Shown: positions 1 to 64,000 of the stretch, one piece after another
Layout: every line of letters starts with the position of its first letter
How positions within the stretch are numbered: position 1 is the stretch's first letter
Position numbers and translations under genes: made by a program
Assembly: GCF_019021925.1 (NCBI RefSeq)
Contig: NZ_CP058990.1
Coordinates: 2,196,001 to 2,260,000 of the forward strand
DNA: 64,000 bases
Direction: 5' to 3'
Source: Cellulophaga sp. HaHaR_3_176
Lineage (GTDB): Bacteria > Bacteroidota > Bacteroidia > Flavobacteriales > Flavobacteriaceae
Notes under the pieces: model-generated
The model's database searches: none
Told to the model about the DNA's origin: nothing
Seen by the model: the letters and a program-made list of their open reading frames with translations, nothing else

Positions 1-206
1 AAATACCTCAAATACTAGATTATGAATGGGGATTAAACAACAGTCCAGAGAATCTTAATAAAGGACTTACTCATTGCTTTTTCTTAACTTTTAAAAACGA
101 AGCTGATAGGGCAATTTATTTACCTCACCCAGATCACAAAGCTTTCGGAACTTTATTAGATTCTTACTTAGATGATGTTTTAGTAGTAGATTATTGGACG
201 AAATAA
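1..206 (+). CDS. Dabb-family protein, C-terminal part
   Basis: Open in frame from base 3 to a TAA at 204-206; the 5' part lies outside the window. The last residues include LTHCFFLTFKNEADRAIYL, then HPDHKAF and a VVDYW end, the pattern of the stress-responsive A/B-barrel (Dabb) family: small dimeric ferredoxin-like barrels of mostly unknown function. It abuts the convergent pyrD gene with no spacer. Family assignment is from the C-terminal pattern only. Confidence 0.7.
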   Translation, partial: IPQILDYEWGLNNSPENLNKGLTHCFFLTFKNEADRAIYLPHPDHKAFGTLLDSYLDDVLVVDYWTK

Positions 207-1247
207 TTAAGCTTGCTTTTCTAAAATTGCTTTATTTATTTTTTTAACTAAAGCTGGCCCTTCATAAATGAAACCAGTCCATAGTTGTATTAAATCAGCA
301 CCTGCATCTAATTTTTCTAATGCATCTTCTGCTGTATTAATACCACCTACCCCTATAATTGGAAACGCCTTATTACTTTTTTCTGATAAAAAACGAATTA
401 CTTCAGTACTTCTTTCTCTAAGCGGTTTACCACTTAATCCTCCGTTTTCTTTCAACAGAGATTCTGAAGATTTTAAATTATCTCTTGCTATAGTAGTGTT
501 AGAAGCTATTATACCATCAATTTTTGTATCGGCTACAATAGTGATAATATCTAACAATTGATCATCAGTTAAATCTGGTGCTATTTTTAATAAAATTGGC
601 TTTTCTTTTGCATCCTTAATAACTGCCAATTTAGAATTTTCTAATTTTAGCTGATTTAATAAAGCTGTTAATGGTTCTTTATCTTGTAATTCTCTTAAAC
701 CGGGTGTATTAGGTGAACTTACATTTACAACAAAATAATCAACATGTTCAAATAAAGCATTAAAACAGCTTAAATAATCATCCGTAGCCTTATCATTAGG
801 TGTTACCTTATTTTTACCTATATTGCCTCCAACAATAACTTTATGCTCTTTTTTAAGCTCTTTGACTGCCTCTAAAACACCAAGATTATTAAACCCCATT
901 CGATTAATAATTGCTTTATCCGCTTTTAATCTAAAAAGTCTTTTTTTTGGATTACCATCTTGTGGCTGAGGAGTAAGTGTTCCTATCTCTATAAATCCGA
1001 AACCAAAATCGGATAACTCGTTGTATAGTTGTGCATTTTTATCAAAACCAGCCGCTAAGCCTACTGGATTTTTAAAGGTAAGACCAAATAATTTTCGCTC
1101 AAGTTTTTTATCTTCTATTGAATAGATAGATCTGAAAATTCTTGAAAAACCAATTTTTCCGAAAAATTTAATCATTGAAAATGAAAAATGGTGTATTTTT
1201 TCTGGATCAAATAAGAAAAAAATAGGTCGTATTAATAATTTATACAT
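207..1247 (-). CDS. pyrD: Quinone-dependent dihydroorotate dehydrogenase (class 2)
   Basis: Oxidises dihydroorotate to orotate with quinone as acceptor at the inner membrane, the fourth step of pyrimidine synthesis. The N-terminus ([20 protein letters not shown]) is the membrane-docking helix that marks class 2 enzymes. The FMN barrel shows [18 protein letters not shown] and, near residue 175, [13 protein letters not shown] carrying the class 2 catalytic serine. I take the ATG at 1247 (346 residues) rather than an in-frame start at 1274: a -7 promoter box sits between the two, and homologues begin with the docking helix. pyrF lies 50 kb away in the same window. Confidence 0.95.
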
Positions 1248-1263
1248 TTCAGCGAAATTTTTG

Positions 1264-1271
1264 CAAAAATA
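1264..1271 (-). promoter_or_regulatory. -7 promoter box for pyrD
   Basis: TATTTTTG on the minus strand fits the Bacteroidota consensus TAnnTTTG; transcription would start about 10 bases before the ATG at 1247. No clear -33 TTG is seen. Confidence 0.45.
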
Positions 1272-1327
1272 CAAACATCACCAATGAAATTAACTATTTA
1301 CCACCACTTTTATCAAAAAAAATAATA

Positions 1328-1741
1328 CTACTCTTCAGTAATCGTAATTGGAGTTCTACTCGCTGTATTACATAGTAAAACATATCTTTCGTATTGTTTT
1401 TCATTAAAAATTGAAATCAATTTTTGATCGTATTCAATAATCACACCGAACATCTCTTCCTCTAATTCTTTATGTTTTTCAGCCAACACAGTAAGTTCTT
1501 CTGGAGTACTCTGAGGATGTGTTTCTAATAACACTTTAACTTTTTCATCAATTGCATCAGTTGCTAACTTCACATCATCTTTCAAAACTTTTAAAGTTTC
1601 AAGTTGCTTTTCTTTTAGTTGAAAAGTTTCAATTACTTTTTCTGAATTTTTGCTCCCAATATCCAATATACAAACTTGAGATGTTGCAAAAACTGAAGTT
1701 AAACTAAAAACAAAAAGTGCTATTATATGTTTGTAAGTCAT
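1328..1741 (-). CDS. Secreted coiled-coil protein of unknown function
   Basis: 137 residues with a signal peptide (about 1-21, ending SVFATSQ) followed by an almost wholly helical, charged region rich in K, E and L with repeated acidic heptad-like stretches (LKEKQLETLKVLKDD, EKHKELEEEM), and a YERYVLLC segment near the end. Overall shape recalls small periplasmic helical proteins of the Spy/LTXXQ kind, but the LTXXQ motif itself is not present. It stands alone between pyrD and a TonB-dependent receptor gene. Function unknown. Confidence 0.7.
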   Translation of the reverse strand: MTYKHIIALFVFSLTSVFATSQVCILDIGSKNSEKVIETFQLKEKQLETLKVLKDDVKLATDAIDEKVKVLLETHPQSTPEELTVLAEKHKELEEEMFGVIIEYDQKLISIFNEKQYERYVLLCNTASRTPITITEE

Positions 1742-1812
1742 CTTAAAAATTTATTATAGAGAATAAGTATATACCTTAATAACGTTGTTTTAGAAAAAAA
1801 GTATTTGAAAAT

Positions 1813-1840
1813 AAAAAAGCCACTTTATAAGTGGCTTTTT
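1813..1840. terminator. Bidirectional intrinsic terminator
   Basis: 8-bp stem AGCCACTT / AAGTGGCT with a 3-base loop, preceded by A-run and followed by T-run. It sits just downstream of the TonB-dependent receptor gene on the minus strand. Confidence 0.8.
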
Positions 1841-1865
1841 CTATTGTAAAAATTGAATACTAATC

Positions 1866-4802
1866 TTATTTTAAATTAAGGCTTACTCTTGCGAATAAAA
1901 ATCTACCTCCAATACCAAATTGTTGAGCTCTTCTTGACCAATCAAAACGACCATCACTTCTATTTCCAAAAGCTTCTTCTGCTCTGTCTGGATAAATATC
2001 AAAAAGGTTGTTTGCTCCGATTGTGAAAGTCAAGGCTTCTGTTGCCTTATAACCTACAGATAAATCTGTAACCAATTTTTCTCCGAATACTTGCTGATTA
2101 TCAATAACTGTTGTTGCTTCTGTAACTTCACCAAAATATACATTTCTTAAAAAGAAAACTAATTTTTGAGATGTTAAGCTATTCGATAAATTAATTTTAG
2201 TTCTTGGCACAGCTTCTTCTAAATAAACTCTACTATCTTCAGGAAAATAAGTATCTATTAAACCTGCATCTGTTAAAACTTGAGAAGCATTAATATCGCC
2301 TACTTTTTTAGTTTTTGATAGAGTACCTGCTAAATCTGATTTTAATCTCCAATCATCTCCAAATGATGTTTTATGAGTAATTACAACATCTAAACCTTTA
2401 GATTCTGTATCGATTGCATTTGCAAAAAATGAAGCTGCTGTTGCATTAGCTTGACTTAATAAATTATCTAATTCAGTTCCAGTTCCTGGGCCTTCAAATT
2501 GACCTGTATACACTACTCTATCTTGAATTTTAACGATATAACCATCAATAGTAACTGTTAAGTTTGCATTAGGAATTTTAGCTGTTAAACCCAAACTAGC
2601 ACTTTGAGAAGTTTCTTCTTTTAAATCAGGGATACCTAATAATTTAGCTGCTCTACTATCATTTGCAAATGTACCAACCTCTTGAGGATCTCCATTTTGA
2701 TCAAAAATAGTTGATGTTGAATTAAAATTAATTTGATGTAATGATGGTGCTCTAAAACCTGTATTTAAAGCTGTTCTAACATTTATATTTTCAGAAATTT
2801 TATATCTAGATGCTAATTTAAAGTTAATTGTAGAACCAAAATCGCTATAATTTTCAAAACGAGTAGCAAAACTCATTAAAAGTTTATCTGTAATATCTGC
2901 TTCTGTATCAAAATATGCAGCTACACTATTGCGACCTCTTGATAATTCGTTTTTAGGACTAAACCCAGGAAAAACCTGAGATCCACCTGGTCGTGAGTTT
3001 CCGAAAAAATCTTCAGAAGCTTGCTGTGTTGAAACCGTAATTAATTCTCCTGTTGCTGTATACTGACCATAAGATGCTGGCTCTCCACTAACAATATCAT
3101 AATTTTCAACTCTATACTCTGCACCGAAAGCGATGTTTAAACCAGATAATACATCATCAAAAAATTGAGTAACATCTAAATTAGATGTGTTTTGAGAAAA
3201 AGAAAATCCACCTGCATCAAATAAAGTTGGTGATGCATTCTGTAAAGACGCGTTAAAAGTATTACCAATAGTATACAAAAATGAGTTTTTACCATATGTA
3301 TTACTAAAATCTACACTCCAATCACCAACTTTACCTTTAATCCCTAAAGAAAATGATTTGTCTTTTATAGTTGAATTAATTTCAGGTAAAAATCCATTCA
3401 TATACGCTGGCGTGTATGTTCTGCTTTGGTTTGGTAAACGGTAAAACCCTGCCGAATTACCTGTTCTAGAACTGATACCTGCAAAAGAGTACAATTCAGT
3501 ACCATTTACATCTAATGGAATAGACAAGTTTGCGAAAATACGCCCACCTCTTAATGCTGATTGACCAACACGCATATTATAATCACTTCTTTCTTGGCCT
3601 CTTGCTGCTAGTTCCGCTGTTGTATTATCAGCACCAAGAACTGTTCTTAAATCTTCTTTAGTTGTTGCGCCATTTCTATCAAACCCTGCCTGATCTGTAT
3701 ATTGAATAACATCTGCAACATCATCATCTAATAAATTAGAAATATCATAACCGTCAGCTCCCGCAAGGCGTTCTATAGTGTTGTAACGATTAAATATAGT
3801 GCCTTCCCATTCATTCATACGACCATATGCATCACGCACATCAAAATCTCCAGAAAGATTAATAAAACCACCATTTTCACCAATTGGCAAACCATAACTT
3901 GCCGCAACATTAGTTGTCTGACCATCTACGCCACCTGTTTGATCATTTGCATTTTTAGAGAAATTTGCTCCAGTTGTAACAGTTGCTGTTAACTCGTTCA
4001 CACTTTTATTTAAAACAATATTTATAACACCAGCAATTGCATCTGATCCATATTGCGCAGCAGCCCCATCTCTTAAAACCTCAATACGTTGTATTGCTGC
4101 TGCAGGAATTGCATTTAAATCTGTACCCACACTACCCCTACCAAATGTTCCATTAACATTTATTAAAGATGATGTATGTCTTCTTTTACCATTAATTAAA
4201 ACCAAAACTTGATCTGGACCTAAACCTCTTAACGAAGCTGGATCAACATGATCTGTACCATCTGATATCGTTTGTGTATTTGATGTAAATGAAGGTGCAA
4301 CATAATTTAAAATCTGATTTAAGTTTACTTGTGGAGCAATATTATTTAACTCCTTCATATCAATAACATCAACAGGTACCGTACTCTCTGTTGCTGTTCT
4401 ATTAGGATTACGAGAACCCACAATTACAACCTCTTCCAATGCTAAACCAGAAGATAATTGTATTGTCATTTTCGAACCACTAACTGTAACATTCTTAGTT
4501 TCGAAACCGATATACGAAACAATAAGAACATCTCCAACAGCACCTTCAATAGTGAAATTCCCATCAAAATCTGTTGTAGCTCCTTTAGTCGTTCCTTTTC
4601 TAACAATTGAAGCTCCTGCTAATGGCGCTCCATCTTCATCTAAAACAGTACCTTTTATATCTTGCTGTACTTCTAGCAGAACATTACTTAGTGCTATCTC
4701 ATCTTCACTTACTACTAAAAAACTATTAGCAGCAACATTCTTCACCACTCCAATCATAAAGGATAAGAGTAACATTAATTTAAGTGTTTGTTTGTTCTTC
4801 AT
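1866..4802 (-). CDS. TonB-dependent outer membrane receptor
   Basis: 978 residues: signal peptide (about 1-25), a CarboxypepD_reg-like domain (about 48-120: [28 protein letters not shown]), a plug domain (about 135-265: [41 protein letters not shown]) and a 22-strand type barrel ending in an aromatic-rich strand. Such receptors import substrates across the outer membrane with energy from TonB-ExbBD. There is no SusD partner, and the plug lacks the SusC signature LYVLDG, so this looks like a classic TonB receptor; the substrate is unknown. The [14 protein letters not shown] stretch after the carboxypeptidase-like domain resembles a TonB box. Transcribed alone. Confidence 0.9.
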
Positions 4803-5013
4803 AAATTTGAGTATTAGTTAGTATTAACATATATAAGTATAGAGTTTGTTTTACATATTTATACCCTATTTTTTTTGATAAACTTCAATAAACTTATCAT
4901 GACTATAATTTAGGAATTTTAAACTGTTAAAACAATTATAAAATTACCAATTAAAAAACCAAATAGCTTATCTATTTAATTAATTCAAATTGTATTTTTA
5001 TAAAAAAATAAAA

Positions 5014-6246
5014 ATGCAACATATTATAGATAGGTTTATTAGCTATATAAAGATAGATACTCAAAGTGATGCTACATCTGAAAGTACACCAAGTACTGAA
5101 AAACAATGGAATTTAGCTCACAAACTTATAGCCGATTTAAAAGCTATTGGTATGCAAGATGTGACTATTGATGATAACGCCTACATAATGGCTACGTTAC
5201 CAAATAATACAAAAAAAGAAGATATACCTGTTATAGGTTTTATTTCTCATTTTGATACTTCTCCTGATTTTTCAGGAACTAATATTAACCCACAAATTAT
5301 TAAGAATTATGATGGAAAAGATATTGTTTTAAACGAAGAGCAAAACATTATCCTATCTCCTGATTATTTCGATGATTTATTACAATATAAAGGACAAACA
5401 ATAATAACTACAGATGGCACAACTCTTTTAGGGGCCGATGACAAAGCTGGTATTACAGAGATAATTACAGCCATGGAATACTTAATTAACAACCCTGAAA
5501 TTAAGCATGGTACTATTAAAGTTGGATTTACCCCTGATGAAGAGATTGGAAGAGGAGCTCATAAGTTTGATGTTACTAAGTTTGGTGCTGATTGGGCATA
5601 TACTATGGATGGTAGCCAAATTGGGGAATTAGAATACGAAAATTTTAATGCCGCTGGTGCTATTGTTACAATTAAAGGCAGAAGTGTTCATCCAGGATAT
5701 GCAAAAGGTAAAATGGTAAATGCCATTACTATTGCAAATGATTTTATGTCATTATTACCAGCTGAAGAAGTACCGCAGAAGACTACAGGTCGTGAAGGTT
5801 TTTTTCACGTTCACCATATTTCAGGAGAAATTGAAAATGCAACAATTGAACTCATCATAAGAGATCATGATAAAGATAAATTTGAAGAACGAAAAAAATT
5901 AGTTTCTAAAATTGGAGATGATTTAAATGCTATTTACAAAGATGCTATTACAGTTGAAATAAAAAATCAGTATTTTAATATGAAAGAAAAAGTAGAGCCT
6001 GTTTTTCATATTATTGAAACTGCAAAAGAAGCTATGGAAGCATTACACATAAAACCTATATTAAAACCTATACGAGGAGGTACTGATGGTTCTCAATTAA
6101 GTTTTATGGGACTACCTTGCCCTAATATTTTTGCTGGCGGACATAATTTTCATGGTAAATATGAGTATGTACCTGTTGAAAGTATGGAGAGTGCTGTTGC
6201 CGTTATTGTGAAAATTTGTGAACTTACTGCTGCAAAAGCAAAATAA
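5014..6246 (+). CDS. pepT: Peptidase T (tripeptide aminopeptidase)
   Basis: M20B metallopeptidase that removes the N-terminal residue from tripeptides in the cytoplasm. Zinc-site motifs are all present: FISHFDTSPD (His and Asp), LLGADDKAG (bridging Asp), TPDEEIGRG (catalytic and zinc Glu), and the C-terminal GGHNFHGKYEY (His). RGGTDGSQL matches the family's substrate-binding segment. The ATG at 5014 gives 410 residues starting MQHIIDRF, the usual PepT start; an in-frame TTG eight codons upstream is unlikely. Monocistronic. Confidence 0.95.
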   Translation: MQHIIDRFISYIKIDTQSDATSESTPSTEKQWNLAHKLIADLKAIGMQDVTIDDNAYIMATLPNNTKKEDIPVIGFISHFDTSPDFSGTNINPQIIKNYDGKDIVLNEEQNIILSPDYFDDLLQYKGQTIITTDGTTLLGADDKAGITEIITAMEYLINNPEIKHGTIKVGFTPDEEIGRGAHKFDVTKFGADWAYTMDGSQIGELEYENFNAAGAIVTIKGRSVHPGYAKGKMVNAITIANDFMSLLPAEEVPQKTTGREGFFHVHHISGEIENATIELIIRDHDKDKFEERKKLVSKIGDDLNAIYKDAITVEIKNQYFNMKEKVEPVFHIIETAKEAMEALHIKPILKPIRGGTDGSQLSFMGLPCPNIFAGGHNFHGKYEYVPVESMESAVAVIVKICELTAAKAK

Positions 6247-6400
6247 ATAATAAAACAAAAACTTATATAGCATTAGAAGTTTTCAGATTTATCTGAAATA
6301 AATAAAACTTTAGTTTTCCTCTATATTAACTAATCTATCTAAGAAAATTATAGAAACCAATTGCTAAGAACAGAGGTTTGAATGATTTATATATAAAATA

Positions 6401-6429
6401 AAAAAGCACCTTAAAAAGGTGCTTTTTTT
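6401..6429. terminator. Bidirectional terminator between pepT and yajC
   Basis: AGCACCTT / AAGGTGCT stem with AAA loop, A-run on the left and T-run on the right; serves both converging units. Confidence 0.85.
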
Positions 6430-6449
6430 ATTGAAAAAATATAAATTTA

Positions 6450-6755
6450 TTATTTTTTAGCTTCTTTCTTAACTTCAACTGGTGCGTTAAGTTTAGAACT
6501 CATTTCCATAGAAATTGCAGATCTATCAAACTTAATTTTACCCGCCATAGTTTCTACTACACATGAAGCATCTTTATCATTCAATTCAACAACCTTACCA
6601 TGCATTCCGCTTTTAGTGATAATTTTATCACCTTTTTTAAGCTCTGAAGCAAACTTTTTTTCTTGCTTAGCACGCTTTCTTTGAGGTGCTAAAATGAAAA
6701 AATAAAATACTACAAATACGGCAATTAACGGTAAAAAAGGATATTTCTCTAACAT
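6450..6755 (-). CDS. yajC: Preprotein translocase accessory subunit YajC
   Basis: 101 residues: one N-terminal membrane helix (about 8-24) followed by the APQRKRAKQ positively charged stretch and the small conserved domain (KKGDKIITKSGMHGKVVEL). YajC associates with SecDF in the inner membrane. It is the last gene of an operon with nusB and a DUF1573 lipoprotein, 4 bases after the latter. A strong terminator follows. Confidence 0.95.
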   Translation of the reverse strand: MLEKYPFLPLIAVFVVFYFFILAPQRKRAKQEKKFASELKKGDKIITKSGMHGKVVELNDKDASCVVETMAGKIKFDRSAISMEMSSKLNAPVEVKKEAKK

Positions 6756-6759
6756 GTGA

Positions 6760-7236
6760 TTATGATTGTTTTAATGGACCTACTGCCGCAGCATCTTTAG
6801 GTGTTACAAATGCTTTTATTCTTAATTGCTCAGTACCTTTTGCTGTGTTTGCCGTTACTGTAATAACTTTTGTTACAGCATTAGCTCCAGAACCATTAAA
6901 GTTTACTACTAATTCTCCTGTTTCACCTGGAGAAATTGGACCGTTTGGTTTTTTTGGAACTGTACACCCACAAGTACTTTTTGCATCTGTGATAATTAAT
7001 GGCGCATCACCCGTATTTTTAAATGTAAAAACAGTTTCTTGAGGCGTATTCTGTACAATATTCCCAAAATCATGTTCTACTTTTTCGAAACTCATTACAG
7101 GAAGTTTTTTAGCTGCAGCATCTCTTTCACTAGCAACTTCAACATTTTCTGTGTTAATTTTACTAGATGCGTTTTCCTTACAAGAAACCATTGCTAGTAC
7201 TAAAACTAAATTTAATGTGATAACTATTTTTCTCAT
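6760..7236 (-). CDS. DUF1573 lipoprotein
   Basis: 158 residues with a lipoprotein signal peptide (LVLVLAMVSCKEN; lipid-bearing Cys at about 19) and one immunoglobulin-like DUF1573 domain: FEKVEHDFGNIVQNTPQETVF, DAKSTCGCTVP, ISPGETGELVV. The CGC pair and the DFG motif are hallmarks. Function of the family is not established; it is common in Bacteroidota envelopes. Middle gene of the nusB-DUF1573-yajC operon, an order I recall as common in Flavobacteriaceae. Confidence 0.9.
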   Translation of the reverse strand: MRKIVITLNLVLVLAMVSCKENASSKINTENVEVASERDAAAKKLPVMSFEKVEHDFGNIVQNTPQETVFTFKNTGDAPLIITDAKSTCGCTVPKKPNGPISPGETGELVVNFNGSGANAVTKVITVTANTAKGTEQLRIKAFVTPKDAAAVGPLKQS

Positions 7237-7281
7237 GATCTGTATATATAATTTTAAGATTTAAACAAAAATAAACAATAT

Positions 7282-8229
7282 TTATAATAAGCCTCTCCCG
7301 ATTTTGTTTAGTTTACCTTCTTGTTGGTATTCTTTAACTAACTTATCTAAAATACCATTTATGAACGTACTACTCTTTGGCGTGCTGTATTCTTTAGCAA
7401 GCTCTAAGTATTCATTAATAGTAACTCTTTCAGGTATTGAAGGGAAATTTAACAACTCTGCAATAGCCATCTTTAATAAAATAGCATCAATATCTGCTAT
7501 TCTATCCTTATCCCAATTAGGAGTTTTGCCTTCTATCTCTTTTACTAATGATTCATTATTTAATAATGTTTTAGCTAATAACCTTCTAGAAAATTCTAAA
7601 TCTTCAACATCTTTAATTAAAGGTGGTAAAAAATAAGATTCTAAAGCATCTGGTTTTGCTTTTTTAAGCAACTTTAATAAAAAAGTGTTTACTAAAGGAA
7701 TATCATCTACCCAAGTAAGTTTATCGTCTTCGAAATAATCGTAGATTTTTTCATTAGGTGCAATAATATTTTTAAAAATACTTACCACTAACGCCTTATC
7801 TTGATCGAAACTAGTTGTCTCAGCATACATATATGCTTTATAGACATCACTAGCTGTAATTTCTTTATAAAGTAGTTTTACGTATTCTTCGTTTAAATAC
7901 CAATGTTTTAAATTACGGTTTTCTAATTCAGCCTCTAAAGATTTATTATCAGCTATTAGTTTAATAAAACTATTATTTACAAACCTTTTACGATCTATAA
8001 AATCATTAGATTTATCAGCTAAATATCTATTAGAAGAAAGTTCTACTTGTTGGTCTGCCAAAGAGTGAATCTCTTTTAACATGCTCAACATCAATAAGTA
8101 TAAAGAGTACGTATTGTCTATACTGAACTTTAAAAATTTTTGCTGTTTTTCTAATGAATCGTCATTAGAACGTGTCAATGCATAAATACCTTGCATTACT
8201 TTTACTCGAATATGCCTTCTTGTAAGCAT
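7282..8229 (-). CDS. nusB: Transcription antitermination factor NusB
   Basis: NusB binds boxA RNA with NusE (S10) and supports rRNA antitermination. At 315 residues it is twice the E. coli length, the long form usual in Bacteroidota: an RRHIRVKVMQGIYAL start, a helical middle of low conservation and a C-terminal NusB fold (IDAILLKMAIAELLNFPSIPERVTINEYLELAKEYSTPKSSTFINGILDKL shortened here to its recognisable parts: PERVTINEYLELAKEYS and FINGILD). First gene of the operon; divergent from an ABC exporter. Confidence 0.93.
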   Translation of the reverse strand: MLTRRHIRVKVMQGIYALTRSNDDSLEKQQKFLKFSIDNTYSLYLLMLSMLKEIHSLADQQVELSSNRYLADKSNDFIDRKRFVNNSFIKLIADNKSLEAELENRNLKHWYLNEEYVKLLYKEITASDVYKAYMYAETTSFDQDKALVVSIFKNIIAPNEKIYDYFEDDKLTWVDDIPLVNTFLLKLLKKAKPDALESYFLPPLIKDVEDLEFSRRLLAKTLLNNESLVKEIEGKTPNWDKDRIADIDAILLKMAIAELLNFPSIPERVTINEYLELAKEYSTPKSSTFINGILDKLVKEYQQEGKLNKIGRGLL

Positions 8230-8264
8230 TTTTAAAGAACTTAAATGGGTTAAACTTGAAGGCG

Positions 8265-8272
8265 CAAAAATA
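8265..8272 (-). promoter_or_regulatory. -7 promoter box for nusB operon
   Basis: TATTTTTG on the minus strand, 36 bases before the nusB ATG. A CAA (minus TTG) at 8285-8287 is only 12 bases away, too close for a normal -33. Confidence 0.4.
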
Positions 8273-8329
8273 GAACTATATTTTCAATACTAAGTAAAGG
8301 TTTGATTATATCTTATAAGTTTTATAACA

Positions 8330-8358
8330 TTTGTTTTTACTTCAATGAGTTATCTTTG
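8330..8358 (+). promoter_or_regulatory. Promoter of the ABC exporter gene
   Basis: TTTG at 8330-8333, 17 bases, then TATCTTTG at 8351-8358: a near-consensus Bacteroidota promoter. The start would be near 8365, about 37 bases before the ATG. Confidence 0.65.
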
Positions 8359-8401
8359 TAAAAATGTTTTAAAAACAGCAAAATATTAGGGTTACCAGCA
8401 A

Positions 8402-10156
8402 ATGAAGGAATTAAAATATATCAACAAATACCTAAAAAAATACGGCGTACAATTACTTTTAGGCTTATTTATTACAATTGTAGCAAGAGTATTTTCATTG
8501 TTTACACCTTCGTTTGTAAAAAAGTCTATTAAAGTTATTGAAGATTATGGAAACGACATCATCAGTAAGTCTGAAGCCAAGGAACTACTTTTAGAACATA
8601 TTCTTATAATTTTAGGTACAGCATTACTTGCTGCTTTGTTTACTTTTTTAATGAGGCAAACAATTATAAAAGTTTCTAGATACATTGAGTATGATTTAAA
8701 AAATGAAGTATTTGATCATTATCAATTTTTAAATCTAAATTTTTACAAAAAAAACAGAACTGGTGATTTAATGAATCGCATCAGTGAAGATGTAAGTGAA
8801 GTAAGAATGTATGCTGGCCCTGCATTAATGTATGGTATAAATACCATAACACTCTTTGCATGTATTGTACCTTTAATGTTTATTACAGCCCCAACACTTG
8901 CAGCTTATACATTAATCCCGTTACCAATTTTATCTGTTTTAATTTATAACATTAGTAAAGTTATTCATAAACGAAGCACTGTTGTTCAGCAATTTTTATC
9001 AAAGCTTTCTACTTTTACTCAAGAATCTTTTTCTGGTATATCGGTAATTAAAGCCTATGGGTTAGAAAATAAAATTAATGAAGAACTTATTAGCTTAGCT
9101 AATGAAGGCAAAACAAAAAGTATGAATCTTGCTAAAGTTAACGCATGGTTTTTCCCTTTAATGATTTTGCTAATTGGTATCAGTAATATTTTTGTTGTTT
9201 ATATTGGTGGTAAACAATATATAAATGGTGAAATAGATTCAATCGGCGTTATTGCTGAATTTGTAATTTATGTAAATATGCTTACTTGGCCAGTAGCTGT
9301 TGTAGGTTGGTTAACATCAATAGTTCAAAGAGCTGAAGCTTCTCAGAAAAGAATTAATGAGTTTTTAAATATACTCCCTACTATTAAAAACGAATACTCA
9401 GAAGAAACACTTATAAATGGCAAAATTGAATTTAAGAATGTAACATTCACTTATGAAGATACTAATATTACAGCTCTTAAAAACATATCATTTACTATTG
9501 AAGAAGGCGAAACTGTAGCCTTTATAGGTAAAACAGGATCAGGAAAGTCGACTATACTAGATTTAGTTGCTAGACTATATGATGTAAGTTCTGGAGAAAT
9601 TTTAATAGATGGCATACCAATTAAAAAGCTAAACCTTAATAGTATTAGAAAAAGTATTGGAGCTGTACCACAAGATGCTTTTCTTTTTTCTGATTCGATT
9701 AGAAATAATATAAAATTTGGTAAAAAAGATGCTACTGATGATGAAATTATAGCTGTAGCAAAAAAAGCTTCGGTACACAAAAACATAGTAGGTTTTAGTC
9801 AAAAATACGATACTGTACTTGGAGAAAGAGGCCTTACATTAAGTGGAGGGCAAAAACAAAGAGTATCGATAGCAAGAGCTTTAATAAGAGATCCGAAAAT
9901 ATATTTATTTGATGATTGCCTATCAGCAGTAGATACAGAAACCGAAGAAAAAATACTACAAAATTTAAAAAACGCTTCTAAAAATCGAACCACTTTAATT
10001 GTCAGTCATAGAGTATCTTCTACGAAAAACGCAGATAAAATCATTATATTAAAAGAAGGTGAAATCTTACAAAAAGGCACTCATAGTTCTCTAATTGAGG
10101 AAGATGGATATTTTAAAAATTTATACAACGACCAGCTATTAGATAAAGAATCTTAA
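8402..10156 (+). CDS. ABC exporter, fused permease and ATPase (MsbA/multidrug type)
   Basis: 584 residues, a half transporter expected to act as a homodimer in the inner membrane. Residues 1-300 hold six membrane helices of the type 1 exporter fold; the nucleotide-binding domain has Walker A GKTGSGKS (about 375), Q-loop VPQDAFLF, signature LSGGQKQRVSIARAL (about 479), Walker B IYLFDDCLSAVD (about 501; Asp where many have Glu is followed by C, so the catalytic acidic residue is D) and the H-switch SHR. Substrate (lipid, drug or peptide) cannot be told. A run AAAAAAAG...CTTTTTTTT shortly after the stop may terminate it weakly. Confidence 0.92.
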   Translation: MKELKYINKYLKKYGVQLLLGLFITIVARVFSLFTPSFVKKSIKVIEDYGNDIISKSEAKELLLEHILIILGTALLAALFTFLMRQTIIKVSRYIEYDLKNEVFDHYQFLNLNFYKKNRTGDLMNRISEDVSEVRMYAGPALMYGINTITLFACIVPLMFITAPTLAAYTLIPLPILSVLIYNISKVIHKRSTVVQQFLSKLSTFTQESFSGISVIKAYGLENKINEELISLANEGKTKSMNLAKVNAWFFPLMILLIGISNIFVVYIGGKQYINGEIDSIGVIAEFVIYVNMLTWPVAVVGWLTSIVQRAEASQKRINEFLNILPTIKNEYSEETLINGKIEFKNVTFTYEDTNITALKNISFTIEEGETVAFIGKTGSGKSTILDLVARLYDVSSGEILIDGIPIKKLNLNSIRKSIGAVPQDAFLFSDSIRNNIKFGKKDATDDEIIAVAKKASVHKNIVGFSQKYDTVLGERGLTLSGGQKQRVSIARALIRDPKIYLFDDCLSAVDTETEEKILQNLKNASKNRTTLIVSHRVSSTKNADKIIILKEGEILQKGTHSSLIEEDGYFKNLYNDQLLDKES

Positions 10157-10230
10157 AAAAAGTTGTTAGATTAGCTTTTTTTTTTCATTTTTGATAACAC
10201 ACTAATGATTAACTATAGATTTTTTTTAAA

Positions 10231-10623
10231 ATGGGGGAAAAAGATACAATGGATCAGGAAGAGATTTATTCAAAGGTTTTAAGAGCCGGAAGAAGAACTT
10301 ATTTCTTTGATGTTCGAAGTACAAAAGCAGGAGATTACTACCTTACTGTAACAGAAAGTAAGAAGTTTACGCATGATGATGGTTCTTTTCATTATAAAAA
10401 GCATAAAATTTACCTTTATAAAGAGGATTTTTCTGCTTTCAAAGATAATTTAGATGAAATGATGAGTTATATTATTAAGGAAAAAGGATCTGAAGTTATA
10501 TCAGAACGTCATCAAAAAGATTTTAAAAAGGAAGATGATTATACTTATGAAGGCGAAGACATTAACGCTGCCGAGACTTCAAAAGCAGAAAGTTTTACTG
10601 ATATTAGTTTTGATGATATTTAA
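10231..10623 (+). CDS. DUF3276 / PUR-alpha-like nucleic-acid-binding protein
   Basis: 130 residues with the PUR-repeat-like pattern VLRAGRRTYFFDVRSTKAGDYYLTVTESKK ... FHYKKHKIYLYKEDF (quoted in two parts: RRTYFFDVRSTKAGDYYL and HYKKHKIYLYKEDF) and an acidic tail. The DUF3276 family is near universal in Bacteroidota; relatives of the PUR fold (for example spirochaete BpuR) bind single-stranded DNA and RNA, so a global RNA/DNA-binding role is likely but unproven here. An internal ATG at 10249 is possible, but MGE- starts are common in homologues as I recall them. Confidence 0.9.
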   Translation: MGEKDTMDQEEIYSKVLRAGRRTYFFDVRSTKAGDYYLTVTESKKFTHDDGSFHYKKHKIYLYKEDFSAFKDNLDEMMSYIIKEKGSEVISERHQKDFKKEDDYTYEGEDINAAETSKAESFTDISFDDI

Positions 10624-10642
10624 AATTTATTAAAATTCACAA

Positions 10643-10673
10643 AAAAGGCTCTTATAAATAAGAGCCTTTTTTT
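10643..10673. terminator. Strong bidirectional terminator
   Basis: Perfect 12-bp stem AAAAGGCTCTTA / TAAGAGCCTTTT with TAAA loop. The minus-strand acyltransferase gene ends inside its right edge (10672). Confidence 0.9.
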
Positions 10674-11715
10674 ATTCTAATTTTTTATAAATCATATTAA
10701 AAACAAAAATGCTCCCAACAGAAACTATACTAACTATTAATCCCCAGCAATAAAAACTAATAAATCCTAAAATTAGAAAGTAAATAGAAAAAGCTACTAT
10801 TGAAAAAACAAAACGAGCTGTACTCAAAAATTCCTTTTCTTTAATTCTTTTTTTAAGTATCATTTTCCAAATAATCAATACCGGAAAATTAAATATATAA
10901 AATAGAGTAATTAATATTTTATCGAACCAACCATCTGTTTCTATAAATTCCTCAAAACTATTAAATACCGCAATAGTATCTAGCGTTTTATTTACACTTT
11001 CAGGCTTTAAATAATCTACTCCAATTGCATCCAACTTAATTATTGTTGCCTCATATTTATCTTCATTTTCAATGTGTGTTGTCAAGCTCTTTAATCTTTC
11101 AAACACAATATCTACAACTCTATTTTTTGATAATTGTCCATCTTCTGAAAGATAAAAATCTTTAAGTAAAATTGGTTTTCCATAAAAAATACTTACTCCA
11201 TCTGGAAATTTACTTGCATTTTTATAATTTAATCCAACAGGTACTAAGTGTATATCTAAATCTGGATATTTTTCTAGTGCAGTAATTAAAATTCTTGTAA
11301 AACCTTTACTTAATGGTCTAACTCTTCTTTTTAAATTATGATTTGCTTCTGGAAAAATAACTATAGATTTATCTTCTTTAAATAAGTCTGAACAAAGATC
11401 AAACGTCCTACTATTATTTTTTAAAGCATCTACTCCATCTCTTATTCTATAAATTGGAATCATCTTAAACAAAGAAAATATTTTGTTTAAAAAATTATCC
11501 TTAAAAATATCTGATCTAGTTAAAAAATAAGGACTCCTGTTACAATCTGTTGCAATTAAAATAGTATCTAAAAATGCATTTTGATGATTAGATAAAAATA
11601 GGACTGGTTTATTTTTCGGAATATTAGATAGCCCATTAATTTCTATTTTTCCAAAATATACGTGCAATAAAAGCTTAATTACAACTCTTGTTATTTTATA
11701 TACAAACCTCCTCAA
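10672..11715 (-). CDS. PlsC-like 1-acyl-glycerol-3-phosphate acyltransferase, membrane-bound
   Basis: 347 residues. The acyltransferase block I SNHQNAFLD (NHX4D, about 42-48), block II-like IPIYRIRDG and block III VIFPEANH (FPEG type, A for G) place it in the PlsC/LPLAT superfamily; two hydrophobic helices close the C-terminus (about 275-345), giving a longer protein than standard PlsC (about 240). Likely acylates lysophosphatidate or another lipid at the inner membrane; substrate uncertain. It starts with TTG: no ATG occurs before the catalytic motif, and the TTG overlaps the TGA stop of the upstream symporter (TTGA), suggesting translational coupling. Confidence 0.85.
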   Translation of the reverse strand: MRRFVYKITRVVIKLLLHVYFGKIEINGLSNIPKNKPVLFLSNHQNAFLDTILIATDCNRSPYFLTRSDIFKDNFLNKIFSLFKMIPIYRIRDGVDALKNNSRTFDLCSDLFKEDKSIVIFPEANHNLKRRVRPLSKGFTRILITALEKYPDLDIHLVPVGLNYKNASKFPDGVSIFYGKPILLKDFYLSEDGQLSKNRVVDIVFERLKSLTTHIENEDKYEATIIKLDAIGVDYLKPESVNKTLDTIAVFNSFEEFIETDGWFDKILITLFYIFNFPVLIIWKMILKKRIKEKEFLSTARFVFSIVAFSIYFLILGFISFYCWGLIVSIVSVGSIFVFNMIYKKLE

Positions 11716-12635
11716 GTTAGTTTCCTTTTAATCATATTATTTTTATTGCGCCACAAATTAGCTAAAACTAAACCTGAAATTAAGTGCCAAATACCCCAAA
11801 AAGCAGTTAATAAAGCCATACCTCCTAATCCATTAAAAAAGGTGAAAATTAATAAAAGTCCCAAACCTGAATTCTGTATTCCTGTTTCAATAGTAATAGC
11901 TTTTGTATTTTCTACTGATAAGCCAAAGGCTTTTGCTAAAGAAAAACCTGTGGCAAATGCAATTATGTTATGTATTACTACAATCCAAAAAACATATAAT
12001 ATATAATTTAAAAAAATATCTATATTCTTATAAAGAGCTAAAAATATTAAAATTATAAAAAACACTAACGAAACATATTTTAAAATATAAGCACTTTTTT
12101 TTGCGAATATTGGCTTGTAATGGTTAATTAATACTCCTAAAAAAAGAGGAATACCTAATAACAAGAAAACCAACTTAACCATATCTAATGGCTCAATTGC
12201 AACTTGCTTTAAAAGAACAGCTGTAGGCGAATAAAGAGAACCCCAAAAATTCAGATTATAAGGAGTCAAAAATACTGCTAATAAGGTTGCTATTGCTGTT
12301 AAGCATACAGATAAGGCAGAATTACCATTAGAAAAATGTGTTATAAAATTAGATATATTCCCCCCTGGACAAGCTGCAACCATAAACATACCTAATGCTA
12401 CACTAGGTATCGGTTTTATAATTAAAACGAGTAAAAAAGTAACTAAAGGAAGCATAAAAAACTGGCTAAAAGCACCTATAAAAATAGGTTTAGGATTTTT
12501 AGCTAATTTTTTAAAATCTGAAATAGAAATATCTAAAGCAATACCAAACATTACTAATGCCAAGGCTGAATTTAAAACCCATAGCGATTGGGAATCAAAA
12601 TTTATATGTATGCTATCTAAAATAGAATCTGACAA
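11712..12635 (-). CDS. Bile acid:sodium symporter family (SBF) transporter
   Basis: 307 residues with about nine to ten membrane helices. The family's core signatures are visible: a MFGIALDISISDF helix at the N-terminus, MVAACPGGNISNFITHFSNGN (key part ACPGGNISN, the crossover region that binds Na+) and ETGIQNSGLGLLL (second crossover). Bacterial ASBT-like proteins carry organic acids such as pantoate; the true substrate here is unknown. TTG is the only start available after the preceding csaA gene (4 bases). Middle gene of a csaA-symporter-acyltransferase operon. Confidence 0.88.
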   Translation of the reverse strand: MSDSILDSIHINFDSQSLWVLNSALALVMFGIALDISISDFKKLAKNPKPIFIGAFSQFFMLPLVTFLLVLIIKPIPSVALGMFMVAACPGGNISNFITHFSNGNSALSVCLTAIATLLAVFLTPYNLNFWGSLYSPTAVLLKQVAIEPLDMVKLVFLLLGIPLFLGVLINHYKPIFAKKSAYILKYVSLVFFIILIFLALYKNIDIFLNYILYVFWIVVIHNIIAFATGFSLAKAFGLSVENTKAITIETGIQNSGLGLLLIFTFFNGLGGMALLTAFWGIWHLISGLVLANLWRNKNNMIKRKLT

Positions 12636-12639
12636 ATTT

Positions 12640-12975
12640 TTATGATATCTTTAAACCATTCTTGACCGATAAACCAGGATGCAGTAAGGTTACATCTTTA
12701 CCATCAACAGCACCTAATATAAGACATTCACTCATAAAATTTGCAATTTGCTTTTTAGGAAAATTAACTACAGCTACTATTTGACGACCAATAAGTTCAT
12801 TCAAGCTATAAACTGTTGTTATTTGTGCTGAAGTTTTACGAATACCTATTTCACTACCAAAATCGATTTCTAGCTTATAAGCAGGGTTTCTAACTTCTGG
12901 AAATTCGTTTGCCGAAATTATAGTTCCTACACGCATATCAACTTTAGAAAAATCAGACCAACTAAGTGTTTCCAT
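12640..12975 (-). CDS. csaA: CsaA-type tRNA-binding domain protein
   Basis: 111 residues forming a single EMAP/tRNA-binding OB domain: FSKVDMRVGTIISANEFP, KTSAQITTVYSLNELIGRQIVAVVNFP (key SAQIT and VNFPKKQIANFMSE), ILGA. B. subtilis CsaA is a dimeric tRNA-binding protein with reported chaperone and export-related activity; the real role in flavobacteria is not known. First gene of its operon. No clear TAnnTTTG box was found before it. Confidence 0.88.
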   Translation of the reverse strand: METLSWSDFSKVDMRVGTIISANEFPEVRNPAYKLEIDFGSEIGIRKTSAQITTVYSLNELIGRQIVAVVNFPKKQIANFMSECLILGAVDGKDVTLLHPGLSVKNGLKIS

Positions 12976-13093
12976 AAATTATTAATTAAAATTTAAATAT
13001 AAAGACCTTTGCGTTAATAAATAAAAATAGAGTCGCTTTTTAATAATAAATCTATAATTATTAAAAATTAGCAACACAAAGACTTAAAATAAA

Positions 13094-13636
13094 TTACCAT
13101 CCATTTCTATCTAATAAACCTTGTATATGGGCTAAGTGATGGTTACTATGCCAAGCGTATATTCCTATATTTTTCTTTAAAATTATTTCTACCTTGCTTT
13201 CTGGATGAATAAATTTTTTCTCTAAATCTTTTTCAGATAATCCTTTAAGTAAATAAACCAACTTAGCATGTAGTGCTATTAAATAATCTAAAGAAAGGTT
13301 TATAGGTGCCGTTTTTGCATCAAAGAGCTCGCTCCAATCTTTTTCTTCATATGCTTTAATCATCGGCTTATTTTCTGTCAAAGCCCATTTAAACCTAGTA
13401 TAACTATGATGATGACTATCTGCAATATGGTGTACTAATTGCCTCACCGTCCAACCTTCTGGTCTATAAGCCGTATTCAACTGCTCTGCTGATAAGTTTT
13501 CTACCAAAGCAGACAAACGATTTGGTAAAAGTTCTAAATCTTTAATCCATTTATTAACATGCTTGTTTGTAATATTTTCAGGACACTCAAAAGCACCTAT
13601 CGGATATTGTAATTTTTCCATAGAAGTATTTATCAT
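13094..13636 (-). CDS. YfiT/BstA-type bacillithiol transferase-like protein (DinB superfamily)
   Basis: 180 residues of the DinB/YfiT four-helix metal-dependent fold. Metal-site histidines are plain: QLVHHIADSHHHSYTRF (about 70-85) and WHSNHHLAHI (about 160). Relatives in Firmicutes conjugate bacillithiol to electrophiles; several Bacteroidota make bacillithiol, so the role is plausible but is inferred from fold and motifs. ATGs at 13636 and 13621 (MEKLQYPIG) are both possible; the second matches homologue starts as I recall them. It sits next to a peroxiredoxin gene, divergent, consistent with stress defence. Confidence 0.85.
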   Translation of the reverse strand: MINTSMEKLQYPIGAFECPENITNKHVNKWIKDLELLPNRLSALVENLSAEQLNTAYRPEGWTVRQLVHHIADSHHHSYTRFKWALTENKPMIKAYEEKDWSELFDAKTAPINLSLDYLIALHAKLVYLLKGLSEKDLEKKFIHPESKVEIILKKNIGIYAWHSNHHLAHIQGLLDRNGW

Positions 13637-13747
13637 ACTTTAAAAATAGAAAATTTTAATAGATTTTTAACCTCTTATAATGAAGAAATGGCTTTTAATC
13701 CACTAATTTTATAGGACAATAATATTAAACTTAAAAAACAATATAAA

Positions 13748-14386
13748 ATGGCAACATTAAGATTAGGAGATGTAGCTCCAGATTTTACAGCAGATAGCTC
13801 AATGGGAATGATAAATTTCTATGATTATTTAGGCGATGGATGGGGAATTCTTTTCTCTCACCCTGCAGATTTCACACCAGTATGTACAACTGAACTAGGT
13901 ACTGCTGCTAAATTTAAACCAGAATTTGATAAAAGAAATGTAAAAATGCTTGCTTTAAGTGTTGATGGAGCAGCTTCGCATGTAGAGTGGATTAAAGACA
14001 TTAATGAGGTTCAAGAGACTACAGTTAATTTTCCTATCATAGCTGATGAAAATAAAAAAGTGTCGGACTTATATGACATGATTCACCCGAATGCAAATAG
14101 CACATTAACGGTACGTTCTGTTTTTATAGTTGGGCCTGATAAAACAGTAAAATTAATACTTACTTACCCAGCATCTACAGGAAGAAATTTTAACGAATTG
14201 TTACGCGTTATAGATTCTTTACAATTAACAGCCTATCATAAAGTCGCAACACCTGCAAATTGGAAAAATGGAGATGATGTTGTTGTAAGCCCAGCAATAG
14301 CAACAGAAGATGCAAAGAAAATATTCTCTAAAGGTGTTGAAGAAATAAAGCCATATTTGAGAATGACACCTCAGCCAAATTTATAG
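13748..14386 (+). CDS. 1-Cys peroxiredoxin (Prx6 family)
   Basis: 212 residues. The peroxidatic cysteine lies in SHPADFTPVCTTELG (about residue 46), and it is the only cysteine of the protein, which fixes it as a 1-Cys enzyme; the Prx6 marker DFTPVCTTE and the long C-terminal dimer extension (VVSPAIATEDAKKIF, RMTPQPNL) agree. It reduces hydrogen peroxide and organic hydroperoxides, with a low-molecular thiol or thioredoxin-like reductant resolving the sulfenic acid. Divergent from the YfiT-like transferase gene, a possible thiol donor link. Confidence 0.95.
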   Translation: MATLRLGDVAPDFTADSSMGMINFYDYLGDGWGILFSHPADFTPVCTTELGTAAKFKPEFDKRNVKMLALSVDGAASHVEWIKDINEVQETTVNFPIIADENKKVSDLYDMIHPNANSTLTVRSVFIVGPDKTVKLILTYPASTGRNFNELLRVIDSLQLTAYHKVATPANWKNGDDVVVSPAIATEDAKKIFSKGVEEIKPYLRMTPQPNL

Positions 14387-14466
14387 AAACAACTGATACT
14401 AAATTAATTAAACGTTAAGAAAAAAATATAACTATCAAAAAATCACTAAGTTAAATTTTAATATAT

Positions 14467-14474
14467 TATATTTG
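14467..14474 (+). promoter_or_regulatory. -7 promoter box for cold-shock gene
   Basis: TATATTTG, 30 bases before the ATG at 14505. No -33 TTG at the expected distance. The leader is short, so the long regulatory leader of E. coli cspA is absent. Confidence 0.5.
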
Positions 14475-14504
14475 TTACTTAATTAATTTTTTTAATATTT
14501 TATA

Positions 14505-14696
14505 ATGAATAAAGGAACAGTAAAATTCTTCAATGATTCTAAAGGTTTTGGATTTATCACTGAAGAGGGCTCAAGCGAAGATCACTTTGTACACATTTCA
14601 GGTTTAATTGATGAAATTCGCGAAGGTGATGTTGTAGAATTTGAATTACAACAAGGTAAAAAAGGATTGAACGCAGTAAACGTTAAAGTACTTTAA
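14505..14696 (+). CDS. Cold-shock domain protein (CspA family)
   Basis: 63 residues, one cold-shock OB fold with RNP1 SKGFGFIT and RNP2 HFVHIS and the usual start NKGTVKFFN. Binds single-stranded RNA/DNA and acts as an RNA chaperone. Monocistronic with its own -7 box and a good terminator 35 bases after the stop. Confidence 0.97.
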   Translation: MNKGTVKFFNDSKGFGFITEEGSSEDHFVHISGLIDEIREGDVVEFELQQGKKGLNAVNVKVL

Positions 14697-14730
14697 TACA
14701 TACGATACGTAACAACTTTTTTTTGTTAGA

Positions 14731-14757
14731 AGCTCAACCACTAGGTTGGGCTTTTTT
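14731..14757 (+). terminator. Terminator of the cold-shock gene
   Basis: AGCTCAACC / GGTTGGGCT stem (one G-T pair), ACTA loop, then seven Ts. Confidence 0.85.
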
Positions 14758-15031
14758 ATTGGATAAAACTCAACTAAAATAAACGTTATTTCCTCTAAAA
14801 AATTTGTCTGACAAAAAAAACTTATATTTTTATCTCTTTTTGACGCAACGTTTTTCTTCATTTTACATCTACATGAAAAACGACCTAACTAACTATCTTA
14901 GAATAAAGCCATTTTTAAATTTTTGAATTGCCTCACTTTAATTACAGCTACTTGTTATTAAAAACGAAAGCTTCATTAATAAGTTTTATTCTTTTAAAAG
15001 TTAAATTATAACAACCACCAAAATAGAAGAT
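14758..15031. other. AT-rich intergenic stretch
   Basis: No gene recognised. It holds a small perfect palindrome TTTGTC-T-GACAAA at 14803-14815 of unknown meaning and no convincing promoter for the tiny gene that follows. Confidence 0.5.
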
Positions 15032-15124
15032 ATGACCACATTCTTTAGTATTCTTTGTAGCCTTATTGTTGTTAACTTATTATTACTTATTTTAAGTGTA
15101 AATAGAAAATCTAATAAAATATAA
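15032..15124 (+). CDS. Tiny single-helix membrane protein (30 residues), paralogue of the one at 29951
   Basis: ATG to TAA, 30 residues: MTTFFSIL start, a hydrophobic helix through residue 21, then SVNRKSNKI. The protein at 29951-30121 begins MVTFFSIL and has SVNRSSKK after its helix: same start, same helix length, same SVNR motif, so these are members of one small family. A very strong terminator begins on the last base of its stop codon, as expected of a real gene. Predicted inner-membrane peptide, N-terminus out or in unknown, positively charged C-terminus probably cytoplasmic. Function unknown. Confidence 0.6.
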   Translation: MTTFFSILCSLIVVNLLLLILSVNRKSNKI

Positions 15125-15156
15125 AAAGGGTTCCAACATATTGGAACCCTTTTATT
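15124..15156. terminator. Strong bidirectional terminator
   Basis: 13-bp stem AAAAGGGTTCCAA / TTGGAACCCTTTT with CATA loop; ends both the tiny gene (plus) and the PPIase gene (minus). Confidence 0.92.
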
Positions 15157-15178
15157 ATATTATGGTTAATTTTAAAAA

Positions 15179-16111
15179 TTAACTTACTTTCATCAACTCT
15201 ACGTCAAAGATTAATATTGCATCTGGTGGTATAACCCCTCCTGCTCCTGCGCTACCATAACCTAAGTTAGATGGAATAACAAAACGAGCTTTATCTCCTA
15301 CGTTTAAAAGGCAAATACCTTCATCCCATCCTTTAATTACCTGACCAACTCCTACTTGAAAATCAATTGGTTCTTTTCTCTTATAAGAAGAGTCAAAAAC
15401 AGTCCCGCTTACCAAAGATCCTTCATAATGAACAGAAACTTCCATTCCTGCTTCAGCTTTAGCACCTGTTCCTTTTTGAATTATCTTATAACGTAAACCA
15501 CTTTCTGTTTCTGAAAAGCCAGCAGATATTTCATCTAATTCAGCTGATTGCTTTGCTTTTTCTTCTGCTAATCTTTTTTCTCTAGACCCTTCAAAAGTTC
15601 TAAAAGACTCAACAGCATTCCAAGCTTCTGCTTCTGCCCCAACTCTAACAATCTCTAAAGATTCTATTTTATCGCCCTGAGCAATTGCATCAACAATATC
15701 TTGACCTTCAATAACATTTCCGAAAACAGTATGCTTATTATCTAACCATGGTGTTGCAACGTGAGTTATGAAAAACTGGCTTCCGTTTGTTCCTGGGCCA
15801 GCATTAGCCATAGATAACACTCCTGGAGTATCATGCTTTAAATCTGGATGAAATTCATCATCAAATTTATAACCAGCATCGCCAGTACCTGTACCTAAAG
15901 GACAACCACCTTGTACCATAAAATCAGGAATTACTCTATGAAATTTAATACCATCATAATATGGTGTACCCTGAGGTTTTACTTTATTTTCTAAATTACC
16001 TTCTGCTAAGGCCACAAAATTACCAACTGTTCCTGGCGTTTTATCATGTGTTAATTTTACTAAAATTTCTCCTTTTGAAGTATTGAATTTTGCGTAGATT
16101 CCGTCTTTCAT
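15179..16111 (-). CDS. Cyclophilin-FKBP fusion peptidyl-prolyl isomerase
   Basis: 310 residues from the ATG at 16111. Residues 1-160 are a cyclophilin ([39 protein letters not shown]: catalytic Arg, Gln and binding residues present); a helical linker rich in E/K/A follows (165-205); residues 210-310 are an FKBP domain ([49 protein letters not shown]). Both isomerase types on one chain is the notable point. No signal peptide, so cytoplasmic. An in-frame GTG at 16132 is rejected because the -7 box overlaps it. Confidence 0.93.
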
Positions 16112-16131
16112 TTTATTTTTTTTATGAGCCA

Positions 16132-16139
16132 CAAAGGTA
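16132..16139 (-). promoter_or_regulatory. -7 promoter box for the PPIase gene
   Basis: TACCTTTG on the minus strand; transcription would begin near 16125, which forces the ATG at 16111 as start. Confidence 0.6.
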
Positions 16140-16162
16140 ATACTTTGTTTTGTGTTAGAAAA

Positions 16163-17563
16163 CTAGCCTTTAATAATCTTGGTAGTTTTAATTACACCGT
16201 ATTTATCAAATAAATAAACCAAACTTGCCATTGTTGCGGCTCCTAATTCTAACTCTCTTTTATTTACATGCTCGAACGTATCGTTTGCAGCATGGTGATG
16301 GTCAAAATAACGTTGTGAATCTGGTCGTAAACCCGCTAACACCATCTGACTATCTTTCAAAGGGCCAATATCAGCCCCAGCAAACCCCTTCACAAACATA
16401 TGTATTAAATAAGGTTCAAATAAGGGCTTCCACTCTTGTACTTTATTAAAATTTTCTTCTGTACAGTCAAAAGAAAAACCTCTAGGAGAAAAACCACCAG
16501 AATCACTCTCTAAAGCAAAAACATGATTTTCTTTTTTGTTTTTTGCTATTTCAGCATATTTACTACCACCTCTAAGGCCATTTTCTTCATTCATAAATAA
16601 AACAACACGTATTGTTCTTTTAGGCTTATAACCTGTTTCTTTTAATAATCTAAGAACGTCCATACTCTGAACAGATCCAGCCCCATCATCATGAGAGCCA
16701 TCACCCAAGTCCCAAGAATCTAAATGACCACCAACTACCATTATTTCATTTGGATATTTGCTTCCTGTAATTTCTCCAATTACGTTATATGATTGTACAT
16801 CATCATATTGTTGACAGCTTTGTTTAAAATAAAAATTAATATCTGGATTTAATGTTAATGATACACTTAACAAATCGGCTCCATTTGTACTAATTGCTGC
16901 TGCTGGAATTCTTTCATTAACAGGAGTATCACCATAACTCATAGCTCCCGTATGTGGCAAGTCGTCCAATCTTAAGTTCATAGATCTAACGATTACACCA
17001 ACAGCTCCATATTTAGCAGCTTCTTTAGCTCCTGCATATCGCTGATCTACACAGCCTGAATATGATGAAAATGTATTAATGTTTGTCGCTTCCATAGGTC
17101 TGTTAAAAAAAACTATCCGACCTTCAAGACGTTGTTTCCCTAAAATTGCTAAATCATCTATACTTTTAACTTCTACTACATTTGCTTTTAAACCACCTAA
17201 AGGCGTTCTTACCGATCCACCTAAAGCGCAAATTGGAATATTTGTTGTAACTCCTGGCTTAGATTCGAAATACGCAAACTCTGGTGCACCACGAGTCCAC
17301 TTAGGAACCATAACAGGTTGTAACCATACTTTATCTAAACCTAAACCTTCTAACTCTTTTTTTGTGTAATCAACTGCTTGTTGAGCTTGAATAGACCCTG
17401 ATAAACGTCCTCCTATTTGATTTGATATATGATTAAGCCAATCGTATGCTTTACCGTTTGATAAAGCCGTATCGTAAATAGATTTAATTTGGACCTCATC
17501 TGAATCTTGCGAAAAAATTGTTGTCGTTAGCAAAAAACAAATTGCAAAAATTAATTTTTTCAT
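16163..17563 (-). CDS. Secreted M28 family metallopeptidase (aminopeptidase type)
   Basis: 466 residues with signal peptide (about 1-18, FLLTTTIFSQ). A PA-type insert lies about 120-240; the M28 catalytic core follows with zinc ligands in VVGGHLDSWDLGDGSHDDGAG (split here: GGHLDSW and GDGSHDDGAG), LFMNEENGLRGG and, at the end, FDHHHAANDTFEHV. Predicted periplasmic or secreted exopeptidase for peptide feeding. Its ATG overlaps the stop of the upstream ppk2 gene by one base (TAATG), so the two are co-transcribed although functionally unrelated. Confidence 0.92.
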   Translation of the reverse strand: MKKLIFAICFLLTTTIFSQDSDEVQIKSIYDTALSNGKAYDWLNHISNQIGGRLSGSIQAQQAVDYTKKELEGLGLDKVWLQPVMVPKWTRGAPEFAYFESKPGVTTNIPICALGGSVRTPLGGLKANVVEVKSIDDLAILGKQRLEGRIVFFNRPMEATNINTFSSYSGCVDQRYAGAKEAAKYGAVGVIVRSMNLRLDDLPHTGAMSYGDTPVNERIPAAAISTNGADLLSVSLTLNPDINFYFKQSCQQYDDVQSYNVIGEITGSKYPNEIMVVGGHLDSWDLGDGSHDDGAGSVQSMDVLRLLKETGYKPKRTIRVVLFMNEENGLRGGSKYAEIAKNKKENHVFALESDSGGFSPRGFSFDCTEENFNKVQEWKPLFEPYLIHMFVKGFAGADIGPLKDSQMVLAGLRPDSQRYFDHHHAANDTFEHVNKRELELGAATMASLVYLFDKYGVIKTTKIIKG

Positions 17564-18444
17564 TATTCTCCGTTTTGTAATTGATTTTTATAAACTTCTA
17601 AATTAGCCATTATTTTATCATCAAGGGCAGGCTCTTTAATATCTTTGTATTTTTTTAACTCTTCTAATAATGTTTTTGCCACAATTAAACGCGCTGCCTT
17701 TTTATTATCTGCTGGGATTACAAACCACGGTGCATGTTTTTTTGAAGTTTTATTTATTGCATCTTGATAACATGCCTGGTATGTATCCCAAAGTTTTCTT
17801 TCTTTTAAATCTCCCGGAGAAAACTTCCAGTTTTTTTCTTTTAGGTTTAACCTTCTTAACAATCTTTGTCTTTGTTCTTCTTTTGACAAGTGCAAAAAGA
17901 ATTTAAAAATTATAGTTCCATTATCAGCTATGTGCTTTTCAAAATTATTTATTTGACTAAAGCGTTTTTCCCAGAATTTATCGTCAATATCTTTTACAGT
18001 ATGTATACCTGGTATATGTTCACCTAAAACATATTCAGGATGCACTCTTGTTACTAAAACGTTTTCATAATGAGTTCTATTAAAAACTCCAAATTTTCCT
18101 TTAGCGGGTAATGCTATATAATGTCTCCATAAGTAATCATGTTTTAACTCTAACTCAGTCGGCACTTTAAAACTATGTACAACAACACCTCTCGCATTAA
18201 AATCTTTAAATATTTCTCTTATCAGACTATCTTTACCAGCAGTATCCATACCCTGTAAACAAACTAGAACACTATATTTTCCATGTGCATATAACACATC
18301 TTGTAATTCACCTAATTCCTTTCTTACCTTTTGTAATTCTTTTTTTAACTCTTTGTCTTCTGAGTCAAAGTTTTCAAAAGTTGAAATATCTTTTAGATTT
18401 ACGGGCTGATTAACGCTATAATTTTCTGATTTAATTTTATTCAT
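17563..18444 (-). CDS. ppk2: Polyphosphate kinase 2 family nucleotide phosphotransferase
   Basis: About 293 residues. Walker A LQGMDTAGKDSLI, Walker B region HYENVLVTRVHPE and the lid KEEQRQRLLRRLNLKEKNWKF identify PPK2, which moves phosphate between polyphosphate and nucleoside mono- or diphosphates in the cytoplasm. The 290-300 residue one-domain form with the GKFGVFNRTHYE stretch fits the class I/III types; which nucleotide is preferred cannot be read from sequence by eye. I use the ATG at 18444 (MNKIKSENYS); an upstream in-frame ATG at 18474 would add ten hydrophobic residues not expected in this family. Confidence 0.9.
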   Translation of the reverse strand: MNKIKSENYSVNQPVNLKDISTFENFDSEDKELKKELQKVRKELGELQDVLYAHGKYSVLVCLQGMDTAGKDSLIREIFKDFNARGVVVHSFKVPTELELKHDYLWRHYIALPAKGKFGVFNRTHYENVLVTRVHPEYVLGEHIPGIHTVKDIDDKFWEKRFSQINNFEKHIADNGTIIFKFFLHLSKEEQRQRLLRRLNLKEKNWKFSPGDLKERKLWDTYQACYQDAINKTSKKHAPWFVIPADNKKAARLIVAKTLLEELKKYKDIKEPALDDKIMANLEVYKNQLQNGE

Positions 18445-18545
18445 AATCTGAATATAAAATAAATAATTAAACATTTAAGAAATAAGACTGTAAAACATTT
18501 AATCTAAATTACTCGTCCTTACTAAAAAGTATTTTGTCGAAAAAA

Positions 18546-18577
18546 TTGAAGCACTTAAAACCAGTGCCTTATATTTG
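18546..18577 (+). promoter_or_regulatory. Promoter of the secreted unknown gene
   Basis: TTG at 18546-18548, 21 bases, TATATTTG at 18570-18577. Good match to the Bacteroidota consensus; it decides the start at 18621. Confidence 0.65.
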
Positions 18578-18620
18578 CAATAAGTTACATCCCAAATGTT
18601 ACTTATTAATCTTACAACCT

Positions 18621-19313
18621 ATGAAAATCAAGTACTTACTACTTATTTTTTTCCTATTTATATTCTTATCCTCTTTCAATAAAGAAGAAGATAGAGCTTG
18701 TGAATACGTAGGTTCTAATATAGAATATATATCATCGCAAACACAAAAAGCTTTACTAGAGACTGATCTCAATAAAACCAAATATCAGATATATAAAGCT
18801 ATTAATGCTATTGAAAAAACTAAGAAAAAACTAAAAGATTGCGGTTGTAGCTATGCTTCTAAAAATTTATTTACAAGTTTAGACAATTTAGTAATGTCTA
18901 CAAAAACTTCTAATTTAGGAAATGCCAGAATATTCTTGAACAGGTCTTTAAAAAATACAGCTTCGAGTTTAGAGTCTTTACAAGAACACCATACTCACCA
19001 AAGTAAGTATCAAAATGGTGTGTTAAGTTTAAATACGAAAACAGACGAAAATTTAAAGAAAGGATCTCCAATACCAAATGATCGTTATTTACACCAAAAA
19101 ATAGATTCTTCTCTTGTTAAATTTGAAAAATCGTTAGATGACGTTGTTCGTACAATCGAATGTGGGAAAGCAAAAACATTTACCCAAAGGGTTTTTAATA
19201 TTTCTGAAAAAGAACTTTTAAAAGAGAACCTTAGTGAAGGTAAAAAATATTATCATTTACGCACTAAGGCTATAGCTGCAGAAGCTCTTAAAAAATTAGA
19301 AAACTGTAAATAA
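18621..19313 (+). CDS. Secreted helical protein of unknown function
   Basis: 230 residues from ATG 18621; a longer in-frame start at 18534 lies upstream of the promoter and is rejected. Signal peptide or anchor (KIKYLLLIFFLFIFLSSF). The mature part is helical and has six or so cysteines in suggestive places: ACEYVG near its start, DCGCSY in the middle, ECGKAK and a final ENCK. Two similar blocks, each with a Cys and helices (IEYISSQTQKALLET... and VRTIECGKAKTF...), hint at an internal duplication. I do not recognise the family. Its stop lies 2 bases from the convergent regulator gene. Confidence 0.7.
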   Translation: MKIKYLLLIFFLFIFLSSFNKEEDRACEYVGSNIEYISSQTQKALLETDLNKTKYQIYKAINAIEKTKKKLKDCGCSYASKNLFTSLDNLVMSTKTSNLGNARIFLNRSLKNTASSLESLQEHHTHQSKYQNGVLSLNTKTDENLKKGSPIPNDRYLHQKIDSSLVKFEKSLDDVVRTIECGKAKTFTQRVFNISEKELLKENLSEGKKYYHLRTKAIAAEALKKLENCK

Positions 19314-19315
19314 AT

Positions 19316-20479
19316 TTATTTGCTAGCAAATAAATTTACATCTTCAACATTTACTTCTGTATTACCTAAAATTATAAGCCTTTCAACTACATTTCTTAAT
19401 TCACGGATATTTCCTGTCCAATCATAAGCCTTTAATAAATTAACAGCCTCATCAGAAAATGTTTTGGGAGATGTACCATGCTCTAATGCTATTTTTTTTG
19501 AAAAGTGATTTATAAGTAAAGGAATATCTTCTCTTCTATCATTAAGCGCAGGAACTTTAACTAAGATAACCGCTAAACGATGGTATAAATCTTCTCTAAA
19601 CCTACCTTCTTCTATTTCTAGTTTTAAATCTTTATTTGTTGCTGCTACAACTCTAACGTTTACCTTAATATCTTTATCTGATCCAACTCTAGAAATTTTA
19701 CTTTCTTGCAAAGCTCTCAACACTTTTGCTTGCGCAGACAAACTCATATCTCCTATTTCATCTAAAAAAATAGTTCCATTATTAGCCGCTTCAAACTTAC
19801 CTGCTCTATCTTTTACAGCTGAAGTAAAAGCACCTTTAACATGCCCAAACAATTCACTCTCAATTAATTCTGAAGGTATTGCCGCACAGTTTACTTCTAT
19901 AAATGAAGAACTACTACGCGAACTTTTCTCATGAACCCAATGCGCAACAAGTTCTTTTCCTGTACCATTAGGTCCCGTTATCAATACACGAGCATCTGTA
20001 GGTGCCACCTTTTCAATCATGTCCTTTATTACTCCAATAGCATCGCTCTCGCCTACCATTTCATAATTTTTACTGACCTTCTTTTTTAAAATTTTATTTT
20101 CTAATACTAATTCTTTTTTATCTAATGCATTACGTACCGTAGTTAAAAGTCTGTTTAAATCTGGTGGTTTTGATATGTAATCAAAAGCACCTAAACGCAT
20201 CGTATTTACTGCTGTATCTAAATCTCCATGTCCAGAAATCATTATAAAAGGTATTTCTGGTTTTATTTTTTTACATGCCTCTAACACCTCAACACCATCC
20301 ATTTTTGGCATTTTGATATCGCAAAGCACTAGGTCATAATCTTCTTTTTTAAGTGTCTCGATACCCTTTAGCCCATCTTCTGCTTCTTCTAAAATATAAG
20401 TATCGCTTTCTTCAGATAAAATTTTAACTAAAACTCTTCTAATCGCAGCTTCATCTTCTATTACTAGTATTCTTGACAT
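19316..20479 (-). CDS. Sigma-54-dependent response regulator lacking a DNA-binding domain
   Basis: 387 residues: receiver domain (about 1-120; LVLCDIKMPKMDG with the phospho-acceptor Asp), linker, then AAA+ sigma-54 activator domain (Walker A ITGPNGTGKE about 167; GAFTSA loop about 215; Walker B IFLDEIGDM; R-fingers FREDLYHRL). It ends soon after NIRELRNVVERLIIL with no Fis-type helix-turn-helix, so it should act without specific enhancer binding or through a partner. No histidine kinase is adjacent. Transcribed ahead of nothing obvious; followed by the convergent gene above. Confidence 0.92.
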   Translation of the reverse strand: MSRILVIEDEAAIRRVLVKILSEESDTYILEEAEDGLKGIETLKKEDYDLVLCDIKMPKMDGVEVLEACKKIKPEIPFIMISGHGDLDTAVNTMRLGAFDYISKPPDLNRLLTTVRNALDKKELVLENKILKKKVSKNYEMVGESDAIGVIKDMIEKVAPTDARVLITGPNGTGKELVAHWVHEKSSRSSSSFIEVNCAAIPSELIESELFGHVKGAFTSAVKDRAGKFEAANNGTIFLDEIGDMSLSAQAKVLRALQESKISRVGSDKDIKVNVRVVAATNKDLKLEIEEGRFREDLYHRLAVILVKVPALNDRREDIPLLINHFSKKIALEHGTSPKTFSDEAVNLLKAYDWTGNIRELRNVVERLIILGNTEVNVEDVNLFASK

Positions 20480-20536
20480 GCTTTTATATTTTTAATTTTC
20501 GAATGAAAGTTTCTTGATTCATTTAAAAAATTATAA

Positions 20537-21421
20537 TTAACTATTTTTAATATGTACATCGCGCTGTGGAAAAGGAATAGATATATTATTCTCTTTAAAC
20601 TTAGCATCAATATTATACCGTACGGCACTTTTTATTCTAGGATCAGAAAAACTATCACTTATATAAAAGTTCACAGCAAACATTAATGCAGAGTCTCCAA
20701 AATCTTCAAAAAGCACAAATGGTTTAGGGTTTTTTAAAACACCTTTTAATGAGATCACCGAATCTTCTAAAATTTTCGTTACTAAATTCAGATCACTACC
20801 ATAAGCCACACCGACTCTTACTGTTTCTCGTGTTGTTTTATGGTTCTGCGTATAGTTGTATATTGTTTCATTTATAAATTTATGATTTGGTATTATTATA
20901 ACCTTATCATCTCTAGTTATACATCTAGTGGTTCTTAATTTAATTTCAAAAACCTTACCAACTTTACCATCAACTTCTACAATATCTCCTACACTTAAAG
21001 ATTTATCAACTATTATAAAAACACCTCCAATAACATCTTGAAATAACTCTTGTAGAGCCAAACCTAGGCCCACAAATAAAGCTGCGGAAGCCGTAAGCAG
21101 TATTGTTATATTTATACCCGCAGCACTCATTGTAAAAACAATTACAATAAGATAAACCACATATCTCATAAATTTAAAAACACTGACAAACTTATTTTTA
21201 TCATCGGTTTGCATGTTACGAGTAAAAACATGTCGCAACCATTTTAAGACAAAGCTTGTGATAATAAAAGCTAATATTAATAGTAAAATTAAGCCAATAG
21301 TAATATGAATTTCTTTTTCATCTTTACCAAAACGGATACCCCAATCAAGAAAATTCTTTATACCGCCCCAAACATCATCCTCTAATATGTCTTTAACTTT
21401 TTCAGCATTATCTTGTATCAT
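20537..21421 (-). CDS. Small-conductance mechanosensitive channel, MscS family
   Basis: 294 residues. Three membrane helices (about 38-60, 85-105, 108-130), the last being the glycine/alanine-rich pore helix (AALFVGLGLALQELFQDVIGG, key GLGLALQ), then the beta domain (SVGDIVEVDGKVGKVFEIKLRTT, split: VGDIVEVDGKVGKV) and the mixed C-terminal cage. It opens under membrane tension at osmotic downshock. Four bases separate it from the ABC permease gene, so it is probably the last gene of that transcript. Confidence 0.92.
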   Translation of the reverse strand: MIQDNAEKVKDILEDDVWGGIKNFLDWGIRFGKDEKEIHITIGLILLLILAFIITSFVLKWLRHVFTRNMQTDDKNKFVSVFKFMRYVVYLIVIVFTMSAAGINITILLTASAALFVGLGLALQELFQDVIGGVFIIVDKSLSVGDIVEVDGKVGKVFEIKLRTTRCITRDDKVIIIPNHKFINETIYNYTQNHKTTRETVRVGVAYGSDLNLVTKILEDSVISLKGVLKNPKPFVLFEDFGDSALMFAVNFYISDSFSDPRIKSAVRYNIDAKFKENNISIPFPQRDVHIKNS

Positions 21422-21425
21422 ATAC

Positions 21426-22763
21426 TTAATACTTTAACCACTTATAAATTTCTTTATAACTTGGTTTTTTTCCGTACATCAAAATACCTACACGATAAAT
21501 TTTAGCAGCTAACCAAACTATTCCAATAAATGTAATAATTAATAATAGAATAGATACTACTAACTGCCAAATTGGTACTCCACCTTCTCCTAAACCACTA
21601 GACAACCTCATTAACATAACTATAGGAGATGTTAATGGAAACAATGAAAAACCTACAGCTATTGGACCGTGCGGATTATTAAATACAGAAAAGAAACCCA
21701 CATATATAGCTAACATTAACGGTGTTATTACTGGCAATACAAATTGTTGCGTGTCTGTTTCGTTATCTACTGCGGCACCAATTGCAGCATAAATAGAACT
21801 ATAGATTAAGTAGCCTAAAAGAAAATACACTACAAAAAAGGTAATAAGCATTAACCAAGGAATTTTTAATATCTCGACCCCTAATGTCATTACTTTCTCA
21901 TTCACTCCAGATATTGATGGAATAGGCATTGCGCCGCCACCTGGCATTTGGTTTGCACCACTTAAAACGGCTGGGTCTATATCAAAAATAAATATACAAA
22001 CAGTAAGTAGTAATGATGCTGAAAAAATCCAAATTGCAAATTGTGTTATCCCTGCTAAAGAAGTTCCTATAATTTTACCCATCATCAATTGAAATGGCTT
22101 AACTGATGATATAATTACCTCTATAATTCTACTTGTTTTTTCTTCAATAACACTTCTCATAACAAAGCTACCGTAAATGATTATGAACATCATTATTAAA
22201 TAACCAAAGCCACCACCTATAAATGCTCTAATTTCATTAATTCCTTTTAAGTTTAACTCTCCTGAAAATGTAGATGTATGTATGTTAAAACTATTTGTAA
22301 TTTCCGTAAAATCCTTTTTTGAAACACCAAGTTCTTGCAACCTACTTTCTTCAAGTCTACTTTTAAAAATATTTTCTAATTTTTCAACAACAGTAGTACT
22401 TGGAGCTTCTTTTGTATAAAAAAATGTTTTTGATGCTATAGCTTCTAAATTTGAGGCATCGGGTATATATAACAATCCGTAGTTACCCATGCTAATTGTA
22501 GAGTCTAAAGCTTTTTCTAACGAGATGTTTTTAAAATTTATATATGATGTTGTCTCTGTAGTTATAAACTCGTTTCCAAAATAATCACTTTCATTTAAAA
22601 CAGTAATAATATGTTTTTCACTATCATTCACTTTTGTTAGAAAAGCAATTAACAATACCATACCCACCATTAAAATTGGACTTAAAAAGGTCATTATAAC
22701 AAACGACTTATTGCGTACTTTGGCTAAATACTCTCGTCTTATAATTAAAAATAATTTATTCAT
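21426..22763 (-). CDS. ABC-2 type permease (NatB-like)
   Basis: 445 residues: one N-terminal membrane helix (about 20-42), a large extracytoplasmic domain (about 45-180) and five to six C-terminal helices (185-430) including the VMRSVIEEKTSRIIEVIISS motif typical of NatB/YhaP-type permeases. Pairs with the ATPase whose gene overlaps it by 8 bases. NatAB in B. subtilis exports Na+; the substrate here is unproven. Confidence 0.88.
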   Translation of the reverse strand: MNKLFLIIRREYLAKVRNKSFVIMTFLSPILMVGMVLLIAFLTKVNDSEKHIITVLNESDYFGNEFITTETTSYINFKNISLEKALDSTISMGNYGLLYIPDASNLEAIASKTFFYTKEAPSTTVVEKLENIFKSRLEESRLQELGVSKKDFTEITNSFNIHTSTFSGELNLKGINEIRAFIGGGFGYLIMMFIIIYGSFVMRSVIEEKTSRIIEVIISSVKPFQLMMGKIIGTSLAGITQFAIWIFSASLLLTVCIFIFDIDPAVLSGANQMPGGGAMPIPSISGVNEKVMTLGVEILKIPWLMLITFFVVYFLLGYLIYSSIYAAIGAAVDNETDTQQFVLPVITPLMLAIYVGFFSVFNNPHGPIAVGFSLFPLTSPIVMLMRLSSGLGEGGVPIWQLVVSILLLIITFIGIVWLAAKIYRVGILMYGKKPSYKEIYKWLKY

Positions 22764-23691
22764 GAGAATTTTTACTTTCTATAGTTTGTATAAAAATATC
22801 GTTTGCTGAAGGTATTTGCTCTAAAAAGTGATTAATAGGTGCTTTTGAAGATAAATGAGTTAAAACTTCTTTTGTATTGTTTGATGATAATTGTAAGTTG
22901 AATTTTAATTGGCTCTCATTACTATCGAAAATATCATCTGTAATAGCAAAGTGTTCTTTTAAATCTGTTAAAATTTCTACTCCATTATCAGTATGCATAC
23001 CTACCTCAAAAATATTCTTTTTATACTCTTTTTTAATATCAGAAAGCTTACCATCTAATATTTTTTCAGATTTATGTATTAAGGCTATATACTCACATAA
23101 TTCTTCTACAGATTCCATTCTATGAGTTGAAAAAATGATTGAAGTACCTTTTCGTTTTAACTCTAAAATTTCGTCTTTTATCATATTTGCGTTAATAGGA
23201 TCAAAACCACTAAAAGGCTCATCAAAAATCAACAATTTAGGCTCATGCAAAACAGTTACTATAAACTGTATTTTTTGAGCCATACCTTTAGATAATTCTT
23301 GTACTTTTTTACCCCACCAATCTCCTATTTCAAACTTATCAAACCAAAATTTTAATTTCTGCTTTGCATCAGCTTTAGACATACCTTTTAGTTGAGCTAA
23401 ATATAAAGCTTGCTCACCGACTTTCATGCTTTTATACAATCCACGTTCTTCTGGTAAATAACCAATCATCGCAATATGTTTTTGCGACAAAGGTTCTCCA
23501 TTAAAAAGAACACTGCCTTGATCAGGATGCGTTATTTGATTAATAATTCGAATTAATGATGTTTTACCTGCTCCATTAGGACCAAGTAAACCATAAATGC
23601 TATTTTCAGGAATTTCTAAAGAGACATTATTAAGAGCAGTATAATCTCCATACTTTTTACTGACTTCTTTAGCTACTAAAATATGGTTCAT
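22756..23691 (-). CDS. ABC transporter ATP-binding protein (NatA-like)
   Basis: 311 residues: Walker A GPNGAGKT, Q-loop YLPEERGLY, signature LSKGMAQKIQ (degenerate LSGGQ as usual in this group), Walker B KLLIFDEPFSGFDP and H-loop STHR, plus a C-terminal DUF4162-like extension. Energises the NatB-like permease encoded by the overlapping downstream gene. A -7 box lies just upstream, so the unit ATPase-permease-MscS starts here. Confidence 0.92.
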   Translation of the reverse strand: MNHILVAKEVSKKYGDYTALNNVSLEIPENSIYGLLGPNGAGKTSLIRIINQITHPDQGSVLFNGEPLSQKHIAMIGYLPEERGLYKSMKVGEQALYLAQLKGMSKADAKQKLKFWFDKFEIGDWWGKKVQELSKGMAQKIQFIVTVLHEPKLLIFDEPFSGFDPINANMIKDEILELKRKGTSIIFSTHRMESVEELCEYIALIHKSEKILDGKLSDIKKEYKKNIFEVGMHTDNGVEILTDLKEHFAITDDIFDSNESQLKFNLQLSSNNTKEVLTHLSSKAPINHFLEQIPSANDIFIQTIESKNSHE

Positions 23692-23705
23692 GTAAACAAT
23701 TTTAT

Positions 23706-23713
23706 CAAAGATA
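23706..23713 (-). promoter_or_regulatory. -7 promoter box for the NatAB-like unit
   Basis: TATCTTTG on the minus strand, about 15 bases from the ATG at 23691. No clear -33. Confidence 0.55.
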
Positions 23714-23779
23714 TAGAATTGGATTAAAAGACGTATTCTGTTTAACTATTTAGTCTTTAAAAAAACACACGTACTTCTA

Positions 23780-23817
23780 CAAAAACAAAACCCACCCTTA
23801 ATAAAATCAAGGATGGG
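23780..23817 (-). terminator. Terminator of the grpE-dnaJ operon
   Basis: On the minus strand CCCATCCTT / AAGGGTGGG (one mismatch) with 9-base loop followed by TTTTGTTTTTG. Confidence 0.65.
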
Positions 23818-23842
23818 AAAAAAATTGCTATGAAAAAGAAAA

Positions 23843-23866
23843 TTAACGTTAGCGAACCAACGTTAA
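23843..23866. repeat. Perfect inverted repeat between dnaJ and its terminator
   Basis: TTAACGTT, 8 bases, AACGTTAA. Arms are perfect. No T-run follows on either strand, so it is not itself a terminator; may be an operator or an RNA hairpin in the dnaJ 3' region. Confidence 0.5.
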
Positions 23867-23909
23867 ACCAAATATACGTTTTATTTTAATAAGTAAAATT
23901 ACAAACTAC

Positions 23910-25034
23910 TTATGAAAACATATCTTTCACTTTTTCAAAAAATGATTTATCAGATTTTTCTGGGTTAGGTACAAAATTTTCATTGTCCTGCATTTTTTCA
24001 AAAAATTCTTTTTGTTCTTTATTTAAAGTCTTCGGTGTCCATACGTTTACGTGAACCAATAAATCACCAGCTCCATACCCATTAAGACTAGCAATACCTT
24101 TACCTCTTAATCGTAATATTTTACCCGATTGTATACCTGGTTCTAATTTTATACGAACCTTACCTGTCACAGCATCTATCTCTTTAGATGTTCCTAAAAC
24201 AGCTTCAGAAATGCTCACATATAAATCATAATGTAAGTTGTCGCCTTCTCGTTTTAAAGTTTCATGCTCTAATGTTTCAATAGCAACAATTAAATCTCCT
24301 GGCACTCCATTACCTGGAGCATCATTACCTTTACCTGAAACTTTAAGTTGCATTCCATCTTCAACACCACCTGGTATTTTAACTGAAACAGTCTCTTCTT
24401 TAACAATCATACCTTGAGCATCTGCTTCACTAGGTCTTTTGTCAATTATTTGCCCACTACCACTACAAGTAGGACACGTGGCTGCTGTTTGCATTCTACC
24501 TAAAATTGTATTCTGAATTTTAGTTACCTGCCCTCTACCACCACAAGCGCCACACGTTTTATATGTTACACCGCTTGCTTGTATTTTTCTTTTTACTTTT
24601 ATTTTCTTTTCAACGCCATTAGCAACATCTTCTAATGTTAAAGCAACTCTAATTTTTAAGCTACTTCCTTTAGCTCTTCGTTGGCCTCCGCCACCGCCAA
24701 AACCGCCAAAGCCACCAAAACCGCCGCCACCGCCGCCGAAAATATCACCAAACTGGCTGAATATGTCATCCATATTCATACCACCTCCGCCACCGCCAAA
24801 ACCACCTGCGCCATCAAATGCCGCATGTCCGTATTGATCGTAACGTGCTTTTTTATTATCGTCACTTAAAATCTCGTAAGCTTCAGCTGCCTTTTTAAAC
24901 ATATCTTCCGCCTTTGCATCACCAGGGTTTTTATCTGGGTGATATTGCACTGCTTTTTTGCGATATGCTTTTTTAATCTCAGCTGCTGTAGCCCCTTTAC
25001 TAATACCTAATATGTCGTAATAATCTTCCTTCAT
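23910..25034 (-). CDS. dnaJ: Chaperone DnaJ with a reduced zinc domain
   Basis: 374 residues: J-domain (1-70, HPD motif in YHPDKNPGD), Gly/Phe-rich linker with long G runs (75-118), central Cys region, two C-terminal beta domains. Standard DnaJ has four CxxCxGxG motifs; here only two are found, CGACGGRG and CPTCSGSG (motifs 2 and 3), while the places of motifs 1 and 4 read KRKIQASGVTYK and DKRPSEADAQG. So only one zinc centre (the one E. coli DnaJ needs to work with DnaK) can form. Co-chaperone of DnaK. Second gene of the grpE-dnaJ operon (9-base gap). Confidence 0.95.
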   Translation of the reverse strand: MKEDYYDILGISKGATAAEIKKAYRKKAVQYHPDKNPGDAKAEDMFKKAAEAYEILSDDNKKARYDQYGHAAFDGAGGFGGGGGGMNMDDIFSQFGDIFGGGGGGFGGFGGFGGGGGQRRAKGSSLKIRVALTLEDVANGVEKKIKVKRKIQASGVTYKTCGACGGRGQVTKIQNTILGRMQTAATCPTCSGSGQIIDKRPSEADAQGMIVKEETVSVKIPGGVEDGMQLKVSGKGNDAPGNGVPGDLIVAIETLEHETLKREGDNLHYDLYVSISEAVLGTSKEIDAVTGKVRIKLEPGIQSGKILRLRGKGIASLNGYGAGDLLVHVNVWTPKTLNKEQKEFFEKMQDNENFVPNPEKSDKSFFEKVKDMFS

Positions 25035-25043
25035 ATCTTATTT

Positions 25044-25619
25044 TTAATTCCCAACAACCACTTTTGGGTGACGGATAACTTTATCTCCAAGCTTAAAACC
25101 TTTTTCAATAACATCAATGATTTTACCTTTCATCTTTTTGTCAGGTGCTGGTATTTGAGTAATGGCATCATGAAGGTCTGCATTAAAAACATCTCCTGCT
25201 TTTGCTTCTACTTCTTCTAATCCCTTTGCTTTAAGTACTTGTGTGAATTTATTCTGAATAAGCTCAACACCCTTAAACATTTCTTTATCTTTTGATTTTG
25301 CTAATTCTAACATTGCTCTATCAAAATCATCAGAAACTGGCAAAAGAGCCACAATTACTTCTTGCCCCGCTGTACGGAATAAATCCATACGTTCTTTAGA
25401 TGTTCTTTTTTTGTAATTCTCAAACTCAGCAAAAAGTCTCAAAAACTTATCCTTTTCTTTGGTTAAATCTTCTTTTAACTGATCTTCAACAGAAAGTTCT
25501 TCTACCTCAACCTCTAATTCCTGTTGATTTTCTGTGTTTTGATCCTCAGTTTGGGCTTCTTGAGATTCGTTATTAACGTTCTCGTCTAATATATCTTCTG
25601 TTTTATCTTTTTTGCTCAT
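25044..25619 (-). CDS. grpE: Nucleotide exchange factor GrpE
   Basis: About 191 residues: acidic, disordered N-terminus (1-60), long dimer helix, then the beta-wing (KVIRHPKVVVGN end; DVFNADLHDAI and LRLFAEFENYKKRTSKER are typical). It releases ADP from DnaK. The ATG at 25619 (MSKKDKTED) is chosen because a promoter box and a dyad sit within the 17-codon upstream extension. Followed at 9 bases by dnaJ. Confidence 0.94.
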   Translation of the reverse strand: MSKKDKTEDILDENVNNESQEAQTEDQNTENQQELEVEVEELSVEDQLKEDLTKEKDKFLRLFAEFENYKKRTSKERMDLFRTAGQEVIVALLPVSDDFDRAMLELAKSKDKEMFKGVELIQNKFTQVLKAKGLEEVEAKAGDVFNADLHDAITQIPAPDKKMKGKIIDVIEKGFKLGDKVIRHPKVVVGN

Positions 25620-25650
25620 CTGTAATTCAATTTTGCATTCGCAAGTTACA

Positions 25651-25688
25651 ATTGGCAAAAGTACTGCCAATTCTTCAAAAATGTCAAA
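25651..25688 (-). promoter_or_regulatory. grpE-dnaJ promoter with overlapping dyad operator
   Basis: Minus-strand TTTG (25688-25685), 21 bases, TACTTTTG (25663-25656). The -7 box is embedded in a perfect inverted repeat ATTGGCA-N7-TGCCAAT (25651-25671). It is not the CIRCE element of HrcA. Confidence 0.6.
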
Positions 25689-25710
25689 ATGTCACCAAAC
25701 TTTACACTAA

Positions 25711-25731
25711 AAAAGCGCCAAACGGCGCTTT
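25711..25731 (-). terminator. Terminator of the epimerase gene
   Basis: AAAGCGCC / GGCGCTTT, 4-base loop, followed on the minus strand by a T-run. Confidence 0.8.
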
Positions 25732-25798
25732 GTGTATATTTATCTTAATTATAGTTTTAAAACCTATAGTTTAAATTCAATTTTCTGACATTTATACA

Positions 25799-26716
25799 TT
25801 AGTCTTTTTTACTATAAAAAGATTCCAATGCACTCCCCACATTATCAAAAGCAAAAGTAAAACCTTCTCCTATAATTTTTTTATTGCTAACTCTTTGGCT
25901 ACTTAATAATATTGAAGACATTTGCCCTAGTATAGCTTTTAATACAAAAGCAGGCACTTTCGGTAATAAAATATTACTCCCTAAACTTTCTGCAATTTTA
26001 TCTACCAACTTTTTATTAGTAACAGGGTTAGATGCTACTGCATTATAAGCTCCGTTTAATTCGTTTTCTATCGCAAATAAAAAAATACCGGCTAAATCTT
26101 TAATATGAATCCATGATTGCCATTGTTTTCCACTCCCAAATGGAGAACCCACAAAATACTTTATAGGCCTTGCCATTTCTGGTAATGCACCTCCTTTATT
26201 TGACAAAACTAAACCTACCCTTATTTTAGATACCGAAAAATTAAAGCTTTGAAATTTATCAGCTGCAGCTTCCCAAACACTAACTACTTCCGACAAAAAA
26301 TCATCTGACTTAACCTCTTCATCTTCACTATAAAATTTACTTAAAGAAGATGGGTATATACCTATAGCAGAAGCTGATACAAAAGATTCTATAGCTGATG
26401 AATCAACCTTAGTTAATCCTTTATATAAAGTTTCTAAAGAAGAAACCCTGCTTGATATAATTTTTTTCTTGTAAGATGATGTCCATCTTTTTGATATAGA
26501 TGCCCCCGCCAAATTTATTATAGCAGAAACATTTTCAAAACAATTTACATCTATTTCAGAAACACTAGGATTCCAATAAAATCCTTTATAATTTTTTTCA
26601 TGTACTATTTTGCTTTTACTAGTTGTTAAATAGTTAACGCCAATGTTATTTGCATGACATGCTGCAACTATTTCTTGACCAATTAAGCCAGTAGCACCTG
26701 TTATTAAAATATTCAT
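25799..26716 (-). CDS. TIGR01777-type epimerase (SDR39U1/YfcH family)
   Basis: About 305 residues from the ATG at 26716 (a TTG two codons earlier is unneeded). NAD(P)-binding glycine motif ITGATGLIGQ at the N-terminus, INLAGASISKRW typical of this family, a catalytic-site region SASAIGIYPSS, and a C-terminal DUF1731-like segment (VPAFVLKAILGQMSSILLSSQRVSNKKI, key LSSQRVSNKK). Related proteins include cell-division-linked YfcH/SulA-like proteins; substrate unknown. Monocistronic. Confidence 0.88.
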   Translation of the reverse strand: MNILITGATGLIGQEIVAACHANNIGVNYLTTSKSKIVHEKNYKGFYWNPSVSEIDVNCFENVSAIINLAGASISKRWTSSYKKKIISSRVSSLETLYKGLTKVDSSAIESFVSASAIGIYPSSLSKFYSEDEEVKSDDFLSEVVSVWEAAADKFQSFNFSVSKIRVGLVLSNKGGALPEMARPIKYFVGSPFGSGKQWQSWIHIKDLAGIFLFAIENELNGAYNAVASNPVTNKKLVDKIAESLGSNILLPKVPAFVLKAILGQMSSILLSSQRVSNKKIIGEGFTFAFDNVGSALESFYSKKD

Positions 26717-26845
26717 AAGCAATTTTTATCAAATATAAATATTTTAATTAGCAGCTAAACAGTCTTTAATTTAGGTTTAACACTTTGATTTACAATAACA
26801 TTACTTTACCCTTAAAGGCACACAAAAAAAAGTTATTACAATAAC

Positions 26846-27514
26846 TTATATCGTTATTTTTCTTGCTCTAAGCATTTCTCTTTTGCCCGGCGGGCCATCT
26901 AAACGTTCTACGGTAAATCCTACAGCAAGCATTGCTCTTCGCACGCTACCTTTTGCTGCATAAGTAACTAACACACCATTTTCCTGTAAAGCTTCGAACA
27001 TGATTTTAAAAATTGACTCTGTCCATAATTCAGGCTGAACTCTTGCTCCAAACGCATCAAAATAAATAAGGTTATAAGTATCCTTATCATTTATCTCCAT
27101 AAAGTCTTTTTGCTGCTTTGTTAATTGAAAATCATCTGAAATAAAAGAAGAGGTTTCCCATTCAGACTTGTGCATTACATTAAATTGATTCTCGTATGGC
27201 TCAGCTTTTAATTGTTCTATATAATTAAGCTGGCTAATTTCGTCTGAACTAACAGGATAAGCCTCTACACCTGTATAATCAATATTTAGATTAAATTTTT
27301 CTGCCTCAATTTTAGTTATGATAGCATTAAGACCTGTACCGAAACCTATTTCCAAAATTTTTACCATCTGATTTTCAAAAAGAGATAATCCATTTTTTAT
27401 AAAAACGTGATATGCTTCTTGAATCGCTCCATGTATAGAATGATATTGCTCATCCCATTCTACAATTTGTATTGTAGTAGAGCCGTCTGATGTTTTTATT
27501 ATTTTTCTTTCCAA
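26846..27514 (-). CDS. mnmD: tRNA 5-methylaminomethyl-2-thiouridine methyltransferase MnmD
   Basis: 222 residues, the methyltransferase half of E. coli MnmC as a stand-alone enzyme. It finishes mnm5s2U34 in tRNAs using SAM. SAM motif ILEIGFGTGLNAI, the family's HGAIQEAYHVFIKNGL and the catalytic-side LIYFDAFGARVQPELWT are present; the end GPPGKREMLRARK is diagnostic. Starts with TTG, since no ATG occurs for 46 residues and homologues include this N-terminus. The FAD oxidase half (MnmC1) is not in the window. Follows the DUF4920 gene by 1 base. Confidence 0.92.
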   Translation of the reverse strand: MERKIIKTSDGSTTIQIVEWDEQYHSIHGAIQEAYHVFIKNGLSLFENQMVKILEIGFGTGLNAIITKIEAEKFNLNIDYTGVEAYPVSSDEISQLNYIEQLKAEPYENQFNVMHKSEWETSSFISDDFQLTKQQKDFMEINDKDTYNLIYFDAFGARVQPELWTESIFKIMFEALQENGVLVTYAAKGSVRRAMLAVGFTVERLDGPPGKREMLRARKITI

Positions 27515-27515
27515 A

Positions 27516-28019
27516 TTATTGTTTTAATAATACACCATCAGCTTCAAACCTAAATGTTTTTTTAGGTGTCACTATTAAAGCTATTGCTTCATCTGATTCT
27601 CCTCCATCTTTAGCATAATGTCTTTGCTCTTGAACAGACATCTCTTCAATAAAAGCTTTCCCATTTACTACAACTTGCTCACCAGCGATACCTTTGGGCA
27701 TAAAAAAACTATAATCTTTAAATTTAACCATAGCCTCACTTCCACCATCTAATTTAAGTTTCATCCAACAACCTTTTGCTTGGCAAACCTCACTTACTAC
27801 TGCTGAAAATTTTGTCTCAATAGTGTCTTTTGCAGATAAATTTTCATATTTTTTAGTTATCACCTCGCTTTTAAAAGCATCTTTCACATTAAAAGATGCA
27901 CCAAAAGAAGCATAATTTACCTTTTCAACAGGATTTAAACCTTCTTCCTTCTGTTTATCCTGCTCTTTGCAAGAGAAAATCAATAAAGTAAACACAACTA
28001 ATATGTTAATTCTTTTCAT
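27516..28019 (-). CDS. DUF4920 lipoprotein
   Basis: 167 residues: lipoprotein signal (TLLIFSCKEQ), then a DUF4920 beta domain with FSAVVSEVCQAKGCWMKL and FKDYSFFMPKG; the paired Cys (EVCQAKGCW) suggests metal binding or a disulfide. The domain resembles the OB-like fold of small envelope proteins; function unknown. First gene of a two-gene unit with mnmD, likely by chance of layout. Confidence 0.88.
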   Translation of the reverse strand: MKRINILVVFTLLIFSCKEQDKQKEEGLNPVEKVNYASFGASFNVKDAFKSEVITKKYENLSAKDTIETKFSAVVSEVCQAKGCWMKLKLDGGSEAMVKFKDYSFFMPKGIAGEQVVVNGKAFIEEMSVQEQRHYAKDGGESDEAIALIVTPKKTFRFEADGVLLKQ

Positions 28020-28125
28020 TTATATCAAGTTTTGAGCGATAGTTACAAAGTTGGTTATTTTTAAAGAAAAAAAGAAGCTGTAATTATTATATTTCATTAA
28101 TTTTATTCCTTTAAATAAAAAACAA

Positions 28126-29196
28126 ATGGAAAGTAGCACTAAAAGCCAAATTACGGTAGAAAAGAGTAAGACTTCAAAAATTGATCAAGTAGATTTTGAT
28201 AATTTAGCATTCGGGAGTGTCTTCTCTGACCACATGTTAGTTTGTGATTACAAAAATGGAGCTTGGGAAACACCTAAAGTTGTTCCTTACGGCCCATTAA
28301 CTCTTGACCCATCATCTAAAATATTTCATTACGGACAATCTATTTTCGAAGGAATGAAAGCTTATAAAGATACAGAGGAAAAAGTCTGGCTTTTTAGACC
28401 TTTAGACAACCATAAAAGGTTAAACATTTCTGCTAAAAGAATGGCTATTCCTGAAATTCCTGAAAACTTTTTCATGGAAGGTCTTAAAACACTTTTAAAA
28501 GTTGACGAAAATTGGATTCCTACTAAAGATGGTAGCTCTTTATATATAAGACCATTTATATTTGCTTCTGGCCAAGGTTTTCATGCTTCGCCTGCAAATG
28601 AATATAAATTTATGATTTGCCTTGCTCCATCTGGATCTTATTTTTCTGGAAAAGTAAAGGTATTAATCGAAGAAACATATTCTCGCTCTGCAAATGGCGG
28701 TGTAGGTTTTGCTAAAGCTGGAGGCAACTACGCAGGTCAGTTTTACCCTACACAACTTGCTGTTGAAAAAGGGTATAACCAAGTTATTTGGACAGACGAC
28801 AACACGCATGAATATATTGAAGAAGCTGGCGCAATGAATATTTTTGTTCGTATTAATGATACCTTAATCACTGGACCTACTAGTGATAGAATTTTAGATG
28901 GTATCACAAGAAAAAGTATTATTCAAATTGCAGAAGACGAAAACATTAAAGTTGAAGTTAGAAAAATAACAGTTAAAGAAGTTGTTGAAGCTGCTAAAAA
29001 CGGAAGCCTAAAGGAAATGTTCGGAGCAGGTACTGCTGCTGTAATATCTCCTATCTCTACTTTTGGTCATAAAAACACAGACTACGATTTACCTGAATTA
29101 ACAGATAAAAGTTACTCTTCTACTTTAAAGAAAAGAATAACAGATATTCAATACAATAGAGCTGAAGATAAATTCGGATGGCGCCATGAAGCGTAA
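28126..29196 (+). CDS. ilvE: Branched-chain amino acid aminotransferase
   Basis: 356 residues, fold type IV PLP enzyme of the longer (type II) BCAT class. PLP lysine in VGFAKAGGNYAG, phosphate-binding and substrate segments in YIEEAGAMNIF and MFGAGTAAVISPI. Interconverts Leu, Ile, Val and their 2-oxo acids, with glutamate as partner. Monocistronic with a strong terminator. The rest of the ilv/leu pathway is not in the window. Confidence 0.96.
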   Translation: MESSTKSQITVEKSKTSKIDQVDFDNLAFGSVFSDHMLVCDYKNGAWETPKVVPYGPLTLDPSSKIFHYGQSIFEGMKAYKDTEEKVWLFRPLDNHKRLNISAKRMAIPEIPENFFMEGLKTLLKVDENWIPTKDGSSLYIRPFIFASGQGFHASPANEYKFMICLAPSGSYFSGKVKVLIEETYSRSANGGVGFAKAGGNYAGQFYPTQLAVEKGYNQVIWTDDNTHEYIEEAGAMNIFVRINDTLITGPTSDRILDGITRKSIIQIAEDENIKVEVRKITVKEVVEAAKNGSLKEMFGAGTAAVISPISTFGHKNTDYDLPELTDKSYSSTLKKRITDIQYNRAEDKFGWRHEA

Positions 29197-29201
29197 GTAA
29201 A

Positions 29202-29234
29202 AAAGAAAAACCGCCAATTGGCGGTTTTTCTTTT
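29202..29234. terminator. Bidirectional terminator after ilvE
   Basis: Perfect palindrome AAAAACCGCC AATT GGCGGTTTTT, extended by AAAG/CTTT; also ends the convergent MazG-like gene (stop at 29233). Confidence 0.9.
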
Positions 29235-29616
29235 ATTTTAAAATATCTTTAATATTAGGCTTAAAGTAATTTGGACCTTTTAACACCTTACCATCTTCTC
29301 TATATATAGGCTTACCATCCTTACCCAACTTACTCATATTACTACGCTGAATTTCATTAAAAACTTCTTCTATTTTATGCTCCATACCATGCTCCAAGAT
29401 GGTACCACATAATATATACAACATATCACCTAAGGCATCTGCAACCTCAACTAAATCGTTGTTTTCAGCAGCTTCTAAATACTCTTTATTTTCTTCATCC
29501 ATTAAATTAAAACGAAGCATATTTTTATCTTTACCTAAGGTTGCTTTCATTTTATCAGAAAGTCCTATCCCGAATGTTTCATGAAAAAGTGCTACAGCGT
29601 CAAGTTTATTTTTCAT
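29233..29616 (-). CDS. MazG-like nucleotide pyrophosphohydrolase
   Basis: 127 residues of the all-alpha NTP pyrophosphatase (MazG/PRA-PH) superfamily: EENKEYLEAA and EVADALGDMLYILCGT carry the acidic magnesium-binding ExxE...ExxD pattern. Expected to hydrolyse (d)NTPs to monophosphate and pyrophosphate, as house-cleaning enzymes do; exact substrate unknown. The tail SKLGKDGKPIYREDGKV is shared by this subfamily. Confidence 0.88.
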   Translation of the reverse strand: MKNKLDAVALFHETFGIGLSDKMKATLGKDKNMLRFNLMDEENKEYLEAAENNDLVEVADALGDMLYILCGTILEHGMEHKIEEVFNEIQRSNMSKLGKDGKPIYREDGKVLKGPNYFKPNIKDILK

Positions 29617-29632
29617 CTATATATTATTAGGT

Positions 29633-29640
29633 TATTTTTG
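29633..29640 (+). promoter_or_regulatory. -7 promoter box
   Basis: TATTTTTG, 16 bases before the ATG at 29657. Confidence 0.5.
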
Positions 29641-29656
29641 CATAAAAATATAAAAT

Positions 29657-29845
29657 ATGTTCAGTACAGGACAATTAATATTCGCTGCTATTTTTTTCGT
29701 TGCTTTTAGCATAATTATCTTCTTTACTTATAAAAAAGACAAAAACCTACATCTTAAAAACTACAAAGGTGTTAAATGGATTGGTATATTCTTTGCTATT
29801 TTCATAATCACACTATTTTTAATTAAGTATTTACTCAATAATTAA
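29657..29845 (+). CDS. Small two-helix membrane protein
   Basis: 62 residues: helix 1 about 6-24, a charged loop YKKDKNLHLKNYKGVK, helix 2 about 41-58. The loop is strongly positive, so both ends should be outside the cytoplasm and the loop inside. Looks like a conserved flavobacterial hypothetical protein; function unknown. Own -7 box, spaced 105 bases from the next small gene. Confidence 0.75.
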   Translation: MFSTGQLIFAAIFFVAFSIIIFFTYKKDKNLHLKNYKGVKWIGIFFAIFIITLFLIKYLLNN

Positions 29846-29915
29846 CATTTTACTTACGTTCACCACAAAAATCAAACACTTCACAACAATTTTAACTTTT
29901 TTGTAAGAAAACACG

Positions 29916-29923
29916 TATTTTTG
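29916..29923 (+). promoter_or_regulatory. -7 promoter box for the small membrane gene and crcB
   Basis: TATTTTTG, 27 bases before the ATG at 29951. A TTG at 29901-29903 is at 12 bases, shorter than usual. Confidence 0.45.
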
Positions 29924-29950
29924 CGTTGTATTACTTAAAACAACAGTTAT

Positions 29951-30121
29951 ATGGTAACTTTCTTTAGTATTTTATTTATTTTAATAGGAATAAATGCAGC
30001 TCTTTTATTGTTTAGCGTTAACAGAAGTAGTAAAAAACAACAACGTACTATCACTAATATGTACAGTACACCTACTTATCCGTTAAATAGTATTGAACCA
30101 AAGTATCAAAAAGCAGTTTAG
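29951..30121 (+). CDS. Small single-helix membrane protein (56 residues), paralogue of the one at 15032
   Basis: Starts MVTFFSIL, a hydrophobic helix to about residue 22, then SVNRSSKKQQR and a polar tail containing NMYSTPTYPLN. The MxTFFSIL start, helix length and SVNRxSxK motif match the 30-residue protein at 15032-15124; here a 26-residue C-terminal tail is added. crcB begins 17 bases after its stop, with no promoter box between, so the two are probably one transcript. Too short to be picked up by usual ORF cut-offs. Function unknown. Confidence 0.65.
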   Translation: MVTFFSILFILIGINAALLLFSVNRSSKKQQRTITNMYSTPTYPLNSIEPKYQKAV

Positions 30122-30138
30122 TTTTATACTTTTAGGGT

Positions 30139-30510
30139 ATGAAACAAATTGCGCTCATATTTATAGGTGGAGGTTTTGGATCTGTTTTACGTTTTTTAAT
30201 CAGCAAAACATTTAACAATACAATATCTAATTTTTATTTAGGAACTTTCTTTGTAAATTCAATCGGGTGTCTACTAATCGGTTTCCTTCTTGGCCTTTCT
30301 CTTAAAAACAACTTTTTAAATCAAAACCAAACTTTATTATTAGTCACTGGTTTTTGCGGAGGCTTTACTACATTTTCAACTTTTGCTTTCGAAAACTACT
30401 CTTTCTTAAAAACAGAAGACATTTTTTACTTTTCAATATATACTATTTCAAGTATAGTAATAGGTATTGCTGCAGTATCTTTTGGTGTCTGGATTACTAA
30501 ATTTATTTAA
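30139..30510 (+). CDS. crcB: Fluoride ion exporter CrcB/Fluc
   Basis: 123 residues, four membrane helices; family motifs GGGFGSVLRF at the start, FVNSIGCLLIGF (pore Asn) and GFCGGFTTFSTFAFE (the conserved TTFSTF track with the central Na+ site region). Works as a dual-topology dimer that lets fluoride out of the cell. I see no fluoride riboswitch upstream; the upstream partner is a small membrane protein gene. Confidence 0.95.
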   Translation: MKQIALIFIGGGFGSVLRFLISKTFNNTISNFYLGTFFVNSIGCLLIGFLLGLSLKNNFLNQNQTLLLVTGFCGGFTTFSTFAFENYSFLKTEDIFYFSIYTISSIVIGIAAVSFGVWITKFI

Positions 30511-30866
30511 CTAGTAAAAAAAATTAGCTCGTATTTATATCGCTAAGCAAATCATTTATTAAAAATAATTACTTCCACAAAGTACTTCTAGTAATAACAT
30601 TCCTTAATTACAACCTCATTATATATTATACAATATATAGTAATACTATTACTTAATTTTTTTAAACTCAATTACAATTCCCCTCTTTGTTATAAATAAC
30701 ACAGAGCACTACCCTTTTTTTAAATTTTAAAGTATTAACACCATTTATTGTTAGTTTTTAAACAATTCTTAAAAAAACTACTAAGAAAATTGAATTAAGC
30801 CACTTTTTGAAGCAAAAACACAAGTGAATTCAAATAAATAAATATTTAAATTGAATTATTTTGATC
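30511..30866. other. AT-rich intergenic region between crcB and glnK1
   Basis: No ORF of note. An AT-only hairpin TATATATT / AATATATA at 30620-30639 and scattered T-runs are present, but no clear terminator for crcB. The functional part of this gap is the operator/promoter block that follows. Confidence 0.5.
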
Positions 30867-30942
30867 ATACCCATAAAATTTGAGGGTATAAATTATTATA
30901 TATGTAAAAATAAAACTGATACCCATCAAATTTAAGGGGTGT
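30867..30942 (+). promoter_or_regulatory. Two tandem dyad operators before glnK1
   Basis: Element 1 at 30867-30889 is a perfect dyad ATACCC-N11-GGGTAT. Element 2 at 30919-30942 repeats it imperfectly: ATACCC-N11-GGGGTGT, with nearly the same centre (ATAAAATTTGA versus ATCAAATTTAA). They start 52 bases apart, about five helical turns, and element 2 covers the -33 region. Probable binding sites of a nitrogen-responsive regulator, by inference from position. Confidence 0.6.
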
Positions 30943-30956
30943 TAAAGTTTTTAACA

Positions 30957-30964
30957 TACATTTG
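30957..30964 (+). promoter_or_regulatory. -7 promoter box of glnK1
   Basis: TACATTTG, 24 bases before the ATG. There is no TTG at -33; instead operator element 2 occupies that place, as in activator-dependent promoters. Confidence 0.6.
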
Positions 30965-30987
30965 CCTCAACAACAAACAATTCAATT

Positions 30988-31326
30988 ATGAAAAAAATCG
31001 AGGCAATTATTCGAAAATCAAAATTTGATGAAGTAAAGAAAGCACTCCATCAAATTGAAGTAAACTTTTTTAGTTACTGGGACGTAACAGGAGTTGGAAA
31101 CGAAAAGCAAGGACATGTTTATCGCGGAATTTCATATAGTACTTCAGATATTCAAAGACGTTATTTGACAATTGTAGTTTCTGATGAGTTTTTAGAAAAA
31201 ACACTTAATACAATTTTAGAAACAGCTAGCACAGGAAATGTGGGCGACGGAAAAATATTTGTTTCAGATGTAAATGAAGCATATAGAATAAGAACCAAAG
31301 AAAATGGTCAAGCCGGAATTAACTAA
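30988..31326 (+). CDS. glnK: PII nitrogen regulatory protein GlnK (copy 1)
   Basis: 112 residues. PII proteins sense 2-oxoglutarate and ATP/ADP and block the ammonium channel AmtB when nitrogen is ample. The T-loop HVYRGISYSTSDIQRRYL keeps a tyrosine (residue 50) at the place of the uridylylated Tyr51 of E. coli; B-loop region TGNVGDGKIFV and the C-loop RIRTKENGQAGI are present. Followed at 29 bases by amt1. It is 104/112 identical to copy 2 at 34028 by my count. Confidence 0.95.
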   Translation: MKKIEAIIRKSKFDEVKKALHQIEVNFFSYWDVTGVGNEKQGHVYRGISYSTSDIQRRYLTIVVSDEFLEKTLNTILETASTGNVGDGKIFVSDVNEAYRIRTKENGQAGIN

Positions 31327-31355
31327 AAATATTAAGACTTTTAAAAACTATCATT

Positions 31356-32633
31356 ATGACAGAAGTACAACAAGAAGCATTAGATAAAGCTGTTGAAACA
31401 ATCAACGGTGACATGGGTGCATTATGGATTATAATTGCTGCTATTTTAGTGTTTTTCATGCAAGCAGGATTTACATTAGTAGAAATAGGTTTTACACGCA
31501 GTAAAAATGCTGGTAACATTATTATGAAAAACATTATGGACCTTTGTATTGGTTCTATTATGTTTTGGGCTGTAGGTTACGGTATTATGTACGGTAGCGA
31601 TGCTATATTAGGTGGCTTTTTTAGATCTAGCCCAACAGAACAAGGATATTTCTTTTTTACAGCAACAGATTGGTACAACTTATTTTTCCAAACTGTATTC
31701 TGTGCTACTGCCGCAACTATAGTATCTGGTGCAATAGCCGAAAGAACAAAATTTTCAACATATTTAATATTCTCTGCAATTTTAACTACTATCATTTACC
31801 CAATTTCAGGTAGCTGGTACTGGCCATTTGATGATGATGCTTGGTTAAATGTTGCTGGTTTTGTTGATTTTGCAGGTTCTTCTGTAGTACATGCTGTAGG
31901 TGGTTCTGCCGCTTTAGTTGCAGCTATATTAGTTGGTCCTCGTATCGGTAAATATAAAGATGGAAAAGCAAATGCAATACCAGGTCACAATATGACATAC
32001 GGTGCATTAGGTGTATTAATACTTTGGTTAGGCTGGTTTGGTTTTAACGGAGGTTCTCAATTAGCTTGGGGTGGTGATAATACAGTTGCCGTAGGTAGTG
32101 TAATTATAAACACAAACCTTGCTGCTGCTATCGGAGCAATTGCTGCATTAGTTTTAACTTGGATTAGATACGGAAAACCAGATATTTCAATGACATTAAA
32201 TGGTGCTTTAGCTGGTTTAGTTGGTATTACTGCTGGTTGTGGTGCTGTAAATGCATGGGGAGCTTTAGCTATCGGATTAATCTGTGGTACATTAGTTGTC
32301 TTCTCAATTGAATTTATCGACAAAAAATTAAAAATTGATGATCCAGTAGGTGCAATATCTGTACACGGTGTATGTGGTTTTATAGGTACTGTATTGGTAG
32401 GTGTTTTTGCTTTAGACGGAGGTTTAGCTTTCGGAGGTGGCATTGACTTAATAATAGTACAAACTTACGGTTCATTAGCATACATATTATGGGCTGCTTT
32501 TGCTTCATTCATCGTATTATTTATCTTAAAGAAAACTATTGGATTAAGAGTTACTAAAGACGAAGAAATGGATGGTTTAGATATTCATGAGCATGACTCT
32601 AGTGCATACCCTGAGTTTACAATAAACGATTAA
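31356..32633 (+). CDS. amt: Ammonium transporter (copy 1)
   Basis: 425 residues, eleven membrane helices, no signal peptide. Amt/Mep/Rh channel that takes in ammonium. Twin pore histidines lie in FAGSSVVHAVGG and VGAISVHGVCG; FCATAATIVSGAIAER holds the periplasmic Phe gate region; the cytoplasmic tail EEMDGLDIHEH is the conserved region that contacts GlnK. Works with GlnK1 encoded just upstream. More distant from amt2 than the two glnK copies are from each other. Confidence 0.95.
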   Translation: MTEVQQEALDKAVETINGDMGALWIIIAAILVFFMQAGFTLVEIGFTRSKNAGNIIMKNIMDLCIGSIMFWAVGYGIMYGSDAILGGFFRSSPTEQGYFFFTATDWYNLFFQTVFCATAATIVSGAIAERTKFSTYLIFSAILTTIIYPISGSWYWPFDDDAWLNVAGFVDFAGSSVVHAVGGSAALVAAILVGPRIGKYKDGKANAIPGHNMTYGALGVLILWLGWFGFNGGSQLAWGGDNTVAVGSVIINTNLAAAIGAIAALVLTWIRYGKPDISMTLNGALAGLVGITAGCGAVNAWGALAIGLICGTLVVFSIEFIDKKLKIDDPVGAISVHGVCGFIGTVLVGVFALDGGLAFGGGIDLIIVQTYGSLAYILWAAFASFIVLFILKKTIGLRVTKDEEMDGLDIHEHDSSAYPEFTIND

Positions 32634-32652
32634 GAAATTTATTAAACATAAA

Positions 32653-32678
32653 ACGGAGTGTTTTACAAAACGCTCCGT
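32653..32678 (+). terminator. Hairpin between amt1 and the porin gene
   Basis: ACGGAGTGTTTT / AAAACGCTCCGT-type stem with one T-G pair, no T-run after it. May be a partial terminator or a processing/stability hairpin that sets relative levels of amt1 and porin. Confidence 0.45.
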
Positions 32679-32743
32679 CTATCAATCAATTAAATAACAT
32701 TTTCAACATCCTTATATAAAAAGGACTTATTAAATTATTAATT

Positions 32744-33781
32744 ATGAAGACGATTAAAAAAACAAACTACGTAAAGAATATCTTTTTAGCAGCATCATTG
32801 TTTGTAGGCGCTACATTAGTAGCTCAAGAAGAAGCTGAAGAAAAAAAACCACTTAGTATTAGTGGTACTGTTGATGCTTACTATAGAACAAATTTAAGTT
32901 CAACTGATGTTGGATCACAAGCTCCAGGTAGTTCGTTTGCAAACGAATCTGGTTTTGCTTTAGGTATGGCAAATGTTATTGCATCTTACGAAGGTGAAAA
33001 AACTGGTGCTGTTGCTGATTTAGCATTCGGACCAAGAGCTTTAGATGCTGTAGGTGGTGATCAAGGAGTATTCGTTAACCAATTATATGCTTACTGGAAT
33101 GTTAGCGAAGGAACGACTTTAACACTTGGTCGTTTTAATACATATTTAGGGTACGAGGTTATTTCACCTGCTGCTAACTTTAACTACAGTACTTCTTACT
33201 TATTTTCTAGTGGTCCATTCTCACATGTTGGTTTAAAAGCTGATTTTGCTTTATCTGATGATTTTAGCTTAATGTTAGCTGTTATGAATGTTACTGATGA
33301 AAACTTTAACGGTACTAGTACTAATTCTATTCCTGGAGCATATTCTTTAGGAGCTCAGTTAGGATATTCTGGTCAATTTTTAAACTTCTACTATGATGGT
33401 AAAGCTAAATTAGGCTTCGAAGTAGATTATACTGGTGGATTTGATCTTTCTGAAGATTTCTTCTTAGGTATTAACGCTGCTTATGCTGATAATGATGGTG
33501 CTGGATTTGCAGGAGCTGCATTATACCCACAATTAGCTACTTCTGAAAGCTTTACTATTGGGTTAAGAGGTGAATATTTTTCAACTTTTGATGGTGTAGA
33601 TGGTACTGATGACCCTAGTGTTTTTGCTGCGACATTAACAGGTAGCTACACTATTGAAAATTTAACTATAAAGCCTGAATTACGTTTAGATAGTAATTCT
33701 GAAGAAATATATTTTAATAATGATTTAGAAGGAACTAAAAGTTTATCATCTTTCTTAATTGCTGCTATATACTCTTTCTAA
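32744..33781 (+). CDS. Outer membrane beta-barrel porin (BBP2/OmpL-like)
   Basis: 345 residues: signal peptide (about 1-29, ATLVAQEEAEE), then an N-terminal LSISGTVDAYYRTNL strand typical of the putative beta-barrel porin-2 family, alternating aromatic strands and a final strand ending AAIYSF with terminal Phe. Sits between the two glnK-amt modules, so a role in letting ammonium or small nitrogen compounds through the outer membrane is a fair inference, not shown. Distance of 110 bases from amt1. Confidence 0.85.
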   Translation: MKTIKKTNYVKNIFLAASLFVGATLVAQEEAEEKKPLSISGTVDAYYRTNLSSTDVGSQAPGSSFANESGFALGMANVIASYEGEKTGAVADLAFGPRALDAVGGDQGVFVNQLYAYWNVSEGTTLTLGRFNTYLGYEVISPAANFNYSTSYLFSSGPFSHVGLKADFALSDDFSLMLAVMNVTDENFNGTSTNSIPGAYSLGAQLGYSGQFLNFYYDGKAKLGFEVDYTGGFDLSEDFFLGINAAYADNDGAGFAGAALYPQLATSESFTIGLRGEYFSTFDGVDGTDDPSVFAATLTGSYTIENLTIKPELRLDSNSEEIYFNNDLEGTKSLSSFLIAAIYSF

Positions 33782-33806
33782 TAAAATTTTTGTTTAGTGT
33801 TTATAT

Positions 33807-33840
33807 AAGGAGGCTGTTCTTAAGGAACAGCCTCCTTTGT
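33807..33840 (+). terminator. Terminator after the porin gene
   Basis: 13-bp stem AAGGAGGCTGTTC / GAACAGCCTCCTT, 5-base loop, followed by TGTTTGT. Confidence 0.8.
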
Positions 33841-33929
33841 TTGTATACTCAAATCTCACAAATTATTTATTACACGTAAATTTCATAACAACTCAACTAA
33901 TAAAATTTGAATTTTAAATAACTCATTTT

Positions 33930-34018
33930 CAGATAATTAAACACAAGTCCTTTTATAGACTTATAATATTGAAAAAGAGTTAATATTATTTTTGTTCTAT
34001 TTTTACAGATAATTAAAC
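33930..34018 (+). repeat. Direct repeat pair around the glnK2 promoter
   Basis: CAGATAATTAAAC occurs at 33930-33942 and again at 34006-34018, 76 bases apart, on each side of the -7 box. Possibly a regulator site or chance in AT-rich DNA. Confidence 0.4.
33987..33994 (+). promoter_or_regulatory. -7 promoter box of glnK2
   Basis: TATTTTTG with a TTG at 33969-33971 (15-base spacing, a little short). The ATACCC dyads found at glnK1 are absent here. Confidence 0.5.
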
Positions 34019-34027
34019 CAATCTATT

Positions 34028-34366
34028 ATGAAAAAAATCGAGGCAATCATCAGAAAGTCTAAATTTGATGAAGTGAAAAAAGCGCTTCATAAAATTGATG
34101 TTAACTTCTTTAGTTACTGGGATGTAACTGGTGTTGGAAACGAAAAACAAGGACATGTATATCGTGGAATAACATACAGTACTTCTGACATTCAAAGAAG
34201 ATACTTAACAATTGTAGTTTCTGATGAGTTTTTAGAAAAAACAATAAATACGATATTAGAAGCCGCTAGTACTGGTAATGTAGGTGATGGAAAAATATTT
34301 GTTTCAGAAGTTATTGAAGCTTATAGAATAAGAACCAAAGAAAGCGGACAAGCTGGAATAAACTAA
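34028..34366 (+). CDS. glnK: PII nitrogen regulatory protein GlnK (copy 2)
   Basis: 112 residues, differing from copy 1 at eight positions (for example HQIEV to HKIDV, ISY to ITY in the T-loop, SDVNEA to SEVIEA). T-loop tyrosine 50, GDGKIFV and the C-terminal region are kept, so it should be a working PII protein. The two genes differ at many silent sites, so the pair is not a recent copy but is held by selection. amt2 starts 10 bases after its stop. Confidence 0.95.
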   Translation: MKKIEAIIRKSKFDEVKKALHKIDVNFFSYWDVTGVGNEKQGHVYRGITYSTSDIQRRYLTIVVSDEFLEKTINTILEAASTGNVGDGKIFVSEVIEAYRIRTKESGQAGIN

Positions 34367-34376
34367 GAATTAAATT

Positions 34377-35654
34377 ATGACTGACGGATTATTTACAGCG
34401 AATAACATATGGATGATGATATGTACAGCTCTTGTATTTTTCATGCATTTAGGATTTTCTTTTTTAGAAATTGGACTTACTAGACAAAAAAATACAATTA
34501 ACATATTATTCAAAAACCTTTTTATTATTTGTGTTGGACTTTTACTTTATTACATAGCTGGGTTTAACCTAATGTACCCAGGCGAAGGCTTTAATGGCTA
34601 TTTAGGTTTTGGAGGTTTTGGACTTACTCCTCCTGAAAATGGAATGACTGCTGAATATGCAGCGTCAGGTGGATATACCTATTGGACAGATTTTCTTTTT
34701 CAAGGTATGTTTGCCGCAACAGCTGCAACAATAGTTTCTGGAGCAGTTGCTGAACGTGTTAAAATTGGTGGTTTCATGATTTTTACAGTAATATACCTTG
34801 CTTTAGTTTACCCAATTGTAGGTTCATGGCAATGGGGTGGCGGTTTTCTATCTACCCTAGGTGATACTGTTAATGAAGCAGGCGAAGTTATTGAAAAAGC
34901 AGGTTTTCACGATTTTGCTGGCTCTACTTTAGTCCACTCTGTTGGTGGCTGGGCTGCTTTGATTGCCGTAATTTTACTAGGGCCTAGAGTTGGTAAGTTT
35001 GATGAAGATGGAGGATCGCAAGCTATACCTGGACATAATATTCCAATTGCAACTGCAGGTGTATTAATACTTTGGTTAGGTTGGTTTGGCTTTAATGGAG
35101 GTTCAGTGTTATCTGCTGATCCAGCAGGAACCTCACTTGTTTTAGTGACTACATCATTAGCTGCTGCTGCTGGCGGAATTTCTGCTTTTATTTTTTCATT
35201 TGCTCTTTATAAAAACCTTGATTTAACAATGTTTTTAAATGGCATACTAGGCGGCCTTGTTGGTATAACTGCTGGAGCAGATTTAATGTCTCCGAATGAA
35301 GCAATAGTAATTGGTTTAATCGCAGGTATTATAATTGTTTGTGCCGTTGCTTTTATTGACAAAATAAAATTAGATGATCCTGTAGGTGCTATAGCCGTTC
35401 ACCTTATCTGTGGTATATGGGGCACATTAGCTGTTGGCTTTTTTGGAGCAAAAGCAGGCGGAGCTCAAATAATGTATCAATTAGCAGGTATATTTATAAT
35501 AGGTGGTTTTTGCTGTCTGACTTCTTTTATTATTTTATTTATTCTTAAGAAAACTGTAGGTATTAGAGTATCGAAAGAAGAAGAAATGGAAGGTTTAGAC
35601 CTTCATGAACATGGAATGGATGCATACCCTGATTTTAGAATGAATCAGCATTAA
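34377..35654 (+). CDS. amt: Ammonium transporter (copy 2)
   Basis: 425 residues; pore histidines in FAGSTLVHSVGG and VGAIAVHLICG, gate region FAATAATIVSGAVAER, GlnK-contact tail EEEMEGLDLHEHGMDAYP. The sequence differs a lot from amt1 in helices 1-3 (LEIGLTRQKNTINI, a tryptophan-rich external loop with YPGEGFNG), so it may differ in affinity or in which GlnK it meets. Tight spacing with glnK2 argues for one unit. Confidence 0.95.
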   Translation: MTDGLFTANNIWMMICTALVFFMHLGFSFLEIGLTRQKNTINILFKNLFIICVGLLLYYIAGFNLMYPGEGFNGYLGFGGFGLTPPENGMTAEYAASGGYTYWTDFLFQGMFAATAATIVSGAVAERVKIGGFMIFTVIYLALVYPIVGSWQWGGGFLSTLGDTVNEAGEVIEKAGFHDFAGSTLVHSVGGWAALIAVILLGPRVGKFDEDGGSQAIPGHNIPIATAGVLILWLGWFGFNGGSVLSADPAGTSLVLVTTSLAAAAGGISAFIFSFALYKNLDLTMFLNGILGGLVGITAGADLMSPNEAIVIGLIAGIIIVCAVAFIDKIKLDDPVGAIAVHLICGIWGTLAVGFFGAKAGGAQIMYQLAGIFIIGGFCCLTSFIILFILKKTVGIRVSKEEEMEGLDLHEHGMDAYPDFRMNQH

Positions 35655-35678
35655 TGATATAATATTGAATAGTACACA

Positions 35679-35709
35679 AAAAGGTCTGACTAAAATCAGG
35701 CCTTTTTTT
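35679..35709. terminator. Bidirectional terminator after amt2
   Basis: AAAAGGTCTGA / TCAGGCCTTTT stem (one T-G pair) with 6-base loop and T-run; also serves the convergent DUF1684 gene. Confidence 0.85.
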
Positions 35710-35710
35710 A

Positions 35711-36352
35711 TTACTTTTTAAATGATTTAACTCCTGCTAAAACAGAGAGCTCTAACGTATTTACTGTTGGCACTATAGGACAAGAATATTTTTTATTATA
35801 CGCACAATAAGGATTATAAGCTTTATTAAAATCGATTGAAATCGTATCTGAATTTGGAATTCTTAAATCAATATACCTACCACCAGTATAGGTATCTTTA
35901 CCATTTGTTGCATCTAAAAAAGGTAAAAATAAATAATCTTTAAAGCCATCTCTAGCTGTTAACTCGGGGTTTTGATAAACCTCTAACTGATATTCTTTTC
36001 CTTTTAATTTAAAATAAGCAATACCATAAACCACTTCGGTTGATTTACGATCTGTAGTTGTTGGCATTAAAAAAGGTAATGCTTCTGGTGTACGCACAAA
36101 TTTAGCGGTTACGATAAATGTTGTGTCTGGCATAAAAAAATCTAATCCTGTAAAATCTTTTCGATCTTTATTATATAATGGAGAGGTTTTAGGGTCTTTA
36201 TATTCTTCATTTAACTCTTTTTGAAACTCTAAAACACTAGCAACACCACTAGGTAAGTCTTGTATAACACTATTATCAGACAAGTCATGATATTTTTTTT
36301 CTTGTTTACAACCTGTAATTAAAACAAAAAGAGCAATCAAAACAAATTTCAT
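35711..36352 (-). CDS. DUF1684 lipoprotein
   Basis: 213 residues from the ATG at 36352 (an in-frame TTG lies three codons upstream). Lipoprotein signal LIALFVLITGCKQEKK; the DUF1684 core is recognised by LDFFMPD, TTTDRKSTEVVYGIAYF and the ending NPYCAYNKKYSCPIVPTVN. Family function unknown; commonly an envelope protein in Bacteroidota. Confidence 0.88.
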   Translation of the reverse strand: MKFVLIALFVLITGCKQEKKYHDLSDNSVIQDLPSGVASVLEFQKELNEEYKDPKTSPLYNKDRKDFTGLDFFMPDTTFIVTAKFVRTPEALPFLMPTTTDRKSTEVVYGIAYFKLKGKEYQLEVYQNPELTARDGFKDYLFLPFLDATNGKDTYTGGRYIDLRIPNSDTISIDFNKAYNPYCAYNKKYSCPIVPTVNTLELSVLAGVKSFKK

Positions 36353-36500
36353 ATCCAACAATTTAATTATCTATAAAAATACAACAATATTGATTTTATT
36401 TCAACATAACTTTAAATTCAAACATTGACATTAATCACATTATTAAAACTACTTTTAACATCAAATTTACTTTTGTTTACTTTATAAAATCTATTGTTTG

Positions 36501-36508
36501 TAATTTTG
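36501..36508 (+). promoter_or_regulatory. -7 promoter box of the DJ-1/PfpI lipoprotein gene
   Basis: TAATTTTG; a TTTTG at 36471-36475 is 25 bases away, rather long for a -33. Confidence 0.45.
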
Positions 36509-36526
36509 ATTTAATTAATAAAAGCC

Positions 36527-37255
36527 ATGAAGCCGTATTTACCTTATTTACTATTGTTAGTATTAATGATAAACTCATGTAGTGACAAAAATGCTAGTAA
36601 TAATAAGGCTACTGCAGAAAAAATCATAAAACCAGATCGTTACAATGTGGCTTTTCTTATTATGGATGGCACTTACAATACTGAGTTAACAGCTCCATTT
36701 GATATTTTTCAACACACTCAGTATCGTAAAAACATAAAAGCAATGAATGTTTTTACGGTAGCTAATACATTAAGGCCTATTACTACTTTTGAAGGCATTA
36801 AAATTTTACCCGATTTTGATTATACAAAAAGGAATTTGCCTAAAATTGACATTCTAGTAATTCCAAGTGCAGAACACCATATCGACACCGATTTAGAAGA
36901 TGTAGTTATGCTTAGTTTCGTTAAAAAAGTAGATGAAAAAGCTTTATTTATGACAAGCCATTGTGATGGTGCTTTTGTTTTAGCTAAAACAAATTTATTA
37001 GACACTGTTGCCTCTACTACATTCCCTGGAGATTTAGATAAATATCAAAAAATGTTTCCTGACTTAAACATTAAAAGGAATTCTCTTTTTGTTCATGATG
37101 GAAAATACATAACATCAGCAGGAGGCGCAAAAAGCTTTGAAGCTGCACTCTATTTATGTGAATTTTTATATGGAAAAGAAATAGCAGACTCTTTAGCTAA
37201 AGGTTTAGTTATTGATTGGGATAAAAACAAAGTTCCTCATTTTATCGCTCCTTAA
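36527..37255 (+). CDS. DJ-1/PfpI superfamily lipoprotein
   Basis: 242 residues: lipoprotein signal LLVLMINSCSDKN, then a class I glutamine-amidotransferase-like domain with the nucleophile-elbow cysteine in MTSHCDGAFVLA (about residue 146) and the segment ILVIPSAEHH. This resembles the sensor domain found in GATase1-type AraC regulators (intracellular) but is here exported and lipid-anchored, which is unusual. Possible glyoxalase, amidase or chaperone activity cannot be told apart. Its 3' end overlaps the convergent gene by 14 bases. Confidence 0.82.
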   Translation: MKPYLPYLLLLVLMINSCSDKNASNNKATAEKIIKPDRYNVAFLIMDGTYNTELTAPFDIFQHTQYRKNIKAMNVFTVANTLRPITTFEGIKILPDFDYTKRNLPKIDILVIPSAEHHIDTDLEDVVMLSFVKKVDEKALFMTSHCDGAFVLAKTNLLDTVASTTFPGDLDKYQKMFPDLNIKRNSLFVHDGKYITSAGGAKSFEAALYLCEFLYGKEIADSLAKGLVIDWDKNKVPHFIAP

Positions 37256-38660
37256 GGTCGTAACGAGAATCTTTTAAATACTGTTCTACTAAGTCATTAA
37301 ACTCTGGTGTTATACGCAATAGAGCAGTATTTTCTATAGCATAAATTTCTTTTTTATTTTTAAACCCAGATTTTAAAAGCTCTTCTAAATAATATAGAGA
37401 AGTACTATAATCTTCATTTTTAGCACTGTATGATATTACACTTTTATAAGCTTCGAAATTATCTGAATCTATAATTGTTTTTAACATCCATAAAAAGGTT
37501 AATCCCTCTTCATCTTTAACTTTTTCTACATTTAAATCAGCAATATAACTATCCACCAAATAACTCAAAAAACCAATCAGCCTATTACCCATTTGTCTCT
37601 CGAAAGGGTTATTACTTGCTACATGCTTGTTAAGCTCTTGCATTTGATAATTCCACCAACCCAAATTATTAAAATTATAAGTGGATGTATCCTCATAAAT
37701 TGAATAATCATAATCTTCTCGCAAAAGAGATTCACTAAATTTCATGGTCGATTGTGATCGATCCATAGTTTTATACAGCTTATCTTTTCTAATTCTTTTT
37801 TCTAATGATTTCAAAGTATCTATATCAAAAAGAGTTCTATAAACATCCTGTGTTTCTACTGATAGACTGTAAGATTGTGTAAATTTTTTTTTATTAATTA
37901 ATTTATTAATTAAAGCAATATTATTTTTAAATGAAGTATTTAAAAACACAGAATCCTTTGATATATCGCCATTAGCCATAGCCCTTAATGTAAAAATATC
38001 AAGTGCTTTATCAATGTATTCAATTAATGTTGGACTTAATTTATTATCGTAAACAAAAAGTTGATTCGGATACCCCAGAAGATTCATAACCTTCTCATTA
38101 GCTTCCATTTCTAATAAATTATAATCATCAACAGATACAATACCTATATAATGAAAAGGTGATTTTGCATTTAAAACATCTGTATTAGTAATTGCCCCTC
38201 CTAAAGATATCACTCCTTTTATATTCTTTATCAAAATTGGTAATACAGAAGCAAAACGACCACTATCAGCGAAACCAGCCGTATATATTCTATTATTATC
38301 AATCGGAAGTATAGAAAGTACGTTATTCATTAACCTACTTGCTATTAAAATGTTCTCAGACAATGTAAGTGAATCTCTAACGCTATTAGAAGTAGCTATT
38401 ATATAACCTTCCTTTTCTGCCGAATTGACAAACATTTGACTTGTTTTTTTTCCTTCTCCTTTTTTAACGTCGAAAAGAAAGACTATTGGCCATTTTTTAT
38501 TAACATCAAAATTTGTGGGAAGGTATAAAGCAAATGTTTCTGCTATGGAGTCGTTTATTTTAACGGAGTCTATTACAGTTCCTTTTTTAAGAACCAATTG
38601 TTGTGCACTTACTATGCTAAAACATAATAATAGCACCAAGAAAAGTATATTTTTTTTCAT
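37242..38660 (-). CDS. Secreted alpha/beta-hydrolase-like protein, unknown function
   Basis: 472 residues from ATG 38660 (a GTG five codons earlier is less likely). Signal peptide FLVLLLCFSIVSAQQ. Residues 25-200 resemble a dienelactone-hydrolase/feruloyl-esterase-like fold: KKWPIVFLFDVKKG, IYTAGFADSGRFASVLPIL (nucleophile elbow GFADSG, with Asp at the serine position or Ser two later), then a long helical TPR-like C-terminal part. The elbow GxSxG is therefore imperfect, so it may be a non-enzymatic member. Convergent overlap with the DJ-1 gene. Confidence 0.7.
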   Translation of the reverse strand: MKKNILFLVLLLCFSIVSAQQLVLKKGTVIDSVKINDSIAETFALYLPTNFDVNKKWPIVFLFDVKKGEGKKTSQMFVNSAEKEGYIIATSNSVRDSLTLSENILIASRLMNNVLSILPIDNNRIYTAGFADSGRFASVLPILIKNIKGVISLGGAITNTDVLNAKSPFHYIGIVSVDDYNLLEMEANEKVMNLLGYPNQLFVYDNKLSPTLIEYIDKALDIFTLRAMANGDISKDSVFLNTSFKNNIALINKLINKKKFTQSYSLSVETQDVYRTLFDIDTLKSLEKRIRKDKLYKTMDRSQSTMKFSESLLREDYDYSIYEDTSTYNFNNLGWWNYQMQELNKHVASNNPFERQMGNRLIGFLSYLVDSYIADLNVEKVKDEEGLTFLWMLKTIIDSDNFEAYKSVISYSAKNEDYSTSLYYLEELLKSGFKNKKEIYAIENTALLRITPEFNDLVEQYLKDSRYDLKER

Positions 38661-38742
38661 AAAAGAATATTCCACAAAAATCTAGCCAAGATTTTATTTT
38701 TAAAGCTACAAAAAAATAAATATCAATACTTTTTAAAAGAAA

Positions 38743-39195
38743 TTATTTTACCCTCTTTTTTATAGGTGCATCTGAAACAACTTCTGATAATATAATGTGT
38801 GTACGAGTTTCTCCATATTGAATCAACTTATCTATAAAAATTTCTAAATGAAACTGATCTCTAAAAACAACATCCATTATAATATTCTCGTTACCTGTTA
38901 TCCTATAACAGTTAGATACTTCTTCAAAAGTTTTAACAGCCTCTAAAAAAGGTTTCAATTTTCCCATAAAAGCACGGAGTGTTATTATAGCCTTTAATTG
39001 ATAACCGGTTTGGGTATGAGAAACGATTGCTTTGTAGCCATTTATAATACCTAAATCTTCCATTTTTTTTATACGCTCTGCTACCGCAGGAGGTGTAAGT
39101 CCCACTTTTCGACCAATATTAGCAAAAGATTCTCTAGCATTTTCCTGTAAAATTTGAAGAATACCCCAATTTAAATCATCTATCTTTTGATTCAT
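38743..39195 (-). CDS. Lrp/AsnC family transcription regulator
   Basis: 150 residues: N-terminal winged helix (ILQILQENARESFANIGRKVGLTPPAVAERIKKM; key FANIGRKVGLTPPAVAERI) and a C-terminal RAM ligand-binding domain (ITLRAFMGKLKPFLEAV, CYRITGNENIIMDVVFRD with the family GxxD/Y pattern). It probably senses an amino acid and may control the neighbouring metabolic genes; the close icmF gene is a candidate target but there is no proof. Confidence 0.92.
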   Translation of the reverse strand: MNQKIDDLNWGILQILQENARESFANIGRKVGLTPPAVAERIKKMEDLGIINGYKAIVSHTQTGYQLKAIITLRAFMGKLKPFLEAVKTFEEVSNCYRITGNENIIMDVVFRDQFHLEIFIDKLIQYGETRTHIILSEVVSDAPIKKRVK

Positions 39196-39224
39196 TAGTT
39201 TTTTAGTTTAAATAAATTGTTTTA

Positions 39225-39232
39225 CAAAGCTA
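39225..39232 (-). promoter_or_regulatory. -7 promoter box of the Lrp-type gene
   Basis: TAGCTTTG on the minus strand, 30 bases from the ATG. No -33 seen. Confidence 0.5.
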
Positions 39233-39306
39233 AATTAATATATTACTATCTAATAATAAGCTGAAATTTTAAATCTGGTCGTAATTTTATAAAAAAATTA
39301 ATACCA

Positions 39307-39693
39307 ATGCCGTACAGAAATTTAGGAACGCTTCCTGTTTATCGTAAAGCTTTAGACCTTTGCTTAATTAGTAGAGAGATAGTTTCGTACGTAACAAATA
39401 ACAAAGATTTATTACATTTATATAAATCTGACAGACACAGAGATATCATTGCAGATTCTCTTTTGACTGATGCAATTTTAATTCCTCAAAAAATAGAATT
39501 AGCAGAACGCTCTGATTCATTGAGTATTAGAACATCTACAATACACCATATTAATATAATGACCAAAAACATTTTATCATACTGTATTGGTCTTGAAAAA
39601 GATGGTTTAAAAGAAAAAGAATATTTAAATCTGCTTCGAGAAGAAATAAAGATTTTTAAAAAATCATATAAAATTTGGAAACGCTCTTTGTAA
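39307..39693 (+). CDS. Four-helix-bundle protein, distantly like 23S rRNA intervening-sequence proteins
   Basis: 128 residues, all helical, starting YRNLGTLPVYRKALDL, with IELAERSDSLSIRTSTIHHINIM in the middle and a basic end IKIFKKSYKIWKRSL. The helix pattern and the opening YRKAxDL recall S23/four-helix bundle proteins. No enzyme motif. Its stop overlaps a terminator hairpin. Function unknown; family call tentative. Confidence 0.6.
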   Translation: MPYRNLGTLPVYRKALDLCLISREIVSYVTNNKDLLHLYKSDRHRDIIADSLLTDAILIPQKIELAERSDSLSIRTSTIHHINIMTKNILSYCIGLEKDGLKEKEYLNLLREEIKIFKKSYKIWKRSL

Positions 39694-39712
39694 AAAGAGC
39701 GTTTTTTTTTAC
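39680..39712. terminator. Bidirectional terminator
   Basis: AACGCTCTTT / AAAGAGCGTT, loop GTAA, then nine Ts. The stem overlaps the last codons of the four-helix gene; the icmF gene on the minus strand ends at 39709 inside the T-run. Confidence 0.9.
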
Positions 39713-42700
39713 ATATTTCTTCTATACTGACCTCCAATTTTGAAAAGCGCATTCGTAATTTGCCCTAAAGAGCTCACTTTGGTAATTTCCATAAGTTTTT
39801 CGAACAAGTTATCATTCTGCATTGCAGCATTTTGTATTTCAGATAAAGCTAATTCAGACTTTTCTTTATTAATTTCTTTTAAATTCTCTAGAGTTTCAAT
39901 TTGCGCCTTTTTTTCTTCATCTGTAGCTCGAATTACTTCGGCAGGTAATACCGTTGGCGAGCCTTTTGAACTTAAAAAGGTATTTACCCCAATAATAGGA
40001 AATTCACCATTATGTTTTAATGTTTCATAATACAAACTCTCTTCTTGTATTTTTGAACGTTGATACATGGTTTCCATAGCCCCTAACACACCACCTCTTT
40101 CTGTAATCCTATCAAATTCTAATAAAACAGCTTCTTCTACCAAATCTGTCAATTCTTCAATAATAAAAGAACCTTGCAATGGATTTTCATTTTTAGCTAA
40201 ACCTAATTCTTTATTTATAATCAACTGTATTGCCATTGCCCTACGTACAGAATCTTCTGTTGGTGTAGTTATAGCCTCATCATATGCATTTGTGTGTAGA
40301 GAATTACAATTATCATAAATAGCATATAAAGCTTGTAAGGTTGTTCTAATATCATTAAAATCTATTTCTTGAGCATGCAAACTGCGCCCTGAAGTTTGAA
40401 TATGATATTTAAGCATTTGTGCTCTCGGACCCGCTCCGTACTTATTTTTCATAGCTTTTGCCCATATTTTACGAGCAACACGACCTATAACAGCGTATTC
40501 AGGATCAATTCCGTTAGAAAAGAAGAAAGATAAATTAGGCCCAAAAGCATTAATATCCATTCCTCTGCTTAAATAATACTCTACATAAGTAAAACCATTA
40601 GATAATGTAAATGCCAATTGGGTAATCGGGTTTGCACCAGCTTCGGCAATATGATACCCTGAAATAGAAACTGAATAAAAATTACGCACCTTATTAGTTA
40701 TAAAATACTCTTGCACATCACCCATTAACCTAAGTGCAAATTCTGTAGAAAAAATACAAGTATTTTGCGCCTGATCTTCTTTCAAAATATCAGCCTGCAC
40801 AGTCCCCCTAACTTCACTTAATGTTTTAATTTTTATGTCATTATAAACACCTAAAGGCAAAACTTGATCACCAGTAACACCTAACAAAAACAAACCTAAA
40901 CCATTATTACCTTCTGGAAGCTCTCCTTTGTAGGTTGGTCTTTTATCTTCTTTTCCTTTATATATAGATACTATTTTGGCCTCAATTTCTTTTTCTAAGC
41001 TATGTTCTTTTATATATTTCTCACAATTTTGATCAATAGCTGCATTTAAAAAGAAGCCTAAAATCATAGGAGCAGGTCCGTTTATTGTCATACTCACTGA
41101 AGTCATCACATGAGTCAAATCAAAACCAGAATACAATTTTTTAGCATCATCTAAACAACAAACAGAAACTCCTGCATTACCTATTTTACCATAAATATCT
41201 GGTCGAATATCTGGGTTATTCCCATAAAGAGTAACCGAGTCAAAAGCAGTAGACAATCTTTTTGCTGGCAACCCTAAACTAACATAATGAAAACGCCTGT
41301 TTGTACGTTCTGGTCCACCTTCGCCCGCAAACATTCTTGTCGGGTCTTCTCCTGTTCTTTTAAATGGGTACAAACCTGCTGTATACGGAAATTCACCTGG
41401 CACATTTTCTTGTACCATCCAACGTAACAAATCTCCCCAAGCTTTATATTTTGGCAAAGCTACTTTCGGAATTTGAGTATGTGATAGCGACTCTGTATGA
41501 GTTTCAAGCCTCAACTCCTTATCTCGAACTTTAAATGTATAAATTGGATCTTTGTATGTTTTTACTTTTTCTTCCCAGTTTAAGATAGACTCCCAATGAT
41601 ATGGATCTAAATCTAACTTTACCCTATCAAATTCTTTTATTAATAAGGAAAGAAATTGCTGGTTTTCTTCACTAATTTCTATACCAAAAATAGCATCTTC
41701 ATCTAAACCATTTTTAGATAAATAGGTCTGTTCTGATTTTTCTGGTTTTATATTTAAAATAGATAAAATAGCTTGAAAAACACCATAAAGCCTTTGAGCT
41801 ACATGAACTTGCTCTACTCCATTTTTATCGTAACCTCTATTACTTTCTGCTATTTCTGATAAATATCGAGTTCTCGATGGTGGTATTACAAAAGCATGTT
41901 TTACATCATCTGTTAAAAAATTAAAATTAGATTGTAAATCTGCACCTGCATTTTCTACTAACTTTTGCATGACCACCTGATACAACTTATTTGTACCAGG
42001 GTCATTAAATTGGCTTGCCATTGTACCAAAAATTGGTAAATCGTCTTGGTTTGTATCCCAAAGATTATGATTGCGCATGTATTGCTTTTTCACATCACGC
42101 AAAGCATCCAGAGAACCTCTTTTGTCAAATTTATTTATAGATACAACATCTGCAAAATCGAGCATATCTATTTTTTCTAATTGTGTAGCTGCGCCAAATT
42201 CAGGTGTCATTACATACAACGAAACATTTGAATGCTGAATTATTTCCGTATCAGACTGGCCAATACCTGAAGTTTCTAAAATTATCAAATCAAACTCAGC
42301 CGCTTTTAAAACTTGAACGGCTTCTTCTACATATTTTGACAATGCTAAATTAGATTGCCTTGTCGCTAAAGAACGCATATAAACACGCTCATTATTTATG
42401 GCATTCATTCGTATACGATCACCTAACAAAGCACCTCCTGTTTTTCTTTTAGACGGATCAACAGATATTAAACCTATTCTTTTATTTGGAAAATCTACTA
42501 AAAAACGACGTACCAATTCGTCTACCAAACTAGATTTACCTGAGCCCCCTGTACCTGTAATCCCTAAAACAGGAATGGTTTCTGGAACATTTATTCCCGA
42601 AAAATGTTCTTTAAATTCCTCTGGTCTATTTTCAGCCAAAGAAATTAATCTTGATATTGTATTTATATCTTTAGCTTTTAATGCTTCTGTTACAGATGTA

Positions 42701-43164
42701 AAGTTTGCCGTTTTTAAGGATGGGACTTTAAAATCACTTTTCTCCACCAAATCATTTATCATACCCTGTAACCCCATTGCCCTACCATCATCTGGAGAAT
42801 AAATACGAGCTATTCCATAATCCATCAATTCTTTTATTTCTTCAGGCAAGATTACTCCACCGCCACCACCGAAGATTTTTATATGCTCTGCCCCACGTTC
42901 TTTTAGCAAATCATACATATATCTAAAATATTCATTATGGCCACCTTGGTAAGATGTTAAAGCTATTGCATTCACATCTTCTTGAATAGCACAATCGACC
43001 ATTTCTTGCACACTTCGGTCATGACCTAGATGTATCACCTCTACTCCTGTAGATTGAATAATTCTTCGCATGATATTTATGGCAGAATCATGACCATCAA
43101 AAAGAGATGCAGCGGTTACAATTCGTATTTTATTTTTTGGACTGTATGGTGTATTTTGTTTCAT
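39709..43164 (-). CDS. icmF: IcmF: fused B12 domain, G-protein chaperone and acyl-CoA mutase
   Basis: 1151 residues from ATG 43164 (a TTG two codons upstream is rejected). Order: cobalamin-binding domain (about 10-150; [11 protein letters not shown] is the DxHxxG-type His loop, then SSYQGGH-like SYQGGH), MeaB-like GTPase (about 200-420; P-loop [22 protein letters not shown]), linker, and the mutase barrel (about 560-1090; [40 protein letters not shown]). This order with mutase and chaperone on one chain is IcmF, which interconverts isobutyryl- and butyryl-CoA and related acyl-CoAs. Its own GTPase loads and protects B12. Confidence 0.94.
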
Positions 43165-43194
43165 TGACAATAAAAGGTGTTTTTAATAGGTGCA

Positions 43195-43213
43195 ATTTAC
43201 GATAATCGTAAAT
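43195..43213 (-). promoter_or_regulatory. Perfect palindrome in the icmF leader
   Basis: ATTTACGAT-A-ATCGTAAAT, 9-bp arms, one-base centre, between the -7 box and the icmF ATG. Placed to act as a repressor site. Confidence 0.6.
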
Positions 43214-43239
43214 ATTAATTGATATTTTTTACAATATTG

Positions 43240-43247
43240 CAAAAATA
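43240..43247 (-). promoter_or_regulatory. -7 promoter box of icmF
   Basis: TATTTTTG on the minus strand; leader would be about 65 bases and contains the palindrome at 43195-43213. Confidence 0.5.
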
Positions 43248-43305
43248 AACTTTAAGCAAGAGCCATTGTTTTCAATATCATAATTTTACATCTTAAATTA
43301 AACTC

Positions 43306-44157
43306 GTGAAAACAACTATTTTAATCCACTGTCCAGACCAATCAGGCCTTATTTGTACAGTAACCGGTTTTATACATACTCAAGGAGGAAACATTATTTA
43401 TATAGATCAGCATGTAGATAAAGAATCTGGGGAGCTTTTTATGCGCTTAGAAAGTGAATTTTCGAGCGATGAATTTACTATTGATAATTTTAAGTCAGTA
43501 TTTGATAATACCCTTGCTAAAAAATTTCAAATAAAATGGAGTATTCATACTGATGAAATAAAACCTAAAATGGCTTTATTTGTTTCGAAATACAACCATT
43601 GCTTATACGATTTATTAAGTCGTTTTAATTCTGGCGAATTAGCGGTCGACATTCCTTTTATCATTAGTAACCATAAAGATTTAGGTTTTATTGCTGAACA
43701 ATTTCAAATTCCTTTTTACCATATACCTGTTACAAAAGACACCAAAATAGAAGCCGAAACTAAACAGTTAGAACTTTTAAAAGAATATGAAATTGACTTT
43801 ATTGTTCTTGCAAGGTATATGCAAATTGTAACCAGCCGAGTTATAAATGAATTTCCTAATCGAATCATTAACATACATCACTCATTTTTACCTGCTTTTG
43901 CTGGTGCCAAACCATACCATGCAGCCTATAAAAGAGGGGTTAAAATAATTGGAGCTACTGGGCATTATGTTACTGAAGAATTAGATGCTGGACCAATAAT
44001 AGAACAAGATACTACAGCTGTAACACATACTCACTCCATTCAAGATTTTGTTGCTAAAGGTCGAGATTTAGAAAAAATCGTTTTATCTAGAGCCGTAAAA
44101 TTACATGTAATGAGAAAAACTATGGTTTACAATAACAAAACAGTTGTTTTCTCTTAA
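43306..44157 (+). CDS. purU: Formyltetrahydrofolate deformylase
   Basis: 283 residues starting with GTG (no nearby ATG fits). N-terminal ACT domain (1-80: HCPDQSGLICTVTGFIHTQGG, key CPDQSGL) and C-terminal formyltransferase fold with the catalytic NIHHSFLPAFAGAKPYHAAY (Asn-His) and GATGHYVTEELDAGPII (Asp). Splits 10-formyl-THF into formate and THF, supplying formate for PurT and balancing one-carbon pools. Divergent from icmF. Confidence 0.95.
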   Translation: MKTTILIHCPDQSGLICTVTGFIHTQGGNIIYIDQHVDKESGELFMRLESEFSSDEFTIDNFKSVFDNTLAKKFQIKWSIHTDEIKPKMALFVSKYNHCLYDLLSRFNSGELAVDIPFIISNHKDLGFIAEQFQIPFYHIPVTKDTKIEAETKQLELLKEYEIDFIVLARYMQIVTSRVINEFPNRIINIHHSFLPAFAGAKPYHAAYKRGVKIIGATGHYVTEELDAGPIIEQDTTAVTHTHSIQDFVAKGRDLEKIVLSRAVKLHVMRKTMVYNNKTVVFS

Positions 44158-44175
44158 TCAATTTAATTATTATTT

Positions 44176-44183
44176 TAACTTTG
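44176..44183 (+). promoter_or_regulatory. -7 promoter box of the DUF4197 gene
   Basis: TAACTTTG; its final TTG coincides with an apparent TTG start codon, which therefore cannot be the true start. Confidence 0.6.
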
Positions 44184-44198
44184 AAAAAAACAAAAATT

Positions 44199-44906
44199 AT
44201 GAAAAACAAGATTGTATTAATTTGTCTATGCTTTGTGTGTTTTAGTTGTAATGAACTACAACAAGTTGTTAATCAATTACCACAAAGTGGAGGAGCAATA
44301 GGTAACGATCAAATAGCTAGTGGACTTAGGGAAGCTTTAGATTTAGGAATTGAAAAACAAGTAACTAAGCTTACACAAGAAAATGGTTTTTTTGGAAATG
44401 ATTTAGTAAAAATACTTTTACCTGAAGATTTGCAAAAAGTAGATAATGCTCTTAGAAAAATCGGATTAGACAATTTAGCTGATGAAGGATTAAAAGTTTT
44501 GAATAGAGCTGCTGAAGATGCGGTAAAAGAAGCTACCCCTATTTTTGTTAATGCTGTAAAAGGAATAACTTTTAGTGATGCTAAACAAATTTTACTAGGT
44601 GGTGACAATGCTGCTACAACTTATTTAACATCTACAACAGAAACTGAATTATACACTTCTTTCAGTCCTGTTATAAAAAATTCATTCGAAAAAGTAGGTG
44701 CCGATAAAGTATGGAGCAACTTAATTACAAAGTACAATAACATACCTTTTGTTAACCAAGTTAACCCAGACTTAACAGATTACGTAACACAAGAAGCCTT
44801 AAAAGGGGTATATACAATGATTGCTGTAGAAGAAAAAGAAATAAGAACAAAAACAGCATCAAGAACCACTACTTTATTACAAAAAGTTTTTGCTTTACAA
44901 GATTAA
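44199..44906 (+). CDS. DUF4197 lipoprotein
   Basis: 235 residues from ATG 44199. Lipoprotein signal LICLCFVCFSCNELQ. The rest is helical with the DUF4197 pattern: GLREALDLGIEKQVTKL, ILLPEDLQKVDNALRKIG, AVKGITFSDAKQILLGGDNAAT (key FSDAKQIL), YLTSTTETELYTSFSPV. Found widely in Proteobacteria and Bacteroidota; function unknown, envelope location. Confidence 0.9.
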   Translation: MKNKIVLICLCFVCFSCNELQQVVNQLPQSGGAIGNDQIASGLREALDLGIEKQVTKLTQENGFFGNDLVKILLPEDLQKVDNALRKIGLDNLADEGLKVLNRAAEDAVKEATPIFVNAVKGITFSDAKQILLGGDNAATTYLTSTTETELYTSFSPVIKNSFEKVGADKVWSNLITKYNNIPFVNQVNPDLTDYVTQEALKGVYTMIAVEEKEIRTKTASRTTTLLQKVFALQD

Positions 44907-45080
44907 AGTAACTTATTTAAAATAAACGTTTTACAAACACAATAACTTAAAAAAGTTACCGTTACTATAATATAATTCTTTGATTAAAATTAACTTAAGG
45001 TTAGTTTAACATTAAAGTCTAAAAATGATATTACTTTTGAATAATATTTGAGTTTAGTAATTTTTTGAGTTAGTTAGTCT
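44907..45080 (+). other. Non-coding stretch between DUF4197 gene and the SusC terminator element
   Basis: No ORF. A TACTTTTG box at 45032-45039 followed about 40 bases later by a strong terminator could frame a short RNA of about 60 bases; it could equally be the 3' end of the DUF4197 transcript. Confidence 0.35.
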
Positions 45081-45111
45081 AAAACCGATGGGAGCATCGG
45101 TTTTTTTATTT
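45081..45111 (+). terminator. Terminator upstream of the susCD locus
   Basis: AAAACCGATG / CATCGGTTTT, loop GGAG, then T-run. Almost the same hairpin follows susD at 49691. Confidence 0.88.
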
Positions 45112-45265
45112 TCAAAAAATCATTATACCGCATTAATAAAAACAAATTCTTCATTTTTTAACACTTTCATGAGAATTTAACATAAGTGTTTTTCCAATTC
45201 AATTCTGCTTTGCATTTTTAAGTTTATTTTATGATTTTAGATAGTGTAACTCTAAAAAATATAAG

Positions 45266-48200
45266 ATGCAAAAAAAGATTCATGCATTACTAATCCTATT
45301 GATGCTCGTGTCAATTCAAAAAGTAATCAGCCAGGAACACACTATTACCGGTAAAGTAACAGACCAACAAAGCCTACCGTTACCAGGTGTTAATGTTATC
45401 ATTAAAGGAACTACTTCTGGAACTCAAACTAATTTTGATGGAGTATACTCCATCAAAGCTAATACCGGAGATATTATAATTTTCTCTTATTTAGGCCAAC
45501 GAACATTACAAAAAACGATAGGTACATCAAAAAACATTGATGCTCAACTAGAAGAAGATGCCGCACAACTTAGTGAGGTAGTCGTAGTAGGTTATGGTAC
45601 TCAGAGTAAAAGAAAATTAACTGGAAATATATCAAAACTTACATCTGATGACATATCAGATGTGCCAAATCCCAATTTGCAAAATGCTTTGGTTGCTAAA
45701 GCTGCTGGTGTTCAAGTAACCCAAACAAATGGTAAAGTAGAAGGTGGTATAAACATCAGAGTTAGGGGCGCTGCTAGCGTTAGTGGCGGAACTCAACCCT
45801 TATATGTGCTAGATGGCATACCTTTAATAGATCCGACAGGTGGAATAACCTCTGTTGGTAACGGCGCCCCAACAAACCCACTTTTAACTTTAAGTGCCAA
45901 CGAAATAGAATCAATAGATATTTTGAAAGATGCTTCTTCTGCTGCAATTTACGGGGCAAGAGGCGCTAATGGTGTTGTTCTTATAACTACTAAGAAGGGT
46001 AAATTAGGAAAAGCTAAATTTAGTATCAACCTTTCTCAAGGTATTAGTCAACCTACTAACAAAAGAGAATGGCTAAATGCAGAACAATACATTGAACTAT
46101 TTACTGAAGCTGGAAGAAATTCACCATTTTTCACTCCAGAAGAAGGACAAGCAGAAGCAGAAGCTACTTTTGATTTTTTAGCAGGCGACACTGACTGGAG
46201 AACAAATGGTGTAGATACAAACTGGTCTGATATTGCTTTTCAAAATGGGTACCAAACAGATGCTGATTTCTCAATGTCTGGTGCAGATAAAAAAACATCT
46301 TATTTTTTCTCTGGTGCATATAATAACACTGAAGGTATTATAAGAGATAACGAATTAGAGCGTATAAATGCTAGAGTTAATGTAAGTCATCAGTTTTCTG
46401 ATAAATTTAAAGCAGGCATGAATATGAGCTTTTCAAGAACAGAAATAGACCGTATAGCAAATGACAATGCTTTTTCGACACCTTTACAAGCTATTGCTCA
46501 ATCGCCTCTTTCTGTTGCTAGACTTGAAGACGGATCTCCAAACCCAAATACTTTATATGGAAATTTCTTACTAGATGCTGAAAATGCATTTTTTAATACC
46601 AATATAAGAAGAACAGTAGGTAAAGTTTTTGGAGAATATAAATTCACACCTTCACTATCAATAAATTCAGATTTTTCTTATGATTTATTTTCTCAAACAG
46701 AGGATAATTTTAGTGGGCAAAATGCTTTATTTCAATCAACTAATGGCGAAGCTTTTTCTTCTGATCTAGGGTCTGAAAGCTACACTTTTAGTAATTACAT
46801 TACATACAATAAGCTCTTCGCTGAAAAACATAATATAAATATTGTAGCTGGAACAGAATTTATCAATTACAATAGAAGAATTACAAGTGTAACTAGTCAA
46901 CAATTTGCTTCTGATGATTTATCAACAGTAAGCGGAGGAGCTGAAATTACTGCCGGAACAGGCATCGAACTAAGAAGCGCTTTTTTATCATATTTTGCAA
47001 GAGCAACTTATGATCTTAATGGAAAATATTTATTAAAAGCTAGTATTCGACGTGATGGATCTTCTCGTTTTGGTAACAATGTAAGATTCGGAACTTTTCC
47101 TGCTTTTTCTGCTGGATGGATATTAAGTGAAGAAAATTTCTTAAAAAACTCTGATGTATTATCATTTTTAAAATTAAGAGCAAGTTGGGGTAAACTAGGT
47201 AATGCAGATATTGGTGGTGATTACCCATCATTATTTTTATTTTCAAGTGTATCGTATAACCAAAAACCTGGTTTAGCTCCGAACCAACCTGGCAACCCTG
47301 ATTTAACTTGGGAGCAATCAACTCAATCTGATATAGGACTTGAGTTCGGCTTTTTAAATGGGCGAATTTCTGGAGAATTAGATTATTATAAAAAAGACAC
47401 TGAAGATTTACTATTTAGCGTACCACTAGTGCCTAGTAGTGGAGCATCAACTATTAATCAAAATATTGGAACGCTAGAAGGTGATGGTATCGAATTTGTT
47501 TTAAACACATCTAATATTGAAACTGAAAAATTCAGTTGGACTTCTAATTTTAATATTAGTAAAAATGATAATAAACTGACATCCTTACCAAACAATAATG
47601 CAGATATTATAACTGGACGCCATATAAACCGTGTAGGAGAAAATGTTGCTGCTTTTTATCTATTAGAATATGCAGGTGTAGATTCTGACAACGGAGATGC
47701 GCTATACTATTTAAATACACAAAACGATGATGGTAGTTTAAACAAAAACACAACAAACGATTCTAATGAGGCACAACGTGTTGTATCTGGAAATCCATTT
47801 CCTGAAATCATTGCTGGTTTAACGAATACAATTTCACTTAACAATTTTGATTTCACATTTACTTTTCAAGGTGAATGGGGAGCAGATATTTATAACTCAG
47901 GTGGTATTTATCAATCTGTTAATGCTGATTATTTTGACAATCAATCGATAGATCAATTAAACAGATGGCAACAACCTGGTGATATAACTAATGTGCCACA
48001 AGCAAGGTTATATGCTGGTAATGGTACAGCTCATTCTACTAGATTTTTAGCTAGTTCAGATTTTATACGTTTACGTAATTTAACACTAGGGTACTCGATA
48101 CCTAGTGCAACTACAGAGAGAATGGGCTTAAGTAAACTTAGACTTTATGTTACAGCTATAAACCTACTTACGATTACAAACTATCCTTTTGAAGACCCTG

Positions 48201-48301
48201 AAGCTAGGTATGATGTAAATGACCAAAACTCTCCTGGTGAAACTTTCTATTCATCTCCTCCTGCGAAAACAATTACTGTTGGAGTTAATATTAATTTTTA
48301 A
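45266..48301 (+). CDS. SusC/RagA-type TonB-linked outer membrane transporter
   Basis: 1011 residues: signal peptide (1-22), CarboxypepD_reg-like domain (about 27-100: GKVTDQQSLPLPGVNVIIKG, shown in part), plug with the SusC signatures TQPLYVLDGIPL and DILKDASSAAIYGARGANGV, and a large barrel ending GVNINF. No extra STN domain, so it is not tied to an ECF/anti-sigma signalling pair. Forms a bedpan-like pair with the SusD lipoprotein encoded 13 bases later. The substrate (glycan or peptide) cannot be told; no enzymes flank it. Confidence 0.95.
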   Translation: MQKKIHALLILLMLVSIQKVISQEHTITGKVTDQQSLPLPGVNVIIKGTTSGTQTNFDGVYSIKANTGDIIIFSYLGQRTLQKTIGTSKNIDAQLEEDAAQLSEVVVVGYGTQSKRKLTGNISKLTSDDISDVPNPNLQNALVAKAAGVQVTQTNGKVEGGINIRVRGAASVSGGTQPLYVLDGIPLIDPTGGITSVGNGAPTNPLLTLSANEIESIDILKDASSAAIYGARGANGVVLITTKKGKLGKAKFSINLSQGISQPTNKREWLNAEQYIELFTEAGRNSPFFTPEEGQAEAEATFDFLAGDTDWRTNGVDTNWSDIAFQNGYQTDADFSMSGADKKTSYFFSGAYNNTEGIIRDNELERINARVNVSHQFSDKFKAGMNMSFSRTEIDRIANDNAFSTPLQAIAQSPLSVARLEDGSPNPNTLYGNFLLDAENAFFNTNIRRTVGKVFGEYKFTPSLSINSDFSYDLFSQTEDNFSGQNALFQSTNGEAFSSDLGSESYTFSNYITYNKLFAEKHNINIVAGTEFINYNRRITSVTSQQFASDDLSTVSGGAEITAGTGIELRSAFLSYFARATYDLNGKYLLKASIRRDGSSRFGNNVRFGTFPAFSAGWILSEENFLKNSDVLSFLKLRASWGKLGNADIGGDYPSLFLFSSVSYNQKPGLAPNQPGNPDLTWEQSTQSDIGLEFGFLNGRISGELDYYKKDTEDLLFSVPLVPSSGASTINQNIGTLEGDGIEFVLNTSNIETEKFSWTSNFNISKNDNKLTSLPNNNADIITGRHINRVGENVAAFYLLEYAGVDSDNGDALYYLNTQNDDGSLNKNTTNDSNEAQRVVSGNPFPEIIAGLTNTISLNNFDFTFTFQGEWGADIYNSGGIYQSVNADYFDNQSIDQLNRWQQPGDITNVPQARLYAGNGTAHSTRFLASSDFIRLRNLTLGYSIPSATTERMGLSKLRLYVTAINLLTITNYPFEDPEARYDVNDQNSPGETFYSSPPAKTITVGVNINF

Positions 48302-48314
48302 TAAAAAAAGAATC

Positions 48315-49664
48315 ATGAAAAAATTTAAAATTATATACACCTTTATCGTCGTTCTTTTAATCTCAGCATGTGAAAATGAACTAGACATAAACCCAACCAA
48401 TAACCTACCAGGGGAGCTAGCTTTTAATTCTGAAGTAAACATATCGTCTATTTTGATTGGCACCTATGAAGAAGCTGGCCAAGCAGATAGTTACGGAGGT
48501 AACTTACAAATGTTTACTGATTTACTAGGGTCTTCTGACCAACTGTTTTGGAATGGTACGTTTCAAGGGTACAGACAGGCTTTTCAAAAAAATATTTTAA
48601 ATGACAATATTTTTATAGATGAAATTTGGGCCAATGCTTACGAAACTATCAATCAAACAAATCTTGTAATTGACAATATCGAGACTGTTACCAGCAGTAC
48701 AGAAGAAAAAAATCGAATTGAAGGTGAAGCTAAATTTTTAAGAGCTTTAAATTATTTAGATTTAGTAAAAAGTTTTGGAATGCCATACGTAGCAGGGCAG
48801 GTTAATTCGCAATTAGGAGTTCCTTTACGCTTAAATGGAATTATTGATTACACATTAGACACAGCAATTGCCAGAAATACTGTTGAGGAAGTATACACTC
48901 AAATAATAGCTGATGCAACTGATGCTTACAATTTATTACCAGATACCAGTGATGAGTTTTATGCAGATAAATATGCTGCACAAGCTTTATTATCTAGAAC
49001 ATACTTTCAACAAGGTAATTATGAAGCCGCTAGAGACGCTGCAGACGACGTGATTGAAAACAGTGGGCATAGTTTGACTTCTAATTTTGCCTCAGCATTT
49101 AACAATGATAACAATAGCTCTGAAGACATCTTCGCTTTTCAAGTAACAAGCCAAACAGGTGCTCATGATTTAACAGTACATTATGCATCAGAAGCTGATG
49201 GAGGACGAGGTGGTGACATTACCATTGAAGATGGATATTTAGCTTTATTTGATGATGCTAATGATGAAAGAGCAAACTTTACATACATTAACCCTATTAA
49301 CAATAGAAGACTTACTCTTAAATACACAAATCAATTTGCTAATATTAGCATATTTCGTATTGCTGAAATGCACCTAATAAGATTAGAAAGTAATTTTAAA
49401 TCGGGAACTTCTATTGGCTTAGACCCTTTAACAGAAATAAATATACTAAGAGCAAGATCAAGTGCACAACCTTTAACTAGTCCGTTAACTTTAGATTTAA
49501 TTTTTAATGAAAGACAGTTAGAGTTAGCCTTTGAAGGTTTTATTTTAAATGACGTAAAAAGAACACAACAGTCAGTTGGAAGTATAGCTTGGGACGATGA
49601 CTCATTAATTCTGCCTATTCCTCAATCTGAAATGGATACAAACCCATTAATGGTTCAAAATTAA
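48315..49664 (+). CDS. SusD/RagB-type surface lipoprotein
   Basis: 449-450 residues from ATG 48315; an upstream in-frame extension overlapping susC is rejected because the lipoprotein signal (FIVVLLISACENELDI) starts here. SusD-like N-terminal TPR region (INQTNLVIDNIE, EGEAKFLRALNYLDLVKSFG) and RagB C-terminal part (FNERQLELAFEGFILNDVKR) ending LPIPQSEMDTNPLMVQN. Captures the ligand on the cell surface and acts as the lid of the SusC barrel. Confidence 0.95.
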   Translation: MKKFKIIYTFIVVLLISACENELDINPTNNLPGELAFNSEVNISSILIGTYEEAGQADSYGGNLQMFTDLLGSSDQLFWNGTFQGYRQAFQKNILNDNIFIDEIWANAYETINQTNLVIDNIETVTSSTEEKNRIEGEAKFLRALNYLDLVKSFGMPYVAGQVNSQLGVPLRLNGIIDYTLDTAIARNTVEEVYTQIIADATDAYNLLPDTSDEFYADKYAAQALLSRTYFQQGNYEAARDAADDVIENSGHSLTSNFASAFNNDNNSSEDIFAFQVTSQTGAHDLTVHYASEADGGRGGDITIEDGYLALFDDANDERANFTYINPINNRRLTLKYTNQFANISIFRIAEMHLIRLESNFKSGTSIGLDPLTEINILRARSSAQPLTSPLTLDLIFNERQLELAFEGFILNDVKRTQQSVGSIAWDDDSLILPIPQSEMDTNPLMVQN

Positions 49665-49690
49665 GAAGAAAAATATTTTCAAAAATCATA

Positions 49691-49717
49691 AAAACCGGTG
49701 GAAACATCGGTTTTTTT
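49691..49717 (+). terminator. Terminator after susD
   Basis: AAAACCGGTG / CATCGGTTTT (one G-T pair), loop GAAA, T-run; resembles the hairpin at 45081. Confidence 0.85.
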
Positions 49718-49743
49718 CTTTTAAAAAGTAAAAGGTAAGAAGC

Positions 49744-50550
49744 TTATAGCTTTTTTAAATATTCAATTACAGTAGTATTGAATATACTTGGTTGCTCTAC
49801 ATTTACTACATGCCCGCAGTTTTCAACCACAAAAAGATCTGATTTTACATGAGAAGCAACTATTTTTTCTATAGATGGTAAAAACAAATAATCTTCTCTA
49901 CCCATTACATAAAGTGTAGGTATCTTAATATCTACCATTCTAAAAAAACGTAACAAAGGTTTTATTTCAGAAGTTAATTTAAACCAACGTATAAATTCTT
50001 TTTGATATAACTTTTTTGCCTCACGTACAAATAAAGATCTAGACTCTTTATGATTTTTGTTAGGCATGATTACAAAAGCAAAAAACTTATATAACCATAT
50101 GTAAGGTATCACCGATTTAAAAATGACCCCTAAGCGCATTAAAACACGTGATCTCAGGTTTAATTTCATAATAGCACCACCCATAATCATACTTTCTACT
50201 CTGGTTGGGTATTTTTCGGCAAGATTACGAATTAAGATAGTTCCTAAAGAAATGCCTACAAAATGAGATTTCTCAATCTTTTCGTAATCGATAACGTCTA
50301 AAATATCATCCGTAATACAATCAAAAGTGTATTTATCACTAAACACATCTTTTAAATGTGTTTTTGAATTTCCGTGGCCCCTTAAGTCTAAAAGTAGTAC
50401 GTTAAAATGTTTTCTAAACTCTCTAACTTGCTTAAACCAAATAGTCGAACTACCTCCTGCTCCATGAACAAAAGTCACCCACTTTGATGATGTTTTATGT
50501 ATGTGTTTGGTGTAGCTAAGCAATTCTATTTTTTTGTAAATATAATCCAT
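49744..50550 (-). CDS. Alpha/beta hydrolase
   Basis: 268 residues. Oxyanion region FVHGAGGSSTIWF, nucleophile elbow SHFVGISLGTIL (GxSxG), acid in YVMGREDYLF and catalytic His in NCGHVVNVEQPS. No signal peptide: cytoplasmic esterase/lipase-like or C-C hydrolase; substrate unknown. Monocistronic; faces the susCD unit. Confidence 0.9.
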   Translation of the reverse strand: MDYIYKKIELLSYTKHIHKTSSKWVTFVHGAGGSSTIWFKQVREFRKHFNVLLLDLRGHGNSKTHLKDVFSDKYTFDCITDDILDVIDYEKIEKSHFVGISLGTILIRNLAEKYPTRVESMIMGGAIMKLNLRSRVLMRLGVIFKSVIPYIWLYKFFAFVIMPNKNHKESRSLFVREAKKLYQKEFIRWFKLTSEIKPLLRFFRMVDIKIPTLYVMGREDYLFLPSIEKIVASHVKSDLFVVENCGHVVNVEQPSIFNTTVIEYLKKL

Positions 50551-50719
50551 TTTTTCTCATGGAGTACAAAAGCATTAACCCTAAACTTTTAATGCAAATA
50601 ATGTTACCATTAATCGATGTTTTTTACCATTCATCATCAAACTAAAACCACACACACAAAACAACTGATTTTTAGATAGATATAACGTTTTCTAAACATC
50701 CAAAATACCTATTTGAACG

Positions 50720-50727
50720 TATATTTG
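50720..50727 (+). promoter_or_regulatory. -7 promoter box of the 63-residue gene
   Basis: TATATTTG, 28 bases before the ATG at 50755; no -33 TTG. Confidence 0.5.
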
Positions 50728-50754
50728 TAATAAACCATTAATACAACAACTATC

Positions 50755-50946
50755 ATGAAAAGCCAGTATTGCAAAGTAGGCTCTGTTAAACCAATAAACA
50801 GTGGCGAACACTCAAACCTAATTATAGAAGGTTTTTACAGAGATTTTATAGATAAATCTAGCAATAATGAATATGCAAATACTAAATTAGGTGAGTTTTT
50901 TCAAACAAAAGCATTGCAATTCGAAAAGTTGTTAAATAGTATCTAA
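50755..50946 (+). CDS. Small conserved-looking hypothetical protein (63 residues)
   Basis: Starts MKSQYCKVGSVKPINSGEHS and ends LQFEKLLNSI; polar, no signal peptide or membrane helix, mixed structure. It has a clean -7 box and ends flush with the convergent pyrF gene (no spacer and no terminator between). I do not recognise the family. Confidence 0.6.
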   Translation: MKSQYCKVGSVKPINSGEHSNLIIEGFYRDFIDKSSNNEYANTKLGEFFQTKALQFEKLLNSI

Positions 50947-51768
50947 TTAAAATTTAGCAGCTAATTCTAAATACATTTCTTGTTGTAATTCTTTAGCTTT
51001 TACCATTGCAGCTTCTGCAAAATTTTCGTCTGCGCTTGCATATATTATTCCACGTGAAGAGTTTACTAGCAAGCCCACAGATGAACTCATACCATACTTA
51101 CACACTTCTTTTAAGCTTCCGCCTTGTGCACCAACACCTGGTACCAATAAAAAACTTTCTGGAACAATCTGCCTGATTTCTTCTAAAAAAGTAGCTTTGG
51201 TAGCACCTACTACGTACATTAAATTTTTTGAATTTTTATATGTTTTTGAAGTTTCTAAAACACGCTTATACAATTCTTTTCCTTCTAAAGATTTTGTTTG
51301 AAAATCAAAGGCACCTTCGTTAGATGTTAAAGCCAGTAAAATAGTATGTTTATCTTCAAAAGCTAGAAATGGCTCTACAGAATCTTTACCCATATATGGA
51401 GCTATTGTAACAGAATCAAATGCTAAATCTTCAAAAAAAGCTTTTGCATACATTGTTGAAGTATTACCAATATCACCTCGTTTTGCATCTGCAATCGTGA
51501 AAATTTCAGGATACCTCTCATTAATGTATTTGATGGTTTTTTCTAAAGCTTGCCACCCTTTTATACCGTAAGCTTCATAAAATGCTGTATTTGGCTTAAA
51601 AGCCACACAATACTCATGCGTAGCATCAATAATAGCTTTGTTAAATGCAAAAATCGGATCTTCTTCCTTTAACAAGTGTTTCGGAATCTTATTTATATCA
51701 ACATCTAAACCTACACATAAAAAAGATTTTTTTTTATGTATTTGCGCTACTAACTGTTCTGTGGTCAT
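50947..51768 (-). CDS. pyrF: Orotidine 5'-phosphate decarboxylase
   Basis: 273 residues, the longer type 2 class. Converts OMP to UMP, the last step of de novo pyrimidine synthesis. Substrate and catalytic residues: FCVGLDVD-like [20 protein letters not shown], and the Lys-Asp-Lys-Asp tetrad in [13 protein letters not shown]; the phosphate loop is VPGVGAQGG. Convergent with a small gene. Confidence 0.95.
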
Positions 51769-51909
51769 TTCTGGTAATTTGTTATTTGTTTTCTACTTTA
51801 GCTATTCTATAAAATAAAAAAAGATTTTGTAATTGATTCTTGAACTGGATTTTCCCATATTTCAAAGTATCGTTTTACAAAATCTCTTCTTACTATTTAA
51901 TTTAAAAAA

Positions 51910-52986
51910 TTAGAAAATCTCTGAAGCTTCTTTTAGTTTCTCTGTATTTTCTACTAAACTTAATTCATCTAATATTTTCTGAATGTCACCATTCATTATA
52001 TTTTGCAAATCGTATAATGTAAGTCCTATTCTATGATCGGTAACTCTACCTTGCGAATAGTTATATGTTCTAATTTTTGCAGAACGGTCACCACTACTTA
52101 CTTGAGAGTTTCTTTTAGCAGCATCTTCTTCTTGTTTTTTCGCCAATTCTTGATCATACAAACGAGATCTCAATACTCTAAATGCCTTTTCTTTGTTTTT
52201 ATGTTGTGATTTCTGATCTTGACATTGTGCTACCAAACCAGATGGAATGTGCGTTAAACGTACTGCTGAATAAGTTGTGTTTACCGATTGCCCACCAGGA
52301 CCTGAAGAACAGAAAAAATCAATACGAACATCTTTTGCCTCTATATGAACATCAAACTCTTCTGCTTCTGGCAATACCATAACAGTAGCTGCACTTGTAT
52401 GAACTCTACCTTGTGTTTCTGTTTGAGGCACACGTTGCACACGGTGTACACCTGCTTCAAACTTTAAAGTACCATAAACATCTTCACCAGTAACCTCAAA
52501 CTGAATTTCTTTATACCCACCACTAGTACCTTCACTTAAATCTATAACATTGGTTTTCCAACCTTTAGATTCGCAATACTTTGTGTACATTCTAAATAAA
52601 TCTCCAGCAAATATACTAGCCTCATCACCACCTGTACCTGCTCTTACCTCTACAACTACGTTTTTAGAGTCTTCAGGATCTTTAGGTATAAGCAATAGTT
52701 TTATTTCTTCTTCTAAACCTGGCAATCCAGACTTAGCCTCTTCCATCTGCATTTTGGCCATTTCAACCATCTCGGCATCGCTCCCATCAGAAATTATCTC
52801 TTGAGCTTCCTCTATATTATTTGTGTACTCAATATAAATATCTCTTTTATCTACAAGACTTTTAAGATCTTTATATTCTTTATTTAAGCTCACATAACGC
52901 TTTTGATCTGATATAATATCTGGTTGAATGATTAAATCAGATACCTCATCAAAACGCTGCTTTACTATATTTAATTTATCTAACAT
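51910..52986 (-). CDS. prfA: Peptide chain release factor 1
   Basis: About 358 residues from ATG 52986 ([15 protein letters not shown]); the 24-codon upstream extension crosses a palindrome and is rejected. Reads UAA and UAG: the stop-codon loop is [18 protein letters not shown] (PxT type: the sequence VPQTETQGR leads to PAT-like region) and the peptidyl-tRNA hydrolysis motif [20 protein letters not shown], with the GGQ glutamine target of PrmC. 142 bases separate it from pyrF. Confidence 0.95.
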
Positions 52987-53003
52987 AATCGTGCTGACAT
53001 TTT

Positions 53004-53028
53004 GTGCGAATTTACAATAAATTTGCAC
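53004..53028. repeat. Palindrome in the prfA upstream region
   Basis: GTGCGAATTTA-CAA-TAAATTTGCAC, 11-bp arms with one G-T type mismatch, 18 bases upstream of the prfA ATG. Candidate operator or 5' hairpin. Confidence 0.45.
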
Positions 53029-53138
53029 ATTTAAACATAACTTAATACTGTGATACATTCAATTTTTAGAAAATTAACTCACTATTTAAGCTGAAATTAA
53101 TTTTTAATAAAATTTTTCTATCTACAAATTTAAAAAAC

Positions 53139-54425
53139 TTACCTCACAAATGTAGTTCCGAAAGTAACAATGTAAGAATTTAAACCATCACTACGATCGT
53201 ATTTAGCAAATCGTAAATCGATTGTTTTAAGACCAAATGAAAAAACTTTAGCACTCGTAAATATATCCTTATAACGAAAACCCATTCCATATTGGTGTGC
53301 GTTAAAAGCTGATAAATCATAATCTGATGTGTAATATTGCAACGTAGACAAAGTCGTTTCTTTTTGATAAAAATAATCAGCTGCTGTTTGGCTATAATAT
53401 CTATACGTTGGGTATGCCGTAAAAGTAGTACTCAATTTTATAGGAATTTCTAAACTGGCAGTATGAGATGTAATTCCCCAATCATCAGAATAAAAACGAT
53501 AATAACTTCTTACAATAAAAGTATCATTAAGAAAGTAATTTAAACGTGCCCCTATCGGAATTTTAAACCGCGTATCTGGCAATCGTTCTACATCATCTGC
53601 TAATTGAAAATCTTCAATAAAAAAATCTTCTGTATCAGAAAAATAAACCCTTTGAAAAGGAGTACTCAACAAACCGTTCTGAGAAACCACGTCTAAAAAA
53701 ACAGACCCTTGCAAACGCTTACTTAAAATTTGAGAAACACTTAATGATAATGAATACGAGTTTCTAACATCAGAATTGAAACTAGAAAAATTAGGACTAT
53801 AAGTTCCATTTCCAATAATTCTATCATCAAAAAATACACCTCTTAACTCAATCGGATATTGAGGGTTCCACTTGTCAAAATATACTTTTGCACTTGCCGA
53901 AACCTCTGTATTTTTTTCATTGAACAACTGAGTGTAACCTCCTCCAAAACCTATAGAAGAATAATCATATTCAGAAGAAAAATAGGCATTTGCATTCCAT
54001 ACCCTGTTCCTATCATCTGAACTATGCTGGTATGATGGATTTAAATGAACCAAAGCATCTGACCTTGAAGCACCTGATGAAGCATTAAAAGGACTTGCTT
54101 GTTTGGTACCATCTAGCGGGTTTATATTACTTGAAGATGCCGAAGTATATGTTGAGATGCCGACATCTACAGTCAATATATCATCATCATTCATTGGCAC
54201 TCTAACAATTAATGAACCTGTTGCATCTGTTAGCTCTTCAGTTCCTTCGCCACCTGAAACTGCCGCGTGCTCACCATCTTGACTGTAATAACTAAAAAGA
54301 GCATCAATTTCAGTACTTTCTAACACTCTTTTTTTATAGGATGTGTCTTTTGTTTCTTGAGAATAGCTAACAAAAATTCTGAAACATAAAAAAAGGCATA
54401 GATATACAATGTTTTGTTTTTTCAT
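53139..54425 (-). CDS. DUF3570 outer membrane beta-barrel protein
   Basis: 428 residues: signal peptide (about 1-22, FRIFVSYSQ), an N-terminal YKKRVLESTEIDALFSYYSQDGEHAAVSGG segment (key ALFSYYSQDGEHAAV) typical of DUF3570, then alternating strands rich in Tyr/Phe ending FGTTFVR. Predicted outer membrane barrel of unknown function. Last gene of the Rieske-thioredoxin-ApbE-DUF4266-DUF3570 operon. Confidence 0.88.
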   Translation of the reverse strand: MKKQNIVYLCLFLCFRIFVSYSQETKDTSYKKRVLESTEIDALFSYYSQDGEHAAVSGGEGTEELTDATGSLIVRVPMNDDDILTVDVGISTYTSASSSNINPLDGTKQASPFNASSGASRSDALVHLNPSYQHSSDDRNRVWNANAYFSSEYDYSSIGFGGGYTQLFNEKNTEVSASAKVYFDKWNPQYPIELRGVFFDDRIIGNGTYSPNFSSFNSDVRNSYSLSLSVSQILSKRLQGSVFLDVVSQNGLLSTPFQRVYFSDTEDFFIEDFQLADDVERLPDTRFKIPIGARLNYFLNDTFIVRSYYRFYSDDWGITSHTASLEIPIKLSTTFTAYPTYRYYSQTAADYFYQKETTLSTLQYYTSDYDLSAFNAHQYGMGFRYKDIFTSAKVFSFGLKTIDLRFAKYDRSDGLNSYIVTFGTTFVR

Positions 54426-54439
54426 AATTCTAAAGTATT

Positions 54440-54649
54440 CTAATTACAACCGCAACCACCACCTGTTTTTCCACCATTAGCACCTGAAGAGGCCTCCCTG
54501 TATATCTGAAAATTAGTTTCAAATTGCTCTGAATTTTTAGCAGACAACATCATCTCATCATCATTTAAATATACCTTATCATACTCTTTAACCACTACAC
54601 ATGATGTACTACATAATGTTAAAAGTAAAAGAACAGTAATTTTTCTCAT
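54440..54649 (-). CDS. DUF4266 small lipoprotein with C-terminal GGGCGCN
   Basis: About 69 residues from ATG 54649. Lipoprotein signal LLLLTLCSTSCVVVKEYDK, short linker LNDDEMMLSAKNSEQFE, then YREASSGANGG and a Gly-rich end GGGCGCN. The EASSGAN stretch looks like the ApbE acceptor pattern D-G-x-[ST]-G-A-[TS] but has Asn in the last place. The two end cysteines may bind metal or exchange disulfides with the adjacent thioredoxin. Encoded between apbE and the DUF3570 barrel gene. Confidence 0.85.
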   Translation of the reverse strand: MRKITVLLLLTLCSTSCVVVKEYDKVYLNDDEMMLSAKNSEQFETNFQIYREASSGANGGKTGGGCGCN

Positions 54650-54653
54650 AAGT

Positions 54654-55655
54654 CTAAAGTTTAGCATTGGTATCAAATTGTATTCCTTCGCTTTTATGTA
54701 CTTTATTATCTGAATCTACAATTATAATTTCAGCACCTTTTAATTGATTTATAAATGACAAACCTGTGTCTTTACCCATTATAAAAACAGCGGTCGCTAA
54801 TGCATCACACAATTCTGCTGTTTTAGAAAAAACAGAAACACTATTTATACCTTTTGATGGATATCCTGTTCTAGGGTCTATAATATGCGAGTACTTTTCT
54901 CCTTTAAATGTAACGAACTTTTCATAATTACCAGAAGTAGCTACAGATGATTCGCTAATAGGAAGCCAAGAAAAAATCTTTTCTTTGTCTAAAGGGTTTG
55001 CGATACCTACAATCCATTTTTCACCAGATGCTTGACTACCCCAGGTTGTTAAATCGCCAGAAGCATTAATTATACCTGCATATACCTTTTTAGAAATCAT
55101 TAACTGCTTAGCTTTATCAGCTGCATACCCTTTACCTATAGCTCCAAAACCAATTTTCATTCCTGGTAACTTTAAAAAAACTGTAGATTTTTCTTTATTT
55201 AAAATGATGTTTTTATAACCGACTTTTGAAACAGAATTTGCAATTTCAATTTCGGTAGGTTCAAATTTCATCGTACCATCGTATTTCCAAATAGCATCCA
55301 TTGATGCATATGAAATATCAAAAGCACCATCTGTAATTTCTGAAATTTTAATTGCTCGTTCAATTAAATCAAACAATTCTGAACTAACTTTAACAGACTT
55401 AATACCTGCATTTTTATTAATTAATGAGGTTTCTGAACTTTTATCCCATGAGGATATCATGCGTTCAATTCTATTAATTTCAGCTACAACTTCTTTAATA
55501 TTTATAAAAGCAACCTCTTCACTTTCTGATACAATTGTAATATCAAAACGAGAGCCCATAAGTTTCATAGACCTTTCTACCGTATGAAGCTTTTTTGCTT
55601 GACTTTGCATTCCTACAGAAAATATAAAACCTAAAATAAGAAGTATAACTCTCAA
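54654..55655 (-). CDS. apbE: ApbE: FAD-dependent protein FMN transferase
   Basis: 333 residues with signal peptide (ILGFIFSVGMQSQA), so exported. Attaches FMN covalently to Thr/Ser of envelope proteins, using FAD. Family motifs: MGSRFDITI, GAIGKGYAAD, INASGDLTTWG and HIIDPRTGYPSKG (Mg and FAD site). TTG start overlapping the TGA of the thioredoxin gene (TTGA), so translation is probably coupled. No classic Rnf/Nqr target is in the window; the adjacent DUF4266 or DUF3570 protein is the likely acceptor by inference. Confidence 0.93.
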   Translation of the reverse strand: MRVILLILGFIFSVGMQSQAKKLHTVERSMKLMGSRFDITIVSESEEVAFINIKEVVAEINRIERMISSWDKSSETSLINKNAGIKSVKVSSELFDLIERAIKISEITDGAFDISYASMDAIWKYDGTMKFEPTEIEIANSVSKVGYKNIILNKEKSTVFLKLPGMKIGFGAIGKGYAADKAKQLMISKKVYAGIINASGDLTTWGSQASGEKWIVGIANPLDKEKIFSWLPISESSVATSGNYEKFVTFKGEKYSHIIDPRTGYPSKGINSVSVFSKTAELCDALATAVFIMGKDTGLSFINQLKGAEIIIVDSDNKVHKSEGIQFDTNAKL

Positions 55656-56086
55656 TCTAAAAATGAATTTAATAAGGAAATATATGCTTTAGAATTTATT
55701 TTTTTATAACCAGTTTTTCCTAAAACATTATTTTCAGAATCTAAAATAACTACTAAAGGAAAGTACCCTTTGGAGTTATATTTTTCTGCTAATTTTTTAT
55801 TTTGATTTTCTAAATCATCTGAAAGCTTATTCGATTTTCTTTTGGGAAAATCAGCCTTGTAGAGCACATAATTTTCATCTGAGTATTTTTTAAACTCCGC
55901 AGACTGCCAAATGTCTTTATCTAACTTTATACATGGCGCACACCAATCTGATCCTGAAAAAACAAGAATAATTGGTTTTTTATTCTTGTTTGCAATAGCC
56001 TTTGCTTCTTCAAAATTCACATTCCAATTTTGACTATAAACCGTAACCCCACAAAAAAGCATGGCAACAAAAAGTATCTTCTTCAT
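55652..56086 (-). CDS. Secreted thioredoxin-fold protein (CAPC)
   Basis: 144 residues: signal peptide (1-18, CGVTVYSQ), then a thioredoxin fold with FSGSDWCAPCIKLDKDIW (active-site CAPC about residue 50) and YFPLVVILD with the cis-proline region. Resembles thioredoxin_7/DsbD-C-like proteins that keep envelope proteins reduced. Overlaps apbE by 4 bases. Confidence 0.92.
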   Translation of the reverse strand: MKKILFVAMLFCGVTVYSQNWNVNFEEAKAIANKNKKPIILVFSGSDWCAPCIKLDKDIWQSAEFKKYSDENYVLYKADFPKRKSNKLSDDLENQNKKLAEKYNSKGYFPLVVILDSENNVLGKTGYKKINSKAYISLLNSFLD

Positions 56087-56113
56087 TTACTTTGTGGATT
56101 TTAAGTTTAATGT

Positions 56114-56569
56114 TTATCCAAAAACTCTAAGCATATTATTACTTAGCTCTTCTGTATTATACACTAACAATCTACTAGTTGTTATCGAATTTAAAGGCTG
56201 ACCTGTTTGATCAAAACGAGCTCCATGTTCACTACAGCTGAAAATACCGCCACTATCAGATATAAAAGTAACTTTTTTATTTGCTTCATGACTACATACT
56301 TGGCTACCCGCTACAAAAACACCTTCTAAATTACGAGCAACAACTATACTATTTGCTATAATAAAACCTCCGTTTGTTGATAAATTAGAAGCTTCTGATG
56401 AGTTTAAATCTATTGTAAAATCAATACCTGTAGGGGCCTCTAAACCGCCTCCTTCACCTTCTTCTACCTCTCCACTACCTGAATCAGACGAACAACCGTG
56501 CAAACATGGGAATGCTATTGCAAATGCAGCTCCTGCTCCTAATGTTTTTAAAAATGCTTTTCTTTCCAT
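56114..56569 (-). CDS. Rieske [2Fe-2S] lipoprotein
   Basis: 151 residues. N-terminus ERKAFLKTLGAG resembles a twin-arginine type signal (one Arg, one Lys) and ends in a lipobox-like LHGCSSD, then a Gly/Glu spacer. Rieske cluster ligands: VCSHEANKKV (Cys-His) and IFSCSEHGARFD (Cys-His) with the usual 15-20 residue gap. Single-electron carrier outside the cytoplasm. First gene of the operon whose later genes encode thioredoxin, ApbE, DUF4266 and DUF3570. No cytochrome b partner here. Confidence 0.9.
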   Translation of the reverse strand: MERKAFLKTLGAGAAFAIAFPCLHGCSSDSGSGEVEEGEGGGLEAPTGIDFTIDLNSSEASNLSTNGGFIIANSIVVARNLEGVFVAGSQVCSHEANKKVTFISDSGGIFSCSEHGARFDQTGQPLNSITTSRLLVYNTEELSNNMLRVFG

Positions 56570-56616
56570 AATGCTTCTTTTTATAAAAAACGAAAAAATA
56601 AAGACATTGTTACTTA

Positions 56617-57795
56617 TTAATACTTAAAAGTTCCTTTATCGCTAATAATGGTTAATTTTTTCGAAGTACTTTCTTCTACTCTACCTACAATTTTACCTTT
56701 TACACCAAAACTATCTGCTATTGCTATTATATCTGAAGCGATGCTCTCATTTACATAAAATTCTAATCGATGGCCACAGTTAAAAACTTGATACATCTCT
56801 TTCCAGTCTGTACCTGATTGTTCTTGTATTAAATTAAACAATGGAGGCACTTCAAATAAATTATCTTTTATAATATGTAGGTTTTCTACAAAATGAAGAA
56901 TCTTTGTTTGTGCTCCTCCACTACAATGTACCATACCATTAATTTCATTAGAAGAAAACTTCTCTAATACTTTCTTAACTATTGGCGCATATGTTCTTGT
57001 AGGTGATAATACTAATTTACCAGCATCTAATGGAGAGTCTTTTACGGCATCAGTTAATTTCACATTACCTGAATACACTAAATCTTCAGGAACATCGGCA
57101 TCAAAACTTTCTGGATATTTATCTGCTAAGTATTTTGAAAAAACATCATGTCTTGCAGATGTTAATCCATTACTTCCCATTCCGCCATTATATCCTTTTT
57201 CATAAGATGCTTGACCGAATGATTCTAAACCAACAATAACGTCACCTGCTTTAATATTTGCGTTATCAATAACATCACTCCTTTTAATACGAGCAGTTAC
57301 TGTAGAGTCTACAATAATTGTTCTTACCAAATCTCCAACATCAGCGGTTTCACCACCTGTAGAATGTATTGTAATTCCGTGATTTTTTAAATCAGAAATC
57401 AATTCTTCTGTACCATTAATAATAGCAGAAAGAACCTCTCCTGGTATCTTATTTTTATTTCTCCCGATTGTTGAAGAAAGCATAATATTATCTGTCGCTC
57501 CTACACAAATTAAATCGTCAATATTCATTATCAGAGCATCTTGAGCAATCCCTTTCCAAACAGATATATCTCCAGTTTCTTTCCAATACATATATGCTAA
57601 AGATGATTTTGTACCAGCACCATCGGCATGCATTACTAATGCATAATCCTCATCATTTGTTAAATAATCAGGTACTATTTTACAAAAAGCTTGAGGAAAC
57701 AAACCTTTGTCTATATTTTTTATAGCATTATGCACATCTTCTTTAGAAGCAGAAACACCTCTTTGATTATATCTTTCACTGCTTGACGAACTCAT
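56617..57795 (-). CDS. purM: Phosphoribosylformylglycinamidine cyclo-ligase (AIR synthase), long form
   Basis: About 392 residues from ATG 57795; longer than E. coli PurM (345), the usual flavobacterial form. It makes AIR from FGAM with ATP in purine synthesis. Family motifs: YNQRGVSASKEDV start, VMHADGAGTKSSLAY, MNIDDLICVGA, HSTGGETADVG and IVKKVL...GMVHCSGGAQTKIL. The -7 box at 57812 rules out a longer start. Ahead of glnN's terminator on the same strand. Confidence 0.93.
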   Translation of the reverse strand: MSSSSSERYNQRGVSASKEDVHNAIKNIDKGLFPQAFCKIVPDYLTNDEDYALVMHADGAGTKSSLAYMYWKETGDISVWKGIAQDALIMNIDDLICVGATDNIMLSSTIGRNKNKIPGEVLSAIINGTEELISDLKNHGITIHSTGGETADVGDLVRTIIVDSTVTARIKRSDVIDNANIKAGDVIVGLESFGQASYEKGYNGGMGSNGLTSARHDVFSKYLADKYPESFDADVPEDLVYSGNVKLTDAVKDSPLDAGKLVLSPTRTYAPIVKKVLEKFSSNEINGMVHCSGGAQTKILHFVENLHIIKDNLFEVPPLFNLIQEQSGTDWKEMYQVFNCGHRLEFYVNESIASDIIAIADSFGVKGKIVGRVEESTSKKLTIISDKGTFKY

Positions 57796-57811
57796 AAATA
57801 ACGATTTTGGA

Positions 57812-57819
57812 CAAAAATA
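57812..57819 (-). promoter_or_regulatory. -7 promoter box of purM
   Basis: TATTTTTG on the minus strand, about 17 bases from the ATG at 57795. Confidence 0.55.
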
Positions 57820-57830
57820 ATGGAAACCAT

Positions 57831-57858
57831 AAAAAAGCACACGTAAATGTGTGCTTTT
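57831..57858 (-). terminator. Terminator of glnN
   Basis: AAAAGCACAC / GTGTGCTTTT with a short loop, T-run on the minus strand; it directly precedes the purM promoter. Confidence 0.8.
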
Positions 57859-57877
57859 AAATTAAAAAAAATTAAAA

Positions 57878-60064
57878 TTACTTTTGAAACAGCAATTCTC
57901 TATACTTTGTAAAAGGCCAAAGCCTATCATCAATTAAACTTTCTAGCTTATCGCAATGCGATCTTATCTGATCGTAATACGGTTTTACATTATCACAATA
58001 TGCAAAAGCCTTTTTACTAATATCTTTTTGTGCATTTGCACTCCTTCTTGCATCCGTCATCAAATCTGATAATTTTTTTACATCAGCAATATGCTCTGCA
58101 ATTTGCTCAATAATAGTTAATTGACCGTCTGATAATTTTTTATGTGCTGCACCATAAATATCTTTTAGCCCCATCACATTTTTAATCAAAATATTCTGAT
58201 AATCAATAGCTGCTGGAATTACATGGTTGTATACAATTTCATTATAAACCCTACCTTCAATTTGTGTTTGAAAAATATAAGTTTCTAATTCTACTTCCTT
58301 TCTAGCTGAAATTTCAATTTCACTCATCACATTCATCGATTTGAATAATGCAATGGTTTCTTTTGAAGTTAGTACTTTAAGTGCGCTAGGGGTATTTTTA
58401 TTATTACTTAACTTTCTTCTTTGTGCTTCTTTCTCCCATTCATCACTATACCCATCACCATCAAAACGAATTCTTTTTGAAGTTTTTATATATTCTCTTA
58501 AAATATTAAAAACAGCCTCATCTTTCTTTAAGCTCTTTTTATCAATTAAAGAATCAACTTCTTTTTTAAAATCTTTAAGTTGCTTAGCCATAATAGTGTT
58601 CAAAACCGTCATAGGCTTAGCACAATTGGTTTTAGCACCAACACCACGCATTTCAAATTTATTACCTGTAAAAGCAAAAGGCGATGTTCTATTTCTATCG
58701 GTATTATCAAGTAGAATTTCTGGAATTTTACCAACTACATTCAACTTCAATTCTGTTTTTTCTTCAGGTGATAATTTCCCTTGAGAGACACCTTCTAATT
58801 CGTCTAATACGCTACTTAACTGACTACCTACAAAAATTGAAAATATTGCCGGTGGTGCTTCATTTGCTCCTAACCTATAATCATTACTAGCTGATGCTAT
58901 AGATGAACGTAACAACTCTTCATAATTATCTACCGCCTTTATCGTATTAATAAAGAAGGTTAAAAACTGAAGATTTTTCATTGGTGTAGAACCTGGACTT
59001 AATAAATTAACCCCTGTATCTGTTGCTAAAGACCAATTATTATGTTTACCCGAACCGTTTATACCTGCAAATGGTTTTTCATGAAAAAGTACTTTAAAAT
59101 TATGCTTATCAGCTATTTTGTCCATCACATCCATTAATAACAGGTTATGATCAACAGCTAAGTTTGCCTCTTCAAAAACTGGCGCTAATTCAAATTGATT
59201 AGGAGCCACCTCATTATGTCTTGTTTTTACTGGAATACCAAGTTTTGTACATTCTTTTTCAAGATCACTAATAAAGCTCAACACCCTTTCTGGAATAACC
59301 CCAAAATAATGATCATCTAATTGTTGACCTTTTGCCGCTTGGTGACCAATTAAAGTTCTACCTGTCATTACAATATCTGGTCTAGAATAAGCAAGAGCCT
59401 TATCTATTAAAAAATATTCTTGCTCCCAACCTAAAGTAGCATTAACTTTAGATACATTTTTATCAAAATATTTTGCTACAGCTGTCGCCGCTTCATCAAC
59501 AGCACTTAACGCTCTTAACAATGGTGCTTTATTATCTAAAGCTTCGCCCGTGTATGAAACAAAAATAGTAGGTATACATAAAGTTGTACCATATATAAAT
59601 GCAGGTGATGTAGGATCCCATGCAGTATAACCACGTGCTTCAAACGTATTTCTAATCCCACCACTAGGGAAGCTAGATGCGTCTGGCTCTTGCTGTACTA
59701 ATTGTCCTCCTCCAAATTTTTCTAATGCTCTACCATCTGGTAGCAAATCAAAAAAAGCATCATGTTTCTCAGCTGTAGAACCTGTTAATGGCTGAAACCA
59801 GTGCGTATAATGAGTTGCCCCCATTGTTATAGCCCAAGCTTTCATAGATTCGGCTACTTGATCTGCTATTTTTCTGTCTATTTTTGATCCCGAAAACATA
59901 GCACTCCTAACACTATCTAAAGCATCTTTTGTTAAATATTGGAGCATTCTTTCTTGATTAAACACATTAACTCCAAACAACTCAGATCTTCTACCTTTTT
60001 CTTCTATTGTAATACGCTGTCTTTCTTGAATTTTAGAAAGAGCATCAAACCTCATTTTAGACAT
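57878..60064 (-). CDS. glnN: Glutamine synthetase type III
   Basis: 728 residues, the large GSIII subunit. ATP-dependent ligation of ammonia to glutamate. Motifs: GVNVFNQERM, SSFPSGGIRNTFEARGYTAWDP (key GGIRNTFEARGYTAWD), NEVAPNQFELAPVFEEAN (part), HEKPFAGINGSGKHNNWS and NRTSPFAFTGNKFE, plus a helical C-terminal region. Regulation of GSIII is not by adenylylation. Divergent from the GSII gene with 205 bases between. Confidence 0.96.
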   Translation of the reverse strand: MSKMRFDALSKIQERQRITIEEKGRRSELFGVNVFNQERMLQYLTKDALDSVRSAMFSGSKIDRKIADQVAESMKAWAITMGATHYTHWFQPLTGSTAEKHDAFFDLLPDGRALEKFGGGQLVQQEPDASSFPSGGIRNTFEARGYTAWDPTSPAFIYGTTLCIPTIFVSYTGEALDNKAPLLRALSAVDEAATAVAKYFDKNVSKVNATLGWEQEYFLIDKALAYSRPDIVMTGRTLIGHQAAKGQQLDDHYFGVIPERVLSFISDLEKECTKLGIPVKTRHNEVAPNQFELAPVFEEANLAVDHNLLLMDVMDKIADKHNFKVLFHEKPFAGINGSGKHNNWSLATDTGVNLLSPGSTPMKNLQFLTFFINTIKAVDNYEELLRSSIASASNDYRLGANEAPPAIFSIFVGSQLSSVLDELEGVSQGKLSPEEKTELKLNVVGKIPEILLDNTDRNRTSPFAFTGNKFEMRGVGAKTNCAKPMTVLNTIMAKQLKDFKKEVDSLIDKKSLKKDEAVFNILREYIKTSKRIRFDGDGYSDEWEKEAQRRKLSNNKNTPSALKVLTSKETIALFKSMNVMSEIEISARKEVELETYIFQTQIEGRVYNEIVYNHVIPAAIDYQNILIKNVMGLKDIYGAAHKKLSDGQLTIIEQIAEHIADVKKLSDLMTDARRSANAQKDISKKAFAYCDNVKPYYDQIRSHCDKLESLIDDRLWPFTKYRELLFQK

Positions 60065-60088
60065 ATTTTCGATTTACTTTACGATTTG

Positions 60089-60096
60089 CAAAATTA
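60089..60096 (-). promoter_or_regulatory. -7 promoter box of glnN
   Basis: TAATTTTG on the minus strand, 25 bases from the ATG. Confidence 0.45.
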
Positions 60097-60229
60097 AGAA
60101 ATTATTAATTTTTTGCTATAAAAAATATATTAAATACAAAATACCCTTCAAAAAGCACGGTCAAATCAAATTATATAGAAAAATTTAATATTTAACCCCT
60201 CTAAAATACAAAGTAATGCTAAAAAAATA

Positions 60230-60237
60230 TATTTTTG
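60230..60237 (+). promoter_or_regulatory. -7 promoter box of glnII
   Basis: TATTTTTG, 33 bases before the ATG. Upstream at 60192-60216 lies AACCCC-N11-AAGTAA, which weakly recalls the ATACCC-N11-GGGTAT elements of glnK1 and is placed at a like distance. Confidence 0.5.
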
Positions 60238-60269
60238 TTGAAATCAAAAAATTATAATAACAAGATATT

Positions 60270-61292
60270 ATGGCTAAGATTAAATTAGAATACATCTGGT
60301 TAGATGGATACTTCCCAACGCAAAACATGCGTAGTAAAACAAAAGTTGAAGAGCATGAAGACTTCAAAGGAACAATTGAAGAATTAGGAAATTGGTCTTT
60401 TGACGGATCTTCTACAAAACAAGCTTCTGGAGGAGCATCTGACTGTATTTTAAAGCCAGTTGCAATTTACCCTGATCCAGCTCGTATCAATGGTTATTTA
60501 GTAATGACAGAGGTTTTAAATGCTGATGGAACTCCACACGAATCTAACGCTCGTGCAACTATTGAAGATGATGATAATGATTTCTGGTTCGGATTTGAGC
60601 AAGAATACTTTATTATGGATACTGATACTGATTTACCTTTAGGTTTCCCAAGAGGTGGTTACCCAGCTCCACAAGGTATGTACTATTGTTCAGTTGGTGG
60701 AAAAAATACTCACGGACGTGATTTTGTTGAAGAGCATGCTGATTTATGTATTGAAGCTGGATTAAACTTTGAAGGTATTAACCAAGAGGTTGCTTCAGGA
60801 CAATGGGAATTCCAATTGTTTGCTAAAGGTGCTAAAAAAGCAGGTGATGAAATTTGGATTGCAAGATACTTATTAGATCGTTTAACTGAAGGTCGCGGAA
60901 TGTACATTGAGTACCACCCAAAACCATTAGGAAAAGATATGGATTGGAATGGTTCAGGTATGCATGCTAACTTCTCTAACGAAGTTTTAAGAACTTGTGG
61001 AGATAAAGATGTTTACGCAAAAATATGTGAAGCTTTCCGCCCAGTAGTAAAAGAACATATTGCTGTTTACGGTGAGTTTAACGACCAACGTTTAACTGGT
61101 TTACATGAAACTGCATCTATCCATGATTTCTCTTGGGGAGTTTCTGATAGAGGTGCATCAATCCGTATTCCAATTATAGCTGTAGAAAAAGGATACAAAG
61201 GATGGTTAGAAGATCGTCGTCCATCTTCAAACGGTGACCCATACAAAATTGCAGGTAGAATTATTAAAACAGTTAAATCTGCTAAATTATAA
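60270..61292 (+). CDS. glnII: Glutamine synthetase, type II (beta-grasp)
   Basis: 340 residues, the small eukaryote-like GSII form found in many Flavobacteriaceae. LEYIWLDGYFPTQNMR beta-grasp start, FGFEQEYFIMD, GINQEVASGQWEFQL, MDWNGSGMHANFS and SDRGASIRIP carry the metal, glutamate and ATP sites. Second GS beside GSIII; the two may be used at different ammonium levels. Strong own terminator. Confidence 0.95.
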   Translation: MAKIKLEYIWLDGYFPTQNMRSKTKVEEHEDFKGTIEELGNWSFDGSSTKQASGGASDCILKPVAIYPDPARINGYLVMTEVLNADGTPHESNARATIEDDDNDFWFGFEQEYFIMDTDTDLPLGFPRGGYPAPQGMYYCSVGGKNTHGRDFVEEHADLCIEAGLNFEGINQEVASGQWEFQLFAKGAKKAGDEIWIARYLLDRLTEGRGMYIEYHPKPLGKDMDWNGSGMHANFSNEVLRTCGDKDVYAKICEAFRPVVKEHIAVYGEFNDQRLTGLHETASIHDFSWGVSDRGASIRIPIIAVEKGYKGWLEDRRPSSNGDPYKIAGRIIKTVKSAKL

Positions 61293-61314
61293 TCTAGCTT
61301 ACAAATTTTTATAC

Positions 61315-61350
61315 AAAAAAGAGCCATTGTTTAACAATGGCTCTTTTTTT
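61315..61350. terminator. Bidirectional terminator after glnII
   Basis: AAAAAAGAGCCATTG / CAATGGCTCTTTTTT palindrome with 5-base loop; also serves the convergent antiporter gene. Confidence 0.9.
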
Positions 61351-61372
61351 ATTTATTATTTAAGTATTGGTA

Positions 61373-62308
61373 TTAAATTGTAAAGTATACAAATACAATA
61401 TAAGCGATTAAAAGTATTAAACCTTCCCATTTGCCTAAACGCATTTTTTTAGGAAAGAATACTAACGGTAATAATACAAAAGATATACCTAGCATCCATA
61501 ATATATCATTATCTAACAACCTTTCATCTACTAATTTTATTGGCGTTATTATAGAGGTTATACCTAAAACGGCTAATAAATTAAAAATATTAGATCCTAT
61601 TAAATTCCCTAATGAAATAGCTTTCTCTTTTTTAATAACTGCAATTATAGATGCTGCTAACTCTGGAATACTTGTACCTATAGAAACAACGGTTACGGCT
61701 ATTACACGCTCACTAACCCCGTAAAAACTAGCTAAACCAACTGCTCCTTTTATTAATAACTCTGACCCTCCCCAAAGTGCGACACCACCTAAAGCTAAAA
61801 ACAAGGCGGTTTTCCAATTAGGTAACAAAACATCGTCTTCAGGCATTTCATCTTCAACAGCTTGTTTTTGAAAACGTAATATATATATTAAAAAAGCTAA
61901 CAAAAAAACAACCATCAACACTCCCTCGTATTGTTGAATTTCATGATCAAAATATATAAAACCAAAAAAAACTAAAGAAGCTAGCATCATTACAGGCCAA
62001 TCGGTCGTATAAAAACTCTTTTTCACATCTATAGCTCCTAATAGTATCGTTATCCCTAAAACCAAAGCAATATTAGCAATATTAGAACCAACTACATTAC
62101 CTAAAGCTAAGTCAGGAAAGCCATCTAAAGCGGCTTTAATACTTACTATAAGTTCTGGTGCCGAAGTTGCAAATGAAACAACTGTCATACCTATAACTAT
62201 TTTCGGAATCTTTAAGCGTAGAGATAAAGCTACAGCCGATTTCAGCAACCAATTACCACCAAACACCAATAAAGCTAAACCTGCAACAATAAATAAAATG
62301 TCTTGCAT
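61373..62308 (-). CDS. Calcium/sodium antiporter (CaCA family, YrbG-like)
   Basis: 311 residues from ATG 62308, ten membrane helices with the two alpha-repeats of the CaCA family: SFATSAPELIVSI with GNVVGSNIANIALVLG, and SIGTSIPELAASI with GNLIGSNIFNLLAVLG. Exchanges Ca2+ for Na+ (or H+) at the inner membrane. A start at 62341 is rejected because the -7 box lies downstream of it. Confidence 0.93.
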   Translation of the reverse strand: MQDILFIVAGLALLVFGGNWLLKSAVALSLRLKIPKIVIGMTVVSFATSAPELIVSIKAALDGFPDLALGNVVGSNIANIALVLGITILLGAIDVKKSFYTTDWPVMMLASLVFFGFIYFDHEIQQYEGVLMVVFLLAFLIYILRFQKQAVEDEMPEDDVLLPNWKTALFLALGGVALWGGSELLIKGAVGLASFYGVSERVIAVTVVSIGTSIPELAASIIAVIKKEKAISLGNLIGSNIFNLLAVLGITSIITPIKLVDERLLDNDILWMLGISFVLLPLVFFPKKMRLGKWEGLILLIAYIVFVYFTI

Positions 62309-62322
62309 TTCTGTTTTTTCTG

Positions 62323-62330
62323 CAAATATA
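62323..62330 (-). promoter_or_regulatory. -7 promoter box of the antiporter
   Basis: TATATTTG on the minus strand, about 15 bases from the ATG at 62308. Confidence 0.6.
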
Positions 62331-62663
62331 AGAGAATTCAATTCGCTTTTATAGTGTATTAAAAATTGGAAAATTAAAATTTTAAATAATCAAAACCATT
62401 AAAAAAAGCTACCTAACAACCATATTCTCCTTGCTAATTAAAAGGTAGCTAAAAAGCCCCCTTCATTAATTTCATATTAAAATAATTTAATCATATTTAG
62501 TATTAAAATAAAACTAAATACAAGACAAAAACATAAACATTGAAACACAAACCGTTCATTAAATCATAATATCGTATTCAAAATTAATAAATCGGTAGTA
62601 CTAGCTTGGTTAATAGCATTACTATTATATATATTGAATGAACAATTAATTATTTAACCATTT
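62331..62663. other. Intergenic region, AT-rich
   Basis: No gene seen. Contains an interrupted inverted repeat AGCTACCT (62408-62415) / AGGTAGCT (62443-62450) with a 27-base loop and A-runs on each side; not a convincing terminator. Confidence 0.4.
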
Positions 62664-62690
62664 ATGAACCCTAAAAACCTCCAATTATGA
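62664..62690 (+). CDS. Possible 8-residue leader ORF
   Basis: ATG then NPKNLQL and a TGA that overlaps the next ATG (ATGA). May couple translation of the following 20-residue ORF. Very short, so weak evidence. Confidence 0.3.
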   Translation: MNPKNLQL

Positions 62691-62749
62691 TTACTCTCGC
62701 TAAATTTATTGTATTAGTACTATTGTCACTGATCATGGCAATAGTATAA
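62687..62749 (+). CDS. 20-residue hydrophobic peptide
   Basis: Starts MITLAKFIV and is almost wholly hydrophobic to the stop, one membrane helix with a single Lys. It is followed by a 12-bp palindrome and a strong terminator, so the whole 62660-62800 segment looks like a compact transcription unit. Small membrane peptides of this size can be regulators of transporters or type I toxins; no antisense RNA is evident. Function unknown. Confidence 0.4.
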   Translation: MITLAKFIVLVLLSLIMAIV

Positions 62750-62758
62750 GAAGAATCA

Positions 62759-62770
62759 TATAGGCCTATA
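62759..62770. repeat. 12-bp perfect palindrome
   Basis: TATAGGCCTATA between the hydrophobic ORF and its terminator; could extend the 3' hairpin region or be a protein site. Confidence 0.4.
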
Positions 62771-62772
62771 CT

Positions 62773-62808
62773 ATAAAGACTACTGTTCGGTAGTCTTTAT
62801 CTTTTTCT
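62773..62808 (+). terminator. Terminator after the hydrophobic peptide ORF
   Basis: Perfect 11-bp stem ATAAAGACTAC / GTAGTCTTTAT, loop TGTTCG, then CTTTTTCTT. Confidence 0.88.
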
Positions 62809-62822
62809 TAAAAATTTCATTC

Positions 62823-62830
62823 TATATTTG
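62823..62830 (+). promoter_or_regulatory. -7 promoter box of the 50-residue gene
   Basis: TATATTTG, 17 bases before the ATG at 62847. Confidence 0.6.
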
Positions 62831-62846
62831 TAAAAAACCAACGAAG

Positions 62847-62999
62847 ATGAAAAAGTCTCTATTTAAATTTTTAGCCAAAATAAATAAGGTACTACTTCCT
62901 TCTTTCTCTAAAAAAAACTTAGACCTATCAAAGGCTTCTAAATTTCAATTAGCTATCATAGGTTGGCGCTATTTTGTAACCACCAATGCGATTGATTAG
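62847..62999 (+). CDS. Small basic protein (50 residues), conserved in Flavobacteriaceae
   Basis: ATG to TAG. Starts MKKSLFKFLAKINKVLLPSF, then NLDLSKASKFQLAIIGWRYF, ending TTNAID. I recall closely similar 50-residue proteins in many flavobacterial genomes, sometimes labelled SsrA-binding protein, a label the length (SmpB is about 150 residues) does not support. Amphipathic, basic, with a conserved-looking AKINK, SKASK and IIGWR. Own promoter and no clear terminator. Confidence 0.65.
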   Translation: MKKSLFKFLAKINKVLLPSFSKKNLDLSKASKFQLAIIGWRYFVTTNAID

Positions 63000-63297
63000 T
63001 TCTTTAATAAGTATTAGATTAAACAAAATAACTCTTCCTTCTATTTTCTGTTTCTTTACTATTACACTATATTAAAAAATCTTTTAACTGTAAATAAGTA
63101 GCATTTATCAGAATAAATTTTGAGTTTTAAAGGTTTAATTACAGCTTCTTCTTTTTCAAGGCTAGTACAAAGTAAAAAATTTACATATTTAAAACTTAAA
63201 TACACAATCATAAACACCTATAAAACAACACCTTATTTAAAAAATAATTTATAATTGATATGCACTTTTTAATTTCTATATAATTTAGTGCTTCTTA
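63000..63297. other. Intergenic region, AT-rich
   Basis: No ORF, hairpin or promoter recognised before the tRNA promoter. Confidence 0.5.
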
Positions 63298-63329
63298 TTT
63301 TGCTATATATTTAAAAAGAAATATATTTG
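63298..63329 (+). promoter_or_regulatory. Promoter of tRNA-Arg
   Basis: TTTTG at 63298-63302, 19 bases, TATATTTG at 63322-63329: the best consensus promoter in the window; transcript would begin about 18 bases before the tRNA. Confidence 0.75.
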
Positions 63330-63353
63330 CACCCCGTTAATAAGGAAATTATC

Positions 63354-63427
63354 GGCCTCGTGGCGCAACTGAATAGCGCACTTGATTACGGCTCAAGAGG
63401 TTACTGGTTTGAATCCAGTCGAGGTCA
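63354..63427 (+). tRNA. tRNA-Arg (anticodon ACG)
   Basis: 74 bases. Acceptor GGCCTCG / CGAGGTC with discriminator A; anticodon arm CTTGA-TTACGGC-TCAAG gives anticodon ACG (read as ICG after TadA editing); T arm ACTGG-TTTGAAT-CCAGT. The CCA end is not encoded. Single tRNA with its own promoter and terminator. Confidence 0.95.
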
Positions 63428-63440
63428 CTACTAAAATTGC

Positions 63441-63480
63441 AAAAACCATATGAATTTTAAAATTCATATGGTTTTTTTAG
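63441..63480 (+). terminator. Terminator of tRNA-Arg
   Basis: 36-base perfect palindrome AAAAACCATATGAATTTT / AAAATTCATATGGTTTTT followed by more Ts. Confidence 0.88.
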
Positions 63481-63513
63481 TTTTAATACTCTCCATTTCC
63501 TATAAATCAAAAA

Positions 63514-63533
63514 ACCTACTAGTACCTACTAGT
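63514..63533 (+). repeat. Tandem 10-bp repeat, likely operator of the GntR gene
   Basis: ACCTACTAGT occurs twice in direct tandem; each copy holds the palindrome ACTAGT, so the two also form ACTAGT-ACCT-ACTAGT. It lies 12-31 bases before the -7 box. Confidence 0.6.
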
Positions 63534-63544
63534 TGTTTATTTAG

Positions 63545-63552
63545 TATATTTG
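63545..63552 (+). promoter_or_regulatory. -7 promoter box of the GntR gene
   Basis: TATATTTG. The ATG at 63557 would fall before the expected start of transcription; the next ATG at 63563 would be at or within a few bases of it, so the mRNA may be leaderless. Confidence 0.55.
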
Positions 63553-63562
63553 CATCATGCAA

Positions 63563-64000
63563 ATGATTCATATTAAAAAAGAAAAAGGAACTCCTAAATA
63601 CAAACAAATCATAGCATCTATTGAAAATGCTATATTATCTGGTACTTTAAAAAAAGGAGATCAACTACCTTCATTAAATAGTATCCGAGATACCAACGAA
63701 TTATCTAGAGATACCGTTTTAACAGCCTTTAATGAATTAAAATCAAGAGGGATAATTGAATCTATTGTTGGCAAAGGTTATTACATATTAAGCGATGATA
63801 TACATGTACACCTAAAAATATTTCTACTTTTTGATGAATTTAATTCCTTTAAAGAAGATTTGTACAATGCTTTTATACATGAATTAGATAAAAATGTGCG
63901 AGTCGATATTTACTTTCATCATTTTAATGAAGATATGTTTTCTAAGCTAATAAGCGAAAATAAAGGCTCATATAATTATTATGTATTAATGCCTGCTAAC
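63563..64000 (+). CDS. GntR-type transcription regulator with sensor domain, 5' part
   Basis: 146 residues before the window end; no stop. N-terminal winged helix: KEKGTPKYKQIIASIENAIL, KKGDQLPSLNSIRD, LSRDTVLTAFNELKSRGII, GKGYYI, then from about residue 75 a different domain (IHVHLKIFLLFDEFNSFKEDLYNAF) with the look of a LacI/periplasmic-binding-protein type sensor, the GntR-LacI hybrid common in Bacteroidota sugar control. An ATG two codons upstream (63557) is the alternative start. Target probably downstream, outside the window. Confidence 0.85.
   Translation, partial: MIHIKKEKGTPKYKQIIASIENAILSGTLKKGDQLPSLNSIRDTNELSRDTVLTAFNELKSRGIIESIVGKGYYILSDDIHVHLKIFLLFDEFNSFKEDLYNAFIHELDKNVRVDIYFHHFNEDMFSKLISENKGSYNYYVLMPAN

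Follow-up and report, generated by a model that had tools for sequence, protein, structure and literature searches.

A Rieske lipoprotein gene at the head of a thioredoxin–ApbE–DUF4266–DUF3570 operon: a possible thiol, flavin and iron–sulphur electron route across the cell envelope

What do five exported proteins, among them a Rieske lipoprotein, a thioredoxin and a flavin transferase, accomplish together when they are encoded side by side in a Cellulophaga-related bacterium? In the window, the whole stretch of 64,000 nucleotides that was analysed, the ORF list and Pfam matches confirm a five-gene set on the minus strand (53139–56569) that is transcribed in the order Rieske lipoprotein, DsbH-like thioredoxin, ApbE, DUF4266 and DUF3570. 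Four of these genes constitute a system that has already been described; the new part is the Rieske lipoprotein gene, which leads the operon and recurs. With regard to function, we favour at a probability of roughly 0.45 a trans-envelope electron route that combines thiols, a covalent flavin and an Fe/S cluster, perhaps for metal reduction.

The genes are tightly packed, with intergenic spacings of 27, −4, −23 and 14 bases in transcription order; the Rieske start lies 47 bases beyond the end of a purM-like gene, and 80 bases separate DUF3570 from prfA, the next gene. All five proteins match Pfam families with scores above the curated cut-offs, and each N-terminus carries a stretch that, judged by eye, resembles a signal peptide or a lipobox. 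The arrangement of same-strand genes with small gaps or overlaps and exported products that a sequence-only reading had put forward is therefore confirmed by the ORFs and Pfam hits. The periplasmic thioredoxin (55652–56086, 144 residues, CAPC active-site codons at 55931–55942) matches Thioredoxin_7 (PF13899) with 57 bits; it scores 95.6 bits against the DsbH model NF043050, below the cut-off of 190, and its best solved relative is 2ju5. The FAD:protein FMN transferase ApbE (54654–55655, 333 residues; PF02424, 271.9 bits) has 7esa and other FMN transferases as structural relatives. The DUF4266 lipoprotein, which ends in GGGCGCN (PF14086, 69.8 bits; C-terminal CxC codons at 54446–54454), occupies 54440–54649 and has a TTG start at 54676 in the ORF list; the candidate start 27 bases downstream, at 54649, is likelier, since translation from there opens with an ordinary lipoprotein signal and ApbE and DUF4266 are then 4 bases apart. 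A Bacteroidetes-type promoter pattern matches six times in the whole window (8.45 expected by chance) and at no place upstream of the operon, and sigma-70-like sites are fewer than in shuffled sequence (20 vs 25.5).

The operon had been called undescribed, and this does not hold: the accessible text of Meheust et al. 2021 (PMC8238504) reports clusters of ApbE, DUF3570, thioredoxin and DUF4266, a Chlorobium DUF3570 protein that is flavinylated by its own ApbE, and DUF3570 proteins with two [ST]GA[ST] motifs. It also proposes DsbD as the electron source, lists 316 clusters without DsbD and notes VIT1 in 25 clusters. As far as that text describes them, these clusters resemble the window operon in the four Pfam families, the exported proteins, the CxC tail and ApbE as the cognate transferase, whereas the window operon differs in its leading Rieske lipoprotein gene, its lack of DsbD and the sequence TSAS at one flavin site. 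The terms ‘Rieske’, ‘barrel’ and ‘Bacteroid’ are absent from the main text of PMC8238504, the supplement of which may list Rieske neighbours, and ‘Rieske’ has no match in the accessible part of PMC11334425. A literature search of main texts for Rieske proteins in combination with the outer membrane, flavinylation or ApbE returned nothing on this system; DUF3570, DUF4266, PF12094 and PF14086 turn up in a single paper of the literature searched.

The linkage of ApbE, DUF3570, DUF4266 and thioredoxin is far beyond chance. Among 58 DUF4266 loci of the order, ApbE is adjacent in all 58, DUF3570 in 57 and thioredoxin in 55, which bears out the suggested association of ApbE with DUF3570/DUF4266 clusters; DUF4266 and DUF3570 have an identical distribution, 56 of 296 genomes. 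The GGCGCN tail is identical at all 58 loci. Outside the order, the phylum yielded matches in 18 class-level and 67 other genomes, and the loci examined comprise all 21 at class level and 19 others, 13 of which stem from one family (61 of the 67 other genomes). The possibility that this ApbE serves Nqr elsewhere fails in this genome: the nqr genes at 239.7 kb, recognised by eye, have their own adjacent ApbE, a different gene that forms a separate clade from the operon ApbE in trees; in one of these trees the 80 named loci were represented by no more than 18 full-type ApbEs, and the D type by a subset. DUF4266 was considered as the ApbE substrate and rejected, as [ST]GA[ST] occurs in 0 of 58 DUF4266 proteins, and the suggestion that it carries covalent FMN accordingly finds no support. 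Neither the 58 order loci nor the 80 named Rieske loci yielded a DsbD gene; in one distant family it lies within the operon at 10 of the 13 loci examined. The genome itself encodes a complete, unlinked DsbD (DsbD_N, DsbD_TM, Thioredoxin_7) at about 1.262 Mb, the only one above the cut-off.

The DUF3570 protein (53139–54425, 428 residues; PF12094, 137.4 bits) is modelled by AlphaFold2 as a 16-strand outer-membrane beta-barrel with a mean pLDDT of 88.7, which together with the signal and lipobox stretches agrees with the earlier proposal of an exported redox operon with an outer-membrane barrel. The best structural matches of the barrel are generic. In the model, odd connections span 3–33 residues and even ones 4–10, and both putative flavinylation sites fall into one long loop (residues 94–122) on the long-connection, presumably outer, side; model confidence in this loop is low, with pLDDT below 50 at 118–121. 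If the outer loops form a functional site they should be more conserved than the strands, and their mean identity is 0.750 vs 0.682; 26 of the 60 invariant positions in residues 39–427 lie within the 142 outer-loop residues.

Rather than the published pair of [ST]GA[ST] motifs, the window protein has one variant, T94-S-A-S97 (site 1, codons 54135–54146), and one canonical motif, S117-G-A-S120 (site 2, 54066–54077). At site 1, S95, A96 and S97 are invariant in 137 of 137 aligned rows; at site 2 the same is true of S120, and A119 is kept in 125. Departures from [ST]GA[ST] take the forms TSAS, SSAS and SGES, the last occupying site 2 in 22 of the 37 full named loci and confined to one clade among those examined. 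No [ST]GA[ST] was seen in the site region of 33 of the 56 order proteins, nor in that of 20 among the 21 at class level; given this frequent absence and SGES at site 2, many family members are putative flavoproteins at most. The idea that the Rieske cluster replaces one of the flavin sites was rejected on motif counts with and without the Rieske gene (L074, whose DUF3570 was shortened by the first-Met rule, was left out, and L038 has no DUF3570 in its stretch). Rieske-bearing operons of the order have one motif in 4/6 and two in 2/6; the 50 Rieske-less ones have none in 33, one in 14 and two in 3; and at class level no motif is found in 8/8 Rieske-bearing and 12/13 Rieske-less operons.

The Rieske [2Fe-2S] lipoprotein (56114–56569, 151 residues) matches PF00355 with 30.7 bits against a cut-off of 20.3 and has 788 relatives at E ≤ 0.001. 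Its ligand pairs, C92-S-H94 (codons 56288–56296) and C112-S-E-H115 (56225–56236), are invariant in the C-x-H and C-x2-H residues across 20 aligned rows, the window protein included. Solved structures are matched only weakly in sequence (8hn2 at 1.4e-5, dioxygenase components and 5cxm). The CxH...CxxH ligands are common to Rieske-type ferredoxins and stand-alone Rieske proteins, but unlike these the window protein is an envelope lipoprotein encoded next to a thioredoxin and a flavin transferase. Rieske proteins of the cytochrome bc/b6f type have an extra cysteine pair that forms a disulfide beside the cluster, whereas this pair is absent from the window protein, as it is from 80/80 named relatives and from 7/7 order and 8/8 class-level operon proteins; three of four unlinked Rieske proteins have it. 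One Rieske comparison sampled every third slot protein and omitted L135, a gene split into two ORFs. At the N-terminus RKxFL is conserved (20 rows), with RK rather than the twin-arginine RR, and RY occurs in two relatives in an alignment that included 21 of the 80 named relatives; the genome encodes TatC. As an ApbE substrate the Rieske protein was rejected, with [ST]GA[ST] in 0 of 80 named rows; among eight class-level Rieske proteins only L245 has the motif, a single SGAS in the linker that follows its lipidated cysteine.

Lipoproteins of Bacteroidetes are exported to the surface by a signal (LES) that reads C-X-K-(D/E)2-X or has acidic residues after a polar one (PMC5080379). C-S-K-(D/E)2 begins at the Rieske lipid cysteine in 34 of 80 named loci and in 0 of 15 background lipoprotein-like clusters, and the (D/E)2 pair follows that cysteine in 49 of 80 named relatives and one of eight Rieske proteins from other orders. 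The window protein reads CSSDSG, a weak surface signal with a single acidic residue at +4 followed by S. Among 56 readable DUF4266 proteins, none has an acidic pair at +4/+5.

At 7 of the 58 loci within the order the operon begins with the Rieske gene, as it does at 8 of the 21 in the other orders of the class, and the presence or absence of this gene changes at least eight times on an ApbE tree from which 25 further loci were omitted. It is found upstream of the thioredoxin gene in four separate parts of the tree: the purM–prfA slot type, L066/L069, families f17 and f24, and f23. The conserved neighbourhood claimed for all five genes is thus very strong for the core and recurrent for the Rieske gene; to see in them an obligate unit of five goes too far, for Rieske survives where no DUF3570 was found.

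These patterns raise the question of whether the Rieske protein belongs to the flavin system at all. It might be an old resident of the purM–prfA slot with its own job, merely co-transcribed in Flavobacteriaceae with a four-gene system placed beside it, and the variable content of the slot favours this view. Among the 80 named Rieske loci, a series collected by a Rieske query in which Rieske-less loci could not appear, the slot holds the full set in 37, Rieske–thioredoxin–ApbE without DUF3570 in 6 (of this type, L139, L155 and L167 run into the end of a contig, in two cases past DUF4266), Rieske–ApbE only in 18 (L136 is cut) and Rieske alone in 9, the remaining 10 copies residing in another island. 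Slot content changes state at least ten times on a purM+prfA+pyrF tree, and DUF3570 had no match in five of the six slot-only genomes that were tested. That the Rieske gene is kept in five genomes with a single ApbE and no DUF3570 found points to a role outside the flavin–barrel route; since it stays in that chromosomal slot even where the barrel is missing, it is a partner rather than an obligate subunit. We nevertheless consider a mere resident rather unlikely: a divergent Rieske protein, 33–41% identical to the eight slot-type proteins matched, heads the L066 and L069 operons at an unrelated place where the close relatives L070 and L072 have no Rieske gene, and eight operons of other orders are likewise Rieske-first. 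Chance neighbours do not recur in this manner.

A redox-gated metal transporter or handler, in which iron or copper is transported or bound by the barrel together with the CxC lipoprotein while flavin and Rieske set the oxidation state of the metal, would account for the company that some loci keep. VIT1 (PF01988) lies near 19/58 order loci, 5/40 other loci and 3/8 Rieske-bearing class-level loci, as it does in the 25 published clusters mentioned in the accessible text of PMC8238504; RND (by eye) and HlyD-type efflux genes lie near some other loci, and the unlinked Rieske paralogue resides in an island of HMA-like, cytochrome c and other metal-related genes, recognised partly by eye. Yet VIT1 is missing from the surroundings of all seven Rieske-bearing order loci, that of the window among them, and of all 80 named Rieske loci, and the barrel has generic structural matches; we regard this explanation as unlikely. 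Repair of thiols or oxidised residues in surface proteins, with thioredoxin and DUF4266 doing the work and flavin and Rieske supplying electrons, would suit the DsbH-like thioredoxin (55/58 loci) and the invariant CxC tail (58/58), but it explains neither why a covalent-flavin barrel stays with DUF4266 (57/58) nor the loss of thioredoxin with ApbE kept in the 18 Rieske–ApbE loci; we hold it to be very improbable.

For the favoured electron route, we infer the order and direction of the steps from the computed gene set, conservation, barrel fold and site positions. DsbD, encoded elsewhere in the genome, would reduce the periplasmic CAPC thioredoxin, which in turn would reduce the C-terminal CxC of DUF4266, a lipoprotein presumed to sit on the periplasmic face of the outer membrane. 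Electrons would then pass to FMN that ApbE has attached to serines of DUF3570, within the first long loop of the barrel, and at the barrel the Rieske lipoprotein would accept them from the flavin or hand them back; a metal such as Fe(III) is the likeliest final acceptor. Because many operons do without the Rieske gene, its product may be an exchangeable carrier at the end or at a branch of the route. This route is supported by the constancy of ApbE and DUF3570, the separate Nqr ApbE, the confident barrel model, the conserved outer loops, the complete DsbD, the Rieske-first arrangement in four parts of the ApbE tree, VIT1 near some loci, C-S-K-(D/E)2 in 34/80, and the flavinylated Chlorobium DUF3570 in the accessible text of PMC8238504. 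Against it weigh the missing [ST]GA[ST] in many DUF3570 proteins, the low-confidence site loop, the weak surface signal in the window, the absence of VIT1 near order and named Rieske loci, Rieske without DUF3570 in five genomes and the lack of a linked DsbD.

If our reading is right, the system is comparable to porin–cytochrome conduits of the MtrCAB type, in which a barrel and redox carriers likewise move electrons across the outer membrane. The outer-membrane electron conduits described so far depend on multihaem cytochromes, whereas the CxxCH haem motif is absent from all five operon proteins and electrons would be carried by thiols, FMN and [2Fe-2S]; the comparison implies no homology. A thiol–flavin–Fe/S route in many Bacteroidota would give cells a further means of reducing metals or other acceptors at their surface. 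A bolder version, which we regard as doubtful, is a haem-free Bacteroidota outer-membrane conduit of thioredoxin, CxC lipoprotein and FMN-loop barrel that ends in a surface-exposed Rieske protein, the Rieske module having been recruited to the flavin core repeatedly, plus an ApbE substrate of a new kind beside the Rieske–ApbE pairs, one of which, L175 of the Lentiprolixibacter type, comes without DUF3570. Such a substrate is suggested by G102, G167 and G319, which carry the Rieske–ApbE pair and have no known flavin acceptor to spare: they lack DUF3570 and DUF2271, and their single FMN_bind protein is encoded near their other ApbE.

On the minus strand at 53139..56569, between a purM-like gene and prfA, five genes follow one another in the order Rieske lipoprotein, thioredoxin, ApbE, DUF4266 lipoprotein and DUF3570 barrel, separated by 27, -4, -23 and 14 bases as the ORFs are listed; a likelier DUF4266 start turns the third gap into +4. 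The genome is a single contig of 3.80 Mb, and among the loci compared the closest by purM, prfA and pyrF is that of Cellulophaga baltica (90% over 1042 columns). The sequence-only reading took this set for an undescribed flavin/redox system; novelty is excluded for four of the five genes and for the flavin chemistry, because the main text of Meheust et al. (2021, PMC8238504) already describes both the clusters and DUF3570 flavinylation. There, DsbD-containing clusters hold ApbE with DUF3570 (227), thioredoxin-like PF13899 (183) and DUF4266 (221), and a further 316 clusters without DsbD hold ApbE, DUF3570, thioredoxin and DUF4266; two [ST]GA[ST] sites of the Chlorobium luteolum DUF3570 are shown to be flavinylated by its own ApbE, and redox cycling of the DUF4266 CxC is suggested. 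The word 'Rieske' is absent from that main text, and our literature search found DUF3570 or DUF4266 in no other paper. Since the window operon lacks the DsbD gene and one canonical motif and adds a Rieske gene, we treat it as a variant form of that system.

Within the host's order, DUF4266 and DUF3570 occur in the identical 56 of 296 genomes, at 58 places each. All 58 DUF4266 places were fetched and their genes scored by phmmer with the window proteins (1e-4), which places ApbE beside DUF4266 in 58, DUF3570 in 57 and thioredoxin in 55; in the exception, L038, DUF3570 lies about 41 kb off. DUF4266 ends in GGCGCN in all 58 loci. A distant locus (L273, 3969-13488) repeats the DUF4266-DUF3570 genes before ApbE and DsbD, with two DUF4266 and four DUF3570 matches. 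A small secreted protein family, whose representative has no Pfam match, is encoded near 16 of the 58 operons, mainly in family f5 (L043:5962-6351 and 15 more); in most cases its gene precedes the operon on the operon's own strand, a median of 77 bases away. The two ApbE-motif sites of DUF3570 read TSAS (94-97) and SGAS (117-120) in the window, and neither S95-A96-S97 nor S120 varies in any of the 137 aligned rows. Among 57 proteins of the order the first site is TSAS in 39, SSAS in 17 and a gap in one, and the second SSAS in 32, SGAS in 20, TGAS in three, TSAS in one and a gap in one; [ST]GA[ST] was not found in the site region of 33 of the 56 scored, nor in 20 of 21 class-level proteins. The second site is SGES in 22 of 37 full operons of named genomes, and ApbE still adjoins DUF3570 proteins lacking [ST]GA[ST]. 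This leaves two readings: the local ApbEs accept a wider motif, or many DUF3570 proteins are no longer flavinylated.

The Rieske gene opens the operon in seven of the 58 order loci; its family profile finds it in 10 of the 296 genomes, adjoining DUF4266 in seven of the ten. All 21 class-level places outside the order were fetched, together with 19 from farther families: the five-gene order occurs in eight of the 21 (5/6 in family f17, 2/2 in f24, 1/4 in f23) and is absent from all nine places in f18, f19 and f25 and from all 19 farther ones, in ten of which DsbD follows. At L066 and L069 a divergent Rieske gene stands first in an operon at a quite different place, with, by eye, a sulfatase gene upstream and genes for a response regulator, a kinase and efflux on the downstream side; L070 and L072, which are closely related to them, share this place but have no Rieske gene there. 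On the ApbE tree, whose Rieske-bearing rows were enriched by the Rieske search, Rieske presence requires at least eight changes over 91 scored rows, against a mean of 30.7 in 50 shuffles. Independent recruitment and repeated loss are inseparable because the backbone of the Rieske tree is weak; under both histories the Rieske gene keeps its first place next to the thioredoxin gene, and it is chiefly on this that a functional link of the Rieske protein with the operon rests.

A collection of named genomes yielded 238 Rieske relatives. The best 80 loci comprise 37 full operons, four of Rieske-thioredoxin-ApbE (one reaching a contig end), two of Rieske-thioredoxin-ApbE-DUF4266 (both ending at contig ends), 18 of Rieske-ApbE (one reaching a contig end) and 19 of Rieske without other operon genes. 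Except for ten Rieske-only copies, and as far as contig ends allow this to be seen, they occupy the same purM to prfA-pyrF slot as in the window; purM and Rieske are 2.7-2.8 kb apart in L106, L112 and L144. Slot content changes at least ten times on the tree of flanking genes. The slot ApbEs form a single group (36 rows, support 100, in one tree; 52 rows, support 99, in another), which takes in three Rieske-less rows in each. As the Rieske-ApbE forms nest within this group and its first branch is a full operon (L089, with L104 and the window in the 52-row tree), the short forms are best read, on these trees, as losses from the full operon. One locus (L171, 7965-12509) holds two ApbE genes, as Rieske-ApbE-thioredoxin-ApbE-DUF4266-DUF3570, the second copy grouping with ApbEs of Rieske-less operons.

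That the Rieske protein is mainly an independent resident of the slot is a doubtful though serious alternative, to be weighed against its kept first position. DUF3570 is present in 21 of 30 genomes searched; Rieske-ApbE genomes have it elsewhere in seven of 11 (one a 157-residue fragment), and it was not found in the other four, nor in five of six slot-only Rieske genomes searched. These five have one ApbE each and the four have two; DUF2271, another known type of ApbE substrate, was not found in the four either. In G102, G167 and G319, three of these four, a single FMN_bind protein is encoded about 3.3 kb from the other ApbE, an arrangement resembling NqrC in the window genome, and no known substrate is left over for the Rieske-linked ApbE; G300 has three FMN_bind proteins. 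The Rieske-ApbE pairs whose genomes gave no match to DUF3570 or DUF2271 are L213 and L214 (G102, G167), L175 and L144; their ApbEs have no evident substrate, and the one in L093 (G167) sits on a long branch. No ApbE motif was found in the Rieske proteins except one SGAS in the L245 linker.

In the window genome the nqr genes (by eye) have their own ApbE and include the sole FMN_bind protein, a DUF2271 protein is encoded elsewhere (G000:C1:3600891-3601274), and the single full DsbD, which ends in a thioredoxin domain, is encoded away from the operon. The solved structure nearest to the operon thioredoxin is 2ju5, which we take to be chlamydial DsbH, a reductant. Gene content, conservation, fold, site position and the separate Nqr ApbE are established by the analysis; beyond these, we tentatively favour, at a probability of about 0.45, a route in which DsbD would pass electrons to the thioredoxin, which would reduce DUF4266; DUF4266 would pass them to FMN-DUF3570 and this to the Rieske protein, and an external metal or some other external oxidant would be the final acceptor. 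VIT1 lies within the flanking sequence retrieved, in most cases some 8 kb per side, at 19 of the 58 order loci, and a metal-handling device is an unlikely reading, somewhat behind that of an independent resident; thiol repair, for all the DsbH-like thioredoxin, is improbable.

The Rieske protein of the favoured route has ligands C92, H94, C112 and H115, and the pattern is complete in 79 of the 80 named relatives, the exception being L135, whose gene is split in two ORFs. A second cysteine pair, a feature of bc-type Rieske proteins, is absent from operon Rieske proteins and present in three of four unlinked ones. An operon-position Rieske-fold lipoprotein (L238, ORF 4687-5208, plus strand) has SPNH for CxxH, the second cysteine ligand being replaced by serine; with one of its four ligands lost, it may have ceased to bind a normal [2Fe-2S] cluster. 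The lipid cysteine stands in CSKD or CSSD in 60 of the 80, followed by K(D/E)2 in 34 and (D/E)2 in 49, compared with none of 15 background lipoprotein-like clusters; this matches the surface-export signal C-X-K-(D/E)2 described in PMC5080379. The window's CSSDSG is a weak case, and the acidic pair occurs in only one of eight class-level Rieske proteins. A Rieske lipoprotein paralogue lies in a metal-like island at ten loci (L102, L105, L107-L109, L132, L135, L149, L172, L173), where genes could be assigned to cytochrome c (L105) and to DUF6503 (L173); Euzebyella marina CY01 carries both Rieske forms (L130 and L149).
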